From Dechloromonas denitrificans (GTDB lineage Bacteria > Pseudomonadota > Gammaproteobacteria > Burkholderiales > Rhodocyclaceae), in the NCBI RefSeq assembly GCF_020510685.1, contig NZ_CP075185.1, positions 3,916,001 through 3,980,000 of the forward strand: DNA of 64,000 nucleotides, written 5' to 3'. A model generated the notes under the pieces. It had not been told where the DNA came from. It saw only the letters and a list, made by a program, of their open reading frames with translations, and ran no database searches. Within the stretch, counting starts at the first letter, position 1. Every line of letters begins with the position of its first letter. Positions 1 to 64,000 of this stretch are shown here, one piece after another. The position numbers and the translations under genes are program-made.

Positions 1-142
1 GTTGCAGGCGAAGATCGCCCAACTGAAAGCCCAGAAGGAGAGCGGCACCAGCAGCGGGACGACGGAGGCCACACCAGAGGCGAAATCGTCCAGCGCCTCA
101 TCCGACTCGGCCGTCGGGACAAACGTCGATACCTTCGTCTAG
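1..142 (+). CDS. C-terminal end of an unidentified protein (partial)
   Basis: The reading frame beginning at base 2 stays open to a TAG at 140-142 and gives 46 residues. It starts with a short charged, helix-prone stretch (LQAKIAQLKAQKE) followed by a Ser/Thr/Ala/Glu-rich, probably disordered tail ending in TFV. The QAKIAQLKAQK pattern resembles the tails of FlxA-like or other coiled-coil proteins, but this is too short for a family call. The gene runs off the left edge. It converges on the radical SAM gene, with 22 bp between the two stop codons. Confidence 0.45.
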   Translation, partial: LQAKIAQLKAQKESGTSSGTTEATPEAKSSSASSDSAVGTNVDTFV

Positions 143-164
143 CGCTGGCTCACTGGCGGCCGGA

Positions 165-1781
165 TTAGTTGAGACCAGCCTGGTGGTGTCCCTGGCGTTG
201 AGTCAGCGGCTTGACCCGTGGCTGCGGCGGTTCCCGTTTCGGCAATTGCCCGTGCAAGGCGCGCGGCGCACCCCGCGCGCCACTCGCGACATAGTCGGCC
301 AACAGGGCTGAGCGAGCGGTTGGCGCCGGCCAGCCGCTGCGGGCTACCAGATAATCGAAGAGAAGATCGACCAGCGATTCCGGGGTCAGGCCGGTCGTCT
401 TCCCAGTGCTTTGCCACAGCCAGTCGGAAAAATCGAGAAATGCCTGAAACGGTGAAGGTTCGGTGCGGGCCGCAGCCTCCCCCGACGCTGGTTGCCACTG
501 ACCGAGCAGCAGCGGCAGGGTTTGCTTGAACCGCCCCGAGTTGGCAAGCATGTCCCAGTAGCGCGCGAAGCGGCCGAAGCGCTGCACGGTGGCGGCATCA
601 ACAGCCCCGGTTTGGCACACGGAGTACGGCGGGTTTTCGTCATAGAGCATGCCGTACTCGGCTGTGTGCCGGGTAATCGGGGTGCCGCGCAAGCGTTTCA
701 AGATGCCCAGTTGAATTTCGTGCGGCCGCAGGTCATACAGGCGGTCGAACCCGGCGGCAAAGCTATCCAGCGTTTCGCCGGGCAAGCCGAAAATCAGATC
801 GGTGTGCAGGTGGGCATGCGACGCCTCGACCAGCCAGCGCAGGTTGGCTTCAGCCTTGGCGTTGTCCTGCCGGCGCGAGATGCGTTGCTGGACGTCGATG
901 TTGAAGCTCTGAATACCCACCTCGAACTGCAGCACGCCGGACGGAAACCGGGCGATCATCGCCTTGAGCCGGTCTGGCAGATGGTCCGGCACGACTTCGA
1001 AATGAACGAACAGTGCGTCAGCCGGCGAGGTGGCATCGGCGGCAGGCAGTCGGTCGAGAAAGAACTGCAGGATACGGACGGAAACATCGATTTTCAGGTT
1101 GAAGGTTCGGTCGACAAACTTGAAATTGCGCGCACCGCGCCGATACAAGCCGTCCATCTCGGCCAGGAAGCGCTCGAGATCAAAGGCCCAGGCAGTCTTG
1201 TCGAGAGCGCTCAAACAGAACTCGCACTTGAACGGACAACCGCGCGAAGCCTCAACGTAGAGCAGGCGATGCGCCAGATCGGCAGCAGAATACTCGGCGT
1301 AGGGCAGCACCAACTGGTCGAGTGCCGGCTGCTCGCCGGCGATCACCTTGCTCAAGGGACGCGGGCCATGCAGCAGAGCCCGGCACAGCTTGGCAAAGCT
1401 CAGATCGCCCCAGCCGGTAATGACATGATCGGCCAGCCGGGTGATCTCTTGTTCGTTCGTTTCATGGCTGACCTCGGGACCACCGAGAATCACCTTGATG
1501 TCCGGCCGCGCCGCCTTGAGCAAGCGCAGCACTGCCGTCGTCTGCAACACATTCCAGATATAGACGCCGAAACCGATGATCGGCGGCGTAGACGCCAGCC
1601 CGGGCACGAGCAGCAACAGCTCATCGACGATTTCCTGAGCCGGGCGGCCGATGGTGAATTCGCGCAACGCGGTCCGTGGCTTCAGGTCGCCCATGTTGGC
1701 CAGCAGATAGCGCAAGCCCAGGGAGGCATGAATGTACTTGGCGTTGAGCGTCGTCAGGACAATGCTCGGCGGATTGATCAC
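165..1781 (-). CDS. B12-binding radical SAM protein
   Basis: The protein has 538 residues. Its N-terminal third (about 1-140) looks like a cobalamin-binding Rossmann domain of the type found in B12-dependent radical SAM enzymes. The radical SAM core follows, with the [4Fe-4S]/SAM motif CPFKCEFC near residue 182 preceded by EASRG. The C-terminal part (about 370-500) resembles the DUF4080 domain often attached to this subfamily. The substrate cannot be told; relatives include methyltransferases and ring-closing enzymes. The start is GTG at 1781 (INPPSIVL follows) with only a weak GAG upstream. It lies downstream of the cspA terminator, so it probably has its own promoter in the short gap. Confidence 0.8.
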   Translation of the reverse strand: MINPPSIVLTTLNAKYIHASLGLRYLLANMGDLKPRTALREFTIGRPAQEIVDELLLLVPGLASTPPIIGFGVYIWNVLQTTAVLRLLKAARPDIKVILGGPEVSHETNEQEITRLADHVITGWGDLSFAKLCRALLHGPRPLSKVIAGEQPALDQLVLPYAEYSAADLAHRLLYVEASRGCPFKCEFCLSALDKTAWAFDLERFLAEMDGLYRRGARNFKFVDRTFNLKIDVSVRILQFFLDRLPAADATSPADALFVHFEVVPDHLPDRLKAMIARFPSGVLQFEVGIQSFNIDVQQRISRRQDNAKAEANLRWLVEASHAHLHTDLIFGLPGETLDSFAAGFDRLYDLRPHEIQLGILKRLRGTPITRHTAEYGMLYDENPPYSVCQTGAVDAATVQRFGRFARYWDMLANSGRFKQTLPLLLGQWQPASGEAAARTEPSPFQAFLDFSDWLWQSTGKTTGLTPESLVDLLFDYLVARSGWPAPTARSALLADYVASGARGAPRALHGQLPKREPPQPRVKPLTQRQGHHQAGLN

Positions 1782-1799
1782 GGAAAAAACTCGGCTAAC

Positions 1800-1828
1800 A
1801 AAAAGCCCGGCTTGCGCCGGGCTTTTTT
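1800..1828 (-). terminator. Rho-independent terminator of cspA
   Basis: A GC hairpin (AAGCCCGGC, loop TTGC, GCCGGGCTT) is flanked by A-rich and T-rich runs. Read on the minus strand it follows the cspA stop codon by 25 bp and ends in a T run, so it should terminate cspA before the radical SAM gene. The A/T runs on both sides mean it could work in either direction. Confidence 0.85.
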
Positions 1829-1853
1829 CGTTCAGAAAACGATGTGAGCAGTA

Positions 1854-2057
1854 TTACTCAGGCTTGATGTTGCTAGCCTGCAGGCCCTTCGGGCCGGTCG
1901 TCACGTCGAAGCTGACTTTCTGGCCTTCGGCCAGGGTCTTGAAGCCGCTGGAGACAATTGCTGAAAAATGTGCAAAAAGGTCTTCACCACCCTGGTCCGG
2001 CGTAATAAAACCAAAACCCTTTGAATCATTGAACCACTTGACGGTACCTGTTGCCAT
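1854..2057 (-). CDS. cspA: Cold-shock protein (CspA family)
   Basis: This is a 67-residue single cold-shock domain, the standard family length. The RNA-binding motifs are visible: KGFGFI (RNP1) at about residues 15-20 and DLFAHF (RNP2) at about 27-32. The start is ATG at 2057 (MATGTVKWF), with GGAGA about nine bases upstream; an in-frame ATG five codons earlier lacks this spacing. Family members bind single-stranded RNA/DNA and act as RNA chaperones, not always under cold control. The 5' leader contains two mutually exclusive hairpins (2082-2103), and a terminator follows the gene, so it is a single-gene unit. Confidence 0.95.
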
Positions 2058-2081
2058 GCCTTGAATCTCCAAAAATTAAAC

Positions 2082-2103
2082 GGGGCTTAGCCCCTACGTA
2101 GGG
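2082..2103 (-). promoter_or_regulatory. Two overlapping palindromes in the cspA leader
   Basis: GGGGCTTAGCCCC at 2082-2094 forms a 5-bp stem with a 3-nt loop. CCCTACGTAGGG at 2092-2103 is a perfect 12-bp palindrome. They share 2092-2094, so an RNA cannot form both at once. They lie 25-46 nt upstream of the cspA ATG, just 5' of its ribosome binding site. The cspA leader of E. coli is a known RNA thermoswitch; a similar role here is inference. Confidence 0.45.
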
Positions 2104-2260
2104 CGAATATCAAGACAGCACGGTACAGAAGGGGTATTGCGCCGCATAAAGCGGATACCAAACCAACATACGACAGCAGCACTTGAAAATCGCTGAACCT
2201 CACTATGCCTTGCATTTGATCTGAGGACAAATGGTATTTGCTGAAAATCGCAGTTAATTC

Positions 2261-2280
2261 TGAAATAACTCCTTATTTCA
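2261..2280. promoter_or_regulatory. Perfect inverted repeat, candidate operator
   Basis: TGAAATAA-CTCC-TTATTTCA is an 8-bp perfect inverted repeat with a 4-bp centre. It sits in the 343-bp gap between cspA (minus) and the ATP-grasp gene (plus), about 200 bp upstream of cspA and 137-206 bp upstream of the plus-strand gene. I cannot assign a regulator. I see no gene in the rest of the gap (2073-2416); it is AT-rich, especially at 2345-2385 where promoter-like TATAAA/TATATG strings occur. Confidence 0.4.
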
Positions 2281-2416
2281 CCGCAAATTGGCCATACCGA
2301 CCCTGGCAACCGGGTAGACCGCTGCGCCAAGTCAGGGTCGGCCGGTGCAATATAAAGTAAGCTTATATGCTTAATTACACACAAAGGCAGAGCCGGACGC
2401 ATGGCGAGAAGATTTT

Positions 2417-3703
2417 TTGACGACCACCGCCAAAGCCATCGCTAAAACCGTTCCGACCAGTCCGCCACCCGACACCGACCGCAAGATGACCAATCATTCC
2501 GCTACCCCCTTCCTGGGCCTCGCTCCTTTCCTGCGCATGAGCATCGCCGGCGGCGATCTGCGCCAAGTCGCCCAGAGCCTGCTGGAGCAAGCCGGCAACG
2601 AGCAGACCAATGCCGCTCTGTGGATGAATCTGTCCACCGCTTTTTTCTCCATCGGCCAAAGAGAGATGGGCTTGTCGATACAGGAACAGGCGCTGCTGCT
2701 GCAGCGCACCTACCGGATTCCGGCGCCCCGGCAGCCGGCCCGCTTTCGCCTGCTGATGCTGATGGCGGCCGGCGATCTGGCTGAAAACACGCCGCTCGAC
2801 TGCCTGCTCGAAAATGGCGATATCGACCTGATCTTCTATTACGCCAGCCCCGACGCCCCGCTGCCGCCCAGCCTGCCGGCCCACGACGCCCTGCTCGTCG
2901 CGATTGCCGATGGCGAGGCCAACCGCCCGATCCTACAAGGACTCGAAGCCTTGCTGCGCGATTGGCCCAAGCCGGTGCTCAACGCCCCCCAGCACATTCC
3001 GAATACCGAACGGGGTGCCGCCAGCGCGCTGCTCCAGCAGATTCCCGGCTTGTTGATGCCGCCCACCCGGCAGATCAGCCGCGCCGCGCTGCAGGCGATC
3101 GCCGGCGGCGATGCCCGGTTGAGCGACGTCTTCGCCGACTGCCAGTTTCCGGTCATCCTGCGCCCGGTCGGCTCCCAGGCCGGCCGCGACCTGGCCAGGA
3201 TCGACGATCTTCCGGGCATCACGCGCTATCTGGCCGGCGTCGCCGACCCGAGCTTCTACCTGTCGCGCTTCATCGATTACACCGACGCCAATGGCGTCTT
3301 CCGCAAATACCGGATCGCACTGATTGCCGGTCAGCCGTTTGCCTGTCACATGGGCATCTCGGCGCACTGGATGATTCACTACGTCAATGCCGGGATGTAC
3401 GAAGACAGTGCCAAGCGGGCCGAAGAAGCGGCCTTCATGGACAATTTTGCCGCCTTCGCCGAACGCCATGGCGACGCGCTCAAGGCGATTTATCAGCGCG
3501 CCAAGCTCGACTACCTGTGTATCGACTGCGCCGAAACGCGGGACGGCGAGCTGCTGATCTTCGAAATCGACCACGTCATGGTGGTGCACGCCATGGACCC
3601 CGCCGACCTCTTTCCCTACAAGCAGGAACACATGCTGAAAGTCCGCCGGGCGTTCGAGAATCTGCTTTTCGGCCTGAGCGCACCTCAGCCGCTGGCACTG
3701 TGA
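2417..3703 (+). CDS. ATP-grasp domain protein with TPR-like N-terminus
   Basis: The protein has up to 428 residues. Residues about 35-95 look like a helical tetratricopeptide-type pair (AGGDLRQVAQSLLEQ, NAALWMNLSTAFFSIGQ). The C-terminal half resembles an ATP-grasp fold: PVILRPVGSQAGRDLARI is a nucleotide-binding-type strand/loop, and LLIFEIDHVMVVHAM carries the acidic metal-binding end. ATP-grasp enzymes ligate a carboxylate to an amine or thiol; the substrate is unknown. The start is uncertain: a TTG at 2417 has GAGAAG upstream, while an ATG at 2486 (MTNHSATPF) is also plausible. It is followed after 13 bp by the SerC-like gene, so the two are probably co-transcribed and may act in one pathway. 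Confidence 0.7.
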   Translation: MTTTAKAIAKTVPTSPPPDTDRKMTNHSATPFLGLAPFLRMSIAGGDLRQVAQSLLEQAGNEQTNAALWMNLSTAFFSIGQREMGLSIQEQALLLQRTYRIPAPRQPARFRLLMLMAAGDLAENTPLDCLLENGDIDLIFYYASPDAPLPPSLPAHDALLVAIADGEANRPILQGLEALLRDWPKPVLNAPQHIPNTERGAASALLQQIPGLLMPPTRQISRAALQAIAGGDARLSDVFADCQFPVILRPVGSQAGRDLARIDDLPGITRYLAGVADPSFYLSRFIDYTDANGVFRKYRIALIAGQPFACHMGISAHWMIHYVNAGMYEDSAKRAEEAAFMDNFAAFAERHGDALKAIYQRAKLDYLCIDCAETRDGELLIFEIDHVMVVHAMDPADLFPYKQEHMLKVRRAFENLLFGLSAPQPLAL

Positions 3704-3716
3704 ACGGGCCACGACG

Positions 3717-4829
3717 ATGAACAGAATGCCAAACAACCCGCTGAACAGCCTGAATTTTTCCGGGGGGCCGGGCGTCCTGCCGGAAAGCGTTTTGCAGCAG
3801 GTGCAGGAAGCGATCCGGGCGGTACCGGAGGTCGGCCTTTCGATCCTTGGGATCAGTCATCGTTCGGACTGGTTCGCCGCGGTCGTCGCCGAGCTCGAAG
3901 CCAATATCCGCAGCCTGATGAATCTGCCCGCCGACTACCACGTTCTTTTCCTGCAGGGCGGCGCGACGCAGCAGTTTTCAATGCTCCCGATGACGCTGCT
4001 GGCCGGCCAAGCCACCCCGGCCGACTACCTGCACACCGGCTACTGGAGCGGCAAGGCGCTGCCCGAGGCGCGTCGCGTCGGGCCGGTGCGCATCGCCTGG
4101 AGCGGCCAGCCGGGCGGCTTCCGGCATTTGCCGGATGACGCCGAACTGGATTTCCAGGCGGACGCCCCCTACCTTCATTACGTCTCGAACGAAACCGTCG
4201 AAGGCCTGCAGTTCCACCGCGTCCTCGGCCGCGACGACGTGCCGCGCATCTGCGACATGTCCTCCGATTTCCTCTCGGCGCCCGGCGACTTCGAGCGATT
4301 TTCGCTGATCTACGCCCATGCCCAGAAAAACATCGGGCCGGCCGGCGTCACCGTGGTCGTCGTCAAGGACGCATTGCTCAAGGACGCCCCCGACACGCTG
4401 CCGGGCTTTCTCGACTACCGGGCGCAGATCGCCGCCCATTCGATTTACAACACGCCGCCGGTTTTCGCCATCTACGTCGTCTTGCTGGTCAGCCGCTGGC
4501 TGCGCGACGAAATTGGCGGCCTGGCCGCGATGGATCAACGCAATACCGAAAAATCCCGGCAGCTCTATCAGGCGCTCGACGACAACAATGACTTTTACCT
4601 CGGGCGAGCGGCCGGCAAAGATCGCTCGAAGATGAACGTCGCCTTCAATTTGCCGAGCCCGGAACTCGAGCAGAAATTCATCGCCGCCGCGCTCGCCGCC
4701 GGTTTTTCCGGCCTGGCCGGACACCGCAGCATTGGCGGAATCCGCGCCTCGCTGTACAACGGACTGCAATTGGCGGCGGTCGAAAAGCTGGTCGATTTCA
4801 TGGACCAATTCAAATCGCGTAACCGCTAA
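3717..4829 (+). CDS. serC: Phosphoserine aminotransferase family protein
   Basis: This 370-residue PLP enzyme is close to SerC over its whole length. Visible motifs are NFSGGPGVLP at the N-terminus, SHRSDWF, GGATQQF, the PLP-lysine segment HAQKNIGPAG (lysine near residue 205), NTPPVFAIY, KMNVAF and GHRSIGGIRASLYN. SerC converts 3-phosphohydroxypyruvate and glutamate to phosphoserine, and in some bacteria also acts in pyridoxal phosphate synthesis. The usual partners pheA, hisC and gyrA are absent. It is instead paired with an ATP-grasp gene 13 bp upstream, so it may be a paralogue with another substrate. A second ATG lies three codons downstream. Confidence 0.78.
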   Translation: MNRMPNNPLNSLNFSGGPGVLPESVLQQVQEAIRAVPEVGLSILGISHRSDWFAAVVAELEANIRSLMNLPADYHVLFLQGGATQQFSMLPMTLLAGQATPADYLHTGYWSGKALPEARRVGPVRIAWSGQPGGFRHLPDDAELDFQADAPYLHYVSNETVEGLQFHRVLGRDDVPRICDMSSDFLSAPGDFERFSLIYAHAQKNIGPAGVTVVVVKDALLKDAPDTLPGFLDYRAQIAAHSIYNTPPVFAIYVVLLVSRWLRDEIGGLAAMDQRNTEKSRQLYQALDDNNDFYLGRAAGKDRSKMNVAFNLPSPELEQKFIAAALAAGFSGLAGHRSIGGIRASLYNGLQLAAVEKLVDFMDQFKSRNR

Positions 4830-4839
4830 GCCCGCAGCA

Positions 4840-4857
4840 CGGCGCCGCAGGGCGCCG
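4840..4857 (+). terminator. GC hairpin after the SerC-like gene
   Basis: CGGCGCC-GCAG-GGCGCCG forms a 7-bp stem 10 bp after the stop codon. There is no T run, so this is a weak terminator candidate; it may mainly protect the 3' end. Confidence 0.3.
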
Positions 4858-4946
4858 CCGGAACCCCGCCTGGCGCGTGTCTCGAGCGCGCCGTTTTGTT
4901 ACACTGGCGGATGGTTTCTACCACCAAAGTCATAGAGCAAAACATC

Positions 4947-5735
4947 ATGGTGCGCATCTTTCTGCTGCTTCTCGCGCTGCTGGCGGCCTCCCCGGCGGTT
5001 TTTGCCGAGGACAGCGCAGTCGATCGCATCAGCGCCAACAAGACGCTGCGCGTCTGCATCTGGCCGGACTATTTCGGCATCAGCTACCGCGACCCGAAAA
5101 CGCAGCAACTGTCCGGCATCGATATCGACATGGCCAAGGCGCTCGGCCGCGACCTCGGCGTGCGGGTCGAATTCATCGACAGCTCGTTCGCCCGGCTGAT
5201 CGCCGACCTTACCGAGGAGCGCTGCGACATCGCCATGTTCGCCATCGGCATCACCCCGCTGCGCGTCGAAAAGCTGCGCTTCACCAAGCCGCACCTGGCC
5301 AGCGACATCTACGCCATCACCACCCAGAGCAACCGCCGGATCAAGACCTGGAATGACATCGACAAGCCGGGCGCCGTAGTCGCCGTCGCCAAGGGCACGC
5401 TGCACGAACCGGTAATGGCCGGCAAGTTGAAATTCGCGACGCTCAAGGTCTTCGATACGCCGCATGCCCGCGAACAGGAAGTCGAATCCGGCCGGGCCGA
5501 CGTCTTCATGACCGACTTTCCTTATAGCCTGCGCATGCTGAAGACCACCGACTGGGCGCGACTGATCAAACCGGACAGCGCCTACCACATCACCCCCTAC
5601 GCCTACGCCATGCGCCCCGGCGACGACCGCTGGCACACCCGGGTCGAGCAGTTCGTCGCCGACGTCAAGCGCAGCGGCGAACTGAAGGCGGCAGCCGAAC
5701 GGCACGGCCTGCTGGCCATCGCCGTCCTCGACTGA
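4947..5735 (+). CDS. Periplasmic solute-binding protein, family 3
   Basis: The protein has 262 residues with a clear signal peptide ([20 protein letters not shown], cleavage before EDS). The mature part matches family 3 binding proteins: [61 protein letters not shown] and the hinge region AVAKGTLHE. The ATG at 4947 places the signal peptide at the N-terminus; two in-frame upstream starts would add a charged extension. No ABC permease or ATPase is nearby. The next gene, 11 bp away, is a membrane histidine kinase, so this protein may report ligand to a sensor rather than feed a transporter. Confidence 0.85.
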
Positions 5736-5746
5736 GCGGGCTGAGC

Positions 5747-8700
5747 GTGGCCAACCCACCTTCCCAAGGGTTCACCAAGTTACTGGTCGGCCTGCAGATC
5801 CTGCTGGTCATTTCGGTGGCCGCCGGCACGCTGTCGAATATTTACCGGCTGCGCCAGGAAACCCTCGACCGGCATCTGAAGGAAGCCGAAACCCAGGCCC
5901 GCGTCTTCGAGGACCAACTGACCCAGACGCTGAATCTGGCCAGCCTGACTCTGCAAAGCCTGCCGCAGTCGATCGACCTGCCGGCCGGCGCGCCACCGGG
6001 CCGGGCCGTTGCCGAACACGCCACCAGCCAGCTCGAACTGATCCAGCGTCGGCTGCTCTTCCTGCGCTCGCTGTCGGTTGCCGATAGCGACGGGACGATC
6101 ATCGCCAGCTCGAATCCGGAGAATATCGGCCGGCGGGTGGCCGTCGACAATTTCCAGCCCCGGCCGGCAGGATCGGCGGCGGCCAATTTCCTGCGCCTCG
6201 GGGCGCCCTGGTCCGGGCGGGACTTCGCCGACGGCTCCCCGGCCACCCCGGCCCAACCGGTAGCGGCCGATGCCGCGAGCTTTGTCCCGGTCGTTCGCGA
6301 AGAACTCTCTGGCGATCGCCGTCTGAAATTGCTGGCCGCCCTCAACCCCGATTATTTTCTCAACCACTTCGCCCGCCATATCGATCCGGCAACCACCCAG
6401 ATCGAGATCGTCGCCTACGACGGAAGCCTCGTCGTGACGACGCGCGACGACCGGCCAGTCGGCGCCCGGCACCTCCCGGAGGCGACATTACAGCGCCTGC
6501 TCGGCGATGAAATCGGCAGTATCGCCGACGACCGCGAGGACCAGCCCGACCGGCCGATGCTGACCGCCTTCCGCAGCTCGCGCAGCTATCCGCTGCTGGT
6601 CATGGTCCATGTCGATCGCACCCTGGCGCTCGCCAAGTGGCAGGCCGAAACGCGGCAGACCGTGACCACGGTGGGTATCGTGCTGCTCGTCCTGCTGGCC
6701 CTGACCAGTCTGCTCATCAGCCGCGTCCGCAAAAGCCTGCGGGCCGAGGGGCGCATGCAGAAAGAACGGCAACTGGCTGCCCGGGTCTTCGAACACAGCA
6801 CCAACGGCGTCATCATCACCGATGCCGAGCGCCGGATCGTTGCCGTAAACCCGCACCTCGAGCAGGTCACCGGCTATACCAGCGGCGAGCTGATCGGCGA
6901 CGACCCGCGCCGCTTCGCGTCGGGCACCCATGAAGCCGCTTTCTACCAGGCGATGTGGAACGAATTGACGACCAACGGCGTGTGGCGCGGCGAGATCGTC
7001 AACCGGCGTAAGGATGGCACGCTGATCGACGAATGGCTGACCATCTCGGTGGTGCGCGACGAGGCCGGCAAGCTGCTCAACTACGTCGGCGTCTTCGAGG
7101 ACATCTCCGAGGAGCGCCGGCGCGACAGCCAGATCCGCCGCCTGTCGCAGGCCGTCGAACAGAGTCCGACGAGCATCGTCATCACCAATCTCGAACCGGC
7201 CATCGAGTACGTCAATCCGGAATTCTTCCGCACCACCGGCTATACGGCGGAGGAAGTCATCGGCCAGAATCCGCGCTTTCTGCAGTCCGGCCTGACCCCG
7301 CCAGCGAGCTATGCGGCGATGTGGAAGACGCTGAGCCACGGCGAGATCTGGGAGGGCGAATTCGTCAACAAGCGGCGGGACGCTTCGCTCTATTACGAAC
7401 GCGCCATCATCGCGCCGATCCGCGACGCCAACGAGCGGATCACCCATTACGTCGCGATCAAGCTCGACATCACCGAACAGCGCCTGCAAGGCATCCGCCT
7501 GCAACGCCAGCTCGACGCCTTGCGCGCCCTCAACGGCATCGTCGCCATCACCGGCCTCGACCCCCGCGAAACAATCCGCGCCGCGCTGCAGGTTGCCGTC
7601 AAGCACCTCCATCTCGAATACGCCATCGTCAGCCACATCGACCGGCCAGCCGGCGCCTACCGCATCGAAGTCCAGGTTTCGCCCGATCAGACCCTGGCCG
7701 ACAACCAACACCTCGAACTCGGCATCACCTATTGCAGCACGACCCTCGAGCACGGCGAGTTGCTGGCGATTGCCGACGCCGCGCATTCGACCTATCGGCT
7801 CCACCCCTGTTTCCGCGAATTCAACCTGGCGGCTTATCTCGGGGCGCCGATCTCGGTCAATGGCAAGGTTTACGGGACCATCTGCTTCTCCTCGGCCACC
7901 GCCCGCGAACACGACTTCGACCCCTCCGATCTCGAATTCGTCCGGATGCTGGCCAACTGGGCTGGCGCCTTCATCGAGCGCATGCTGGCCAACAACGAGC
8001 TGGAAGAAGCGCGCTCCGCCGCCGAAGCGGCCAGCCTGGCCAAGAGCAGCTTCCTGGCCAACATGAGCCATGAAATTCGCACTCCGATGAATGGCGTCAT
8101 CGGCATGGCCGACCTGCTGCTCGGCAGCCCGCTGACCGCCGAACAGCGCGATTTCGCCGAAACCATCCGGCACAGCGCCGACGGCCTGCTCGGGCTGATC
8201 AACGACATCCTCGACTTTTCCAAGGTCGAGGCCGGCAAGCTGCAGCTCGAAAGCATTCCTTTCGCGCCGGCCGCCCTGCTCCACGACATCCTGGCGCTGC
8301 TCGCCCACCAGGCCAATCTCAAGCAGATTTCGCTCGCCACCGAACTCGATCCGGCACTCCCCGGCCAACTGCTCGGCGACCCCGGCCGGCTGCGCCAGAT
8401 CCTGCTCAATCTGGTCGGCAATGCCATCAAGTTCACCCAGGCCGGCAGCGTTACCGTTCGCCTCGAGAGCCGGCCGATCGTCGGCCGCGACGACCAGATC
8501 CGGCTCTGCCTGACGATCCGCGACACCGGTATCGGCATGACCCCGGAAACCATCGCCAATCTCTTTTCACCGTTCGAGCAGGGCGACGCTTCGACGACCC
8601 GGATGTTCGGCGGCACCGGCCTCGGCCTGTCGATCTGCAAGCGCCTCGTCGAACTGATGGGCGGCACGATCAGCGTCGACGCGACCCCGGGGGCCGGCAG

Positions 8701-9169
8701 CACCTTCATCGTCGCCCTGCCCTTCAGCGTGCTCAACACCGGCCAAGCCGCGCCGGCCGCCGTCCCGCAAACTCTTGGCGAACTGCCGTCCGGGCTACGC
8801 ATCCTTCTGGTCGAGGACAATCTGATCAACCAGAAAGTGGCCGGGGCGCTGCTTGCCAAACTCGGCTGCCGGACGACCATCGCCGACGACGGCCACGCCG
8901 CGCTGGAGCAGTTGGCGACCGGCAGTTTCGATGTGGTGCTGATGGATTGCCAGATGCCGGTCATCGACGGCTTCGAGGCCACCCGCCGCGTGCGTCGCGG
9001 CGAAGCCGGAGCGGCGGCGGCCCGCTTGCCGATCATCGCGATGACCGCCAATGCCATGCAGGGCGACAAGGAGGAATGCCTGGCCGCCGGCATGAACGAC
9101 TATCTGGCCAAGCCGGTCAGCCGGGCCGAACTGATCGCCGCGCTGCAGCGCGCCAGCCAGCTGCGCTGA
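5747..9169 (+). CDS. Hybrid sensor histidine kinase (sensor-PAS-PAS-GAF-HK-REC)
   Basis: This is a 1140-residue membrane sensor. A transmembrane helix near 13-31 and a second at about 305-325 bracket a periplasmic region that looks like a double-Cache sensor. Two PAS/PAC units follow (about 345-460 and 470-585), then a GAF domain (about 595-745), a HisKA domain with phospho-acceptor His775 in [11 protein letters not shown], an HATPase ([17 protein letters not shown]) and a receiver (about 1015-1135) with phospho-acceptor Asp1067 in [11 protein letters not shown]. The start is GTG at 5747, 11 bp after the binding-protein gene. It lacks an HPt domain, so the phosphate must go to a separate HPt protein or directly to an output. 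Confidence 0.92.
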
Positions 9170-9170
9170 A

Positions 9171-10295
9171 TCAGGCGAGCATCGCTTCGCGGGCGACGCT
9201 TTCGAAACGTTCGACGACACTCGCCCAGTTGCGCGGCAGCATCGCGGCGCGGGCAGCGCTGGCCAGTTCTGGCAAGCGCTCGGCCCGTCCGGCCAGAGCG
9301 ATGGCCGCCGCGACATAGGCGGTTTCGTCGCCGGGCGCCGCGAGATGGCCATTGGCCCCGTCGCAGATCAATTCGGCTGCCGCCGCACTGCGGTAGGCGA
9401 GCACCGGCAGGCCGCTGGCCATCGCCTCGGCCACGACATTGCCGTAGGTTTCGCTGAGACTGGGGAAGAGGAAGAGATCGGCGCTGGCGTAGTGGGTCGC
9501 GAGGTCTTCAGCGAGCCGCGTGCCGGCGAAATGGTGATCGGCATGGCTGGCCCGCAGACGCGCCGCCGACGGTCCGTCGCCGACCCAGACCATGCGCGCC
9601 TCGGGGCAGGCGCTACGGATCGCGGCAAAGCTTTTCTCGATCAGCGCCAGGTTCTTTTCCGGCGCCATCCGCCCGACATAGAGGCAGGCCAGCCCGGCCT
9701 CGGGCACGCCCCAGCCGGCGCGCAACGCTGACGAACGACGGGCCGGGTCGAACAAGGCGGTATCGACGCCACGCCCGACCACTCGCACGCCGGTGATGCC
9801 TTCGCCGGCCAGATCGGCGGCCAGCGCGGCGGTCGGCACCATGGTGGCGCGCGTCCGCCGATGCAGCGTGCGCAGATAGGCGGCGACCGCCGGGCGCAGC
9901 CAGCCGAGGCCGTAATGCACACTGTAGCGGTCGAAATTGGTATGAAAGCCGGAGGTCACCGGTATGCCCAGCCGGCGCGCCGCGCTGACCGCCGACCAGC
10001 CGAGCGGGCCTTCGGTCACGACGTGCACGAGGTCCGGGCGGTGCTGCCGCCAGTGCCGGGCCAGTTGGCGACCGGCCGGCAGGCCGAAGCGCAGGCCGGG
10101 GTAGCCGGGCAAGGGCAGGCCGGGCAGCGCCAGTTCATGCGCCCCGCCGAGGTCGGCCTGGCCCTGGCGCGGCCGAACGACGCTGATCCGGTGGCCGCGC
10201 TCGCGCAGACCACCGACCAGGCGGCCGACGGTCATCGCGACACCATTGACCTCGGGCGGAAAGGTTTCGGTGACGAAGGCGATATCCAGACGCAT
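9171..10295 (-). CDS. Glycosyltransferase family 4 protein
   Basis: This 374-residue GT-B glycosyltransferase begins DIAFVTETFPPEVNGVA, typical of GT4 lipid glycosyltransferases (MgtA/SqdX/Agt-like). Further motifs are GFHTNFDRYS, YVGRMAPEKNL and the donor-binding stretch FPSLSETYGNVVAEAMASG with its EX7E pattern. The ATG at 10295 overlaps the dgkA stop codon by one base (TGATG), so the two are translationally coupled. Coupling with a lipid kinase suggests a lipid acceptor such as diacylglycerol; this is inference. It ends one base from the convergent histidine kinase gene. It is distinct from the second GT4 gene at 12923-14104. Confidence 0.82.
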   Translation of the reverse strand: MRLDIAFVTETFPPEVNGVAMTVGRLVGGLRERGHRISVVRPRQGQADLGGAHELALPGLPLPGYPGLRFGLPAGRQLARHWRQHRPDLVHVVTEGPLGWSAVSAARRLGIPVTSGFHTNFDRYSVHYGLGWLRPAVAAYLRTLHRRTRATMVPTAALAADLAGEGITGVRVVGRGVDTALFDPARRSSALRAGWGVPEAGLACLYVGRMAPEKNLALIEKSFAAIRSACPEARMVWVGDGPSAARLRASHADHHFAGTRLAEDLATHYASADLFLFPSLSETYGNVVAEAMASGLPVLAYRSAAAAELICDGANGHLAAPGDETAYVAAAIALAGRAERLPELASAARAAMLPRNWASVVERFESVAREAMLA

Positions 10296-10711
10296 CACGC
10301 CACCGCCAGCAGCACGCAGGTCCACACCGCGACCACCATCAGCAAGGAAACGAGCACCGCGGCACTGCCGATGTCCTTGGCCCGCTTGGCCAGCCGATGG
10401 TTTTCCAGGCTGACCCGGTCGACCACCGCTTCGATGGCCGAATTGAGCAATTCGACGACCAGCACCATCAGGACGCTGGCGATCATCAGGCCGCGCCCGA
10501 GCCACGGCACCGGCAGCAGCACAGCGGCCGGGATCAACAAGGCGGCCAGCCAGACTTCCTGGCGGAAGGCGTCCTCGCACAGATAGGCCGCCTTGAGGCC
10601 GGCCATCGAGTAGCTGAGAGCGTTCCAGACCCGGCGCAGACCGGTCTTGCCCTTGAAGGGCGATTCGTTGGCCGGGTCAAGACCCAGTTCGTGCGGGGAA
10701 GGTTCCGGCAT
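10295..10711 (-). CDS. dgkA: Diacylglycerol kinase DgkA, copy 1
   Basis: This 138-residue integral membrane protein of the prokaryotic DgkA family carries the signature VVELLNSAIEAVVDR and three hydrophobic helices (about 53-70, 76-96, 117-136). It phosphorylates diacylglycerol to phosphatidic acid at the inner membrane. The ATG at 10711 has GGAG upstream. It is the first gene of a two-gene unit with the GT4 gene. A Pho-box-like site lies 59-80 bp upstream, although oriented towards the porin. A second dgkA lies at 38043, so this copy may serve a conditional role in diacylglycerol recycling. Confidence 0.93.
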   Translation of the reverse strand: MPEPSPHELGLDPANESPFKGKTGLRRVWNALSYSMAGLKAAYLCEDAFRQEVWLAALLIPAAVLLPVPWLGRGLMIASVLMVLVVELLNSAIEAVVDRVSLENHRLAKRAKDIGSAAVLVSLLMVVAVWTCVLLAVA

Positions 10712-10769
10712 AGCATCTCCGTGAAAGCAACCACGGTAATCGGGCCGCGCTAAGCTTTGATGACACCAA

Positions 10770-10791
10770 ATGTCACGAAACTGTCACAACC
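10770..10791 (+). promoter_or_regulatory. Pho box (PhoB-binding direct repeat)
   Basis: ATGTCACGAAA followed by CTGTCACAACC gives two PhoB-type heptamers 11 bp apart, close to the consensus CTGTCAT-N4-CTGTCAT. It lies in the 177-bp gap between dgkA (minus) and the porin (plus) and points towards the porin. A perfect TATAAT is at 10849-10854, somewhat far for classical PhoB activation. Whether it serves the porin, dgkA or both is open. Confidence 0.65.
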
Positions 10792-10888
10792 GCCAGTTAC
10801 CCTGCCGCACCCCATGGGATTCCGCGCCGCCCCGGCCGCCACGCCCTTTATAATTGCCGCCCTTGCCGCCCCCTGTCACCGTTTCCCC

Positions 10889-12202
10889 ATGCGCCTTCAT
10901 TCCACTCTCCTGCTCGGCATCGCAATCGCCACCCCCTGCCTGGCCGACGAGACGGAAGAAAACTGGCAGGCCAAGGGACAGGCCACCTATGTCTGGCAGA
11001 AATCGCCCGGCTTTCCGGCCGACTACTCCGGCCCGAACAGCCTGTCGGCCAAACACGAGCGGGGCTACACCTTCACCTCGACAGCCTATCTCGGGGTTCG
11101 GCCCTGGAAAAATGGCGAGCTCTATCTCAATGTCGAAGTCGGACAAGGCGACGCGCTGTCCGGCCTGACCGGTCTTGGCGGCTTCAGCAACGGCGAAGCG
11201 ACGCGGGTTTCCGGCAGCAAGCTGAAAGCCTACCGGCAGCGCCTGTTCCTGCGCCAGACCTGGGCCCTGGGCGATGAAACGGAGTTTGTCGAATCGGCCT
11301 TCAACCAGATGGCCGGCCACGTCGCTCAAGATCGCTTCGTGCTTACCGCCGGGAATTTCTCGGCCCTCGATATTTTCGACGGCAACGCCTACGCCAAGGA
11401 CCCGCGCACCCAGTTTCTGAACTGGAGCAACATGGCGCACACCGCATTCGACTACGCCGCCGACGCCCGCGGTTTCGGCTGGGGCCTGGCCGGCGAGTGG
11501 TATCAAGGCGACTGGGTGCTGCGCTTCGGCCGCATGACCGGCCCCAAGGAGCCGAACGGGCAGGTGGTCGACTACCGGATCATGCATCACTACGGCGATC
11601 AGATCGAAATCGAACACAGCCATCAGATCGCCGAGCGCCCCGGCAAGGTCAGACTGCTCGCCTTCCGCAACCGCGCCACCCTCGCCACCTACGCCGAGGC
11701 CAGCGCCTGGCTCGACAGCCATCCGGGCCAAGACCGGCAGGCCATCCTGAATGTCCGCAACGACGAGCAGATCAAGTATGGTTTCGGGATCAACATCGAG
11801 CAGGCGATCACCAATAACCTCGGGGTTTTTCTCCGGGCGATGCACGCCGACGGCCGGAGCGAAACCTACGCCTTCACCGAGGCCGATGCCTCGCTCGCCA
11901 CCGGGCTGGCACTGAAGGGCGGCGCCTGGGGCCGGGCCGATGACACCTTTGGCCTGGCCTGGATGCGCAACACGCTATCCAACGAGCGACGCAACTACCT
12001 GGCGCAGGGCGGTATCTCGTTCTTCATCGGCGACGGCGGGCTGAATTACCGTCCCGAATCCATCGTCGAAACCTATTACAGCTGGAAAGCGCTGCCCGGC
12101 CTGTGGCTGAGCGCCGACTACCAGCGCATTCAAAATCCGGCTTACAACGCCGACCGCGGCCCCGCCCACATCGGCTCGCTGCGCATGCACGCCGAGTTCT
12201 GA
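10889..12202 (+). CDS. oprB: Carbohydrate-selective porin, OprB family
   Basis: This 437-residue outer-membrane beta-barrel has a signal peptide MRLHSTLLLGIAIATPCLA before DE. It shows the OprB pattern: QATYVWQKSPGFPADYSGPNSL, alternating beta-strands, Asp/Trp-rich loops (NGNFSALDIFDGNAYAKD-like segment near 160) and a final aromatic strand ending HAEF, the C-terminal Phe that targets barrels to the BAM complex. OprB proteins pass sugars across the outer membrane. The ATG at 10889 begins the signal peptide; a TATAAT lies 35 bp upstream and a Pho box about 100 bp upstream. If PhoB controls it, a sugar-phosphate or phosphate-related substrate would fit better than plain sugars. Confidence 0.82.
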   Translation: MRLHSTLLLGIAIATPCLADETEENWQAKGQATYVWQKSPGFPADYSGPNSLSAKHERGYTFTSTAYLGVRPWKNGELYLNVEVGQGDALSGLTGLGGFSNGEATRVSGSKLKAYRQRLFLRQTWALGDETEFVESAFNQMAGHVAQDRFVLTAGNFSALDIFDGNAYAKDPRTQFLNWSNMAHTAFDYAADARGFGWGLAGEWYQGDWVLRFGRMTGPKEPNGQVVDYRIMHHYGDQIEIEHSHQIAERPGKVRLLAFRNRATLATYAEASAWLDSHPGQDRQAILNVRNDEQIKYGFGINIEQAITNNLGVFLRAMHADGRSETYAFTEADASLATGLALKGGAWGRADDTFGLAWMRNTLSNERRNYLAQGGISFFIGDGGLNYRPESIVETYYSWKALPGLWLSADYQRIQNPAYNADRGPAHIGSLRMHAEF

Positions 12203-12260
12203 GCGCCCGGCGGGGGCGCCCGCCAGGCGAATCTCTGCGGCAGATCAAACATCGTGCAGT

Positions 12261-12278
12261 TGTAACAGTACTGAAACA
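12261..12278. promoter_or_regulatory. Imperfect palindrome upstream of the cNMP-binding gene
   Basis: TGTAACAGTACTGAAACA reads as TGT-N2-CAGTACTG-N2-ACA, symmetrical at 14 of 18 positions. It lies 59-76 bp upstream of the ATG at 12337 and next to a TATGCT -10-like string at 12294-12299. It is a candidate operator with no assigned regulator. Confidence 0.3.
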
Positions 12279-12336
12279 TAGAGCACACCCGGCCTATGCT
12301 AATAGTGCTATTCCAAATTTTCCGGACACCACAATC

Positions 12337-12711
12337 ATGGTTTTTTTCGAGCTCTTCGCCAACAACCCGTCGATTATCAGCGTGCCAGCCGGCCAGCCGC
12401 TATTCACCGCCGGCGAGGAAGGTCACCTGATGTTCGTGCTGACCACCGGCAGCGCCGAAGTCATCGTCAATGGCCGGGTGGTCGAAACCTTGAAACACGG
12501 CAGTATCGTCGGCGAACTGGGCATCGTTCTGGCCGGCCCGCGCTCGGCCAGCGTCATCGCCAAGACCAATTGCGAATTTGTCGCGATCGACGAAAAACGC
12601 TTCCAGTTCCTGGTCCAGCAGACGCCCTACTTCGCCACCCAGGTCATGCGCGTGATGGCCGAGCGGCTACGGGCGTTGAATCAGATGGTCGCGCCGGCTG
12701 AGGCGACCTGA
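12337..12711 (+). CDS. Stand-alone cyclic-nucleotide-binding domain protein
   Basis: The protein has 124 residues and is a single cNMP-binding (CRP-type) beta-roll: VPAGQPLFTAGEEGHLMFVLTTGSAEV, then the phosphate-binding-cassette region HGSIVGELGIVLAGPRSASVIA (Gly-Glu-Leu and Arg-Ser-Ala present). It ends in a helix after the roll and has no DNA-binding domain, unlike CRP/FNR. A partner protein is therefore expected, or it acts as a small regulatory subunit. Its 3' end overlaps the convergent small Cys gene by 31 bp. Confidence 0.8.
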   Translation: MVFFELFANNPSIISVPAGQPLFTAGEEGHLMFVLTTGSAEVIVNGRVVETLKHGSIVGELGIVLAGPRSASVIAKTNCEFVAIDEKRFQFLVQQTPYFATQVMRVMAERLRALNQMVAPAEAT

Positions 12712-12902
12712 TCCGGCCTGGCCGGCAGAAATTCGCCGCACCAGGCATGGATGTTCACCGCCGGGAAGCGCCAGTGATGCGTTTCGCGCGATGAGCTTTC
12801 GCCGGTAAAAACCGGCGGAAAACGATGGCAGGCGCCATTGCTGGCGTCGGCGGCGCGGAAATAGTGGCACTGGGCGCAATGCGGCGTGAATTGTTCAGTC
12901 AT
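12681..12902 (-). CDS. Small Cys-rich protein in the plcP-agt operon
   Basis: This 73-residue protein starts MTEQFTPHCAQCHYF and has four Cys in the pattern CAQC...GACHRF...WCGEF, which could bind Zn or an iron-sulfur cluster. It also has an aromatic/His-rich middle (ETHHWRFPAVNIHAW). No family is recognised. It starts 20 bp after the glycosyltransferase stop on the same strand and would be the third gene of the Pho-box operon. Its last 31 bp overlap the convergent cNMP-binding gene. Codon use and placement support a real gene, but the length leaves some doubt. Confidence 0.6.
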   Translation of the reverse strand: MTEQFTPHCAQCHYFRAADASNGACHRFPPVFTGESSSRETHHWRFPAVNIHAWCGEFLPARPDQVASAGATI

Positions 12903-12922
12903 GTGATTGGCCTGGGCTGCGC

Positions 12923-14104
12923 TCAGGCGGCTGCGGGAGAAGGCCTTTCCGACGCAATTTTCAAGCCTGCCAGTTCGCGATAGAGCCAGGCCAGGCGGGC
13001 CGCCATCGCCGCATCCGACCATTCGCCGGCAAAGACCGGCGCTTCGTCGGCCAGATGGCGCCAGGCCGAGGGCCGGTTGAGAAAGTCGCCGAGCGCCGTG
13101 CCGAAGGCCTGCGGCTCGGCCGGCGGGGATATTGCACCACGGCCGGGCGCCAGAATGTCGGTCGTCCCCATTTCGGAAAGGGCAATGACCGGCAGACCGG
13201 CTGCCATCGCTTCGAGCAGCACCAGGCCTTGCGTTTCGGTGCGCGAGGCGAAGACGAAGGCATCGGCAGCGGCATAACAATCCGGCAGTTCCTGCCGGCG
13301 GTCGAGATAGCCGATGAACTGCACCGCTTCGCGCAGGCCCAGCGTCTTGACCTGGGCTTTCAGGTCGGCCATGGCCGGACCTTCGCCGGCCACGACGAGC
13401 AGGATGTCCGGTCGCAGCCGCCGGGCATGGACCAGCGCTTCGAGCAGGAAGCCGATGTTCTTTTCATGCGCCACCCGGCCGACGAACAGGGCCACCGGCC
13501 GCGTCGACAGGATGCCGTGGCGGTAACGGAAGGCGGCGCCGTCGCCGCTGGCGAACTGCGCCGTCGGAATGCCGGTCGGCAGCACGTGCAGCGGTACGCT
13601 GACTTCGTAGGTGGCGAGGCGCTGCTGCATCGCGCTGGACGGCACGATCACCGCATCGAGCGCATTGCACTGACGGCGGGAAAAGGCTCGCGCCTGGGCC
13701 TGCAGCCAGCCGGCCGGCAGGAACGGCGCGTAATACTCGAGATAGGCCTCGAACAGCGTGTGATAGGTGGCGACGACCGGCAAGCCCAGGGTGCGCGCCG
13801 CCTTCAGGCCGGCATAGTGGGCGATGAAGGGGGTCTGGATGTGGATCAGGTCGCAGTCCCGGGCCGCTTCCAGCACGGCACGATGCATCGCCCGCCAGCC
13901 GACCATGCGGTCTTCGCGGTCGCCCGGCACCGGCCGGCCGGCGACGCGGATCACCCCGGCCTCGTCGGCTTCGTCGCCGTAGCGCGGGACAACCAGGCGG
14001 ACATCGACGCCCTGCTCGCGCAGCGTACGGCGAAAGGTTTCAATCGAGGTCGATACGCCATTGACCCGGGGAAAATAGACGTCCGATACCATCAGGACAC
14101 GCAT
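12923..14104 (-). CDS. agt: GT4 glycosyltransferase, probable diacylglycerol glycosyltransferase (Agt-like)
   Basis: This 393-residue GT-B enzyme begins MRVLMVSDVYFPRVNGVSTSIETF, with TYHTLFEAYLEYY, LFVGRVAHEKNIGFLLEAL and the donor-site segment FASRTETQGLVLLEAMAAG. In several alphaproteobacteria and marine bacteria a GT4 gene (agt) follows plcP and makes mono- and glucuronosyl-diacylglycerol under phosphate limitation. Here it begins directly after the plcP stop (TGA then ATG) and shares the operon with the double Pho box. The predicted role is glycosylation of the diacylglycerol released by PlcP at the cytoplasmic membrane. The exact sugar cannot be told. Confidence 0.82.
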   Translation of the reverse strand: MRVLMVSDVYFPRVNGVSTSIETFRRTLREQGVDVRLVVPRYGDEADEAGVIRVAGRPVPGDREDRMVGWRAMHRAVLEAARDCDLIHIQTPFIAHYAGLKAARTLGLPVVATYHTLFEAYLEYYAPFLPAGWLQAQARAFSRRQCNALDAVIVPSSAMQQRLATYEVSVPLHVLPTGIPTAQFASGDGAAFRYRHGILSTRPVALFVGRVAHEKNIGFLLEALVHARRLRPDILLVVAGEGPAMADLKAQVKTLGLREAVQFIGYLDRRQELPDCYAAADAFVFASRTETQGLVLLEAMAAGLPVIALSEMGTTDILAPGRGAISPPAEPQAFGTALGDFLNRPSAWRHLADEAPVFAGEWSDAAMAARLAWLYRELAGLKIASERPSPAAA

Positions 14105-14890
14105 TCAGGCCTCCGCATGTTGGACCGCTGCGGCAGCCAGGGTCGGGACGACGCTGCGCATGCCCCAGGCGACCAGTTCGAGACGGCCGTCGAAGTGTTC
14201 GACGATCGCCGTGCAGGAATCGACCCAGTCGCCGCAATTGACGTAACTGAGGCCGTCGATTTCGCGGATCGTCGCCCAGTGGATATGGCCGCAGATCACC
14301 CCGTCCAGGCCGCGTTCGCGGGCGTGGTGGATGGCCGAGTCCTCGAAATCGAAAATGAAATTGAGGGCTTTCTTGACCTTGCGCTTGGCAAAGCCGGCCA
14401 GCGACCAGTAGCCAGCGATGCCGAGCTTGCGCCGGCCCCAGGAGAGCAGCAGATTGAGCCGGACCAGCAGGTCGTAGGCCTTGTCGCCAAGGACCGCCAC
14501 CCAGCGGTGGTGGCGCGTCACCTGATCGAAGACGTCGCCGTGGATGAGCAGGAAGCGCCGGCCGTCGGCCGTTTCGTGCACCAGCTCGTCGACCACCTCG
14601 ACATCGCCGAAGACGATGCCGCAATAGTCGCGCAGCGCCTCGTCGTGGTTGCCGGGGATAAACACCACCTTGTCGCCGTGGCGGGCCCGGCGCAGCAGTT
14701 TCTGGACCACGGTGTTCTGGGCCTGCGACCAGTGGATGCTGCGGCTCATCGCCCAGAAGTCGATGATGTCGCCGATCAGGTAAGTCTGATCGGCCGGATA
14801 TTCACGCAGAAAATCGAGAAGACGGTCCGCCTGGCACGCCCGCGTGCCGAGGTGGATGTCGGACAAGAAAACTGATCTGACCTTGGGCAT
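14105..14890 (-). CDS. plcP: PlcP-type metallophosphoesterase (phospholipase C)
   Basis: This 261-residue calcineurin-like phosphoesterase shows all metal-binding blocks: FLSDIHLGTR (D,H), YLIGDIIDFW (GD), IPGNHDEALRDY (GNHD), LIHGDVFD (GD) and GHIHWA (GHxH). Overall it resembles Sinorhizobium PlcP, including the shared DFLREYPADQTYLIGD-type and CGDWVDSCTAIVEH segments, more than the LPS enzyme LpxH. PlcP cleaves phosphatidylcholine or phosphatidylethanolamine to diacylglycerol in phosphate-starved cells. It heads an operon with agt and the Cys protein and has two tandem Pho boxes starting 23 bp upstream of its ATG. That promoter strongly supports the PlcP reading. Confidence 0.88.
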   Translation of the reverse strand: MPKVRSVFLSDIHLGTRACQADRLLDFLREYPADQTYLIGDIIDFWAMSRSIHWSQAQNTVVQKLLRRARHGDKVVFIPGNHDEALRDYCGIVFGDVEVVDELVHETADGRRFLLIHGDVFDQVTRHHRWVAVLGDKAYDLLVRLNLLLSWGRRKLGIAGYWSLAGFAKRKVKKALNFIFDFEDSAIHHARERGLDGVICGHIHWATIREIDGLSYVNCGDWVDSCTAIVEHFDGRLELVAWGMRSVVPTLAAAAVQHAEA

Positions 14891-14912
14891 GGCACGACGA
14901 TAAGCACCGCCA

Positions 14913-14952
14913 ATGAAAGGCTGGTGACAGCCAGATGACCGAACGATGACAG
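14913..14952 (-). promoter_or_regulatory. Two tandem Pho boxes upstream of plcP
   Basis: Read on the minus strand, four heptamers recur every 11 bp: CTGTCAT (14952-14946), CGGTCAT (14941-14935), CTGTCAC (14930-14924) and CTTTCAT (14919-14913). This is the exact geometry of two adjacent PhoB dimer sites. The last heptamer ends 23 bp before the plcP ATG. The site faces plcP and not the divergent purT. Confidence 0.88.
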
Positions 14953-15025
14953 CAGCGCTTGACGCTGTTGCCGTCCACGCCTAAATTCGCCCGACTTCCA
15001 AATTCAACGCCTCAAGGAGAACCCC

Positions 15026-16225
15026 ATGCATTTCGGCACCCCGCTTTCCCCCAGCGCTCTGCGCGTCATGCTGCTCGGCTCCGGCGAACTCGGCAAGGAA
15101 GTGATCATCGCGCTGCAGCGCCTCGGCGTCGAAGTGATCGCCGTCGACCGCTACGAGAACGCCCCCGGCCAGCAGGTCGCCCACCGCGCCCACGTCATTT
15201 CGATGACCGACGGCGCAGCGCTGCGCCGGCTGGTCGAACTGGAAAAGCCGCACCTGATCGTTCCGGAAATCGAAGCCATCGCCACCGACATGCTGGTCGA
15301 GATCGAGGCCGAGGGATTGGCCGAGGTCATCCCGACCGCCCGCGCCGCCAAACTGACGATGAACCGCGAAGGCATCCGCCGGCTGGCCGCCGAAGAACTC
15401 GGCCTGGCCACCTCGCCCTACCGGTTCGCCGATTCGCTGGCCGAACTGCAGGCCGCCATCGACGGCGGCATTGGCTATCCGTGCATCGTCAAGCCGGTGA
15501 TGTCGTCGTCCGGCAAGGGCCAGTCGCTGCTGCGCGGCCCGGACGACGTGCAGAAAGCCTGGGATTACGCGGCGAGCGGCGGCCGGGTCAATGCCGGCCG
15601 GGTCATCGTCGAAGGCTTCATCGACTTCGATTACGAAATCACGCTGCTCACGGTACGCGCCTGCGATGCCGGCGGCGCCGTGCAAACCTATTTCTGCGAA
15701 CCGATCGGTCACGTCCAGGTCGCCGGCGACTATGTCGAATCCTGGCAGCCGCAAGCGATGAGCCGGGCCGCCTTGCAGCGCGCCCAGCAGATCGCCGCCG
15801 CCGTCACCGGCAATCTCGGTGGGCGCGGCCTGTTCGGTGTCGAGCTGTTCATCAAGGGCGACATGGTGTGGTTCTCGGAAGTCAGCCCGCGGCCGCACGA
15901 TACCGGGCTGGTCACGCTCTGTTCGCAGCGTTTCTCGGAATTCGAACTACACGCCCGCGCCATCCTCGGCCTGCCGGTCGACACCGGCCTGCGCGAGCCG
16001 GGCGCCTCGGCCGTCATTTACGGCGGCATGGACGCCCGCGGCGTCGCCTTCACCGGTCTCGCCGAAGCCCTCGCCGTGCCGCGCAGCGACCTGCGGCTGT
16101 TCGGCAAACCGGAGTCGTTCGCCAAACGCCGGATGGGCGTCGCCGTCGCCAATGGCGACAACGTCGAACAGGCGCGCGAACGGGCCAAGCTGGCGGCCGG
16201 CCGGGTCAAGGCAGTGGCCGGCTAG
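15026..16225 (+). CDS. purT: Formate-dependent phosphoribosylglycinamide formyltransferase PurT
   Basis: This 399-residue ATP-grasp enzyme matches PurT over its full length: [40 protein letters not shown] [60 protein letters not shown] and [10 protein letters not shown]. It uses formate and ATP to formylate GAR in purine synthesis without folate. AAGGAGAACCCC precedes the ATG at 15026. It is divergent from plcP; the Pho boxes between them face the other way. Confidence 0.95.
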
Positions 16226-16314
16226 GCGCGCGGCCGGGGCGGCCGGGCGAAAAACGGGAAAGTCGCGGCCGGCCGCACTAAAATGGCGACCTGTTTCTTC
16301 TCCCCGATGCCGCC

Positions 16315-16803
16315 ATGACCTACGCCGCCCCGAGTTTCGAATCGAAAATCTGCCCGCCCGACCAGTTGGCCGCCCGTGCCGCCCAGCTGGCCCGTCCGCT
16401 GGTCTTTACCAACGGCTGTTTCGACATCCTGCATCGCGGCCATGTCACCTACCTGGCACAGGCCGCCGCGCTGGGCGTCGGCATGGTCGTCGCGCTGAAC
16501 AGCGATGCCTCGGTCAAGCGACTCGGCAAGGGCGACGACCGCCCAGTCAATGGGCTGGAAGACCGCCTGGCGGTGATGGCGGCCCTCGGCTGCGTGACGC
16601 TGGTCACCTGGTTCGACGAGGACACGCCGCTGCAACGCATCCTCGAATGCCGGCCGGAAATCCTGGTCAAGGGCGGCGACTGGCCGGTGGACAAGATCGT
16701 CGGCTGCAGCGAAGTCCGCGGCTGGGGCGGCACGGTGCATTCGATTCCGTTCATTCACCAGAAATCGACGACGGCCCTGCTCGACAAGATTCGCCGCTTG
16801 TAG
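16315..16803 (+). CDS. hldC: D-glycero-beta-D-manno-heptose 1-phosphate adenylyltransferase
   Basis: This 162-residue nucleotidyltransferase carries FTNGCFDILHRGHVTYL (with the HxGH-type nucleotide-binding signature HRGH) and VKGGDWPVDKIVG. It corresponds to the stand-alone C-terminal half of HldE (also called RfaE2) and activates heptose-1-phosphate for LPS inner core synthesis. No hldA/kinase half is adjacent. A SIS-family isomerase lies at 47764 in this window. It is preceded by purT with an 89-bp gap. Confidence 0.92.
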   Translation: MTYAAPSFESKICPPDQLAARAAQLARPLVFTNGCFDILHRGHVTYLAQAAALGVGMVVALNSDASVKRLGKGDDRPVNGLEDRLAVMAALGCVTLVTWFDEDTPLQRILECRPEILVKGGDWPVDKIVGCSEVRGWGGTVHSIPFIHQKSTTALLDKIRRL

Positions 16804-16822
16804 CGGCGAGTCATTAGTCATT

Positions 16823-16854
16823 AGTTGCTAGTCTTTAGCTAACGACTAACAACT
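16823..16854. terminator. Inverted repeat between convergent hldC and kup
   Basis: AGTTGCTAGTC at 16823-16833 pairs with GACTAACAACT at 16844-16854 with one mismatch. The spacer sits in a 63-bp gap rich in short TTAG/CTAA repeats. It may act as a bidirectional 3'-end hairpin for hldC and kup; there is no clear T run. Confidence 0.35.
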
Positions 16855-16866
16855 CCCGACTAATAA

Positions 16867-18762
16867 CTACAGAACCACCTGGGTGCCCAACTCGACCACC
16901 CGGTTGCTCGGGATCTGGAAGAAGGCGGTTGCCGAGCCGGCATTGCGGAACATCGCGACGAAGATCTTTTCGCGCCAGAAGGCCATCTCCGAACCGAGGC
17001 GCGGGATCAGCGTCTCGCGGCCGATGAAGTAGGAGGTTTCCAGCGCATTGAATTCGAGGCCGAACACCCCGCAACGCTCAAGGGCCCCCGGCACGTTGGG
17101 CTCATCCTTGAAGCCGTAGTGAATCAGGACGGTCCAGAAATTTTCCTTCAGCGGACGGACTTCGACGCGGTCGATATCGGGCACGAACGGCACGTCGAAA
17201 AACTGCACCGAGAGCAGGATCACCCGCTCGTGCACCACCTTGTTGTGCATCAGGTTGTGCAGCAGCGCATGCGGCACACCCTTCGGGTCGGCATTGAGGA
17301 AGACCGAGGTACCGGCAACCCGGGTCGGCATCGAGTTGGCCAGCGAATCGAGAAACAGCGAAAGCTCCAGGCGCTCGCCCTGCAGGCGCTCGGACAGCAA
17401 CTTGCGGCCCCGCTTCCAGGTCGTCATCAGGATGAAGATGACCATCCCGGCGACCAGCGGAAACCAGCCGCCGTCGGGAATCTTCAGGATATTGGCGGCG
17501 AGGAAGACGAGTTCGACGGCGAGGAAGCAGGAGAACAGCGCAATCGCCCGCCCCCAACCCCATTTCCACGAACGTGCGACGACCACCGTGGCGAGGATGG
17601 AGGTGATCACCATGTCGCCGGTGACCGCGATGCCATAAGCCGCCGCCAGATTGTTGGATGAGCGGAAGCCGAGCACCAGGATCATCACGGCCAGCATTAG
17701 GCCCCAGTTCACCGCCGGCAGGTAGATCTGGCCAGCTTCCTTCTCGGAGGTGTGCTGCACTTCCATGCGCGGCATGAAGCCAAGCTGCATGGCCTGGCGG
17801 GTCACCGAAAAGGCGCCGGAAATGACGGCTTGCGAGGCGATCACCGTCGCCACCGTGGCCAGGCCGACGAGCGGGAAAAGCGCCCACTCGGGGGCCAGGT
17901 TGAAGAAGGGATTCTTCGCCGACTCGGGATCGCCGAGGATCAAGGCGCCCTGGCCGAAGTAATTGAGAACCAGGGCCGGCAGCACGAAGGCGAACCAGGC
18001 CCGGCGGATCGGCTTGACGCCGAAATGGCCCATGTCGGCGTAGAGCGCCTCGGCGCCGGTCACGGCGAGCACGACATTACCCATCGCCAGCAGCGCCATG
18101 GCCTTGTTGGAGAACAGGAACTCGAGGCCGTAGAGCGGGTTGAGCGCCGCCAGAATGGCCGGATGATCGATGATGTTGCTGACGCCAAGGATGGCCAGCG
18201 TGCTGAACCAGAGCACCATGACCGGCCCGAAGGCGGCGCCGACCATCGCCGTGCCGTGGCGCTGGACGAAAAACAGCCCGAACAGCACGAGCATCGTGAT
18301 CGGGATCACGAAAGGCCGGAAGGCCGGCGTCACCACCTCAAGGCCTTCGACCGCCGAGAGCACCGACATCGCTGGCGTCACCATGCCGTCGCCGTAGAAC
18401 ATCGCCGCCCCGAGAATGCCGACGATCATGATCAGCCTCATCTGGCGCGGCTTGCCCTGCGCGTCGTGCAGCGCCAGCGCGATCATCGCCATGATGCCGC
18501 CCTCGCCCCGGTTGTCGGCACGCATGATGAACATCACGTACTTGATCGAAACGATGATGACCAGCGCCCAGAAAAACAGCGACAGGCTGCCGAAAATATT
18601 CGCTTCGGTAATCGGGATCGGATGGTTGCCGGCAAAAACTTCCTTGACCGCATAGAGCGGGCTGGTGCCGATGTCGCCATAGACCACCCCGAGCGCCGAC
18701 AAGGCGAGGACGGCAAGGCGCTTGCCGGAAGAATTCCCGGCCTGATGGAGAGTGCTGTTCAT
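16867..18762 (-). CDS. kup: Low-affinity K+ transporter Kup
   Basis: This 631-residue protein has the Kup/HAK start LALSALGVVYGDIGTSPLYAVKEVF, about 12 transmembrane helices up to residue 450 (for example MRLIMIVGILGAAMFYGDGMVTPAMSVLSAVEG) and a soluble C-terminal domain. Kup imports K+ by proton symport. GGGGTAAAC precedes the ATG. A K+ channel protein with RCK domains is encoded at 49464, so the window carries two K+ pathways. Confidence 0.96.
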   Translation of the reverse strand: MNSTLHQAGNSSGKRLAVLALSALGVVYGDIGTSPLYAVKEVFAGNHPIPITEANIFGSLSLFFWALVIIVSIKYVMFIMRADNRGEGGIMAMIALALHDAQGKPRQMRLIMIVGILGAAMFYGDGMVTPAMSVLSAVEGLEVVTPAFRPFVIPITMLVLFGLFFVQRHGTAMVGAAFGPVMVLWFSTLAILGVSNIIDHPAILAALNPLYGLEFLFSNKAMALLAMGNVVLAVTGAEALYADMGHFGVKPIRRAWFAFVLPALVLNYFGQGALILGDPESAKNPFFNLAPEWALFPLVGLATVATVIASQAVISGAFSVTRQAMQLGFMPRMEVQHTSEKEAGQIYLPAVNWGLMLAVMILVLGFRSSNNLAAAYGIAVTGDMVITSILATVVVARSWKWGWGRAIALFSCFLAVELVFLAANILKIPDGGWFPLVAGMVIFILMTTWKRGRKLLSERLQGERLELSLFLDSLANSMPTRVAGTSVFLNADPKGVPHALLHNLMHNKVVHERVILLSVQFFDVPFVPDIDRVEVRPLKENFWTVLIHYGFKDEPNVPGALERCGVFGLEFNALETSYFIGRETLIPRLGSEMAFWREKIFVAMFRNAGSATAFFQIPSNRVVELGTQVVL

Positions 18763-18847
18763 GTTTACCCCTGAATCGCCGGCGGCTTCGTTACCGCTCT
18801 GTGCAATTTACCCACCCTGCCATCAGCCTCCTGATGGCGATGCAAAA

Positions 18848-19696
18848 TCAACCGCCCAACGCCATCTTCAACGACTGCACTTCTTCCTCGGACTCTTCGA
18901 TGATTTCAGCCAGCGTTTCGGCGTCGAAGAAGGTGTCGAGCATCGAGGTATCGACCGCCGCATCCAGTTCCGGGTCGCGCCAGCTGGCGCTCCGGTTGGC
19001 GATCTTGTTGGCGACATACAGCACGTCGGACAAGGTCTTCAACTCGGTAATCTCGCGGTCCGTCTCATGCTCCTGCACCGCGACCAGGATCGATTCCGGC
19101 GAACCGAGCGCCGAGAGCAGGGCGTGGCCGATACTGTCGTGCCAGCCGACGAGCAGCGCATGCAGCTCGGCCTTGTCATTGACCAGTTCCGGAAAATTGG
19201 CGGCGCGCGACATCAGGTAGAAGACGCCGAGGTCGTGCACTAGGCCGGCGAACATTGCCTCGTCGCCGTTGATCTTGGCGATTTTCCGGGCCAGCACGCG
19301 GCACAGCGCCGCGACGTGCGAGGTGTGTTCCCAGAGTTTCTTGGAAATGTTCTCGAAGACGTGCATCTGCTTCGATTTGAGCAATTGCTCCATGGCCACG
19401 GCAAATGACACCGTGCGCACCGCTTCCATGCCGACCCGGACGATCGCGCTCTTCACATCGGCAATTTCGCGGCCGGAAGAATTGAGCGCCACCGAATTCG
19501 ACATCCGGATGATCTTGGTGCTCATCAGCGGTTCGGCACCGACCAGCTGGGCCAGTTGCTCGACATTCAAATTAGGGTCTTTCAAGGCCGTCCGGACCTG
19601 GAAGGTAATGTCGAGAAAGGTCGGGAAGGAAATCTCGCTGCCGGACAAATCCTTGGCAATGTCTTCGAGAATCTTGAAAGTAACAGAGCTGGCCAT
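18848..19696 (-). CDS. HDOD-domain protein
   Basis: This 282-residue protein consists almost wholly of an HDOD domain: FPTFLDITFQVRTALKDPNLNVEQLAQLVGAEPLMSTKIIRMSNS, then VRVGMEAVRTVSFAVAMEQLL and FAGLVHDLGVFYLM. HDOD proteins are non-enzymatic relatives of HD phosphohydrolases found in signalling pathways. No effector domain is attached; the C-terminus ends in an acidic helix (EIIEESEEEVQSLK). It lies 85 bp upstream of kup on the same strand; a functional link is not evident. Confidence 0.88.
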   Translation of the reverse strand: MASSVTFKILEDIAKDLSGSEISFPTFLDITFQVRTALKDPNLNVEQLAQLVGAEPLMSTKIIRMSNSVALNSSGREIADVKSAIVRVGMEAVRTVSFAVAMEQLLKSKQMHVFENISKKLWEHTSHVAALCRVLARKIAKINGDEAMFAGLVHDLGVFYLMSRAANFPELVNDKAELHALLVGWHDSIGHALLSALGSPESILVAVQEHETDREITELKTLSDVLYVANKIANRSASWRDPELDAAVDTSMLDTFFDAETLAEIIEESEEEVQSLKMALGG

Positions 19697-19788
19697 GGTG
19701 GTTAACCTTTGCGGAACCGATCATTAAACCGTTGCCCCCGCCGTAGCGGGGACCGGTCAATTATTTATCTTTTTAGTTCAGGAGCACG

Positions 19789-20256
19789 TCAGAACGGAAT
19801 GTCGTCGCCAAGATCGTCAAACGACGGCTTCGGCTTGTTCTTGGCCGGAGCCGGCGCGTAATCGGTCGGCTCGTTGTCGTAACCGCCACCACCGCCGCCG
19901 GAAGACGGGCCGCCCATGCCCTGCCGGGAGCCGAGCATCTTCATTTCGTCACCGCGAATCTCGGTGGTGTAACGTTCCTGGCCATCCTTGTCGGTCCATT
20001 TGCGGGTGCGGATGCTGCCCTCGACATAGACTTGCGAGCCTTTTTTCAGGTACTGGCCGCAGATTTCGGCCAGCTTGCCGAAGAAGGAAATGCGATGCCA
20101 TTCGGTCAGTTCCTTCTTTTCGCCGGTCGCCTTGTCTTTCCAGTTCTCGCTGGTCGCTACCGTGATGTTGCACATCGCTTCGCCGCTTGCCGTGTAACGG
20201 ACTTCCGGGTCTTTACCCAGATTGCCGAGGATGATTGCCTTGTTAACCGATGCCAT
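19789..20256 (-). CDS. ssb: Single-stranded DNA-binding protein
   Basis: This 155-residue Ssb has an OB-fold N-terminus ([52 protein letters not shown]), a Gly-rich linker and the acidic interaction tail DDLGDDIPF. It binds ssDNA as a tetramer in replication and repair. It starts 12 bp after the MFS gene with a strong GGAGAGAAGG site, so MFS and ssb form one unit. In many proteobacteria this unit lies next to divergent uvrA; here uvrA is at 35221, with the CRISPR-Cas locus in between. Confidence 0.97.
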
Positions 20257-20268
20257 AAACCTTCTCTC

Positions 20269-21477
20269 CTAAACAGTATGAGCCGCAGCGACGGCGACGC
20301 GCCGTTGCGGAAAATTCATCGAGCTTGCCACCGCCAGCCAGAGCAAAAGAAGCCCGGCGCAGGCAGCAAAAACCGCATTATCGCCGAAATGCTGCGCGAT
20401 ATACCCCCCCACCGCGCCGCCGATGAACAGCCCAACCGCCTGCGTCGTGTTGTATACGCCGAGCGCCGCACCCTTGGCGGCCGGCGGTGCGGTCCGCGAG
20501 ACCAGCGAAGGCAACGTTGCTTCGAGAATATTGAAGGCGACGAAGAACAACAGCAGCCACAGCGCCAGCGCATACAAGCTCTGACCGAAAAAGAGCAGGC
20601 CGAGTTGCACGACGACCAGCAAGGCAATGGCGGCGCGAAAGATCGGCCGCATCTTGTCCTTGCGCTCGGCGGCGATGATCGCCGGGACCATGATGGCGAA
20701 CGACACCAGCACGGCCGGCAGATAGACCTTCCAGTGCGCCGCCGCAGCCAGCCCGCCGTGATTGACCAGGGCATGTGGCAGGACGACGAACATCGCCATC
20801 TGCACCATGTGCAGAATGCCGATGCCGAGGTTCAGGCGCAGCAGATCGGGATCGAAAGCCACCTGCCGCAACGGCAGCTTGGCATGGCCATGGGCCGCTG
20901 GCGCCGCCGGCACCGCCTTGATCAACAGCCCGATGGCGGCCAGCGCCAGGAGGCCGGTCAGGCTGAACAAGCCCCCCATGCCGATCCAGCCGTAGAGCAA
21001 GGGCGCGCCGACCAGCGAGACGGCGAACACCAGGCCAATCGACGAACCGATCATCGCCATCACCTTGGTCCGGTGCTCCTCGCGGGTCAGGTCGGCGGCC
21101 AGCGCCGTGACCGCCGCCGAAATCGCCCCGGCGCCCTGCAGCACCCGGCCGACAATGATCCAGTTCATGCTTGGCGCCCAGGCAGCGACAAAGCTGCCGA
21201 GCGCAAAAATCAGCAAGCCGATGACGATGACCAGCTTGCGCCCCCAGATGTCGGACGCGATGCCGTAAGGAATCTGGAAAAACGCCTGGGTCAGCCCGTA
21301 AGCACCGAGCGCCAGGCCGACCAGCGCCAGGTTGTCGCCACCCGGCAGGGTTTTGGCGTAGACCGAGAACACCGGCAGAATCAGGAACAGGCCCAGCATG
21401 CGCAGGGCGAAAATGGCAGCCAGCGAAGCGCCGGCGCGGCGTTCTTCGGGGCTCATGCGATCAGCGGGGATGGACAT
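20269..21477 (-). CDS. MFS transporter
   Basis: This 402-residue protein has about 12 transmembrane helices. The MFS motif between helices 2 and 3 is seen as GIASDIWGRKLVIVIG, and motif C-like glycines occur in GSSIGLVFAVSLVGAPLLYGWIG. It resembles drug-efflux-type (DHA1, YajR-like) carriers; no substrate can be assigned. It lies upstream of ssb in the same transcript. Confidence 0.9.
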   Translation of the reverse strand: MSIPADRMSPEERRAGASLAAIFALRMLGLFLILPVFSVYAKTLPGGDNLALVGLALGAYGLTQAFFQIPYGIASDIWGRKLVIVIGLLIFALGSFVAAWAPSMNWIIVGRVLQGAGAISAAVTALAADLTREEHRTKVMAMIGSSIGLVFAVSLVGAPLLYGWIGMGGLFSLTGLLALAAIGLLIKAVPAAPAAHGHAKLPLRQVAFDPDLLRLNLGIGILHMVQMAMFVVLPHALVNHGGLAAAAHWKVYLPAVLVSFAIMVPAIIAAERKDKMRPIFRAAIALLVVVQLGLLFFGQSLYALALWLLLFFVAFNILEATLPSLVSRTAPPAAKGAALGVYNTTQAVGLFIGGAVGGYIAQHFGDNAVFAACAGLLLLWLAVASSMNFPQRRVAVAAAHTV

Positions 21478-21680
21478 TGTCGTTATGTATTTGTTGCATT
21501 GCAGCGAAGCGGGAATATTAGCAGGTTTGCCCTGCCCGCTAATTCATGCCCGGCAACCGTCCGCCTCACCGGGGGCCGGCAATCATCCCCAATGATTACC
21601 AGCCCCTCGCTAAGGGTCCCGATCGCGAACCACCATGACCAAGCGAACAGCAGTCATGGCGCGCTGCACAACAGCAACGT

Positions 21681-22124
21681 TCAGCGCACGACCATGCCCT
21701 TGGCCATGGCTCGCACGGCACTCAGCCGCCCCCAGACCTGATAGATCTTGTTGGCGCTGGAAAACACGGCAATCGGGCTGTAATAAGCGTGCCGCAAGGG
21801 TGCCGATTCGATCTGGATGCTGACCGGACTGCCGCCGGCGTGGCCGGTATCGCGAATGGCCGCCCCCAGTTGAAGCGGGTTGAGGCTCATGCTCATCCGG
21901 ATATTGGTGCCATCGGCGAGGGCCGACAGATGCTCGATACGAACGTCCACACCGGGCGTCGCGTGCTCCGACTTCTGCCCGTCCGCACCGAGCACGATGT
22001 CGGCGACCCGCTGGCAGTCGGAACGCCCGTCGCACGCCAGCAGATAAAGCTCGTAACCGGACGATGCGGCCTCGACCGGCATGGCCAGAGAGCCGACGAT
22101 GATGGCCAAAAGAGAAACGCGCAT
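21681..22124 (-). CDS. Exported protein of unknown function
   Basis: This 147-residue protein has a signal peptide MRVSLLAIIVGSLAMPVEA before ASSGYELYLL. The mature part has a Cys pair (CDGRSDC) and no recognised domain. AAGGAAGGATC lies upstream of ATG 22124, giving a good ribosome binding site. It is the last gene before the distal end of the CRISPR array, on the same strand, 240 bp from the terminal repeat. I see no gene between 22125 and 22364. Confidence 0.65.
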   Translation of the reverse strand: MRVSLLAIIVGSLAMPVEAASSGYELYLLACDGRSDCQRVADIVLGADGQKSEHATPGVDVRIEHLSALADGTNIRMSMSLNPLQLGAAIRDTGHAGGSPVSIQIESAPLRHAYYSPIAVFSSANKIYQVWGRLSAVRAMAKGMVVR

Positions 22125-22364
22125 GGTTGATCCTTCCTTGCCCCGCCAGATGCGGGACACAAAAACCGGCCGGCACTTGCCGATGTCGTATTCGGTGCCA
22201 CGAGACAGAGAATGTCATCGTGCTACAGATGGCGTCAATCGTGCAACTGTCATAAAGCCGAATATTCATCGCCTCTCGGCCCGGCAGGCAATCCCGGCGT
22301 TCGCGGTTTCAATCGACGTCCTTCGTTGCCAAAGGCCGATGCACAGAAAACTGATGGTGCCAAA

Positions 22365-25300
22365 TTACTAAGCTGCCTATCCGGCAGTGACGATGCTTAT
22401 CAAACGCTTGCGCCCAATCATGCGTTTCTGAGCTGCCTGTCCGGCAGTGACGGTCAGCCAATTCTCGACTGGCTCATTCACTCATTTCTGAGCTGCCTGT
22501 CCGGCAGTGACGTCGCGGTCCAAAAAATTGTTGATCTTCAACCCTTTCTGAGCTGCCTGTCCGGCAGTGACGACGCACGTCGTCAATGGAACGCTCGGCT
22601 ACGATTTCTGAGCTGCCTGTCCGGCAGTGACGGGCCTGGTGCCAGTTGAAATCACCGCTGACATTTTCTGAGCTGCCTGTCCGGCAGTGACGGATCTTGC
22701 CCAGTATGCCGTCATTCACGTGACTTTCTGAGCTGCCTGTCCGGCAGTGACGGGTTTCCGCTACCGCGTCCTGCCCGGTCAATCTTTCTGAGCTGCCTGT
22801 CCGGCAGTGACGCCTTTCCATCTGCCCCGCCCGCCCGGGCGATGTTTCTGAGCTGCCTGTCCGGCAGTGACGGGGATCTGGGTGCGGTCGTTGATATCGA
22901 TCTTTTTCTGAGCTGCCTGTCCGGCAGTGACGCTCGCCGAGGGCCAAGCAACCATCGCAGAGCATTTCTGAGCTGCCTGTCCGGCAGTGACGCGGGTGGT
23001 CGGGATGGACACCGACGCGAGCAATTTCTGAGCTGCCTGTCCGGCAGTGACGTTTACATACTGGTGTATGGTGTCTGGCGACTGTTTCTGAGCTGCCTGT
23101 CCGGCAGTGACGCCGGCAAGGATCGTTCCCAGCACCCGCGACTCTTTCTGAGCTGCCTGTCCGGCAGTGACGCCGGCTGGGTCCGGCTGATTCCCCTGCT
23201 CAACTTTCTGAGCTGCCTGTCCGGCAGTGACGACGGGCTATCGCATTAATCAGCTTGGCACGCTTTTCTGAGCTGCCTGTCCGGCAGTGACGGCAACTTC
23301 CGACGTACCGAGCGAATATTCCGTTTTCTGAGCTGCCTGTCCGGCAGTGACGCAATGCTGCGTTCCTTGGTGGTTGCGCTGATCTTTCTGAGCTGCCTGT
23401 CCGGCAGTGACGCCGTCAGCCGCATTGAACAGCGCGGCCATCGTTTTCTGAGCTGCCTGTCCGGCAGTGACGATAAGGTGGCGAAGTTGCGACGGCTTGA
23501 GTACTTTCTGAGCTGCCTGTCCGGCAGTGACGCTGTCGAACGTCCGTTGATGAAGGCCCTGATGTTTCTGAGCTGCCTGTCCGGCAGTGACGAAGACCTC
23601 GAACAAGTACGGTTCCGACAAGAATTTCTGAGCTGCCTGTCCGGCAGTGACGAAATAGTTCCGGGTAAGCCACTCGCTTCCGGCTTTCTGAGCTGCCTGT
23701 CCGGCAGTGACGCTGTCGTTTTCGACCCGCACACCAACTGGATCTTTCTGAGCTGCCTGTCCGGCAGTGACGCGTTAAAGACTGCGCGAACTGGTTGCCC
23801 ATCTTTTCTGAGCTGCCTGTCCGGCAGTGACGCCATTTGGTCATCACTCACCTCCTTGCAAGGATTTCTGAGCTGCCTGTCCGGCAGTGACGCGATGGCG
23901 CCGTTGGTCGGCGGCTGCGGCTCGTTTCTGAGCTGCCTGTCCGGCAGTGACGGCCTTGATGGCATCGCCCACAATCGGCACGCTTTTCTGAGCTGCCTGT
24001 CCGGCAGTGATGTCTTCGACGTAGGGCGCCCCGTCGAGGCGGTATTTCTGAGCTGCCTGTCCGGCAGTGACGCTGGGGTAAATCGTGGGGCAAGGCATGG
24101 GGCATTTCTGAGCTGCCTGTCCGGCAGTGACGTTTTACGTCGACGACGACGGACAGCACGAAACTTTCTGAGCTGCCTGTCCGGCAGTGACGCGTAACCT
24201 GCCGCTCGATGTGGCGTTCCGATTTTTCTGAGCTGCCTGTCCGGCAGTGACGCTTCCCGCCGGATTCAGCGACACGTTCGGCCTTTTCTGAGCTGCCTGT
24301 CCGGCAGTGACGTACGCCGTGGCGCTCCGATGGCTATCGCTCCGTTTCTGAGCTGCCTGTCCGGCAGTGACGGATAGTGTGCGTGGTGTCACGCCGCCCG
24401 ATGCTTTCTGAGCTGCCTGTCCGGCAGTGACGCATCGCCCTTTTCCCAGCATGCAAGCGCTTCATTTCTGAGCTGCCTGTCCGGCAGTGACGATCGACCT
24501 GGCGCATGATCTCGATCTTGATTCTTTCTGAGCTGCCTGTCCGGCAGTGACGGATCAGGCCGTAACTCTGTCCATTCCTCAATCTTTCTGAGCTGCCTGT
24601 CCGGCAGTGACGGTACCGGAAGGCAGGCACATGACATTGCCACTTTTCTGAGCTGCCTGTCCGGCAGTGACGATGAAACTGCTTGATGTCGTCACCGGCC
24701 CCTGTTTCTGAGCTGCCTGTCCGGCAGTGACGTGAGATACCCCCCACCAAGCGCTCCGGTGCTTTTTCTGAGCTGCCTGTCCGGCAGTGACGAGGGAGGC
24801 CCGACCACGACTGTGATAACTGGATTTCTGAGCTGCCTGTCCGGCAGTGACGTCCAATAGATCGCGCTCGAACTGCTTTTTATCTTTCTGAGCTGCCTGT
24901 CCGGCAGTGACGCGCCGCCCATTCTGGCCCGCGCTGCCCATTCTTTTCTGAGCTGCCTGTCCGGCAGTGACGGTCGTCGCGCACCTGAGGTTCGATCAGC
25001 GCCTTTTCTGAGCTGCCTGTCCGGCAGTGACGGTGAAAGCGGTCTTTTCCTCGGTTTCGAGGATTTTCTGAGCTGCCTGTCCGGCAGTGACGACCGGGAT
25101 TCCGCCGTACTTGCCTTTCCAATATTTCTGAGCTGCCTGTCCGGCAGTGACGACCATCCGGAGGCTGGTCGTGGTCGGTGACATTTTCTGAGCTGCCTGT
25201 CCGGCAGTGACGTCGTGACGTTGCCCACATCAACAGCCGCCGTGTTTCTGAGCTGCCTGTCCGGCAGTGACGCTGCAGGGCGATCCGACACCGCCGCCGA

Positions 25301-25572
25301 AGTCTTTCTGAGCTGCCTGTCCGGCAGTGACGGAAGCAAGGGCCGCACATTGTTTATCCGAATTTTTCTGAGCTGCCTGTCCGGCAGTGACGCCGTGCAG
25401 GCCGGCCGACTACGTTGCGAGCTGTTTCTGAGCTGCCTGTCCGGCAGTGACGGTCCTATACGTACCAATGGCAGCCGACCACTTTTTCTGAGCTGCCTGT
25501 CCGGCAGTGACGAGGCCTTGGCATTGTCGACTCCGCGGACGAAGTTTCTGAGCTGCCTGTCCGGCAGTGACG
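22365..25572 (-). CRISPR. Type I-F CRISPR array, 54 repeats and 53 spacers
   Basis: Units of exactly 60 bp (28-bp repeat, 32-bp spacer) run without interruption. In the transcribed (minus) sense the repeat contains the Cas6f hairpin CTGCC-GGACA-GGCAG followed by the 8-nt tag CTCAGAAA, the I-F arrangement. The repeat at 22365-22392 has three changes (22367, 22370, 22379) and marks the old, distal end. The repeat at 23985-24012 has one change at 24011. All others look identical. The leader and newest spacer are at the right end next to cas6f. All 53 spacers are different by eye. Confidence 0.99.
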
Positions 25573-25703
25573 TACAAAGGATTCTACCTATCAATCTAAT
25601 TTTTAAAGAAATATCCCCATTCCAACCGTAAAAACCAAAATCTCAAACAACCGAATAACTCATTGATTTTCAGGGGGGATATTTCACCCCCCTAAAAAAG
25701 GGT
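25573..25703 (-). promoter_or_regulatory. CRISPR leader
   Basis: This 131-bp AT-rich region lies between the cas6f stop and the first repeat. It holds a perfect IHF site (25656-25668) and a 7-bp inverted repeat AGGGGGG/CCCCCCT (25672-25678, 25687-25693) with a T run on its cas6f side in the minus sense. A second, poorer IHF-like string, TATCAATCTAATT, is at 25589-25601. I-F leaders bind IHF to guide Cas1-Cas2/3 integration at the first repeat. The array promoter should also lie here. Confidence 0.85.
25656..25668 (-). promoter_or_regulatory. IHF-binding site in the leader
   Basis: AATCAATGAGTTA on the minus strand matches the IHF consensus WATCAA-N4-TTR at every fixed position. It is 84 bp from the first repeat. 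Confidence 0.75.
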
Positions 25704-26267
25704 CTAAAACCAGGGCACGGTCCCGGTAGAACTCAGCCCATAAGCGCTAAATCTTCCATTTGCCGCTTCTTTTTGCACAGGAAGATGTTCAACGAACAAG
25801 CGGAATTGCTGCTGCGTGCTTTGACTAGCGAGTAGCAAATAAGGAAGACACAGCGTTTCCGCCGTGTTATCAGGAATGGCTTGCATTGCCGCTTCAGCGC
25901 TAATCCCCTTGCGAGCGACCAAGCGCCGCCGCTCCCGTTCCGGGCTGCTTTTGGCCTGCACGCGTCGCACTACTCGATATGCCGCATGCACAGGAACCGG
26001 ACTGACAGGACTACAGGAAAGATGATCGCGCATCCCCAGTAGCCAGTTCGCGGACATCAAATGCTCAAGATCGGCCGCAGTCCCATGCAGGCGCAGCCGC
26101 ACCCCCAGGCCGACACCTTTCTGCCCGACATCGGGAAAACTGATCCCGACCCGCCCTTCCCCGCTGCTTACCAAACCTCGGTGCAGCTTGGCGAATAGCG
26201 CATTCATCAGCATGTTGGCGGGAAACTCCGGGTCCGGCAAAAGCTGGAGTTCGATATAGGAATCCAT
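25704..26267 (-). CDS. cas6f: Cas6f/Csy4 CRISPR RNA endonuclease
   Basis: This 187-residue protein has the normal Csy4 length. The N-terminus DSYIELQLLPDPEF and the C-terminus GLSSTGTVPWF are typical. His29 (FAKLHRG) sits at the position of the catalytic His29 of Pseudomonas Csy4. It cuts the pre-crRNA at the base of the repeat hairpin and stays bound to the 3' end. It begins 3 bp after cas7f and is the last cas gene before the leader. Confidence 0.97.
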   Translation of the reverse strand: MDSYIELQLLPDPEFPANMLMNALFAKLHRGLVSSGEGRVGISFPDVGQKGVGLGVRLRLHGTAADLEHLMSANWLLGMRDHLSCSPVSPVPVHAAYRVVRRVQAKSSPERERRRLVARKGISAEAAMQAIPDNTAETLCLPYLLLASQSTQQQFRLFVEHLPVQKEAANGRFSAYGLSSTGTVPWF

Positions 26268-26270
26268 GCC

Positions 26271-27305
26271 TCAGTCCTTTTCGCCAAAGACGCCGCCGCG
26301 GATCAGGGTTGCCATCACGTAATGTTGATTACCGGCTTCCGGCGCTTTGTCTTTCAGCACCCAATCGTCGAGCAGATTGTAGAAGTCAGCCTTCTGCTTC
26401 GGCTGGCGGTAAGCCTTGCCTTGCGATGTCACCGAGCCGTACGGCTCCACCGCAATCGGGCCGATGTTCCCGTTCTCTTCATCCGCCGGGTACCAGGTAT
26501 CGATGGTGCGCAAGGCATTGCCGATTTTCTGGCTGTGGATCCCGGCCACGTCGCCGACGTGATAAAGGGTCTTGCTCTTTTGGCCCTTCTTGTCGCCACG
26601 GTCGAGAATCAACTCCTGTGAGGGATAAACCTCCTGCCCATCGCCCACCCGCACGTAAGCAACAACCTCCAGCAAGGCATGCGCTTGCCCGGCCAGCCCC
26701 AGCTCGATCACCTTCGCCAACTCGCCCAAAGCCTGGCTATCGGCAGCGAAGTCGCGCAGCGAAAAACCCAGTGCGTCGAAAGTCCAGCTTTGCGCGGCTT
26801 CGCCCTGCGCCAGTTGGCGAACCTGGACTTCGACCTGTTCCGCGCCCATCCGGTTGCGCCACAGGAAACGGCCGTTGGCCAGGTTGCTGGCATAGCGCCG
26901 GGCCAGTTCGGCAAAGCCAACCTCTTTGGCGTATTGCTGCACCGTGCCTTGCAGCTTGATCTGGTAGTCGGCGTTATTGCATGCCGAGGGCGTTCCGGCA
27001 CCGCCCAGGATGCGCAGGGTAAAGCGCACGCGCAGCGTGTCGGCGTCGTTGGGCAGGGTTGCGACATCAACTGTCTGCAAATTCGGCGACTGGATCGAGG
27101 CATCGAGCTTGGCCGGGTCCTGGTCCTTGGTCGAGAGGCGGTTGGAGATCGTGCCGCGCACGGATTTCTCGCGCACAGCGACGGCCACCCATTTTTCTCC
27201 AGCACCACGCTCTGCCCATTTTCCAGCACTAAAAAGTGCGTCGGAAGGATCGAGCTTGCGTTCAAAAGCGAGGACGGAAGCGGTTTTCAGGTCGGTTTTA
27301 GCCAT
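26271..27305 (-). CDS. cas7f: Cas7f/Csy3 Cascade backbone protein
   Basis: This 344-residue protein matches the usual Csy3 length. It begins [30 protein letters not shown]; the family region [16 protein letters not shown] and NPR-like [20 protein letters not shown] are seen. Six copies coat the crRNA spacer in the I-F Csy complex. ATG 27305 with AAGGAG is chosen over an upstream start. It overlaps the end of cas5f by 8 bp. Confidence 0.97.
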
Positions 27306-28275
27306 TTTGTTGCTCCTTGAAGTTGGCAAGCGATTCGGAATAGCGATTGATGCAGCGATAAATGCCGTTGGCGGCGTCGGTTTCCTGCGTCCACAGCAGT
27401 TGGCTCAGGTCATTGAGCCGATGCGGACTGACCCACTCACCCAGCGAGTAAAGACTTTCAACAAAGCGGAAAGGCGTAGCGGCGTCGCGGGCGTTTTCCA
27501 CCTCGCCCGGCGCGTAAAGCGGCGAAATGCCGCCGTAGCCGATGGGCAGCGGCACCAGCCAACCGGGCTTGCGGCGGATTTCCCATTTCACCGGCGCATC
27601 GGCCTCGTCCGCTTGGCTGACGACCGGCTCGATGTTGAGGCGCGAAAGATCGAGCAAGGCGTCGAGGGCGTTGCTATCCGGCTGTGTCGCCCGCATTTCA
27701 TCAAGATGGCCGGCCAGCAGGTCGTCTCGCTGAACCAGGGCAAAACCCGGCAACAGGCGACGGCGCAGGCGGCGGAATATCCTGGCGTCGCCCTCGACAT
27801 CGCCGGCCAGCGGCCACCATTGGGCCTGATAGCGTTTCCCCGCCTGGTGCAGCAGGCTGCCGCCGGCCAAGCGCATGCCCTGGGCGGCGTGGTGCAGTCG
27901 CTCGGCCAGGTCTTTGCCGTCGCCATCGGACTTGTAATCCCTGACAGCGATAACCAGGCTGACTTCCATGTGGGCGCGGCCTTCTTCGACCAGCGCCAGC
28001 GTGCCGCCGTCCTTGCCGACCGGATTGCGGGTCAAGCGGAACACCTGGGTACGACGCCCCGGCGGTTGAAAAACCTGCGGTTCGAAGTGGTGGCAGATGA
28101 TGCCCACACCGGCAAAGCCTTCATCCAGCTCCGCCGCGAACTTGCGCTCCAGCGCATGGGCAAACCCGGCAAAAGCGGTCGGCGAAGGAAAACCCCAGGT
28201 CAACGGCCCGGAGATGGCATTGGCGTTCTGCACCTTGAGATGCGGCAACAGAACCAAGGCAAAGACATCACTCAT
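27298..28275 (-). CDS. cas5f: Cas5f/Csy2
   Basis: This 325-residue Csy2 family protein begins [38 protein letters not shown], a hallmark of the family. With Cas8f it caps the 5' tag of the crRNA in the Csy complex. The start at 28275 overlaps the cas8f stop by 8 bp; two overlaps in a row indicate tight translational coupling. Confidence 0.96.
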
Positions 28276-29587
28276 CGTCAGCCACCTCATCGCGCATCAT
28301 GCGCATTTCATCGTCCAGAACATCGCGCCAATGCGCCGCTTCAACCGCGCCCATCGGCGTGCAGGGAGTGGTCAGGCGGGCGTTCAGCCAGTTGCCGAAG
28401 CGCCGGCAAATTTCGTCCTGCCAGTCGCCACGTTGCCGCAGGCTGGCGAAATCGGTGTCCTGCTCGGCCCGCTCCGGGTCGAGCCAGCATTGCTCGGCGC
28501 CATTGAGCAGGCATTCAGGTAGCGCACTCCAGCCAGGTTCCAGTTGCCGCAGTTCGGCGGCGTACTGGAACGCCTCGTCACGGATCAAGCCGGCCAGTTC
28601 GGCCCGCTTGTCGCGGATGCGGATGTTGGTCCCGGCATGCTCGACGCTGACCAGGAACTCTTTCAGGATGCGGACCAGCTCGCGTACCCGAGGACGGCTG
28701 CCGAAAATGCGGTCGAAAACGCTGTTGACCGCCAGCGGCGCGCGAACCTCGGCGGATTTCCAGTTCGGCGGCAGCGAAGGCAGGAGGTAGTTTTCGCCAT
28801 AACGCTCGCTGTTCAGTTGGCTGATGTTCTGCGGCTTGGTGCCCCCGAAATTCTGAATCGCCACATTCGGGTATTCGCAATAACCGTGCGGATGGGCAAG
28901 CCCGTTGCGTCTCGCATCCCGCGCCGCCTTGGCCTCGTCGGAAAAACGATCCTCGCGGATTCGCTTCCACAAGCCATGCACCAGCGAGGTCGGAAAAAGC
29001 GGCGCGAGCAGATGGTAGCTTTGGCCTTCAATCGGCCAATACACCTGCTTGGCGAGCTTGTTGGAAGCCGGCTGTCCCTTGGCTTCAGTCAGCGATGCGA
29101 AGGCCGCCATCAAGGTTTGCGCCAAATCGGCATCATCGGAAAACGCTGCAGCCAATGCAGGATCTGCCGTTGCGGCAAGGTCCAGGATGGTTTTTCCGCC
29201 CACCGAAAGGCGGAGAAATTTATACACATCCAGCGCCGCCGCATTGCCAACCACATCCGGCACCAAGCGCTGGGCCACCGTATGCGTACCGACGATTTCT
29301 TCACCGACCGCCGGATTGCCGGCAACGCTCAGACTAGAGCCGCGAGCGTCGGGATGGGTAAATTTAAGGGCATGGGTTACTTGCTGAATCTGGCCCACGC
29401 GCCGGGCGGCATCGGGAATCCAGTTTGCCGGCAGGTAATCCTGCAGCAAGGTTTGCCGCTGCTCATCCTCTTCCGGCTTGAGCTTTTCCAGCTTGGGCTG
29501 GAGGCGTTCCTGCAGAAAAGCATGAATCGTCGCCTTGATCGACGCCACCGAACCCGGTGGTGCCAGTGAGTTACTTGGTTCTGTCAT
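28268..29587 (-). CDS. cas8f: Cas8f/Csy1 large subunit
   Basis: This 439-residue protein is close to typical Csy1 length. Family-like segments are KLAKQVYWPIEGQSYHLLAPLFPTSLVHGLW and FGGTKPQNISQLNSERYGENYLLPSLPP. It recognises the GG PAM and recruits Cas2-3. ATG 29587 has AAAGGAG upstream. It lies 26 bp after cas2-3. Confidence 0.96.
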   Translation of the reverse strand: MTEPSNSLAPPGSVASIKATIHAFLQERLQPKLEKLKPEEDEQRQTLLQDYLPANWIPDAARRVGQIQQVTHALKFTHPDARGSSLSVAGNPAVGEEIVGTHTVAQRLVPDVVGNAAALDVYKFLRLSVGGKTILDLAATADPALAAAFSDDADLAQTLMAAFASLTEAKGQPASNKLAKQVYWPIEGQSYHLLAPLFPTSLVHGLWKRIREDRFSDEAKAARDARRNGLAHPHGYCEYPNVAIQNFGGTKPQNISQLNSERYGENYLLPSLPPNWKSAEVRAPLAVNSVFDRIFGSRPRVRELVRILKEFLVSVEHAGTNIRIRDKRAELAGLIRDEAFQYAAELRQLEPGWSALPECLLNGAEQCWLDPERAEQDTDFASLRQRGDWQDEICRRFGNWLNARLTTPCTPMGAVEAAHWRDVLDDEMRMMRDEVADDE

Positions 29588-29613
29588 CTGTACGCTCCTT
29601 TGCTGAAAACTGC

Positions 29614-32600
29614 TTAGCGAAACCTGCTGAAACCTAATACGGGGTGATACCCCCACTCTTCATCAACTTGCAGCCCGTCTTCCACGGACTTCAACGGCAA
29701 ATCCAGCACGCCGAATTTCTCCGCGCACTCGCGGAGTTCCATGTCCAGACGCTCGGCCAGACTGGCCAGTGCCGCCGGGTAATCCGGCTCGCCCCAGAAG
29801 CCAAGGCTGGGGCCTGGTTCCAGGGAAATTCGATGCAGGAGGTTGTCGACCACAACCGGCTTGCCGTCGTCGCCAAAGCGACAAAAACCAATCTTCCCGT
29901 CCTCCTCCGGGAGCAGGCCGTAGCGTTGTCGGCCCAGCTTGTCCTGGCGGAATGGATCGCGGCGCTGCAGGTAGCCGCTGAGGTGCGCGCCGGTCGTCCA
30001 CCACAAGGGCACAGGCAGGCTGAGCGGCGTTTGTCCGGATGACGGCGCCTGCATCAGTTCGCGCAAACGGGCATGTTCGAGATCGACCAAGTTGCCGGTT
30101 GGGCAAAGCTCGTCGCGCTCGCAAATGCGGCTGGAAGCGTCGATGGCTTTCAATTGCTCCGGCGCCAGCAGTTCGGTAAGCCGATGGCTCAGGAGCCGGA
30201 AATTCTTGGCCGCCGGATTGGACGACTCGAAGCCGGGGCGCAAGAAGGCCGGCTGGCTCATGCCGGTGGTCAGGTGCTGGATGTTGGTGTCGAGCAGCAA
30301 CAAGTTGGTGGGCGAGTAGGCATCCGGCCGATGGCGGCGCACCCGGCCGGCCAATTGGATGATCGAGCGCATCGACGAGGGTTCGACAATCGCCCAGTCG
30401 TAATCGTGGTCCCGCCCGACTTCGGCGACGGCAGTGGCGAGAACGACGAAGAGGTGGTCGCTTTCGGGGCCGGCGGTAATCGCCTGCTGGATTTCCGGCT
30501 CGGCAAAGACGGCTTGCGGCTGCTTACGGTTGAGCAGGCGATCCAGTCGATGTTCGATGGCCGAGCGCACCAGCAGCGGGTGCCGCGAGTGGTAAACACA
30601 AAGGTGGATACGCTGCCCGCGCTCGGCACCGAGGCGGATCAACTCCCGCGCCACGGCAACCAGCGGATTGATATTGGCGAAGCGTACGAGGCCAAAACTG
30701 ATCTTCTTGCCGCTGGCTGGGTCGACCGTGCAATTTAACTGGTGCAGGCGGCTCAATTGCGGCCGCAAGGCTTGCGCCAGTTCGGCACAGACGATTTCGA
30801 GCTTGGCCTGGGCAATCGGCAGCGGCAGGATTTCGGCATGCCGCCGCGCTTCGGCGCGCGCCAAGCGAGCCAGTCGTTTCTGTACAAAATTCTGGTGCTC
30901 GGCACGGTAGCTTTCGGCAGCGCCGTGCTCGGAAGCCACCGCCGAGAACTCGTCAAACCAGGCGCAGCAGACATTGAGCGGCTGGCCGGGCCGGCCTCGG
31001 TGCTGCTGGAACTGCTGCCGACCGGCCAGATAGGCCTGAAACAGGCCTTCGATCAGTGCCGGCGGCAAGGTGGCCGAAGAGAGCAACACCCGGCTGCCCA
31101 GCATGCCGGCCCAATGCACCAGACGGCTGAGCGCCGGCAGGTCTTCCATACCGAAATCGTCCGGCTCGTCGAGCACCAGATCGGAACTCATCAGGCGCAG
31201 CATGGGCGGAATCTGGTGGCCACCGCGCGTGCCTTCGGTGGCGGGCATCAGGTGATCGATGGTGCACACCAGGATGGGCGCGTTGAGCAATTTGCTGGCC
31301 GGCTGATTTTCGCCCAGCCAGCGATTCAGCGGGCCATCCTCCAGGCTGCCGTCGTAGAAAACCTGGTTGTATTCGGGCAGCAGTTCGGCGCTGGATTCGG
31401 AGCCGTTGGCCTGCAGGCGGGCTTCGGCCTGTTGCTGCTCATGCAGCGCCCGCACGGCGGCACCGCCGACCAGCACGGCCATTTCGTCGCTCCCGAGACG
31501 CAGGCGATCGCGATAGGCATCGCCGGTTTGTAAGGTCAGCGTGCGCAAACCAAGGGCGACGGTAAACCGCGCCCCGCGCACCGAATCGGCCAGCGCATAG
31601 AGAATGCGGCCGTTTGCCAGCGTCTTGCCGCAGCCGGTCGACGCCATGTTGATGCCGAAAAAGCCCTGTTCTGCGGAACGGGCGCGCAGGCCTTCGGCCA
31701 CGTCGAAAGCGCGGTTCTGCCAGGCAAAGGCATCCTTGCTGCGTTCGCGAAACCCCTTGTGGCGGGCCAGACGTGGTAACTGTGCTGCCAGCCGGGGCAA
31801 AGCCTGCACGACGCGGCTGGCATTCACCTCGACGCCAATCAGGTGTTCGTCGAGGCGTTGTTTGAGCTGGCCGGTTTTGCGGTCGGTATTGGCGTAAACC
31901 GCATCCTTCTTGCCGACCTTGTCACCGTAACGCTCGTGGCTGGGCTCGCTGGAATAGTAGTGATCGGACAACATCAGCGCCATGCGGGAAAGGTGCAGAA
32001 CGTAAGCTTCATGGCGCCAGTCACGCGGCTCCCGCCCGAGCTGTTGCAACAGAGCCGACGCCACTTTGCCCGCGTGCTTGCGCCAATGCTTGCTGGTCAG
32101 CGGCAAGCCTTTCGGGAAATGCCAGCAGGCGGCGATTTCTGTTTGCTTCATGCCTTCGCGTGCGCCACACCAGTTGGCTTCGATATTGGCGGGCAAGTAG
32201 GCCAGCGCCTTGGTATGTAGGGTTTCCGGCGTCGGCATGCGGTGATGGCTGACGATCAGCCAGCCAACCACTTGCGCCAGGGGCGGCAAGGTGGCAAACG
32301 GTGTTTTGACGCCGCTGGTTCCAACGCCATCCTTGAGCAGGCGAGTTTCGACCTCCTTGGCTGCGCTGTCCGGGAGATCAGCCATCCGCGCCAACCAGTC
32401 GGTGTCGGCGTCGCCATTTACGAAGGCCTCGAACAGGCGCAGCGAAACCCACTCGTGACGATAGGCATCGGCCAAGGGCTTGCTACTTTTCAGCTTGTTT
32501 TGAAAGGCTTCGCTGGCCTTGCCGAAATCGTGGAACAGCGCGGCAATGCTCACCAGCAAACGGATGATTTCAGCGCTGTGCCAGTCGTTTTCATCGTTGG

Positions 32601-32898
32601 CGCGCAGGATGTCGCGGCTGGTGGTATTGGTCGGCGTGGCGCCTCTTTCGTTGAATTGCCGGGCATCGCCGACGATCCAGATCAGTTCGCTGTGGTCCTT
32701 GCCGCGTATCCAGTGGCAGGCCACCGCCGTATTCTTGCGGGCAGTCTGGCGCAGCAGACGGCGCAGGGTATCCAGCCCGTTCTGCGTGATCGCCGTCTGC
32801 CAGGTGCGCTCGCCACGCCGTTCGGCGAACTGGTCGAGGATGCGCCGGGTTTCGACCAGCGCATTCTTGCTGCACTGGGAAATCAGCATGATGTTCAT
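29614..32898 (-). CDS. cas3: Cas2-3 fusion nuclease-helicase
   Basis: This 1094-residue protein is the I-F specific Cas2-Cas3 fusion. Residues 1 to about 95 form the Cas2 domain (MNIMLISQCSKNALVETRRILDQFAERRGE). The HD nuclease follows (IAALFHDFGKASEAFQ and YRHEWVSLRLF). The helicase has Walker A MASTGCGKTLANGRILY, Walker B variant LVLDEPDDF and motif III SSATLP. It degrades targets and also joins Cas1 in spacer acquisition. Its ATG overlaps the cas1 stop by 4 bp (ATGA). Confidence 0.97.
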   Translation of the reverse strand: MNIMLISQCSKNALVETRRILDQFAERRGERTWQTAITQNGLDTLRRLLRQTARKNTAVACHWIRGKDHSELIWIVGDARQFNERGATPTNTTSRDILRANDENDWHSAEIIRLLVSIAALFHDFGKASEAFQNKLKSSKPLADAYRHEWVSLRLFEAFVNGDADTDWLARMADLPDSAAKEVETRLLKDGVGTSGVKTPFATLPPLAQVVGWLIVSHHRMPTPETLHTKALAYLPANIEANWCGAREGMKQTEIAACWHFPKGLPLTSKHWRKHAGKVASALLQQLGREPRDWRHEAYVLHLSRMALMLSDHYYSSEPSHERYGDKVGKKDAVYANTDRKTGQLKQRLDEHLIGVEVNASRVVQALPRLAAQLPRLARHKGFRERSKDAFAWQNRAFDVAEGLRARSAEQGFFGINMASTGCGKTLANGRILYALADSVRGARFTVALGLRTLTLQTGDAYRDRLRLGSDEMAVLVGGAAVRALHEQQQAEARLQANGSESSAELLPEYNQVFYDGSLEDGPLNRWLGENQPASKLLNAPILVCTIDHLMPATEGTRGGHQIPPMLRLMSSDLVLDEPDDFGMEDLPALSRLVHWAGMLGSRVLLSSATLPPALIEGLFQAYLAGRQQFQQHRGRPGQPLNVCCAWFDEFSAVASEHGAAESYRAEHQNFVQKRLARLARAEARRHAEILPLPIAQAKLEIVCAELAQALRPQLSRLHQLNCTVDPASGKKISFGLVRFANINPLVAVARELIRLGAERGQRIHLCVYHSRHPLLVRSAIEHRLDRLLNRKQPQAVFAEPEIQQAITAGPESDHLFVVLATAVAEVGRDHDYDWAIVEPSSMRSIIQLAGRVRRHRPDAYSPTNLLLLDTNIQHLTTGMSQPAFLRPGFESSNPAAKNFRLLSHRLTELLAPEQLKAIDASSRICERDELCPTGNLVDLEHARLRELMQAPSSGQTPLSLPVPLWWTTGAHLSGYLQRRDPFRQDKLGRQRYGLLPEEDGKIGFCRFGDDGKPVVVDNLLHRISLEPGPSLGFWGEPDYPAALASLAERLDMELRECAEKFGVLDLPLKSVEDGLQVDEEWGYHPVLGFSRFR

Positions 32899-33872
32899 GA
32901 CTCGGCCGCCCCCGTTTTGAGTGCGACGGCCTTGATCGTGTCGATGGCGAAATCGAGCGCTTCGGTCTGGGCAAAACGTTCGATACAGCCCTGACGAAAG
33001 GTTTGCTCATCGTCGCCGCGCATGGCCGAGATAAAGGCTTGCGGCAAGACCAGCGCGTCCTTGATCAGATCGGCTACGTCGAAGACCAGCCCACCGCGCC
33101 GCGTCTTGCCGTGCAGGATCGCCAGACCGTGCGGCAGGCCGAGCACCCAGGTTGCCGTGGCACCGAGGCCGTAGGCAAGATAGTTGCCGTGATCGAGGAA
33201 ACGATTGGCCGGATCGGTGCCGCCACCGCGTTTGGCGCGCGTGAATTCGCCGTAGCCGACCGCGTTGACCGCCAGCTTGAAGAGATGTTTGGTCAGCCGC
33301 GCCTCTTCGGTCAGCAAGGCCGTGTTGTCCACGGCGGCGGCGACATGCTGGCGCGAAGACGCCAGCGCATTGAGCAAAACATGGGCGTCGATCTGGAAAC
33401 CGGCATCGGACAATTGCCGATTGTTGATCCACTGCTTGGCGATGAAGTCGAGGCGGACCTGCTGAAAGGCTTTTGCCGCTTCCAGACGCTTGGCATCGTC
33501 GAACCAAAAACGAACCCAGGCCTGCAAATATTCAGTCGGGCGATATTCGCTTTGCGGCGAAAACCAGGCGACTTCGACATCGATTTCGTTAGCGCTGAAC
33601 AAAGGCGTTCCACCGCCCCCGCAGAAACCAACCATCACGCCAGCCTTGGCCAACTCCCGCATAGCAGCTTGCGTGATCGACGTCCCCGTCCCGAGCATGA
33701 CCGACGTGGTATTGGCGATGGGGATGTTCCAGTACATGGAGCGAGATCCCTCGTCGGTCACGTATTCCACGCGACCGCCATTGACCAGAACCCGACAGTG
33801 TTCCAGGTAATAGAGATTGGCCCGCTTCGAGTGCAGGATGGTTTTCAAGTCGGACGGGGTGAAATCATCCAT
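32895..33872 (-). CDS. cas1: Cas1f integrase
   Basis: This 325-residue protein has I-F Cas1 length. Active-site blocks are visible: GYGEFTRAK (Glu), LGLPHGLAILHGKTRRGGLVFDVADLIKDALVLP (His and Asp). The start is taken as ATG 33872 (MDDFTPSDLKTILHSKRANLYYLEHCRV), 8 bp after AGGAG; an ATG two codons earlier is too close to it. The gene starts inside the last codons of the WYL regulator (8-bp overlap), so regulator and cas genes are translated from one mRNA. Confidence 0.97.
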   Translation of the reverse strand: MDDFTPSDLKTILHSKRANLYYLEHCRVLVNGGRVEYVTDEGSRSMYWNIPIANTTSVMLGTGTSITQAAMRELAKAGVMVGFCGGGGTPLFSANEIDVEVAWFSPQSEYRPTEYLQAWVRFWFDDAKRLEAAKAFQQVRLDFIAKQWINNRQLSDAGFQIDAHVLLNALASSRQHVAAAVDNTALLTEEARLTKHLFKLAVNAVGYGEFTRAKRGGGTDPANRFLDHGNYLAYGLGATATWVLGLPHGLAILHGKTRRGGLVFDVADLIKDALVLPQAFISAMRGDDEQTFRQGCIERFAQTEALDFAIDTIKAVALKTGAAES

Positions 33873-34836
33873 TGCCATATCTCCTTGCTGCTGCCAGTAG
33901 TAATTGCCCGACCTTCTCCCGCAACCCCGCCGGCCCCACCACCTGGCAATCCGGCCCATATTTCAAAATATCCATGATCAGCTCCGGATCGTTGCTGTAC
34001 GGCAGGCGCAGTTGGTAGCTGCCGTCGTCGAGAAAGCTGCCTTTCTGCTCCGGGTGCCAGTGTTCGGCGGCGACCCAGCGGGCGCGTTCGGGGGTGAAGA
34101 GGAGCGTCGCCCATTGCACTTCGGCGCCGGCGAAGATGCCGTAGCCGGTGCCCAGCGCAGCATCGAGTTCGGCTTCGGGGATTTCCTGGGCGACGGCATC
34201 GATGGTTTTGACGGTTTTGATGGCGTCGACCGCAAAGCTGCGCAGTTCGTCGCGCAGGTGGCACCAGGCGTCGAGGTACCAGTTGTCGCGGTAGTGGGTC
34301 AGGCGTTGCGGCGAGATTTCGCGCTGGCTGGTGTCGCCCTTGCTGCGGGCGACGTATTCGATGCTGAGCCGGCGCCGTTCCATGAGAGCGGCGGCGATGT
34401 GCTGGAAGTGTTGCGGCGCGTAGTGGCGGGCGGCGACGCTCAGGATGCGGATGCGCCGGGCGATCTCGTCGGCAGAATCGGTGGCGCTTTCGAGCATGCC
34501 GAGCAGACGCTGGCGCAACGGGCCAACGTGTTCGGCAAGCAGGCCGCCGGCATCGAAGGCGGCGAGCAGTTGCTGCATGCTGAGCAGGGCATGGATTTCG
34601 CCGGCCGAGAACCAGACGCCGGGCAGTTCGTAACGTTCGACGCTGGCGTCGATGCGGTAGCTGCCGGTGTCGCGGTCGCAAAGGATGGGTACGTTCATGC
34701 GTTCGCGCAGATCCTTGATGTCGCGGTGCACGGTGGCGCGCGAGACTTCAAGACGGTTTTGCAGATCAGCAAAGCTGACGCGGCGCCGGGAAAGCAGCAT
34801 GCGTTCGATGATTCCGAACCGTTCGGATTTGGTCAT
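33865..34836 (-). CDS. WYL-domain transcription regulator heading the cas operon
   Basis: This 323-residue protein has an N-terminal DeoR/HTH_11-type winged helix (ERFGIIERMLLSRRRVSFADLQNRLEVSRATVHRDIKDL), a linker and a WYL ligand domain with the signature HYRDNWYLDAWCHLRDELRSFAVDAI, plus a WCX-like C-terminus. WYL proteins bind nucleic-acid ligands in studied cases and some control CRISPR-Cas or phage-defence operons. The ATG at 34836 follows AAGGGGGGCG. It overlaps cas1 by 8 bp and is first in the operon, so it probably controls its own and cas transcription. The sign of control is unknown. Confidence 0.9.
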   Translation of the reverse strand: MTKSERFGIIERMLLSRRRVSFADLQNRLEVSRATVHRDIKDLRERMNVPILCDRDTGSYRIDASVERYELPGVWFSAGEIHALLSMQQLLAAFDAGGLLAEHVGPLRQRLLGMLESATDSADEIARRIRILSVAARHYAPQHFQHIAAALMERRRLSIEYVARSKGDTSQREISPQRLTHYRDNWYLDAWCHLRDELRSFAVDAIKTVKTIDAVAQEIPEAELDAALGTGYGIFAGAEVQWATLLFTPERARWVAAEHWHPEQKGSFLDDGSYQLRLPYSNDPELIMDILKYGPDCQVVGPAGLREKVGQLLLAAARRYGNG

Positions 34837-34860
34837 ACGCCCCCCTTGATTTGTGCCAGC

Positions 34861-34889
34861 ATCATAGCCGCCTGTACTTTTTTGCACTA
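34861..34889 (-). promoter_or_regulatory. Candidate promoter of the WYL-cas operon
   Basis: On the minus strand TATGAT (34866-34861) is a good -10, with a 17-bp spacer behind a poor -35 (TAGTGC). Transcription would start about 18 nt before the regulator ATG. The weak -35 fits a regulated promoter. This is a string-level call only. Confidence 0.4.
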
Positions 34890-34905
34890 TCGGAACGGCG
34901 GTGAC

Positions 34906-34986
34906 CTACCAGGGCAGATTGGCGATTAGCGCGCCAAAAACGAGGGCGATAAAGACCAGGCGATCAGGTGGATAGGTATTGTTCAT
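34906..34986 (-). CDS. Possible 26-residue membrane peptide
   Basis: The frame from ATG 34986 gives MNNTYPPDRL, then a hydrophobic run VFIALVFGALIANL ending PW. It has one predicted membrane helix and CTGGAAATC upstream as a weak ribosome binding site. It lies 69 bp upstream of the WYL gene on the same strand and could be the first gene of the cas transcript or an unrelated small protein. It may also be a chance frame. The rest of 34837-35220 holds no gene that I can see, only the cas promoter, the LexA box and the uvrA promoter. Confidence 0.35.
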   Translation of the reverse strand: MNNTYPPDRLVFIALVFGALIANLPW

Positions 34987-35138
34987 GGCGATTTCCAGTG
35001 GTTGGTTTACGCCACTTTGAAGCACCCGAGTCTCAGGGCGTGAGACTGGAAAAATAATCGGTCGGGCCTTGCCCGGCCGGTCCGCGTTCCAAACCGGCGT
35101 GCCCGAGCGCAAAGCAGAGCGAACAACGCGACCGGAAA

Positions 35139-35154
35139 CTGTTTTTTCATACAG
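35139..35154 (+). promoter_or_regulatory. LexA (SOS) box of uvrA
   Basis: CTGT-TTTTTCAT-ACAG matches CTGT-N8-ACAG exactly. It lies 67-82 bp upstream of the uvrA ATG, just upstream of a TATAGT -10 at 35184-35189. This makes uvrA a predicted LexA target, as in E. coli. Confidence 0.8.
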
Positions 35155-35220
35155 TCTTCCGTGCATCCGGCTACAGTTTTGCGTATAGTTCCCCTTCCCC
35201 CAACCGAGAATAGAACAGCG

Positions 35221-38042
<2,822 letters not shown>

Positions 38043-38046
<4 letters not shown>

Positions 38047-38414
38047 GCGCCGCCGAATTCAAGGGCAAGAAAGGCCTGACCCGCCTGTGGAATGCCCTCG
38101 GCTATTCCCGTGACGGCATTGTCGCCGCCTGGCAGAACGAAGCGGCCTTCCGCGAGGAAATCCTGCTCGCTGTGGTGACCATCCCGCTGGCGATCTATCT
38201 CGGCCACAGCGGCATTGAACGCGCCTTGCTGATCGGCAGCATCATCCTGATCCTGATCGTCGAAATCCTCAATTCGGCCGTCGAAGCGGTGGTCGACAAG
38301 GCCTCGCCGGAGAAGAACGAACTGGCCAAGCGGGCCAAGGACATGGGCAGCGCCGCAGTGCTCTTCAGCCTGCTCAATGCGGCCACCGTCTGGGCCTGCG
38401 TTCTCTGGCCCTGA
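38043..38414 (+). CDS. dgkA: Diacylglycerol kinase DgkA, copy 2
   Basis: This 123-residue DgkA has the signature [34 protein letters not shown] and three membrane helices. It is coupled to uvrA by a 4-bp overlap and so sits downstream of the LexA box. It is closely similar in pattern to copy 1 at 10295. This one probably does routine diacylglycerol recycling; the division of labour is inference. Confidence 0.94.
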
Positions 38415-38459
38415 GCGGCAATGCCACGGCGCGCCGGCGCCGGGCGGTGATGGTGTGGA

Positions 38460-38849
38460 AAGCCGGCCGATAAGCCGGGTTCTGTTCCCCCCTTGCGGGG
38501 TTCGGCAATCATTCCTCTAGGCCTGCCGTCACCGACAGGCTCAAGCAACCTACCCGGAAGCAGCGCGGGCCACGCCTAATGCTTCCCTATTTGGTCTTGC
38601 TCCGGATGGGGTTTACCGTGCCGCTGAACGTTACCGCCAGCGCGGTGAGCTCTTACCTCGCCGTTTCACCCTTACCTGATCCCCTTGCGGGGCCATCGGC
38701 GGTCTATTCTCTGTTGCACTGTCCGTTGCCTTGGTCTTGCGACGTATAGCACCCAGTCGTTAACTGGCATCCTGCCCTATGGAGCCCGGACTTTCCTCCC
38801 GGCATCGAAGTTGCCCCCGACGCCCAGCGATTGCCTGGCCGACTTTCCG
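38460..38849 (-). ncRNA. rnpB: RNase P RNA (class A)
   Basis: The minus strand contains the hallmark GAGGAAAGTCCGGGCTCC (5' conserved region), AGGGTGAAACGGCG, AGAGGAATGATTGCC and the 3' segment ACAGAACCCGGCTTA, in the right order and spacing for a type A RNase P RNA of about 390 nt. A perfect TATAAT (38861-38856) places the 5' end near 38849. The 3' end is set near 38460 and is approximate. It is the catalytic RNA of tRNA 5' processing. Confidence 0.95.
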
Positions 38850-38901
38850 GGGCGGATTATACGCATCCCGGCGACGCCACTGCCGACTATCGTTGGCCGC
38901 C

Positions 38902-38931
38902 AAAAACAAAGCCCCGGTGGTCTACCGGGGC
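38902..38931 (-). terminator. Terminator of adhP
   Basis: GCCCCGGT/ACCGGGGC (8-bp stem, 38911-38931) is followed on the minus strand by TTTGTTTTT. It lies 18 bp after the adhP stop and 41 bp before the rnpB -10. Confidence 0.85.
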
Positions 38932-38948
38932 CCGGCCCTAGGCTGGCG

Positions 38949-39971
<1,023 letters not shown>

Positions 39972-40086
39972 GACAATCTCCTCGACTGGGTTACAGACGG
40001 GACCAAGCCACCAGCAGCGGCCGGTTCCGGGATGTGCTGCAGCAGCTCCAGTCTAGTCCAGCCGCGGCCGTCCGGCCATCTCGATC

Positions 40087-40554
40087 TCAGCTGCCGAGAG
40101 GTAGCGCCGTCCGGTCGACCACTTTCCTCAGCACAAAACTGGAATGCACGCCGGTCACCCCCTGGATGCGGGTGATCTTGTTGAGCAGCAGATCCTGGTA
40201 GGCGTCCATGTCGCGGATGACGACCTTCAGCTGGTAATCGGACTGCTGGCCGGTGATCAGCAGGCACTCCAGCACCTCCGGAATCCCGGCGATCGTCGCC
40301 TCCAGGTTGGCGAAGCGTTCCGGCGTGTGCTGGTCCATCGAGATGCCGATCAGCGCCATCAGGCTGAGGCCGAGTTTCTTGGCGTCGAGCAGGGCGCGAT
40401 AACCGGTGATCAGGCCGTTTTCTTCCAGCGCCCGGACCCGGCGCAGACAGGGCGAAGGCGACAGGCCGATGCGGTCGGCCAGATCCTGGTTGCTGATCCG
40501 CCCATCCTGCTGAAGGATGTCGAGGATCTGCCGGTCGTAGCGATCAAGTTGCAT
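40087..40554 (-). CDS. Lrp/AsnC family regulator
   Basis: This 155-residue protein has an N-terminal HTH (LDRYDRQILDILQQDGRISNQDLADRIGLSPSPCLRRVRALEENGLI) and a C-terminal RAM/AsnC ligand domain. Such regulators sense amino acids, often leucine or branched-chain types. It is divergent from leuA with 173 bp between the two start codons, so control of leuA is plausible. Confidence 0.92.
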   Translation of the reverse strand: MQLDRYDRQILDILQQDGRISNQDLADRIGLSPSPCLRRVRALEENGLITGYRALLDAKKLGLSLMALIGISMDQHTPERFANLEATIAGIPEVLECLLITGQQSDYQLKVVIRDMDAYQDLLLNKITRIQGVTGVHSSFVLRKVVDRTALPLGS

Positions 40555-40620
40555 GTAATTCCCACGAAATCTTAAGTATTGAACGATTATTCTGAAATTT
40601 GTTACTTATGCGCAAGTTTA

Positions 40621-40643
40621 TGTTGTTTCAACAAGAAACAACA
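40621..40643 (+). promoter_or_regulatory. Perfect 9-bp inverted repeat in the leuA leader
   Basis: TGTTGTTTC-AACAA-GAAACAACA forms a perfect stem-loop. A short GC hairpin with TTTTT after it (about 40657-40675) follows. The site lies 85-107 bp upstream of leuA. It may be an operator for the divergent Lrp protein or part of an attenuator. No run of Leu codons is present nearby. Confidence 0.45.
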
Positions 40644-40727
40644 CCACAATACGCAAGCACCTGCCGGGTGTTTTTCCGTAACATGATGTTCATCCAATCA
40701 ATGCAGCGCCGAGTCCAGGAGCCCACC

Positions 40728-42422
40728 ATGTTGCCCAACCCGAACAGCAAATACCGCGCCTTTCCCCCGGTCAATCTCGTCGACCGCCAATGGCCGAACC
40801 GCACCATCACCCAGCCGCCGGTCTGGATGAGCACCGATCTCCGCGACGGCAACCAGTCTTTGTTCGAGCCGATGAACGGCGAGAAGAAGATGCGGATGTT
40901 CAAGACGCTCTGCGCCATCGGCTTCAAGGAAATCGAAGTGGCTTTCCCGTCCGCCTCGCAGACCGAATTCGACTTCGTCCGCGAACTCATCGACGGCCGG
41001 CACATTCCCGACGATGTCAGCATCGAAGTCCTCACCCAGGCCCGTGAACACCTTATCCGCCGCACCTTCGAATCGCTCAAGGGCGCCCGGCAGGCGATCG
41101 TCCACGTCTATAACGCTACCTCCAAGCCGTTCCGCGACAACGTCTTCGCGATGAGCAAGGCGGAGGTCGTCGCCATGGCGGTGAGCGCCGTCCAGCTCAT
41201 CAAGCAGCTTGCCGCCGAGATGCCGGAAACCGCGATCACCCTCGAATACAGCCCGGAAACCTTCACCGCCACCGAACTCGATTTCGCCCTCGAAGTCTGC
41301 GACGCCGTGACCGCCGCCTGGGGCGCGACGCCGGACAACAAGGTCATCCTCAACCTTCCGACCACCGTGGAGATCGCCACGCCGAACATCTACGCCGACC
41401 AGATCGAGTGGATGCACCGCCATCTTGCCCGGCGCGACAGCGTGATCATCAGCCTCCACCCGCACAACGACCGCGGCACCGCCGTCGCCGCCGCCGAACT
41501 CGGCTTGATGGCCGGCGCCGACCGCGTCGAGGGCTGCCTTTTCGGCAGCGGCGAGCGGACCGGCAATGTGGACATCGTCACCGTCGCCCTCAACATGTAC
41601 ACCCAGGGCGTCCATCCCGGCCTCGATTTCTCGGACATCAATGCCGTCGCCCGCACCGTCGAGCACTGCAACCAGTTGCCCATCCACCCGCGCCATCCTT
41701 ACGTTGGCGATCTCGTATTCACGGCCTTCTCCGGCTCCCACCAGGATGCCATCAAGAAGGGCTTCTCCGCTCAAGAGGCGGAGCAGCCGTGGAACGTGCC
41801 CTATTTGCCGATCGATCCGGCCGACCTCGGGCGCAGCTACGATTCGGTGATCCGGGTCAATAGCCAGTCGGGCAAGGGGGGCATCGCCTACTTGATGGAA
41901 ACCGAGCACGGCGTGGTGATGCCGCGCCGCCTCCAGGTCGAGTTTTCCGGCGTCGTCCAGCAGCACACCGACGCCTTTGGCGGCGAAGTCAGCGCCGACG
42001 ATATCTGGAATCTCTTTGCCCAAACCTACCTCGATACCGTTTCGCCAGTCCGCTACCTCGGCCACCATCTCTTCGAGCACGGCGAGGCCCAGGGCATCCG
42101 CCTCAATATCGAGATCGACGGCACGCCGCACATCCTCAGCGGCGAAGGCAACGGCCCGATCAACGCCGCGGTGCATGCCTTGCAGAGCGCCGGCTTCGCC
42201 ATCCAGGTGCGCAGCTACGAGGAGCGCTCGATGACGCCGATCGGCGAAGACGGCAATGCCCGGGCCTGCGCCTTCATGGAAATTGCCGGCCGGGATGGCG
42301 GCGAACGCTACGGGATCGGCCTCGACAGCAACATCGTCACCGCCTCGATCAAGGCCTTGCTCAGCGGCATCAACCGGATCGGCGCCAGCCAGACGGCCGG
42401 CGAGCTCCACCAGGCGGCCTGA
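40728..42422 (+). CDS. leuA: 2-isopropylmalate synthase, long form
   Basis: This 564-residue enzyme is the LeuA2 type: [37 protein letters not shown] carries the metal/substrate site, [39 protein letters not shown] the second metal motif, and a C-terminal regulatory domain follows (about 440-560). It condenses 2-ketoisovalerate and acetyl-CoA in leucine synthesis. ATG 40728 has CAGGAG upstream; the frame is open farther 5' but those starts lie within the leader. No other leu gene is adjacent. Confidence 0.96.
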
Positions 42423-42437
42423 TGCACGATGCCCCTC

Positions 42438-42465
42438 GCCCTCTCTACCCGCTGGCGGAGAGGGC
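42438..42465. terminator. Hairpin after leuA (REP-like)
   Basis: GCCCTCTC and GAGAGGGC form an 8-bp stem around TACCCGCTGGCG, which can pair further. It begins 16 bp after the leuA stop. Such CCCTCTC/GAGAGGG palindromes often recur in proteobacterial genomes; only one is seen here. The remaining gap to 42706 holds no gene I can support. Confidence 0.5.
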
Positions 42466-42706
42466 GGCGGCCAACGAATCCGACGATTGCCCTTGATTTA
42501 CCTTGCCGCCTCGGGTATGGGCGCGTAAGATAGTCGGGCTAAGCTGAAAGGCTTACAAATCATCGTTTTGCCCCGCGGAAATGCCTTTTCCCCGGCAGCG
42601 CCTTCGCTCCGCGAACTGCCCGCCCGCCGACCCCGCCATTTCCCGCCGCACAGCGTCGTTTTCAGTGGTCACCTGGACAACAGGCGGCGTCATTTTTAGG
42701 AAATAC

Positions 42707-43585
42707 ATGGTTCGCATTCAGTTCGCGATTGATCTCCATTACGAACTTCTTTACCCCGGCACCGATTTTGTCTTCAACATCCACGCCGCCCAGACTGCCA
42801 ACCAATTGGTGATCAGCGAACAACTGCAGATCAGCCAGCCCGTCCTGACGACGATCCAGACCAACCCGACGACCTACGCCCGCTACCTACGCCTGACCGC
42901 CGGCCCGGGACCGCTGCACGTCAATTACCAGTCCACCGTCGATATCGACCATCACGTCGGCCAACCGGACAGCATCGGCGAAACGCCGGTCGCCCAGTTG
43001 CCGCTGTCGGCGCTGACCTACATCTACCCCAGCCGCTACTGCCAGTCCGACCGCCTCAGCCTGCTGGCGCTCAAGGAATTCGGCCATCTGCCGAAAGGCT
43101 ACCGCCGGGTCGAAGCGATCCAGACCTGGGTCCGTCAGCAGATCACCTTCCGCTCCAACACCAGCAATTCGAACACCTCGGCACTCGACACCCTGACCGA
43201 CCGGGTCGGCGTCTGCCGCGACTTCGCCCATCTGATGATCGCCATCTGCCGCGCCCTGAACATCCCGGCGCGCTTTACCACCGGCATCGATTACGGTGCC
43301 GATCCGGCCCTCGGGCCGACCGATTTCCATGCCTACGTCGAAGTCTTTCTCGACCACCGCTGGTATTTGTTCGACCCGTCCGGCACGGCGATCCCGATGG
43401 GTTTCGTCCGCATGGGCACTGGCCGCGATGCGGCCGACGTCTCTTACGCAACGATTTTCGGCAGCGTCACTTCTCCGCCGCCGGTCATCACGGTCAGCGC
43501 CATCACCGAAGCCGGCCGCCCCTGGGAACTGCCGCGTCACCGAAGCGAAGCACTGTCGACCGACGCAGCAGTCAACGCCATTTAA
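42707..43585 (+). CDS. Transglutaminase-like cysteine peptidase family protein
   Basis: This 292-residue protein has an N-terminal beta-domain followed by a transglutaminase-like core with the triad Cys in GVCRDFAHLM, His in DFHAYVEVFLDHRWYLFDPSG and the Asp of that same segment. No signal peptide is seen, so it is cytoplasmic. Relatives include predicted peptidases and amide hydrolases; a substrate cannot be named. AGGAAATAC precedes ATG 42707; an upstream frame extension is open but lacks features. Confidence 0.85.
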   Translation: MVRIQFAIDLHYELLYPGTDFVFNIHAAQTANQLVISEQLQISQPVLTTIQTNPTTYARYLRLTAGPGPLHVNYQSTVDIDHHVGQPDSIGETPVAQLPLSALTYIYPSRYCQSDRLSLLALKEFGHLPKGYRRVEAIQTWVRQQITFRSNTSNSNTSALDTLTDRVGVCRDFAHLMIAICRALNIPARFTTGIDYGADPALGPTDFHAYVEVFLDHRWYLFDPSGTAIPMGFVRMGTGRDAADVSYATIFGSVTSPPPVITVSAITEAGRPWELPRHRSEALSTDAAVNAI

Positions 43586-43618
43586 CCCCCCAACTCATTT
43601 ATCACCGGAGAATTATCC

Positions 43619-43882
43619 TTGGCAAAAGAAGAACTACTTGAAATGCAAGGCGTCGTGAACGACGTCCTTCCCGATACCCGCTTTCGCGTCACGCTGGAAA
43701 ACGGTCACGAACTGATCGCCTACACCTCAGGCAAGATGAAGAAGAATCACATCCGCATCCTGGTCGGCGACAAAGTGACGCTTGAACTCTCGCCCTACGA
43801 TCTGAGCAAGGGCCGCATCACCTTCCGTCACATCGAAACCCGCACCGGCACCTCCGCACCGCCGCGTCGCCGCCGCTACTAA
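43619..43882 (+). CDS. infA: Translation initiation factor IF-1
   Basis: This 87-residue S1-fold protein ([47 protein letters not shown]) matches IF-1 with a basic C-terminal tail PPRRRRY. The start codon is TTG at 43619 with CGGAG upstream. Many betaproteobacteria carry two infA genes; this isolated, non-ribosomal-operon copy with a UUG start is probably the second. Its stop overlaps the convergent gene by 4 bp. Confidence 0.95.
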
Positions 43883-44661
43883 GCCGACCGACGCGCTCCG
43901 CGTCCGGGGCGAAACTGATACGTGTCGTCGTAGTACGCAGGGTTTTCATTCTCCGGCACGACGCCGGGAATACCGAGCAAGGGCAGGGGTTGAAAGTCGC
44001 GCGGTCGCTGGTAGCGACCGCTGGCCAGATCAGCGGCCAGACGAGTGTCGACCGCAGTCAGCTGGTCGGCCAGCGACATCCCCAGCCACCCTTCACTCTC
44101 CTCGAAGAGTACGGCCTTGGCCGTCAGGCCGCGAAACGGCTTGAGCAGCTGTTCGTATGTGGCATGGCCGAAGATGATGAAGCGCATGGCGCTTTTCACT
44201 TCGGCACGGTGGTCGACGAACAGCTTTTTCCATTCGAAGCCACGCAACAGGTCGAGCAGTTCCGGCTTGCTTGAGACGACGACGATGCCGCATTCGTCGA
44301 AATGCGTCAGCGCATCGCGGATCGTGCCGCGCGCCGCGCCGCTCGGCGTCATCGCGCGAACATGGCTGGCGCTGACGGCCAGCTTGGTCCGGGTGAAGGT
44401 CAGCCAGACCAGGGCATTGAAGAAATCGTGCCAGTTGTCGCGCCGCGTCTCGACTTCGCCACGCTCCCAGATGCGGCACTCATAGACCCGGCCATCCGGC
44501 TGCGGCGGCACGAAACGCACCCGGCAACCGTTTGCCGTATGGATCGGAAAGCGCTCGGCCAGTTCGGCCAAGGCGCCGCTTTCCGGCGCCGATGGCAGGA
44601 GGTCGAGCCAGCGCCGCAGCGGCGCGAACAGCGGTGAATCGCAAGCGGGCGCCGCGCTCAC
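43879..44661 (-). CDS. DUF3025 family protein
   Basis: The protein has 260 residues. The segment [26 protein letters not shown] and [23 protein letters not shown] match my recollection of the DUF3025 family, which has no known function. The start is GTG at 44661, overlapping the lipoprotein stop by 4 bp, so it is translated with the upstream genes (pyrC, lipoprotein, this). Confidence 0.8.
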
Positions 44662-45098
44662 TCTTCGGCGTCGCCAGCCCCGCCTGCCGCTTCCTTGGCG
44701 AAGACCAGTTCGCCATCCTTCAGCCGGAAGACCCCCATCAGTTGCCCCATGCCTTCCAGCGGCTCGCTGTCCATCTTGGCGAAACTCTCGCAGGTTTGCG
44801 TTTCGGTCGCGAACATCCGCTTGCCGACCTTGATGATGAAGGCGCCCGAAGGCACCTGATAAACCTCGACCCGGCTCTTCGCCGTGCCGGTGCCCAGACT
44901 GTGCCGGCGCATGCAGGCCGGCATCCTGGAGACCACCAGGAAGAGCTCAACCTTGTTGTCCCAGAAATACGGCTGCTCGCGGATCAGCGACAGCACATGC
45001 TCGCGGGTGTTGTCGATTTCGTAGGTCGCGGCGTCGTTGACGCAGGCGGTCAGCAGCGGCGCGGCAAACAGCGGCAGGATCAGATGGCGCAGACGCAT
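44658..45098 (-). CDS. Small lipoprotein of unknown function
   Basis: This 146-residue protein has a lipoprotein signal MRLRHLILPLFAAPLLTAC with lipobox LTAC. The mature part has two Cys about 65-95 residues on (MPACMR, TQTCES) that could form a disulfide, and no known domain. It starts 11 bp after pyrC and overlaps the DUF3025 gene; a three-gene unit is likely. Confidence 0.8.
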   Translation of the reverse strand: MRLRHLILPLFAAPLLTACVNDAATYEIDNTREHVLSLIREQPYFWDNKVELFLVVSRMPACMRRHSLGTGTAKSRVEVYQVPSGAFIIKVGKRMFATETQTCESFAKMDSEPLEGMGQLMGVFRLKDGELVFAKEAAGGAGDAEE

Positions 45099-45109
45099 GA
45101 TGCGATTCC

Positions 45110-46141
45110 TCAGAGCATTTTCCACGAGAGTGTTTCACCGGCCCGCAACGGCACGATGCGGTCGGTGCTGAGATACGGGTAATCGGCCGGCACCTCCCAG
45201 CTTTCCTTGACCAGCGTCACCGTGCCGCTGTTGCGCGGCAGGCCGTACCAGTCCGGGCCGTTGAAGCTGGCAAAGGCTTCCAGCTTGCCCAGCGCGCCGG
45301 CCTGCTCGAAGGCCTCGGCATACAACTCCAGCGCCGCATAGGCGGTGTAGCAACCGGCACAGCCGCAGGCCGCCTCCTTGGCGCCCTTGGCGTGCGGCGC
45401 CGAGTCGGTGCCGAGGAAGAACTTCGGGTTGCCGGACACCGCTGCGGCAACCAGTGCCGCGCGGTGAGTTTCGCGCTTCAGCACCGGCAGGCAGTACCAG
45501 TGCGGACGAACACCGCCCTGGAAGATGGCGTTGCGGTTGTAGAGCAGGTGATGCGCGGTGATCGTCGCGGCAACGGTAGCCGGCGCACCGGCCACGAATT
45601 CGGCCGCATCCTTGGTGGTGATGTGCTCCATCACCACCTTCAGTTTCGGGAAACGCTGGACCAGCGGCAGCAAGACGGTGTCGATGAAGACCTTTTCGCG
45701 GTCGAACAGGTCGATCGCCGGATCGGTCACTTCGCCATGCACCAGCAACGGCAGGCCGAGACGCTCCATTTCGGCCAGCGCGTCGTAAGCCTTGGCGATA
45801 TCGGTCAGGCCGGCATCGGAATTGGTCGTCGCCCCGGCCGGGTAAAGCTTCACCGCCTTGACGAAACCGCTCGCGGCCGCCCTGGCGATTTCGCTGGCCG
45901 GCGTGTTGTCGGTCAGGTACAGCGTCATCAGCGGCTCGAAGCTGCTGCCGGCCGGCAAGGCGGCGACGATGCGAGCCTGGTAGGCGGCAGCCTGGTCGAC
46001 GGTGGTGACCGGCGGTTTCAGGTTGGGCATCACGATGGCCCGGCCGAACTGGCGGACGGTGTGGGCGAGGACGGAAGCCAGCGCTTCGCCATCGCGCAGG
46101 TGGAGATGCCAGTCGTCGGGGCGGGTAATGGTCAGTTGCAT
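45110..46141 (-). CDS. pyrC: Dihydroorotase
   Basis: This 343-residue class II dihydroorotase has the metal site [11 protein letters not shown], the carbamylated-lysine region [27 protein letters not shown] and the catalytic Asp segment [16 protein letters not shown]. It closes carbamoyl-aspartate to dihydroorotate in pyrimidine synthesis. It is the first gene of the unit with the lipoprotein and DUF3025 genes. Confidence 0.97.
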
Positions 46142-46169
46142 GATCGGTCTCGGTACGGTTTGCCGGATT

Positions 46170-47006
46170 TTAACTTTTCAGGGCCAGGGCCCGCTCATAA
46201 AGCGCATTTTTCGCCGCGCCGGTGATCGCCGATGCCAGCTTGCTCGCCTGCTTGACCGGCAAGCCTTCCGCCAGCAGCAGCTTGAGCACCCGCTCGCCTT
46301 CGCCATCGTCGGCATCGGCCGGCGCGCCGGAGACCATCAGCACGAACTCGCCGCGCTGACGATTGCTGTCTTCCTTCAGCCAGTCGAGCGCCTCGCTCAA
46401 GGGGCCGGAATGGATCGACTCGAACATTTTGGTCAGTTCGCGGGCGATGACCAGCGTGCGTTCGCCAAGAACCGTGGCGAGATCGGCGACTGTTTCCAGC
46501 ACGCGGTGCGGGGCTTCGTAGAAAACCAGGGCGTACGGGTGTTCGCGCAAGGCCTCGATGGCCTGCCGACGTTGCCCGCCCTTGCTCGGCAGGAAACCGT
46601 AGAAGAGAAAATGTTCGTCGAGCAGGCCGGAACCGGACAGCGCGGTAGTCACCGCGCACGGGCCAGGCAGCGGAATGACCGGGCAACCGGCGGCGCGGAC
46701 GGCGGCGACGATGCGGGCGCCGGGATCGGAAATGCCCGGCGTGCCGGCATCGGAAATCAGCGCCACCGCTTCGCCGGCCAACAGGCGCTCGACGATGCGG
46801 GCGGCGGCTTCGTGTTCGTTGTGCTGGTGTGCCGGCAAGGTTCGCGCCTTGGCGCCGAGTTGTTTCAACAGCGGCCCGCTGTGCCGGGTGTCTTCGGCGG
46901 CGACCCAGGGCACGGTACGCAGGATTTCCTCGGCCCGGCGCGTCAGATCGGTCATGTTTCCGAGCGGGGTCGGGACGACATACAATGCAGCGGATTCTTC
47001 CGTCAT
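46170..47006 (-). CDS. rsmI: 16S rRNA 2'-O-methyltransferase RsmI
   Basis: This 278-residue tetrapyrrole-methylase-fold enzyme has [57 protein letters not shown] and [11 protein letters not shown]. It methylates C1402 of 16S rRNA. The start is taken as ATG 47006; an ATG at 47018 would overlap the divergent yraN start. The rsmI | yraN arrangement is widely conserved. Confidence 0.95.
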
Positions 47007-47016
47007 TTTTTCAGGC

Positions 47017-47379
47017 ATGCAGGTAAAGACCAACGATACCACCACGACGCGCGGTCGCGAAGCCGAGACGCGCGCGGCACGGCATCTCGAATGCGCTGGC
47101 CTGCGCGTGGTGGAGCGCAATTTCCGGGTGCGCGGCGGCGAGATCGACCTGATCTGCCGCGATGGCAAGACCCTGGTCTTTGTCGAAGTGCGCCAGCGCA
47201 GCCGCAGCGACTTCGGCGGTGCCGCCGCCAGCATCACCGCCAGCAAGCGCCGGCGCATCGTCCTGGCCGCCCGGCACTATCTGAGCGGCAAGGCAGATTG
47301 CGACTGCCGCTTCGATTGCGTGCTGATCGACGGCGAACGCCTCGAATGGATGCGGAATGCGTTTGCTGCTGACGATTAG
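47017..47379 (+). CDS. yraN: YraN/UPF0102 endonuclease-like protein
   Basis: This 120-residue protein has the restriction-endonuclease-like fold motif RVRGGEIDLICRDGKTLVFVEVRQRS (E, D, EVR). Its cellular role is not settled. The start ATG 47017 lies 10 bp from the rsmI start on the opposite strand. The 3' end overlaps the HIRAN gene by 23 bp. Confidence 0.93.
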   Translation: MQVKTNDTTTTRGREAETRAARHLECAGLRVVERNFRVRGGEIDLICRDGKTLVFVEVRQRSRSDFGGAAASITASKRRRIVLAARHYLSGKADCDCRFDCVLIDGERLEWMRNAFAADD

Positions 47380-47722
47380 CCTGCTTTTCTGGCTGGCGCC
47401 GGCCGCGGCGGAGAGCGTCCGGCTGCTCATCCAGAGCTCGCCGCTGGCCGGCAGCCAGTATTACGCGGTCGGCGAGCAGTGGTCGCAGATGCGGGTCGGC
47501 GACCGCCTCGATCTGGTGCGCGAACCGGACAACCGCCATGACCGCAACGCCATCCGCGTCGAATGGCGCGGCCACCAGTTGGGTTACGTGCCGCGCCGCG
47601 AAAACCGGATGCTTGCGGCGGCGATGGATCAGGGCGAACGGCTGGTGGCGCGCATTGCCAAACTGCGCGAGGATGCCAACCCGTGGCAGCGGGTCGAGTT
47701 CGAGGTCTTCATCGAGCTGTGA
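47357..47722 (+). CDS. Exported HIRAN-domain protein
   Basis: This 121-residue protein has a signal peptide MRLLLTISLLFWLAPAAA and a HIRAN fold: VGEQWSQMRVGDRLDLVREPDNRHDRNAIRVEWRGHQLGYVPRRENRMLAAAMDQG. The NxxDxNAI and LGYVPR motifs are typical. HIRAN normally binds DNA 3' ends inside helicases such as HLTF, so a periplasmic version is odd; stand-alone exported HIRAN proteins do occur in proteobacteria. It overlaps yraN and is followed 41 bp on by the SIS gene. Confidence 0.88.
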   Translation: MRLLLTISLLFWLAPAAAESVRLLIQSSPLAGSQYYAVGEQWSQMRVGDRLDLVREPDNRHDRNAIRVEWRGHQLGYVPRRENRMLAAAMDQGERLVARIAKLREDANPWQRVEFEVFIEL

Positions 47723-47763
47723 TGTAGAATGCTTCGATTACCAGCCCCAACTTACTGAAAAAT

Positions 47764-48351
47764 ATGGATCTGATTGCCCGCGTCGCCCAGCACTTCGAAG
47801 ACAGCGCCAACACCAAGCTGAATGCGATCGACCAGATGGCCGCCCCGATCGCCGCCGCCATCGAAACACTGACCAACAGCCTGATCAACGGCGGCAAGAT
47901 TCTCGCCTGCGGCAACGGCGGCTCGGCCGGCGACTCGCAACATTTCGCCGCCGAACTGGTCGGCCGATTCGAAGCGGAACGGCAGGAACTGGCGGCGATT
48001 GCGCTGACTACCGACAGCTCGATCCTGACCGCAGTCGGCAACGACTATTCGTTCAACCAGATTTTTTCCAAACAGGTACGCGCCCTCGGCCATGCCGGCG
48101 ACGTCCTGCTCGCCATCTCGACCTCGGGCAATTCCAACAACGTCATCGAGGCGATCAAATCGGCGCACGAAGCCGACATGCGGGTCGTTGCACTGACCGG
48201 CAAAGGCGGCGGCCAGATCGGCGAAATGCTGCGCGACGACGATATCCATCTCTGCGTGCCGGCCGACCGGACGGCGCGAATTCAGGAAACCCATTTGCTC
48301 GTCATCCATTGCCTGTGCGATGGCATCGACGCGCTTCTGCTGGGAGTCTAA
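47764..48351 (+). CDS. gmhA: SIS-domain protein, phosphoheptose isomerase/DiaA family
   Basis: This 195-residue SIS protein has [51 protein letters not shown] and [16 protein letters not shown]. Sequence fits GmhA (sedoheptulose-7-phosphate isomerase, LPS heptose) and its relative DiaA (DnaA binding). The position between yraN and a BON lipoprotein matches E. coli diaA, while many betaproteobacteria use the gene here as gmhA. Which role applies cannot be decided from sequence alone. Confidence 0.88.
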
Positions 48352-49016
48352 TGATGCAAAAAACCAAACTCGCCGTCGCCGTACTGGCGCTGGCTACGCT
48401 GTTCCCGTTGCTGCAGGGCTGCGTCCCGGCGATCATCGCCGGCGGCGCAGTCGGCGTGATGTCGGCCCATGACCGGCGCTCGACCGGCGTCCAGGCCGAC
48501 GACGAAACCACTGAATGGAAGGCCGCCCAGCGCGTCCCGGAGAAGTTCAAGGCCTTCTCCCACCTCAATTTCACCTCCTACAACCATCGCGTGCTGATTA
48601 CCGGCGAAGTGCCGAGCGAAGAAGCCAAGAACATCATCGGCGAGCAGACCCGGCAAGTCGAAGGCGTCAAGGAAGTCTTCAACGAAGTAAACATCGCCGC
48701 GGCATCGGCGCTTGGCAACCGCAGCAACGACAGCTACATCACTTCCAAGCTGAAAGCCCGCCTGGTCGACTCCAACCAGCTGTCGGCCAATCACGTCAAG
48801 GTGGTCACCGAGAACGGCGTGGCTTACCTGATGGGCATCGTCAATGACCGCGAAGCCAAGGTCGCCATTGCCATCGCCCGGACCACGGACGGCGTGCGCC
48901 GGGTAGTTTCGATCATGGAAGTGGTCGCCGAAGCCGATACCCGCCGCATCGACAGCAGTTCCGTCGGCGGCGCCCGCAATGTGCCGGCACAGACGGCACC
49001 GGTCGAAACGCGCTAG
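48351..49016 (+). CDS. yraP: BON-domain outer-membrane lipoprotein (DolP/YraP)
   Basis: This 221-residue lipoprotein (signal with lipobox LLQGC near residue 25) has two BON domains (about 50-115 and 125-195) with HRVLITGEVPSEEAKNIIGEQTRQVEGVKEVFNEV and ENGVAYLMGIVNDREA. DolP supports outer-membrane integrity and BAM function. Its ATG overlaps the SIS gene stop by one base (TAATG); a second ATG follows directly. Confidence 0.92.
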   Translation: MMQKTKLAVAVLALATLFPLLQGCVPAIIAGGAVGVMSAHDRRSTGVQADDETTEWKAAQRVPEKFKAFSHLNFTSYNHRVLITGEVPSEEAKNIIGEQTRQVEGVKEVFNEVNIAAASALGNRSNDSYITSKLKARLVDSNQLSANHVKVVTENGVAYLMGIVNDREAKVAIAIARTTDGVRRVVSIMEVVAEADTRRIDSSSVGGARNVPAQTAPVETR

Positions 49017-49070
49017 AAAGAGCTGAATCGGCGAAGTTCGCGCTGAAGCAAACCATACAGGGGTTGCAGC

Positions 49071-49454
49071 ATGAATCTGGAAAAGGTCATTTTCGGTTTT
49101 TTCATCGTTCTCGCGGCCACCCTCAATTTCGGCTTCTTCATCGGCGACATCGCCAACCCGGTGGTGCACAGCGTTTATGAACTGGCCGCCGCGCTGATCG
49201 TCAGCCTGATCGCCACCGCCCTGAAGTTCGGCGACCGGACGCAGATCGGCGCCATCCACCTGGCGACCAGCCTGGTCGCCGACCTGCAATTGATCGTGGC
49301 GGCCATCACCTGGGGCGTCGCCGTACACATTACCGGCACCGGCATGACCATGCATGTCACCTCCAGCGTCGTCTCGCTGTCGGGTGGGGCGCTGGTCGCC
49401 AACATCGTTTCCGTCGTCATCCTCATCGTTGAAACCGTGATGCTTCGCCGCTAG
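49071..49454 (+). CDS. Small membrane protein next to a K+ channel (DUF6394-like)
   Basis: This 127-residue protein has about four membrane helices (VIFGFFIVLAATLNFGFFIG, YELAAALIVSLIATALKF, ATSLVADLQLIVAAITWGV, LVANIVSVVILIVETVML). The middle segment FGDRTQIGAIHLATSLVADLQL looks conserved. I associate it from memory with DUF6394; function unknown. It ends 9 bp before the K+ channel gene with a shared AGGAGG site, so the two are co-expressed and may form a complex. Confidence 0.78.
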   Translation: MNLEKVIFGFFIVLAATLNFGFFIGDIANPVVHSVYELAAALIVSLIATALKFGDRTQIGAIHLATSLVADLQLIVAAITWGVAVHITGTGMTMHVTSSVVSLSGGALVANIVSVVILIVETVMLRR

Positions 49455-49463
49455 GAGGCGCGC

Positions 49464-51158
49464 GTGAATAACGCCTTCTTCCTCGTCCTGCGGCGCATGC
49501 GGGCGCCGATCATTCTGCTGATCGCCCTCTACGGTATTTCCGTGATCGGCCTGACGCTGGTCCCCGGCGTCGATGCCGCCGGTCAGCCGGCCGCCCCGCT
49601 CAGTTTCTTCCACGCCTTCTATTTCATCAGCTACACCGCGACGACCATCGGCTTCGGGGAGATTCCGAATGCCTTTTCCGACGCCCAGCGCCTGTGGGTC
49701 ATCGTCTGCATCTATCTGACCGTGGTCGGCTGGTCCTATTCGCTGGTCACCCTGATCGCGCTGCTGCAGGACAAGGGTTTCCAGAACACGCTGACGACCA
49801 ACCGCTTTGTCCGGCGCGTCCGCATCCTGAAAGAGCCGTTCTACCTGATCTGCGGCTGCGGCGAAACCGGCAGCCTGATTGCCCATAACTTCGACCGCCT
49901 CAATCAGGCCTTCGTCGTGCTGGAAAAGAATGAACTACGCGTTCAGGAACTCGACCTGCAGGACTTCAAGACCGACACCCCGGCCCTCGCCGCCGATGCC
50001 CGCCTGCCCGACAATCTGCTGCTAGCCGGCCTGAAGCACCCGAAATGCCGCGGCGTACTGGCGGTGACCAACGACGAGGAAAGCAATCTCGCCGTGGCCA
50101 TCGCCGTCCGCCTGCTCAATCCCGACATCCCGGTCATCGCCCGCTCGCGCAGCCCGGCCGTCAAGGCCAACATGGCCTCGTTCGGCACCGACCACATCAT
50201 CAACCCTTTCGAGCGCTTTGCCGATCATCTGGCGATGGCCGTCGCCGCCCCGGAACGTTTCCGCCTGATCGAACTGCTGACCAGCCTGCCGGAAACGCCA
50301 ATCCCGGAACCACACCGGCCGCCCGCCGGTCACTGGATCCTGTGCGGCTACGGCCGCTTTGGCCGGGCCGTGGCGGAACGCCTGCAACCGGCCGGCGTGA
50401 CGCTGACCATCATCGATCCGAGCACCAAGGAAGCCAGCCAGGGCATCGTCGGCGACGGCACCGAGGCCGCCACGCTGAAACAGGCCGGCATCGAAGCCGC
50501 CTCGGGCATCATCGCCGGCAGCGACAACGACGTTAACAACCTCTCCATCGCCGTCACCGCAGCCAAGCTCAATCCGCGACTGTTCGTCGTGACGCGGCAG
50601 AATCACAATGCCAACACGCCGCTGTTCGAGGCATTCCGGGGCGATTTTTCGATGGTCCCCAGTCACATCGTCGCTCAGGAGTGCATCGCCATTCTGACCA
50701 CCCCGCTGCTCGCCCGTTTTCTCGCCCGGCTGCGCGACAAGAGCGAAGACTGGAGCTTGCACCTGGTCGGCCGCCTGCAAGGATTGTGCGATGGCCTGAC
50801 GCCAACGGTCTGGGGCATCCGGCTGAATATTTCCGAAGCGCCGGCGGCCTGCCTGGCCTTGAGTGACAGCCCGCCGTTCAGGCTGGGCGAAATCCTGCGC
50901 GACGGCCGCGACCGCACGCAGCCGCTGGCTGCCGTGGCGTTAATGGTCGAGCGCGGCGGTGAATGCTTCCTGCTCCCCGACGACAACTTCCGGCTCGCCG
51001 CCGACGATCACCTGCTGCTCGCCAGCCCGCTCGACACCCGACGCAATCTGGCGTTGACGCTGCACAACGAGAACGAGCTGAACTACGTACTTACCGGTCA
51101 GGAACAGTCAGGCAGCTGGCTGTGGCAACGCCTGCGCCGGATGCAGCCGAGTCAATAG
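49464..51158 (+). CDS. K+ channel with two RCK/TrkA-N domains
   Basis: The protein has 564 residues. Two membrane helices (about 10-33 and 75-98) flank a pore with selectivity filter TTIGFGE. Two RCK units follow (about 125-260 starting YLICGCGETGSLIAHNF, and 290-430 starting HWILCGYGRFGRAVAERL), then a TrkA-C-like tail. The GYGRFG and GCGETG loops bind nucleotides. The start is GTG with AGGAGG. It should gate K+ flux in response to NAD(H), ATP/ADP or ions. Confidence 0.9.
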   Translation: MNNAFFLVLRRMRAPIILLIALYGISVIGLTLVPGVDAAGQPAAPLSFFHAFYFISYTATTIGFGEIPNAFSDAQRLWVIVCIYLTVVGWSYSLVTLIALLQDKGFQNTLTTNRFVRRVRILKEPFYLICGCGETGSLIAHNFDRLNQAFVVLEKNELRVQELDLQDFKTDTPALAADARLPDNLLLAGLKHPKCRGVLAVTNDEESNLAVAIAVRLLNPDIPVIARSRSPAVKANMASFGTDHIINPFERFADHLAMAVAAPERFRLIELLTSLPETPIPEPHRPPAGHWILCGYGRFGRAVAERLQPAGVTLTIIDPSTKEASQGIVGDGTEAATLKQAGIEAASGIIAGSDNDVNNLSIAVTAAKLNPRLFVVTRQNHNANTPLFEAFRGDFSMVPSHIVAQECIAILTTPLLARFLARLRDKSEDWSLHLVGRLQGLCDGLTPTVWGIRLNISEAPAACLALSDSPPFRLGEILRDGRDRTQPLAAVALMVERGGECFLLPDDNFRLAADDHLLLASPLDTRRNLALTLHNENELNYVLTGQEQSGSWLWQRLRRMQPSQ

Positions 51159-51242
51159 ACGCGACTCGCCGGGCGGCAGTTGGCGGAGGATAGGCGAGGA
51201 CTGCCTGATTAACCGGGAATGGAGGGCGACCAGGCGCCCTGC

Positions 51243-51278
51243 CTTGCCGACAAACCGGCGCTCTGGTTTGTCGGCAGG
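51243..51278. terminator. Strong hairpin between convergent K+ channel and icd genes
   Basis: TGCCGACAAACC (51245-51256) pairs perfectly with GGTTTGTCGGCA (51265-51276) around GGCGCTCT; the stem can extend to 15 bp with one G-T pair. It lies 20 bp past the icd stop and serves as a likely bidirectional 3'-end structure, though without a long T run. Confidence 0.65.
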
Positions 51279-51297
51279 GATGCGGACTACCGTCCGA

Positions 51298-53535
<2,238 letters not shown>

Positions 53536-53770
53536 TGGCATTCCCTCGAATTTGATTGACTAACTGGGGCCGAATTTATACGCCCCCCCTTTCACCGTGC
53601 TTACAGCGGCAAAAGCGCCTGATGATGCGGCGGCGAGCCGCCAAGTATCCTCACCCGCCGCATCCCAGTCAACGCTGCTTATTCAACTGATTCCGACGGC
53701 CGATTGGCAAGCAACATTTGCCGCGCCGCCGGCGCTTGCGGAAAGGGCCGTTTCGGGCTGCGGGGCACGA

Positions 53771-56700
53771 TCAGCCAAGCCACGCCTCGAGATCCTCCGG
53801 CACCATCGGTTTGGCGAAAAAGTAGCTCTGAATGTTGGTGACACCCTCGGTTTTCAGGAAATCCACCTGCGCCGAGGTTTCGGCTCCCTCCGCCACGACC
53901 TCGACTTTGAAACTCGAGCCGAGCGCGAGGATCGTCCGCACGATGGTGACGTCGTCGGCATTGCCGGGAATGCCGTCGATGAACGATTTGTCGATCTTGA
54001 AACAGGTGATCGGGAAGAGCTTGATGTGCGCCAGGGACGAATATCCGGTGCCGAAGTCGTCGACCGACAGGAATATGCCCAAAGCGCGCAGCCCCTCGGT
54101 AATCTTGCGAGCCGGTTCGCTAGCTTCGAGCGCCCCCTCGGTTATCTCCAGTTCAAGCTGATCCGGCGCGATCCCCGATTTTTCGATGATGCCGGCGACC
54201 ACCGCGACAAACGATTCGCGCAATTGCGAGGGCGCCACATTGACCGCCACCTTGGGGATGCCGACGCCGCGGCTCGACCAGTCTTGCATCTGCCGGCAGG
54301 CTTCGGCCAGCACCCAGTTGCCGAGATCGGACATCAGGCCGACATCCTGGACGGTCGGCAGAAAGTCGCCCGGGACCAAAATGCCGCGTAGTGGATGCTG
54401 CCAGCGGACCAGGGCTTCGACGCCCTTGACCGCACCGTTTCGCGGATCGACCTGGGGCTGGTAGACCAGGAAAAATTGCTGCTGCTGGAAGGCGTGGCGC
54501 AACTCGCTGGTCATCGTCAGTTTCTTGCCGAGGTCTTCCGCCATGTCCTTGGCGTAGAACTCGAAACAGTTGCGGCCCCGGTCCTTGGCGCGGTACATCG
54601 CGGTATCCGCGGCCTTGATCAGATCGGCCGGTTTTTGCCAGTCATCCGGATAGATGCTGATCCCGATGCTCGCCGTCGGAATCAGCTCGTGTCCGGCAAG
54701 ATAAATGGGTTCGGCGAGCAGCCTCAGCATCCGGTCCATGGCATCGCAGATCTGCTGATGATCGGTGACATCTTCCATCACCAGAACGAATTCGTCGCCA
54801 CCCCAGCGGGCCAGCGTGTCGTTCTTGCGAGTCGCCGACAACAGCCGTTCGGCAACCGACTTGAGGTAGCGGTCGCCAACCGCATGGCCCAGGGTGTCAT
54901 TGATGATCTTGAAACGATCGAGGTCGATGAAGACGACCGAGGCGCCCCCGCCGTGGCGCTTGCTCCGCTCCAGGGTCTGCGCCAGCTTGTCGGAGAAGTT
55001 CAGGCGGTTGGGCAGGCCGGTCAGCGTATCGTGATTGGCAAGATGGTAGAGATTCTCCTCGGCCTGCTTGGCTTTCGAAATGTCGCTGAAGACCGCGACA
55101 TAGTTTTGCACTTGCCCGTCGGGTTCGAGGATGGAGGAGATGCTGCCCCATTGCGGGTAGATTTCGCCGTTCTTGCGACGATTCCAGATTTCGCCGGCCC
55201 AGCGCCGCTTTTCCCGCAGCTCGCGCCAGAGTTCTTCATAGAAATGCGGGGTATGAACGCCCGACTTGAGGATGGCCGGAGTTTTGCCGACCGCCTCGTC
55301 GGAAGAGAACCCGGTTATTTCGCTGAAAGCCCGGTTCACCGTGGCGATGCGACCGAGATGGTCGGTCACCATCACCGCCTCGATCGCCTGGTCGAGAATC
55401 ACCTCGGTGGCGGCATTCCGCCCGACCTGTGCTTGCTGCGGCGCCTGGCTGAAGACGACGACGGCGCCGACGATCTTGCCGCCATCGACCAGCGGCGTGC
55501 AGACAAACTCGAGAAACAGCCCCGGCGAGCCGAGCTTGCCCTGCTGGCGCTGCCTGCCCTGGCGGGTTTCGCCATCGGACAGGGTGGCGAGAAATGGGCA
55601 GTTTGTCGCGACCAAGGTGTCGCCTCGCACATCGTCCGACCAAGCGAACACCTCGCAACAATTACTGCCGAGCAGTTCATCGTCATTGCGCCGGAGTATC
55701 TTGGAGGCCAGTTCGTTGGCGTAGATGATAAGCCCCCCGGCATCGAGGCTGACCAACCCTTCGCCGGCCGCCTCGAGAATCTGGGCATTGCGGCGATGAA
55801 CGTTCTCGATCGCCAACTGATAGTTGTAGCGCTGCGTGACATCGCGGGCATTCAGCAGAATCTCCCCCTGGCCCAGTCCGCCCAGCGTGTGCTTCAGTGT
55901 CGCTTCGACCCATAGATCCCGACCGTCGGGACGCCGGCCGCGAACCACCCGGGTTGCCGTCGCTCCCAATTGCCGGATGTCGGCCAGCAATTCCCGGAAC
56001 ACGACGGCCCCGTCTTCGAGAACGTCGGCCAGCGTCAGGCCGACGATCTGGCCGCTATCCCGGCCGAGCAGTTCCCGACACGCCGGCGAGGCGAAATGAA
56101 ACTGGCCGCCCAGGTCGAGGCGGGCAATCATGTCGGTCGAATTGTCGGCCAGCAGGCGATAACTTTCCTCACTGCTCTTCAAGGCTTTCTGGGCGAGCAC
56201 CTCGATCAGCGCGAGGGTCAGCGAGTTGGCGGCATCCGTTTCGACCTGCGACCAGGGCAGCGATTTGTCGTGGTAAGTCTCGATCCAGGTTGCGAAGGAT
56301 TTGCGCGGCGAGATGCGAACGCCGGCCGGACTGCTCACCACCGTTTTTTGCGGATTGCCCGCCCAGCGGAGGGTGCGCAGGACGCCGGGGCGGAACCACA
56401 TGACGAAATTTCGCATTTCGTGGTCCAGCGGCGCCACCATCATGCCGCTCAGATGCCGGGCGGCCGACTGTCGGGGCACTCCGAGATCGGCAAAGGCGTG
56501 ACCGAGATCGTCAGTATGGAGCATTGGACTGACCGGCCTCTGCCGCAACAACTCGACCAACAGATCGACTTCGTCGGCGTGCGGCGTATCGCCCAGCAGA
56601 TGGCGCTTGCCGTCGATGGTGACGACCGCCCCGACGGCGCGGACGAGACCCAACAGCTTGTCACCGATCAGATGAATCACTGCATCGAGGTCATCCGACG

Positions 56701-57748
56701 AGCGGATCAGCCCGGTCAGTTCGTACAGGATGTCGCGGATACGCCGGCTCAGCGCGTCGCGATCGCTTTGATCCATATTGATCAGCTTGAGCGAAATCGC
56801 CCGGCCGATGAACTCGTCCAGTTCCCGCGATTTCAGCGTGACGTATTTCGGCGTGAAATGATGGCAGGCGATCAGGCCCCAGAGACGGTCGTTTTGCACC
56901 AGCGATATGCTCAGGCTCGAACGAACGCCCATGTTGCGCAGGTATTCGACGTGGACCGGCGACATACTGCGCAACCAGGAGTAGCTCAGATCAAGCGGCT
57001 CGCCATCGTCCGGCAGCGACAACAGGGGGACGCGCTCGGCATCGACATCGACGATGATCCGGACCAGATTCCGGGTGTAGAGCGCCCGGGCCTGGGGCGG
57101 AATATCGCCGGCCGGGAAGCGATTGCCGAGATAGGAATCCGCCTCGTCCGTCTTGTTTTCGGCAATCACCTCGCCGTCCCAATTGGCATCGAAGCGGTAC
57201 ATCATCACCCGGTCGAAACCGGTCAGCAGACGGACCTGATCGACCGCCATCTGGGCATAGCGGTCGAGATCGGTTTCCGAATCCAGCTTCCAGAGGGCAT
57301 CGCGAATCGGAATGAAGAGTTCGTGAAAGACGTCGCCGGCGGGCGCTTGCTCTTGCTCCACCTCGATGACCAGATTGTCGCCGGCGCGGAAGATCTGGGC
57401 GTCGTATTTCCGGACACCGTCGCCGACCGGTAGCGCCAGCGACCAGATCATCGCACCCGGGACGGCCAATTGCTCCTTGATGACCTCGAGATGGGCGACT
57501 TGCTCTCGACCGATCAATTCGTGCAAAGGTTTGCCGATCGCCTGCTCCGCACTGAACGGGAAGATCAGCTCGAGATTGGCGCTGGCCGTCGTGACGATCA
57601 ACCGGGCGGCATCGACCGCAATCAACACGCCGACCGGCTGAATGCTGCCGATCTGGTGAATCGGTTCGCTGGCGCAGACCTTGAGCGCAGCTTCGAGATC
57701 GAGCTGCTGCTCAGCCTCAGACCGGCTGGTGAGCGAGGTGATAGTCAT
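53771..57748 (-). CDS. bphP: Bacteriophytochrome with PAS, GGDEF and EAL domains
   Basis: This 1325-residue photoreceptor has PAS (20-125) with biliverdin Cys25 (KVCASEPIHQIG), GAF (145-320: FPAGDIPPQARALY, SPVHVEY, LWGLIACHHF), PHY (330-510: tongue PRKSF), three PAS units (about 525-905), GGDEF (910-1075, motif GGDEF at 983-987) and EAL (1090-1325, EALVRW at 1111, DDFGTGYSS). Both c-di-GMP synthase and phosphodiesterase motifs look intact. The usual IQPHG motif reads IQPVG. It overlaps the heme oxygenase gene by 32 bp, which supplies biliverdin. No histidine kinase is attached. ATG 57748 is preferred over TTG 57751. Confidence 0.94.
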   Translation of the reverse strand: MTITSLTSRSEAEQQLDLEAALKVCASEPIHQIGSIQPVGVLIAVDAARLIVTTASANLELIFPFSAEQAIGKPLHELIGREQVAHLEVIKEQLAVPGAMIWSLALPVGDGVRKYDAQIFRAGDNLVIEVEQEQAPAGDVFHELFIPIRDALWKLDSETDLDRYAQMAVDQVRLLTGFDRVMMYRFDANWDGEVIAENKTDEADSYLGNRFPAGDIPPQARALYTRNLVRIIVDVDAERVPLLSLPDDGEPLDLSYSWLRSMSPVHVEYLRNMGVRSSLSISLVQNDRLWGLIACHHFTPKYVTLKSRELDEFIGRAISLKLINMDQSDRDALSRRIRDILYELTGLIRSSDDLDAVIHLIGDKLLGLVRAVGAVVTIDGKRHLLGDTPHADEVDLLVELLRQRPVSPMLHTDDLGHAFADLGVPRQSAARHLSGMMVAPLDHEMRNFVMWFRPGVLRTLRWAGNPQKTVVSSPAGVRISPRKSFATWIETYHDKSLPWSQVETDAANSLTLALIEVLAQKALKSSEESYRLLADNSTDMIARLDLGGQFHFASPACRELLGRDSGQIVGLTLADVLEDGAVVFRELLADIRQLGATATRVVRGRRPDGRDLWVEATLKHTLGGLGQGEILLNARDVTQRYNYQLAIENVHRRNAQILEAAGEGLVSLDAGGLIIYANELASKILRRNDDELLGSNCCEVFAWSDDVRGDTLVATNCPFLATLSDGETRQGRQRQQGKLGSPGLFLEFVCTPLVDGGKIVGAVVVFSQAPQQAQVGRNAATEVILDQAIEAVMVTDHLGRIATVNRAFSEITGFSSDEAVGKTPAILKSGVHTPHFYEELWRELREKRRWAGEIWNRRKNGEIYPQWGSISSILEPDGQVQNYVAVFSDISKAKQAEENLYHLANHDTLTGLPNRLNFSDKLAQTLERSKRHGGGASVVFIDLDRFKIINDTLGHAVGDRYLKSVAERLLSATRKNDTLARWGGDEFVLVMEDVTDHQQICDAMDRMLRLLAEPIYLAGHELIPTASIGISIYPDDWQKPADLIKAADTAMYRAKDRGRNCFEFYAKDMAEDLGKKLTMTSELRHAFQQQQFFLVYQPQVDPRNGAVKGVEALVRWQHPLRGILVPGDFLPTVQDVGLMSDLGNWVLAEACRQMQDWSSRGVGIPKVAVNVAPSQLRESFVAVVAGIIEKSGIAPDQLELEITEGALEASEPARKITEGLRALGIFLSVDDFGTGYSSLAHIKLFPITCFKIDKSFIDGIPGNADDVTIVRTILALGSSFKVEVVAEGAETSAQVDFLKTEGVTNIQSYFFAKPMVPEDLEAWLG

Positions 57749-58373
57749 CAAGAAGGGATTCCATCAAGGAAAATGTGGTTTTGGCGGATGACATAGCACT
57801 GTCGCGAATCTCGTCGTGAGTCAGAGTGGCATCGATAAACGCTTCGGTCTGCTGCCAGTACGAGGCAATATCCGGTCCGTAACCATGGAAGAAACGGGCG
57901 CCCTGCGTCGCGGTCAATCCCAGATGGGCTTCCAGATGCCTGGAAATGACCTGGCCACCCAGCGACGACCCTTCGATGGTGTACAACACCCCAACCAGCT
58001 GCCCGATATCGCGCAGCTCGACAGCCGTGCTCGGCGACTTCGGCAGAAAGGCCGGCGCCTCCGGGTCAATCCCGAACTGCATCAGGTCATCCTCGATCCA
58101 TTGCAGCTTGCGGCGTCGGTCGTAGGAAAAGGGGAGCATTCGCGTCGCCAGAAACTGGCTGATCGCCCCTTCGATGATTTTGTAAAAATGGTAGTAGGCG
58201 ACCAGCACCAACTGGTACCTGTCCAGCGAATAGTCGGGACGGGTGATGCCGGACAGCATGGGGTGCTGATTGAGGCGGACGTGTTCGCCATGGGTGCTGT
58301 CGCGCAGGAACTGGCGGACGGCCGAGATGGGAGCTTGGTTATTCAAGACGGGGCGATCAAGTGGGGTGGTCAA
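57717..58373 (-). CDS. bphO: Biliverdin-producing heme oxygenase BphO
   Basis: The protein has about 218 residues. The heme-binding His segment STHGEHVRLNQHPML, the helix YQLVLVAYYHFYKIIEGAI and the distal GQLVGVLYTIEGSSLGGQVISRHLEAHLG match bacteriophytochrome-linked heme oxygenases. It cleaves heme to biliverdin IX-alpha, CO and Fe. The probable start is TTG at 58373, overlapping the stop of the MerR gene (TTGA); the frame is open farther upstream but inside that gene. Its end overlaps bphP by 32 bp. Confidence 0.92.
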   Translation of the reverse strand: MTTPLDRPVLNNQAPISAVRQFLRDSTHGEHVRLNQHPMLSGITRPDYSLDRYQLVLVAYYHFYKIIEGAISQFLATRMLPFSYDRRRKLQWIEDDLMQFGIDPEAPAFLPKSPSTAVELRDIGQLVGVLYTIEGSSLGGQVISRHLEAHLGLTATQGARFFHGYGPDIASYWQQTEAFIDATLTHDEIRDSAMSSAKTTFSLMESLLDDYHLAHQPV

Positions 58374-59266
58374 TGGGACGGGCGTCCGGTCGACAGCGAA
58401 GCCACCGCCTGCCGCAAGTCGGCAAAAACATGGATGCCCTGCGGCGGCGAGACGATATCGGCAGTGGCCGCCCCGCCAGCCCAGACTTCCGTCGCCTCGG
58501 GTAACAGGGAACGCAGATGGAGGAGAAAAGGCCGCACCCGGCGCCGCGGATAGGCAAAGCTGAAGGACAGCGCAACGATGTCGGCCCGACATGCCAGCGC
58601 AGCCTTGGCCAGATCCTCCGCACCAATGTGCGGCCCGACATTGACGCAATCGACACCATGATCGGCGAGGACGGCCTGGGCCATCAACAGGCCGAGACTG
58701 TGCAGCTCGTCGGGCGGCGTGGCGAAGATGATCCGGGGACGGCACTCCTGCCGAATCGCGGCGCCGATCGCTGCTTGCAACTGACGCTGAAGCAGCCCGG
58801 TGCACAGATGCTCATGGAAAACCTCGATTTCCCCCCTGATCCAGGCTTCGCCGATCGCCGTCGTCAGCGGTGCCACCGTTAACAGGACGAAGTCGGTAAT
58901 GCTTTGCCGGCGGGATTCCTCAGTCAACAGCGCATCGAGGCCGGCAAGATCGGCCTCTTTCAACAGTTCGATGGCCCGCTGGGTCGACGCCAGCCATTGC
59001 GGACAGGCATCCGCGCAGCCAATCGCCTGCGCCAGCTTTTCCAGTTCGAGCAAGGGCTTGCCGACGATCAAGGCGGGACGAAACCCGGCGTCGAGCAGGC
59101 GCTTGATCAGCCGCAACTGGGCTACCTGCTCCTTCGGGTAGCCCGGCGTATCACCGGTAAGCGGCTGGGGAAAACCGTAGCGGGACCGCCATTTGCGCAA
59201 CAGATCCTTGCCCAGACCCGTTTCGCGCTCCAGATCCGTGGCATGGACGTTCGAAGAATAATTCAT
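58370..59266 (-). CDS. CarH/LitR-like B12-binding MerR regulator
   Basis: The protein has 298 residues. A MerR HTH (VHATDLERETGLGKDLLRKWRSRYGFPQP) is followed by a helical B12-cap domain with W-x9-EH (WIRGEIEVFHEH) and a cobalamin-binding fold with ExHxxG (DELHSLGLL). These are the signature residues of CarH, which binds adenosylcobalamin in the dark, represses DNA, and falls apart in light. The gene heads the bphO-bphP operon. An inverted repeat just upstream may be its own operator. Chromophore use is inference; a B12-independent CarA-like role is possible. Confidence 0.86.
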   Translation of the reverse strand: MNYSSNVHATDLERETGLGKDLLRKWRSRYGFPQPLTGDTPGYPKEQVAQLRLIKRLLDAGFRPALIVGKPLLELEKLAQAIGCADACPQWLASTQRAIELLKEADLAGLDALLTEESRRQSITDFVLLTVAPLTTAIGEAWIRGEIEVFHEHLCTGLLQRQLQAAIGAAIRQECRPRIIFATPPDELHSLGLLMAQAVLADHGVDCVNVGPHIGAEDLAKAALACRADIVALSFSFAYPRRRVRPFLLHLRSLLPEATEVWAGGAATADIVSPPQGIHVFADLRQAVASLSTGRPSH

Positions 59267-59294
59267 AGCGGCGGAGTATATGCCTAAAGGCCTA

Positions 59295-59319
59295 TGTCCG
59301 TTCCGTTATGTCACGGACA
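59295..59319 (-). promoter_or_regulatory. Inverted repeat upstream of the CarH-like gene
   Basis: TGTCCGT (59295-59301) and ACGGACA (59313-59319) are perfect inverse copies 11 bp apart, 29-53 bp upstream of the ATG. A TATACT -10-like string lies at 59280-59275. Size and place fit a self-regulatory operator for a MerR-type protein. No gene is seen in 59320-59450. Confidence 0.5.
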
Positions 59320-59450
59320 ATGACAACGCTTTGCGCTAGAAGGTTGTTCACGCCCAACCAAAACAACGCAGGGGATCAGTCACACGCAAGCTATTCGCAG
59401 AAAGACCGGGTACAGGAGTCCGGCCCGCCGACAAGAATGCCGGGCCAAAT

Positions 59451-59486
59451 GGAAAAACCCCAGTAACTCGTTGAGTTACTGGGGTT
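59451..59486 (-). terminator. Terminator after tRNA-Pro
   Basis: AACCCCAGTAACTC/GAGTTACTGGGGTT is a perfect 14-bp stem with a 3-nt loop, followed on the minus strand by TTTTT. It ends the ispB-tRNA-Pro transcript. Confidence 0.93.
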
Positions 59487-59491
59487 CCAAT

Positions 59492-59568
59492 TGGTCGGAG
59501 TGACAGGATTCGAACTTGCGACCCCTGCGTCCCGAACGCAGTGCTCTACCAGGCTGAGCTACACTCCG
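59492..59568 (-). tRNA. tRNA-Pro (anticodon CGG)
   Basis: A 77-nt cloverleaf with acceptor CGGAGTG/CACTCCG, D-arm GCTCAGCCTGGTAGAGC, anticodon stem CTGCG/CGCAG around TTCGGGA (anticodon CGG), T-arm GTTCGAATC and encoded CCA at 59494-59492. It lies 16 bp after the ispB stop on the same strand, so it is probably processed from that transcript. It is intact; no integrated element is attached. Confidence 0.97.
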
Positions 59569-59584
59569 ATGCTGTTTAAGAGTC

Positions 59585-60553
59585 CTAATGGTTTCTCTCA
59601 ACTGCAAAGAGCGTCAATTGTAGCAGAGCTTTTTGATAATTTGAACCCCCCAGACACGAAATTGATGCTCTCGCCAATTCGGCTTCTTGCCCGGCACGAG
59701 CGCGTGCGTGGTCGAGCGCCCCACTTTTCCGGATGGCGTCGAGCACCGCCGGGAAATCATCCCGCCCGCCTTCTTCGATGGCTTTGCGAACACAGGCGGC
59801 TTGCTCCGGCGTGCCGTGCTGCATGACATAAATCAGCGGCAGGGTCGGCTTGCCTTCGGCCAGATCGTCGCCGATATGCTTGCCGGTATCGGCTTCCTGC
59901 CCAGAGTAGTCGAGCACGTCGTCAACCAGCTGGAAGGCTGTGCCGAGGTGCATGCCATAGGCGGCCATGGCTTGTTCGACCTCGGGCGTCGCCTTGCCGA
60001 GGATGGCGCCGAGCTGGGCCGCGGCTTCGAAGAGCTTGGCGGTCTTGTAGTGGATGACCTGCATGTAACGCGCTTCGTCGACGTCGGCGTCATGGCAGTT
60101 CATCAATTGCAGGACTTCGCCCTCGGCGATGATGTTGGTCGCATCGGAGAGCACCTGCATTACCCGCATGTCGTTGACCGCGACCATCATCTGGAAGGCG
60201 CGGGAATAAAGGAAATCGCCGACCAGAACACTGGCGGCGTTGCCAAACATCGCATTGGCCGTATCACGCCCGCGCCGCAAGGCCGATTCATCGACCACGT
60301 CGTCGTGCAGCAGGGTAGCGGTATGGATGAATTCGACGACCGCCGCCATCTCATGATGCCGACTGCCCTGATACCCCATTGCCCCGGCCGCCAGCAATAC
60401 CAGCGCCGGACGCATGCGCTTGCCTCCGCTGCTGACGATGTATTCAGCAACCTGCCGGACCAGGACCACGTCGGAGTGCAAACGGTCGCGAATAACTGCA
60501 TCGACGGCCTTCATATCGGGCCCGATCAGGGCGTAAAGCTGTTCCAGTGTCAC
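59585..60553 (-). CDS. ispB: Polyprenyl (octaprenyl) diphosphate synthase
   Basis: This 322-residue trans-prenyltransferase has GGKRMRPALVLLA, the first Asp-rich motif LLHDDVVDESALRRG and the second LVDDVLDY. It makes the ubiquinone side chain. Chain length cannot be fixed from sequence, but IspB is the usual family member followed by tRNA-Pro in betaproteobacteria. Confidence 0.93.
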   Translation of the reverse strand: MTLEQLYALIGPDMKAVDAVIRDRLHSDVVLVRQVAEYIVSSGGKRMRPALVLLAAGAMGYQGSRHHEMAAVVEFIHTATLLHDDVVDESALRRGRDTANAMFGNAASVLVGDFLYSRAFQMMVAVNDMRVMQVLSDATNIIAEGEVLQLMNCHDADVDEARYMQVIHYKTAKLFEAAAQLGAILGKATPEVEQAMAAYGMHLGTAFQLVDDVLDYSGQEADTGKHIGDDLAEGKPTLPLIYVMQHGTPEQAACVRKAIEEGGRDDFPAVLDAIRKSGALDHARARAGQEAELARASISCLGGSNYQKALLQLTLFAVERNH

Positions 60554-60699
60554 GGTAGGCTATTCTCTGTTGAAGCGCGGAATCTTAGGGGGCCGGGTAA
60601 GGGCAGTCAAGGCCGAAAGATCAAGTGGGCACTCTGATTTGACAAGTGTTTAAGCTAAACTCGACAAGTTAGAAATCCATAAAAAAGGGGGAGGCCGAC

Positions 60700-61803
60700 A
60701 TGGATATTCGCTCGATCACCGCACCTGTCATTCAGGACCGTGAAGCGCTGGAGGAGTTCGCCGACGTCCTGACCGACCGCGCGCCCCAGATTGAACACGA
60801 CGTGGCACGGCTGCAGAAAAGTCCGGCCGACCGCGAGATCATCGCCGATCTTTTTCGCGCCATCCACAATATCAAGGGCGATGCATCACTGTGCAAGTTC
60901 GACCTGGGCGTCGCCATCGCCCATCCCATCGAAACGATGATGGGGCGCTTTCGGGAAGGCGAGATCCCCTTCTCCGATCTGCTCGCCGAAATGATCCTGC
61001 TGGCCGTCGACCGCCTTGAACTGGCGACCGATGCGGTGCTTGCCGGAAAATCCGTCGAAAATTTTCGTCTGCTCGATCTGGTTCAGGGACTCGACACCCT
61101 TGCCCTGGCCAGCAACGAAGATGTCGATACCCGGTGCGCCGAACTGATTGAGACGGTAACCGGTTTTCCATCGGTCATCGGGGAAATATCGAGTCGTGCC
61201 CCGCGCGTCGCAACGCCGAAGAGCGAACAGAAAAATGCCAGCTCCGACCTGCAGTTCTTCCGCTCGCTCGCCCTGCAGCTGGAAAGCCGGTCACCGCTTT
61301 TCAAGGGACGAACCATGCGCATCCTGCGTCTTGCCCTGGAAACCAACAAAACCGGCGGCAACGCCGTTGATCCGGTGCAACTCGAAGCGGCGGTTTATCT
61401 CCACGATGTCGGAATGATGCTGGTGCCGGAAGCCGTTTGGCTCAAAGTTGGAAAGATGACGCCGGAAGACAAGCGCCAACTGAACAACCACCCGGGGTTC
61501 GTCGCCGGCCTGTTGCAACGCATGCCCGGCTGGGAGGAGGCAGCCGAGATGGTCGCACAGCACCACGAGATGCCGGATGGCGGCGGCTATCCGAACCAAC
61601 TGCCTGCCCCGGAGATTTGTCCGGGCGCCAAGATTCTGGCGATCGTCGATGCCTTCGAGGCGGTGATGCTGAAACATATTCATCGCGGCAAGAATCGCTC
61701 GGTGCTCCGGGCCATTGCCGAGATCAACGCCTGCGACAAGCAATTCGCGCCGGAATGGATCGCTCCTTTCAATGCGGTTATCCGCAAGACCATCGAAAGC
61801 TGA
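60700..61803 (+). CDS. HPt-HD-GYP protein, probable c-di-GMP phosphodiesterase
   Basis: This 367-residue protein has an HPt domain (about 15-115) with the phospho-His in FRAIHNIKGDA (His about 56), and an HD-GYP domain (about 195-360): YLHDVGMM and HHEMPDGGGYP. Full HD-GYP enzymes have an extra His before the HD pair; here the matching site reads GRTMRI, and the Lys after HD is Met, so activity may be reduced. HPt plus HD-GYP would let phosphorelay control c-di-GMP. It is coupled to tcdA by TGATG. Confidence 0.85.
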   Translation: MDIRSITAPVIQDREALEEFADVLTDRAPQIEHDVARLQKSPADREIIADLFRAIHNIKGDASLCKFDLGVAIAHPIETMMGRFREGEIPFSDLLAEMILLAVDRLELATDAVLAGKSVENFRLLDLVQGLDTLALASNEDVDTRCAELIETVTGFPSVIGEISSRAPRVATPKSEQKNASSDLQFFRSLALQLESRSPLFKGRTMRILRLALETNKTGGNAVDPVQLEAAVYLHDVGMMLVPEAVWLKVGKMTPEDKRQLNNHPGFVAGLLQRMPGWEEAAEMVAQHHEMPDGGGYPNQLPAPEICPGAKILAIVDAFEAVMLKHIHRGKNRSVLRAIAEINACDKQFAPEWIAPFNAVIRKTIES

Positions 61804-62567
61804 TGCCAGTCGATCATCAACGCCGCTTTGGCGGCATCGCTCGCCTTTATGGCGCCGAGGGCGCCGAGCGCTTGCGCCTGGCCAATGTCTGTGTCGTCGG
61901 CATCGGCGGCGTCGGCTCATGGAGCGTCGAAGCCCTGGCCCGGACTGGAATTGGCCGGATTACCGTGGTCGACCTCGACATGGTCGCCGAATCGAATACC
62001 AATCGACAGATCCACGCCCTCGGGGATATCTACGGCAAAGCCAAAGTTGACGCGATGGCCGAGCGGATTCGGGCGATCAACCCGGCCTGTGAGGTCGGTT
62101 GCATTGAAGATTTCGTGACGCCGGAAAACGTCAGCCAGATACTGGGCCATGGCTTTTCCGTCGTCATCGATGCCATTGATCAGGTGCGCGCCAAGGCGGC
62201 GATGATTGCTTTCTGCCGCCAGCAAAAAACGCCTATCGTTGTGGCTGGCGCGGCTGGCGGGCAATTCGATCCGACCCAGGTTCGCCTTGCCGATCTCAGC
62301 CAGACGGTGCAAGACCCGCTGCTTGCCAAGGTACGCTCTATCCTGCGGCGCGAGTATGGGTTCTCTCGCGATGGCAAAAAGAAATTCGGCGTCCCGGCGG
62401 TATTTTCGACAGAACCCTTGCGCTACCCGAGCAAGGACGCCAGTTGCGATGCCGAACGCGGTCCGGCCGGTCTGAATTGCGCCGGGTTTGGTTCATCCGT
62501 CTGCGTCACCTCGGTTTTCGGCATGGCGGCAGCCGCGCACGCCATCAGCCTGATTACCAGCCAATGA
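61803..62567 (+). CDS. tcdA: tRNA threonylcarbamoyladenosine dehydratase
   Basis: This 254-residue E1-like enzyme has RFGGIARLYGAEGAERL, the nucleotide motif VVGIGGVGSWSVEALARTGIGRITVVDLD and the Cys-rich end CDAERGPAGLNCAGFGS. It makes the cyclic form of t6A in tRNA. Its start shares a base with the upstream stop and its end overlaps corA (ATGA). Confidence 0.94.
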   Translation: MPVDHQRRFGGIARLYGAEGAERLRLANVCVVGIGGVGSWSVEALARTGIGRITVVDLDMVAESNTNRQIHALGDIYGKAKVDAMAERIRAINPACEVGCIEDFVTPENVSQILGHGFSVVIDAIDQVRAKAAMIAFCRQQKTPIVVAGAAGGQFDPTQVRLADLSQTVQDPLLAKVRSILRREYGFSRDGKKKFGVPAVFSTEPLRYPSKDASCDAERGPAGLNCAGFGSSVCVTSVFGMAAAAHAISLITSQ

Positions 62568-63628
62568 GCAAGACCAAGAAACTGCGCTCACGGAAAGCCG
62601 GCTTGGCACCGGGAACGCTGATGCATATTGGCGAAATAAAAACCCAAGCGCCCAGTTTCTCGGTCATCGACTTCGACGAAAAAGGGCTTTCCGAAGCAGG
62701 GCTGCCCGACACGGCCAACCTCCGCGACCGCCCCAGACAGTTCAAGACGCGCTGGGCCAACATTTATGGGGTGCACAACCCGGCCGACCTGGCGGCGCTT
62801 GGCGAGATTTACGCGCTCCACCCGCTGGTTCAGGAAGACATTCTCAACAACGCCCAGCGGCAGAAGATCGATGCGTATGAGAACTACCTCTACCTCGTCC
62901 TGCACCGCTACGATCTGAAACAAGACCCGCTTGAACTCACCCAGGACCAGATCAGCCTGGTTATTGGCCGTGACTTTCTGTTGAGTTTTCAGGAAAGACC
63001 TTCACGGACATTCGAGCCCGTCCGCCAGCGCCTTCGCGCCGAACAGACCAGTCTGCGCAAAGGCGGGGTCGATATGCTGGCCTACTCGCTGATCGACTCG
63101 GTCGTGGACAGCTATTTTGGCGTCATCGAGCAACTCAACGACCACGCCGAATCGCTGGAAAACGACATCCTCGGGCGACCGGTCCCCGCCACACTGGAAG
63201 GCATCCACCAGTTCAAACGTTGCGTCTCCCAACTGCGGCGAAACCTCACGCCGCTCCGGGAAGTACTCGGCACGCTGCATCGCGATGCGGCCGATTTTTT
63301 CCGGCCCGAGCTGCAGCTATATTTGCGCGACGTTTATGACCACACGGTGCACATTCTTGAATCGCTTGAAGACTTGCGCGATCTTGCGACCGGTCTCCTT
63401 GACGTCTATCTATCGACGGTAAGCCACCGGGTCAATCTGGAAGTCCGGACGTTGACCGTGGTGGCCACCATCTTCATGCCGGCGACGCTGATCGCCGGCA
63501 TTTTCGGCATGAATTTCCGCGTCATGCCCTGGCTGCCCGATGCCGACGGTTTCTATTACGCCCTCGGCTTGATGGGGCTGATTGCCAGCATCATGCTGCT
63601 GCTGTTCTGGCGACGCCGCTTCCTCTAA
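62564..63628 (+). CDS. corA: CorA-family Mg2+/Co2+ channel
   Basis: This 354-residue CorA has a long soluble N-terminus, then two C-terminal membrane helices with the pore signature GMNF (FGMNFRVMPWLPDADG). CorA pentamers carry Mg2+ and Co2+. The true start is ATG 62564, overlapping tcdA by 4 bp. Its stop overlaps the convergent gene by 4 bp. Confidence 0.95.
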   Translation: MSKTKKLRSRKAGLAPGTLMHIGEIKTQAPSFSVIDFDEKGLSEAGLPDTANLRDRPRQFKTRWANIYGVHNPADLAALGEIYALHPLVQEDILNNAQRQKIDAYENYLYLVLHRYDLKQDPLELTQDQISLVIGRDFLLSFQERPSRTFEPVRQRLRAEQTSLRKGGVDMLAYSLIDSVVDSYFGVIEQLNDHAESLENDILGRPVPATLEGIHQFKRCVSQLRRNLTPLREVLGTLHRDAADFFRPELQLYLRDVYDHTVHILESLEDLRDLATGLLDVYLSTVSHRVNLEVRTLTVVATIFMPATLIAGIFGMNFRVMPWLPDADGFYYALGLMGLIASIMLLLFWRRRFL

Positions 63629-64000
63629 ACCGCCAGGCTGTCCAGCCAGACACCCAAGCCCTGGGCGTTCAGCTCGAGATCGGTCTCCCATATTTCCCCC
63701 AACTGCGCGTCGGATAGCCGACAACCGTGGGCACGAATCTGGGCGAACAGATAGGCGGTCATCGCCTGCTTGATGCGTTGATGGCGATCTGCGCCACCAT
63801 CCTTTTCGGACATCGCCAGGTCGACCAGAACATCGAGATGGCGCAACAGGTCTTCCCCTTTTTTCTGCACATCGACAACCTGCCCGTAGTGGGTCAGATA
63901 CATCGCATCCGGGCTGAATGAGAGCAGGCGCCGAATCGACTGACGCATCTCCTCGGGCTCGAACTGGGTCGGCGTCGTCGTCGGAAAAATGAACTGTCGG
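63625..64000 (-). CDS. C-terminal part of an MBL-fold hydrolase (partial)
   Basis: The minus-strand frame enters at the right edge and ends at 63625, giving about 124 residues: FIFPTTTPTQFEPEEMRQSIRRLLSF, then MYLTHYGQV. The FPTTTPTQF...LTHYG pattern looks like the end of metallo-beta-lactamase-fold hydrolases, with the His as last metal ligand. The catalytic HxHxDH part lies outside the window. Confidence 0.75.
   Translation of the reverse strand, partial: RQFIFPTTTPTQFEPEEMRQSIRRLLSFSPDAMYLTHYGQVVDVQKKGEDLLRHLDVLVDLAMSEKDGGADRHQRIKQAMTAYLFAQIRAHGCRLSDAQLGEIWETDLELNAQGLGVWLDSLAV

Follow-up and report, generated by a model that had tools for sequence, protein, structure and literature searches.

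The question raised by this locus is whether an operon that begins with a gene for a MerR-type regulator of the B12-binding kind, and continues with genes for a heme oxygenase and a bacteriophytochrome, makes the perception of one colour of light dependent on another. The operon lies in a 64,000-nucleotide stretch of the Dechloromonas denitrificans genome (contig NZ_CP075185.1), referred to here as the window. The analysis described below indicates that the MerR-B12 regulator, which resembles a green/blue-light sensor, probably controls bphO-bphP, so that sight of one colour may hinge on exposure to a different one.

The three-gene locus and its conservation

The preliminary description of the window reported three genes overlapping on one strand, the second for a heme oxygenase and the third for a phytochrome with intact GGDEF and EAL motifs, and this arrangement is confirmed for the minus strand by the reading-frame coordinates and overlaps, the Pfam assignments and a reading of the motifs. 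The features of the locus are:

58370..59266, minus strand: MerR-type regulator whose cobalamin-binding domain resembles that of CarH (subfamily A), 298 aa, ATG start
57717..58373, minus strand: bphO, encoding the heme oxygenase for supply of biliverdin, starting at a TTG whose TTGA overlaps the MerR stop codon
53771..57751, minus strand: bphP, TTG start at 57751 or ATG start at 57748, 1326 aa, its first 32-35 nt lying within bphO
59275..59280, minus strand: candidate -10-like hexamer TATACT, 8 nt before the MerR ATG
59295..59319, minus strand: operator-like element TGTCCGTGACATAACGGAACGGACA, of the form TGTCCG-N13-CGGACA with an inner GTGACA, an exact copy of the subfamily pattern
59453..59484, minus strand: terminator-like hairpin CCCCAGTAACTC-AAC-GAGTTACTGGGG-TTTTT, between tRNA-Pro and the operon, recognized by eye

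The hairpin on the tRNA-Pro side is absent from the list produced by a consensus promoter scan. BphO scores 54.7 bits against the Pfam Heme_oxygenase model (cut-off 23), and its proximal-His and distal GG stretches align with HO-1 (E 1.2e-5), the particular His being the one that we take to be the proximal ligand. BphP has the domain order PAS_2-GAF-PHY-PAS-PAS-PAS-GGDEF-EAL, with the chromophore-module motifs Cys26, PAGDIP (for PASDIP), SPVH, ACHH and a PRxSF tongue, and with intact c-di-GMP active-site motifs (RWGGDEF with RxxD, VEAL, DDFGTGYS, EITE and AEG), all of which presumably have the roles assigned to them in bacteriophytochromes. Because BphP belongs to this family, it would be expected to bind biliverdin and to be controlled by red and far-red light.

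A search with a pattern containing LRKWRxRYG found 38 loci of relatives of the regulator, seven of which have all three genes; the agreement of the 38 loci in the LRKWRxR motif is circular, since the motif is part of the search pattern, and the phmmer matches are free of this circularity. The gene-neighbourhood survey which had been proposed as a check on the locus finds the same three-gene order in eight distinct genomes, in which the MerR-B12 proteins of the other seven are 46-58% identical to the window regulator. Because this order is kept in eight distinct genomes, a chance arrangement is excluded on the evidence of gene order. Among 36 genomes of the same genus, some of them incomplete, the regulator occurs in six, all of which have bphO-bphP. 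A seventh genus genome (G009) retains the promoter and, behind a regulator remnant that has lost the B12 domain, intact bphO-bphP; this is a single case, which could reflect recent loss.

Samples of the class and order, which contain few members of the genus itself, did not bear out the idea that the three-gene set occurs widely. BphO of this kind (E<=1e-25) was found among 369 class genomes in the genome under study and in G449, with no MerR match in the 2.2 kb examined near the G449 gene. Of the 300 order genomes, 14 matched at E<=1e-5, the strongest being the genome under study, G164 (1.5e-46) and G201 (5.7e-23), and the sequence examined around the matches in the latter two contained no MerR match above 50 bits.

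The host genome contains an adenosyltransferase gene and five cobalamin riboswitches, and has no match to the photosynthetic reaction-centre family (PF00124), in agreement with the preliminary description, which placed the genes in a group usually considered non-phototrophic.

The regulator

The regulator has the MerR helix-turn-helix plus B12-binding architecture and the fold of CarH and class I LitR. The Pfam models MerR_1 and B12-binding exceed their cut-offs, while B12-binding_2 falls under its own (20.3 versus 23), and the closest solved relatives are the LitR/CarH structures of Thermus thermophilus (3whp, 2.4e-23; 5c8d, 2.6e-23). The predicted structure matches the fold of CarH's light-sensing domain. 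Alignment to the LitR/CarH structures, with residue numbers taken from PMC10442372 and PMC11796333, places the Trp, the EH and the ExHxxG of the regulator on W131, E141-H142 and H177 of the CarH AdoCbl pocket, as expected from the W-x9-EH and ExHxxG residues noted at the outset, and these four residues are invariant among the aligned relatives.

At the position directly after the pocket Trp, occupied in CarH by His132, the upper ligand of the light state, the regulator has Ile. This is not an oddity of the window protein, since 117 of the 118 matches with a readable motif (of the 120 matches listed) also have no His and one has it; in an alignment of 69 rows the position is occupied by A (41), S (14), V (5), K (3), T (3), I (1), L (1) and H (1). 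It varies among light-responsive proteins as well, CtMerR having Arg. On the opposing side, the H132A variant of TtCarH is described in PMC10442372 as still mostly tetrameric in the light, an earlier report having given disassembly. Of the SignatureFinder motifs, GxxW (as GEAW) and EH are present, and in place of GxxH and GxxxP the regulator has DELH and GPHIG. The first of these positions, DxxH in the regulator, has Gly in just 5 of the 69 relatives, and the second, here GxxxG by the analysts' own mapping onto the alignment, has Pro in 59 and Gly in 2. The regulator scores 108.7 bits against the NCBIfam CarH equivalog model, whose cut-off is 400; this test was set aside as too narrow, the canonical-looking second B12-MerR protein of the same genome (paralog B) scoring only 115.

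The earlier designation of the protein as a CarH-like B12 regulator stands as regards the pocket residues and the predicted fold, and is weakened as regards His132, the GxxH and GxxxP motifs and the 11-bp operator. With a different operator, Ile for His132 and changes at two positions of the signature, the regulator is, as judged from sequence, a member of a CarH-like sister subfamily with an operator of its own rather than CarH proper. Its AdoCbl binding, light response and repression would follow by analogy with CarH.

The operator-like element and promoter

The pattern TGTCCGTGACA-N8-CGGACA occurs upstream of the regulator and its relatives with at most three mismatches in 26 of 30 promoters, which are not independent because near relatives (L056/L058; L063/L072/L082) are among the counted loci; the shuffle control gave 0/6,000. 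L074 was taken out of this count after no half-site was seen there, and L065 (short upstream region), L076-L080, L083 and L084 are in neither promoter count. Perfect copies of the pattern number four in 60 genomes, all of them at promoters of the regulator or a relative. Relatives without bph genes likewise have the element at their own promoter. Within its own genome the element at 59295..59319 is the sole match with up to two mismatches, and there is a single exact copy of its left part, TGTCCGTGACA. A role as a general regulon site was rejected, since at up to two mismatches the 60 genomes contain 11 off-promoter matches versus 28 for a reversed-pattern control. In three of the eight three-gene loci (L055, L066 and L068) the element has diverged to 7-8 mismatches, which is the shuffle level, and half-sites persist. 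The range first drawn around the operon ended at 59319, exactly the outer edge of the element.

The tandem 11-bp CarH repeat nnnnTnnACAn is not the operator found before merR-bphO-bphP; a repeat of this type lies upstream of paralog B. Since TATACT lies 8 nt ahead of the ATG, the transcript is predicted to have no leader or almost none, and the operator-like element would then be centred about 41 nt before the start of transcription. Candidate -10 hexamers (4-5 of 6 matches to TATAAT) end 6-10 nt before the start codon in seven of the eight three-gene loci, the exception being L071. The consensus promoter scan listed no sigma-70 site at the operon start, and no good -35 was found at the window promoter. 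A centre near -41 combined with a poor -35 would suit an activator too, and was counted against repression.

Relatives at other loci

A tree was built from the regulators of the window, the seven other three-gene loci and 22 more of the 38 loci, with L058 (a near copy of L056), L074, L078-L080, L083 and L084 omitted. The 22 fall together (100/100), L076 and L077 group with paralog B, and the eight three-gene regulators as a single clade give an AU p of 0.354, L071 being a long branch. For relatives without bphP, neighbouring genes picked by eye were scanned at 17 loci, a choice which may overstate the share of 12 that have chemotaxis, kinase, c-di-GMP or hemerythrin genes; L064, L065, L069, L072 and L075 of the 22 lay outside the scan. 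An MCP gene adjoins the regulator at L054, and a GGDEF-EAL gene does so at L057. Pfam identifies hemerythrin-domain neighbours at L049 and L063, and a neighbour at L082 resembles hemerythrin by eye, with no Pfam match at 1e-5. No phytochrome was found in the stretches examined near these relatives. At L051, counted as being without bphP, a more distant BphO match (36%) lies on the strand of the regulator, some 1.2 kb downstream of it, and the 9-kb contig gave no match to a phytochrome; the L062 contig ends just past the regulator, so bph genes may lie beyond it.

Comparison with described systems

In the CarH and class I LitR proteins of T. thermophilus, B. megaterium and M. xanthus, the light-state ligand is His132, the DNA-binding head reads LRxWERR, the operator consists of tandem 11-bp TnnACA repeats and the targets are carotenoid or photoprotection genes, whereas the window regulator has Ile at that position and departs from the signature by an Asp and a Gly, its subfamily has the head LRKWRxR and the operator TGTCCGTGACA-N8-CGGACA, and its predicted target is a phytochrome. 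Bacteriophytochromes of the BphG1 GGDEF-EAL type have a heme oxygenase gene next door; we know of none with a B12-MerR regulator, and none accompanied by both BphO and such a regulator is among the literature matches listed. The AerR/AppA-type anti-repressors of purple bacteria are not known to have a DNA-binding head.

The window BphP shares its domain set and active-site motifs with GGDEF-EAL bacteriophytochromes that accompany BphO (PMC8846402). AerR/AppA-type B12 or SCHIC anti-repressors (PMC5362033, PMC6199135) tie B12 photoreception to gene control as proposed here, but act on photosystem genes, and the window genome gave no reaction-centre match. In the photocobilins SasPcob and AbDPcob (PMC10979010, PMC11796333), a B12 domain of the CarH kind is likewise paired with biliverdin, and one member carries a diguanylate cyclase; they hold both chromophores on one chain, whereas in the window these belong to separate genes with a predicted transcriptional link. 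The class II LitR PmlR2 resembles the window regulator in that its gene lies beside that of a second photoreceptor, a short LOV protein whose effector it is, but (PMC9758184) it has no B12 Rossmann domain and its class keeps only the four-helix-bundle part, while the window regulator possesses the Rossmann domain. The preliminary description knew of no system with the exact set of B12-MerR, BphO and BphP, and none is among the literature matches listed, from whose coverage most subscription journals are absent.

The proposed circuit and its alternatives

The reading preferred here, to which we give about an even chance, is that the regulator is an AdoCbl-binding autoregulator that resembles CarH but belongs to a subfamily of its own. 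When AdoCbl is bound in darkness, it would sit on TGTCCGTGACA-N8-CGGACA, over the presumed -35 of its own promoter, and keep merR-bphO-bphP low; green or blue light would break the Co-C bond and release it from the DNA; and the resulting derepression would allow the heme oxygenase, which supplies biliverdin, to be made together with the phytochrome, which would convert red or far-red light into a change in c-di-GMP. The two-stage circuit originally suggested is partly supported, by the gene set, the pocket residues and fold, the conservation of the unit, the adenosyltransferase, the five riboswitches and the cis element at the promoter, but the operator is not that of CarH. The points counted against the preferred reading are Ile132, the GxxH and GxxxP changes, the non-CarH operator, the diverged elements in three of eight loci and the site geometry.

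Derepression in the light is the likelier sign of regulation, although the geometry of the site also allows activation. A regulator that binds AdoCbl and responds to light might instead sit at about -41 and recruit polymerase where the -35 is weak, in which case light or a lack of B12 would turn the operon off or change it in the opposite direction. Many MerR-family proteins are activators. The family is so described in PMC9478572, and both the spacing from the predicted leaderless start and the missing consensus -35 fit, but the CarH proteins described in PMC9304148 and PMC11796333 repress in the dark, and G009 keeps bphO-bphP and the promoter intact after losing the sensor domain; activation is considered unlikely. 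It is decidedly unlikely that the same pocket senses cobalamin supply or redox/oxygen rather than light and ties the phytochrome to B12 status: the pocket is conserved while the His132 ligand is absent, hemerythrin genes adjoin some relatives, and the final light state of CarH requires oxygen (PMC10442372), yet the W and EH that are invariant in the aligned relatives form part of a light-response signature reported in PMC11796333, and the genes that follow the regulator encode a photoreceptor and its chromophore enzyme.

That the regulator was co-transcribed with the bph genes by accident would accord with the element at promoters of relatives without them, where autoregulation looks general; this is very improbable, given that the genes overlap behind one predicted promoter and that bphO-bphP accompany the regulator in all six genus genomes which have it, and bphO-bphP are therefore taken to be part of the regulated unit. 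Least probable is that the MerR protein acts as an effector for the phytochrome, in the way that PmlR2 serves its adjacent short LOV protein in Pseudomonas mendocina (PMC9758184): gene adjacency invites the parallel, but the regulator has the full Rossmann domain with its His ligand, which the class II proteins lack, and its relatives adjoin other genes, with no phytochrome in the stretches examined.

Placed more broadly, and more tentatively, at somewhat short of an even chance, the window regulator may represent one branch of a B12 light-regulator subfamily, hitherto undescribed, that has moved out of photoprotection to act as gatekeeper of other sensors. Its own operator code, TGTCCGTGACA-N8-CGGACA with the LRKWRxR head, would be distinct from the 11-bp code that the cell's canonical-looking CarH/LitR uses. 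With its members placed next to genes for phytochrome/c-di-GMP, chemotaxis, histidine-kinase and hemerythrin proteins, short-wavelength light would decide which senses are built, giving here a two-colour, two-stage circuit.

If this is true, B12 photoreception would give the permission for a further photoreceptor, and for an output through a second messenger, in a bacterium that has no photosynthetic reaction centre, and there would be a defined operator to test. The separate codes would suggest how a genome with two regulators of the CarH type can avoid cross-talk, and the pair of operator and regulator could serve as an orthogonal green-light switch in the laboratory. Because the subfamily as a whole is linked to sensory genes, the question of why non-phototrophs see light would become testable at many loci.

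The operon and its conservation

The genome of D. denitrificans (4.62 Mb, one contig) carries in the window a regulator gene that overlaps its two downstream neighbours:

59266-58370, minus strand: merR, the MerR-B12 regulator, overlapping bphO
58373-57717, minus strand: bphO, heme oxygenase, with a TTG start, overlapping merR and bphP
57751 or 57748-53771, minus strand: bphP, PAS-GAF-PHY-PAS3-GGDEF-EAL bacteriophytochrome, overlapping bphO

These coordinates confirm the preliminary description, in which three same-strand genes overlap stop to start; this gene anatomy, like the pocket residues and fold of the regulator, the operator-like element and the conservation of the set, is directly established. 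A tRNA-Pro gene, a terminator-like hairpin (read by eye) and a polyprenyl synthase gene lie upstream of the operon, and a monomeric isocitrate dehydrogenase gene is its downstream neighbour. Past the polyprenyl synthase gene, an Hpt and HD_5 protein (60700-61803, plus strand) is a possible signalling partner of the phytochrome operon. Far from the operon, near the window's other end, an open frame of 562 aa contains a further B12-binding domain (1389-1751, minus strand).

The window's regulator and its relatives form a subfamily, referred to here as A-type. Sixty genomes were examined, 36 of them from the same genus (D. denitrificans included, some incomplete), and the window's regulator was detected at E<1e-70 in six of the 36 (D. 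denitrificans, G002, G005, G012, G014 and G028), where bphO and this bphP always follow it immediately. Two more three-gene genomes come from the named collection (loci L050, Pseudomonas sp. UMAB-08, and L071, Proteobacteria bacterium), so that the neighbourhood survey which had been proposed finds the merR-bphO-bphP order kept in eight distinct genomes. The title of the L050 contig could reflect either class transfer or a mislabelled assembly. The L071 regulator is the most divergent among the three-gene loci, and its phytochrome has CASEAIQ, not CASEPIH, near the chromophore Cys.

The operator-like element

Comparison of upstream regions uncovered the pattern TGTCCGTGACA-N8-CGGACA before A-type regulator genes. 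The eight three-gene promoters contain 22 half-sites, compared to a mean of 2.2 and a maximum of 7 in 500 dinucleotide shuffles, and 22 other promoters contain 52 (mean 5.3, maximum 11, again 500 shuffles). Over 30 promoters, from which the pattern was itself derived, which include several near relatives and which exclude L074 (no half-sites), the element has no mismatches in 11, one in seven, two in four and three in four, while three or fewer mismatches were reached by none of 6,000 mononucleotide shuffles. It lies 20-31 nt from the start codon in 24 of the 26 promoters with three or fewer mismatches. Five of the eight three-gene loci have two mismatches or fewer, and the other three (L055, L066, L068) have diverged versions. 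A scan of the 60 genomes, a test unaffected by the derivation of the pattern, places the perfect element at four sites, all of them promoters of the regulator or a relative (G000, the D. denitrificans genome; G005; G014; G037); other two-mismatch matches in these genomes were not above control.

In seven of the eight three-gene loci a candidate -10-like hexamer, matching at 4-5 of 6 positions, ends 6-10 nt ahead of the start. This spacing suggests a leaderless transcript, in which case the element would cover the -35 region, with its centre near -41.

Paralog B as a control

The D. denitrificans genome has a second B12-MerR gene, of the canonical-looking CarH/LitR group (B-type):

C1:3994545-3995387, within C1:3994518-3995423 (L039:9519-10424), outside the window: paralog B

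It is divergent from genes for glutathione peroxidase, an FAD oxidoreductase, DUF1365 and cyclopropane synthase, a set known from LitR neighbourhoods. Upstream of it, TGTnnA repeats stand in tandem at -35, -24 and -13, and tandem 11-bp repeats are the design reported for CarH operators (PMC9304148). Among 16 paralog B loci of the genus, 12 have three copies 11 bp apart, three have two copies (L018, L021, L022) and L020 has two that are 22 bp apart; the A-type element was not found upstream of these loci, the best fits having 7-8 mismatches. Because CarH operators are detected at paralog B, the method works where they are present, and the A-type regulator has a different predicted operator: TGTCCGTGACA-N8-CGGACA rather than tandem 11-bp repeats. 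The DNA-binding heads differ too, with LRxWERRY in all nine B-type rows and WRxR in 119 of 120 A-type matches (the remaining one is unreadable), and a tree separates 30 A-type from nine B-type rows at 100/100. The window's regulator is therefore filed as a variant of the CarH/LitR kind, and not as CarH proper. Upstream of paralog B the genus loci also share another palindromic stretch, resembling TTTGTCCTAGACAAA, on the side of the divergent genes (in L039, glutathione peroxidase); it is possibly another operator.

Neighbours of the wider subfamily

The 22 A-type rows that are without bphP in the stretches examined group together at 100/100. At 17 of these 22 loci, 20 neighbouring genes chosen by eye were scanned, and signalling-type neighbours were found at 12: hemerythrin (L049, L063), Cache (L053), chemotaxis (L054, L061), GGDEF-EAL (L057, L060) and histidine kinase (L059, L062, L070, L073, L081). 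None was found among the scanned neighbours at the other five (L051, L052, L056, L067, L082). At nine of the 12 loci the signalling gene is divergent from the regulator and within about 320 bp of it, which places the operator between both genes.

The hemerythrin-domain genes at L049 and L063 diverge from the regulator, as does a gene at L082 recognised as hemerythrin-like by eye, and this may point to a connection with oxygen or redox state. At L060 the operator is also present, and GGDEF-EAL genes flank the regulator relative on both sides (386-3895, 5694-8219). L051 has a distant BphO match (36%; L051:2335-2913) about 1.2 kb behind the regulator; no phytochrome match was found on its 9-kb contig.

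Regulation of the operon

A natural case of sensor loss, as read from the sequence, is provided by a seventh genus member, G009, in which full-length bphO and bphP follow a 119-aa regulator remnant (L091:9000-9359, on contig C51) that has lost the B12 domain and retains only the first part of the DNA-binding head and the protein end. Its upstream region still has a TATGAT hexamer and, 27 nt ahead of the start, an operator with three mismatches. This retention of bphO-bphP and their promoter is best explained, for a single case, if the regulator restrains the operon. Alternatively, the regulator may act as an activator from about -41, or it may sense B12 status or redox. A corrinoid adenosyltransferase gene and five cobalamin riboswitches are present in the genome, and no PF00124 (photosynthetic reaction centre) match was found in it.

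The best reading is that an AdoCbl-dependent autorepressor would hold merR-bphO-bphP, where we infer the cofactor, the light response and the sign of regulation alike. No CarH-like gene in a bphO-bphP operon is described by title or abstract among the literature matches listed, with most subscription papers outside that scope. Photocobilins (PMC10979010) join B12 and biliverdin within one protein, whereas the system in the window would join them by transcription: green or blue light would free the autorepressor, biliverdin and phytochrome would be made together, and the output would be red/far-red control of c-di-GMP by the phytochrome.
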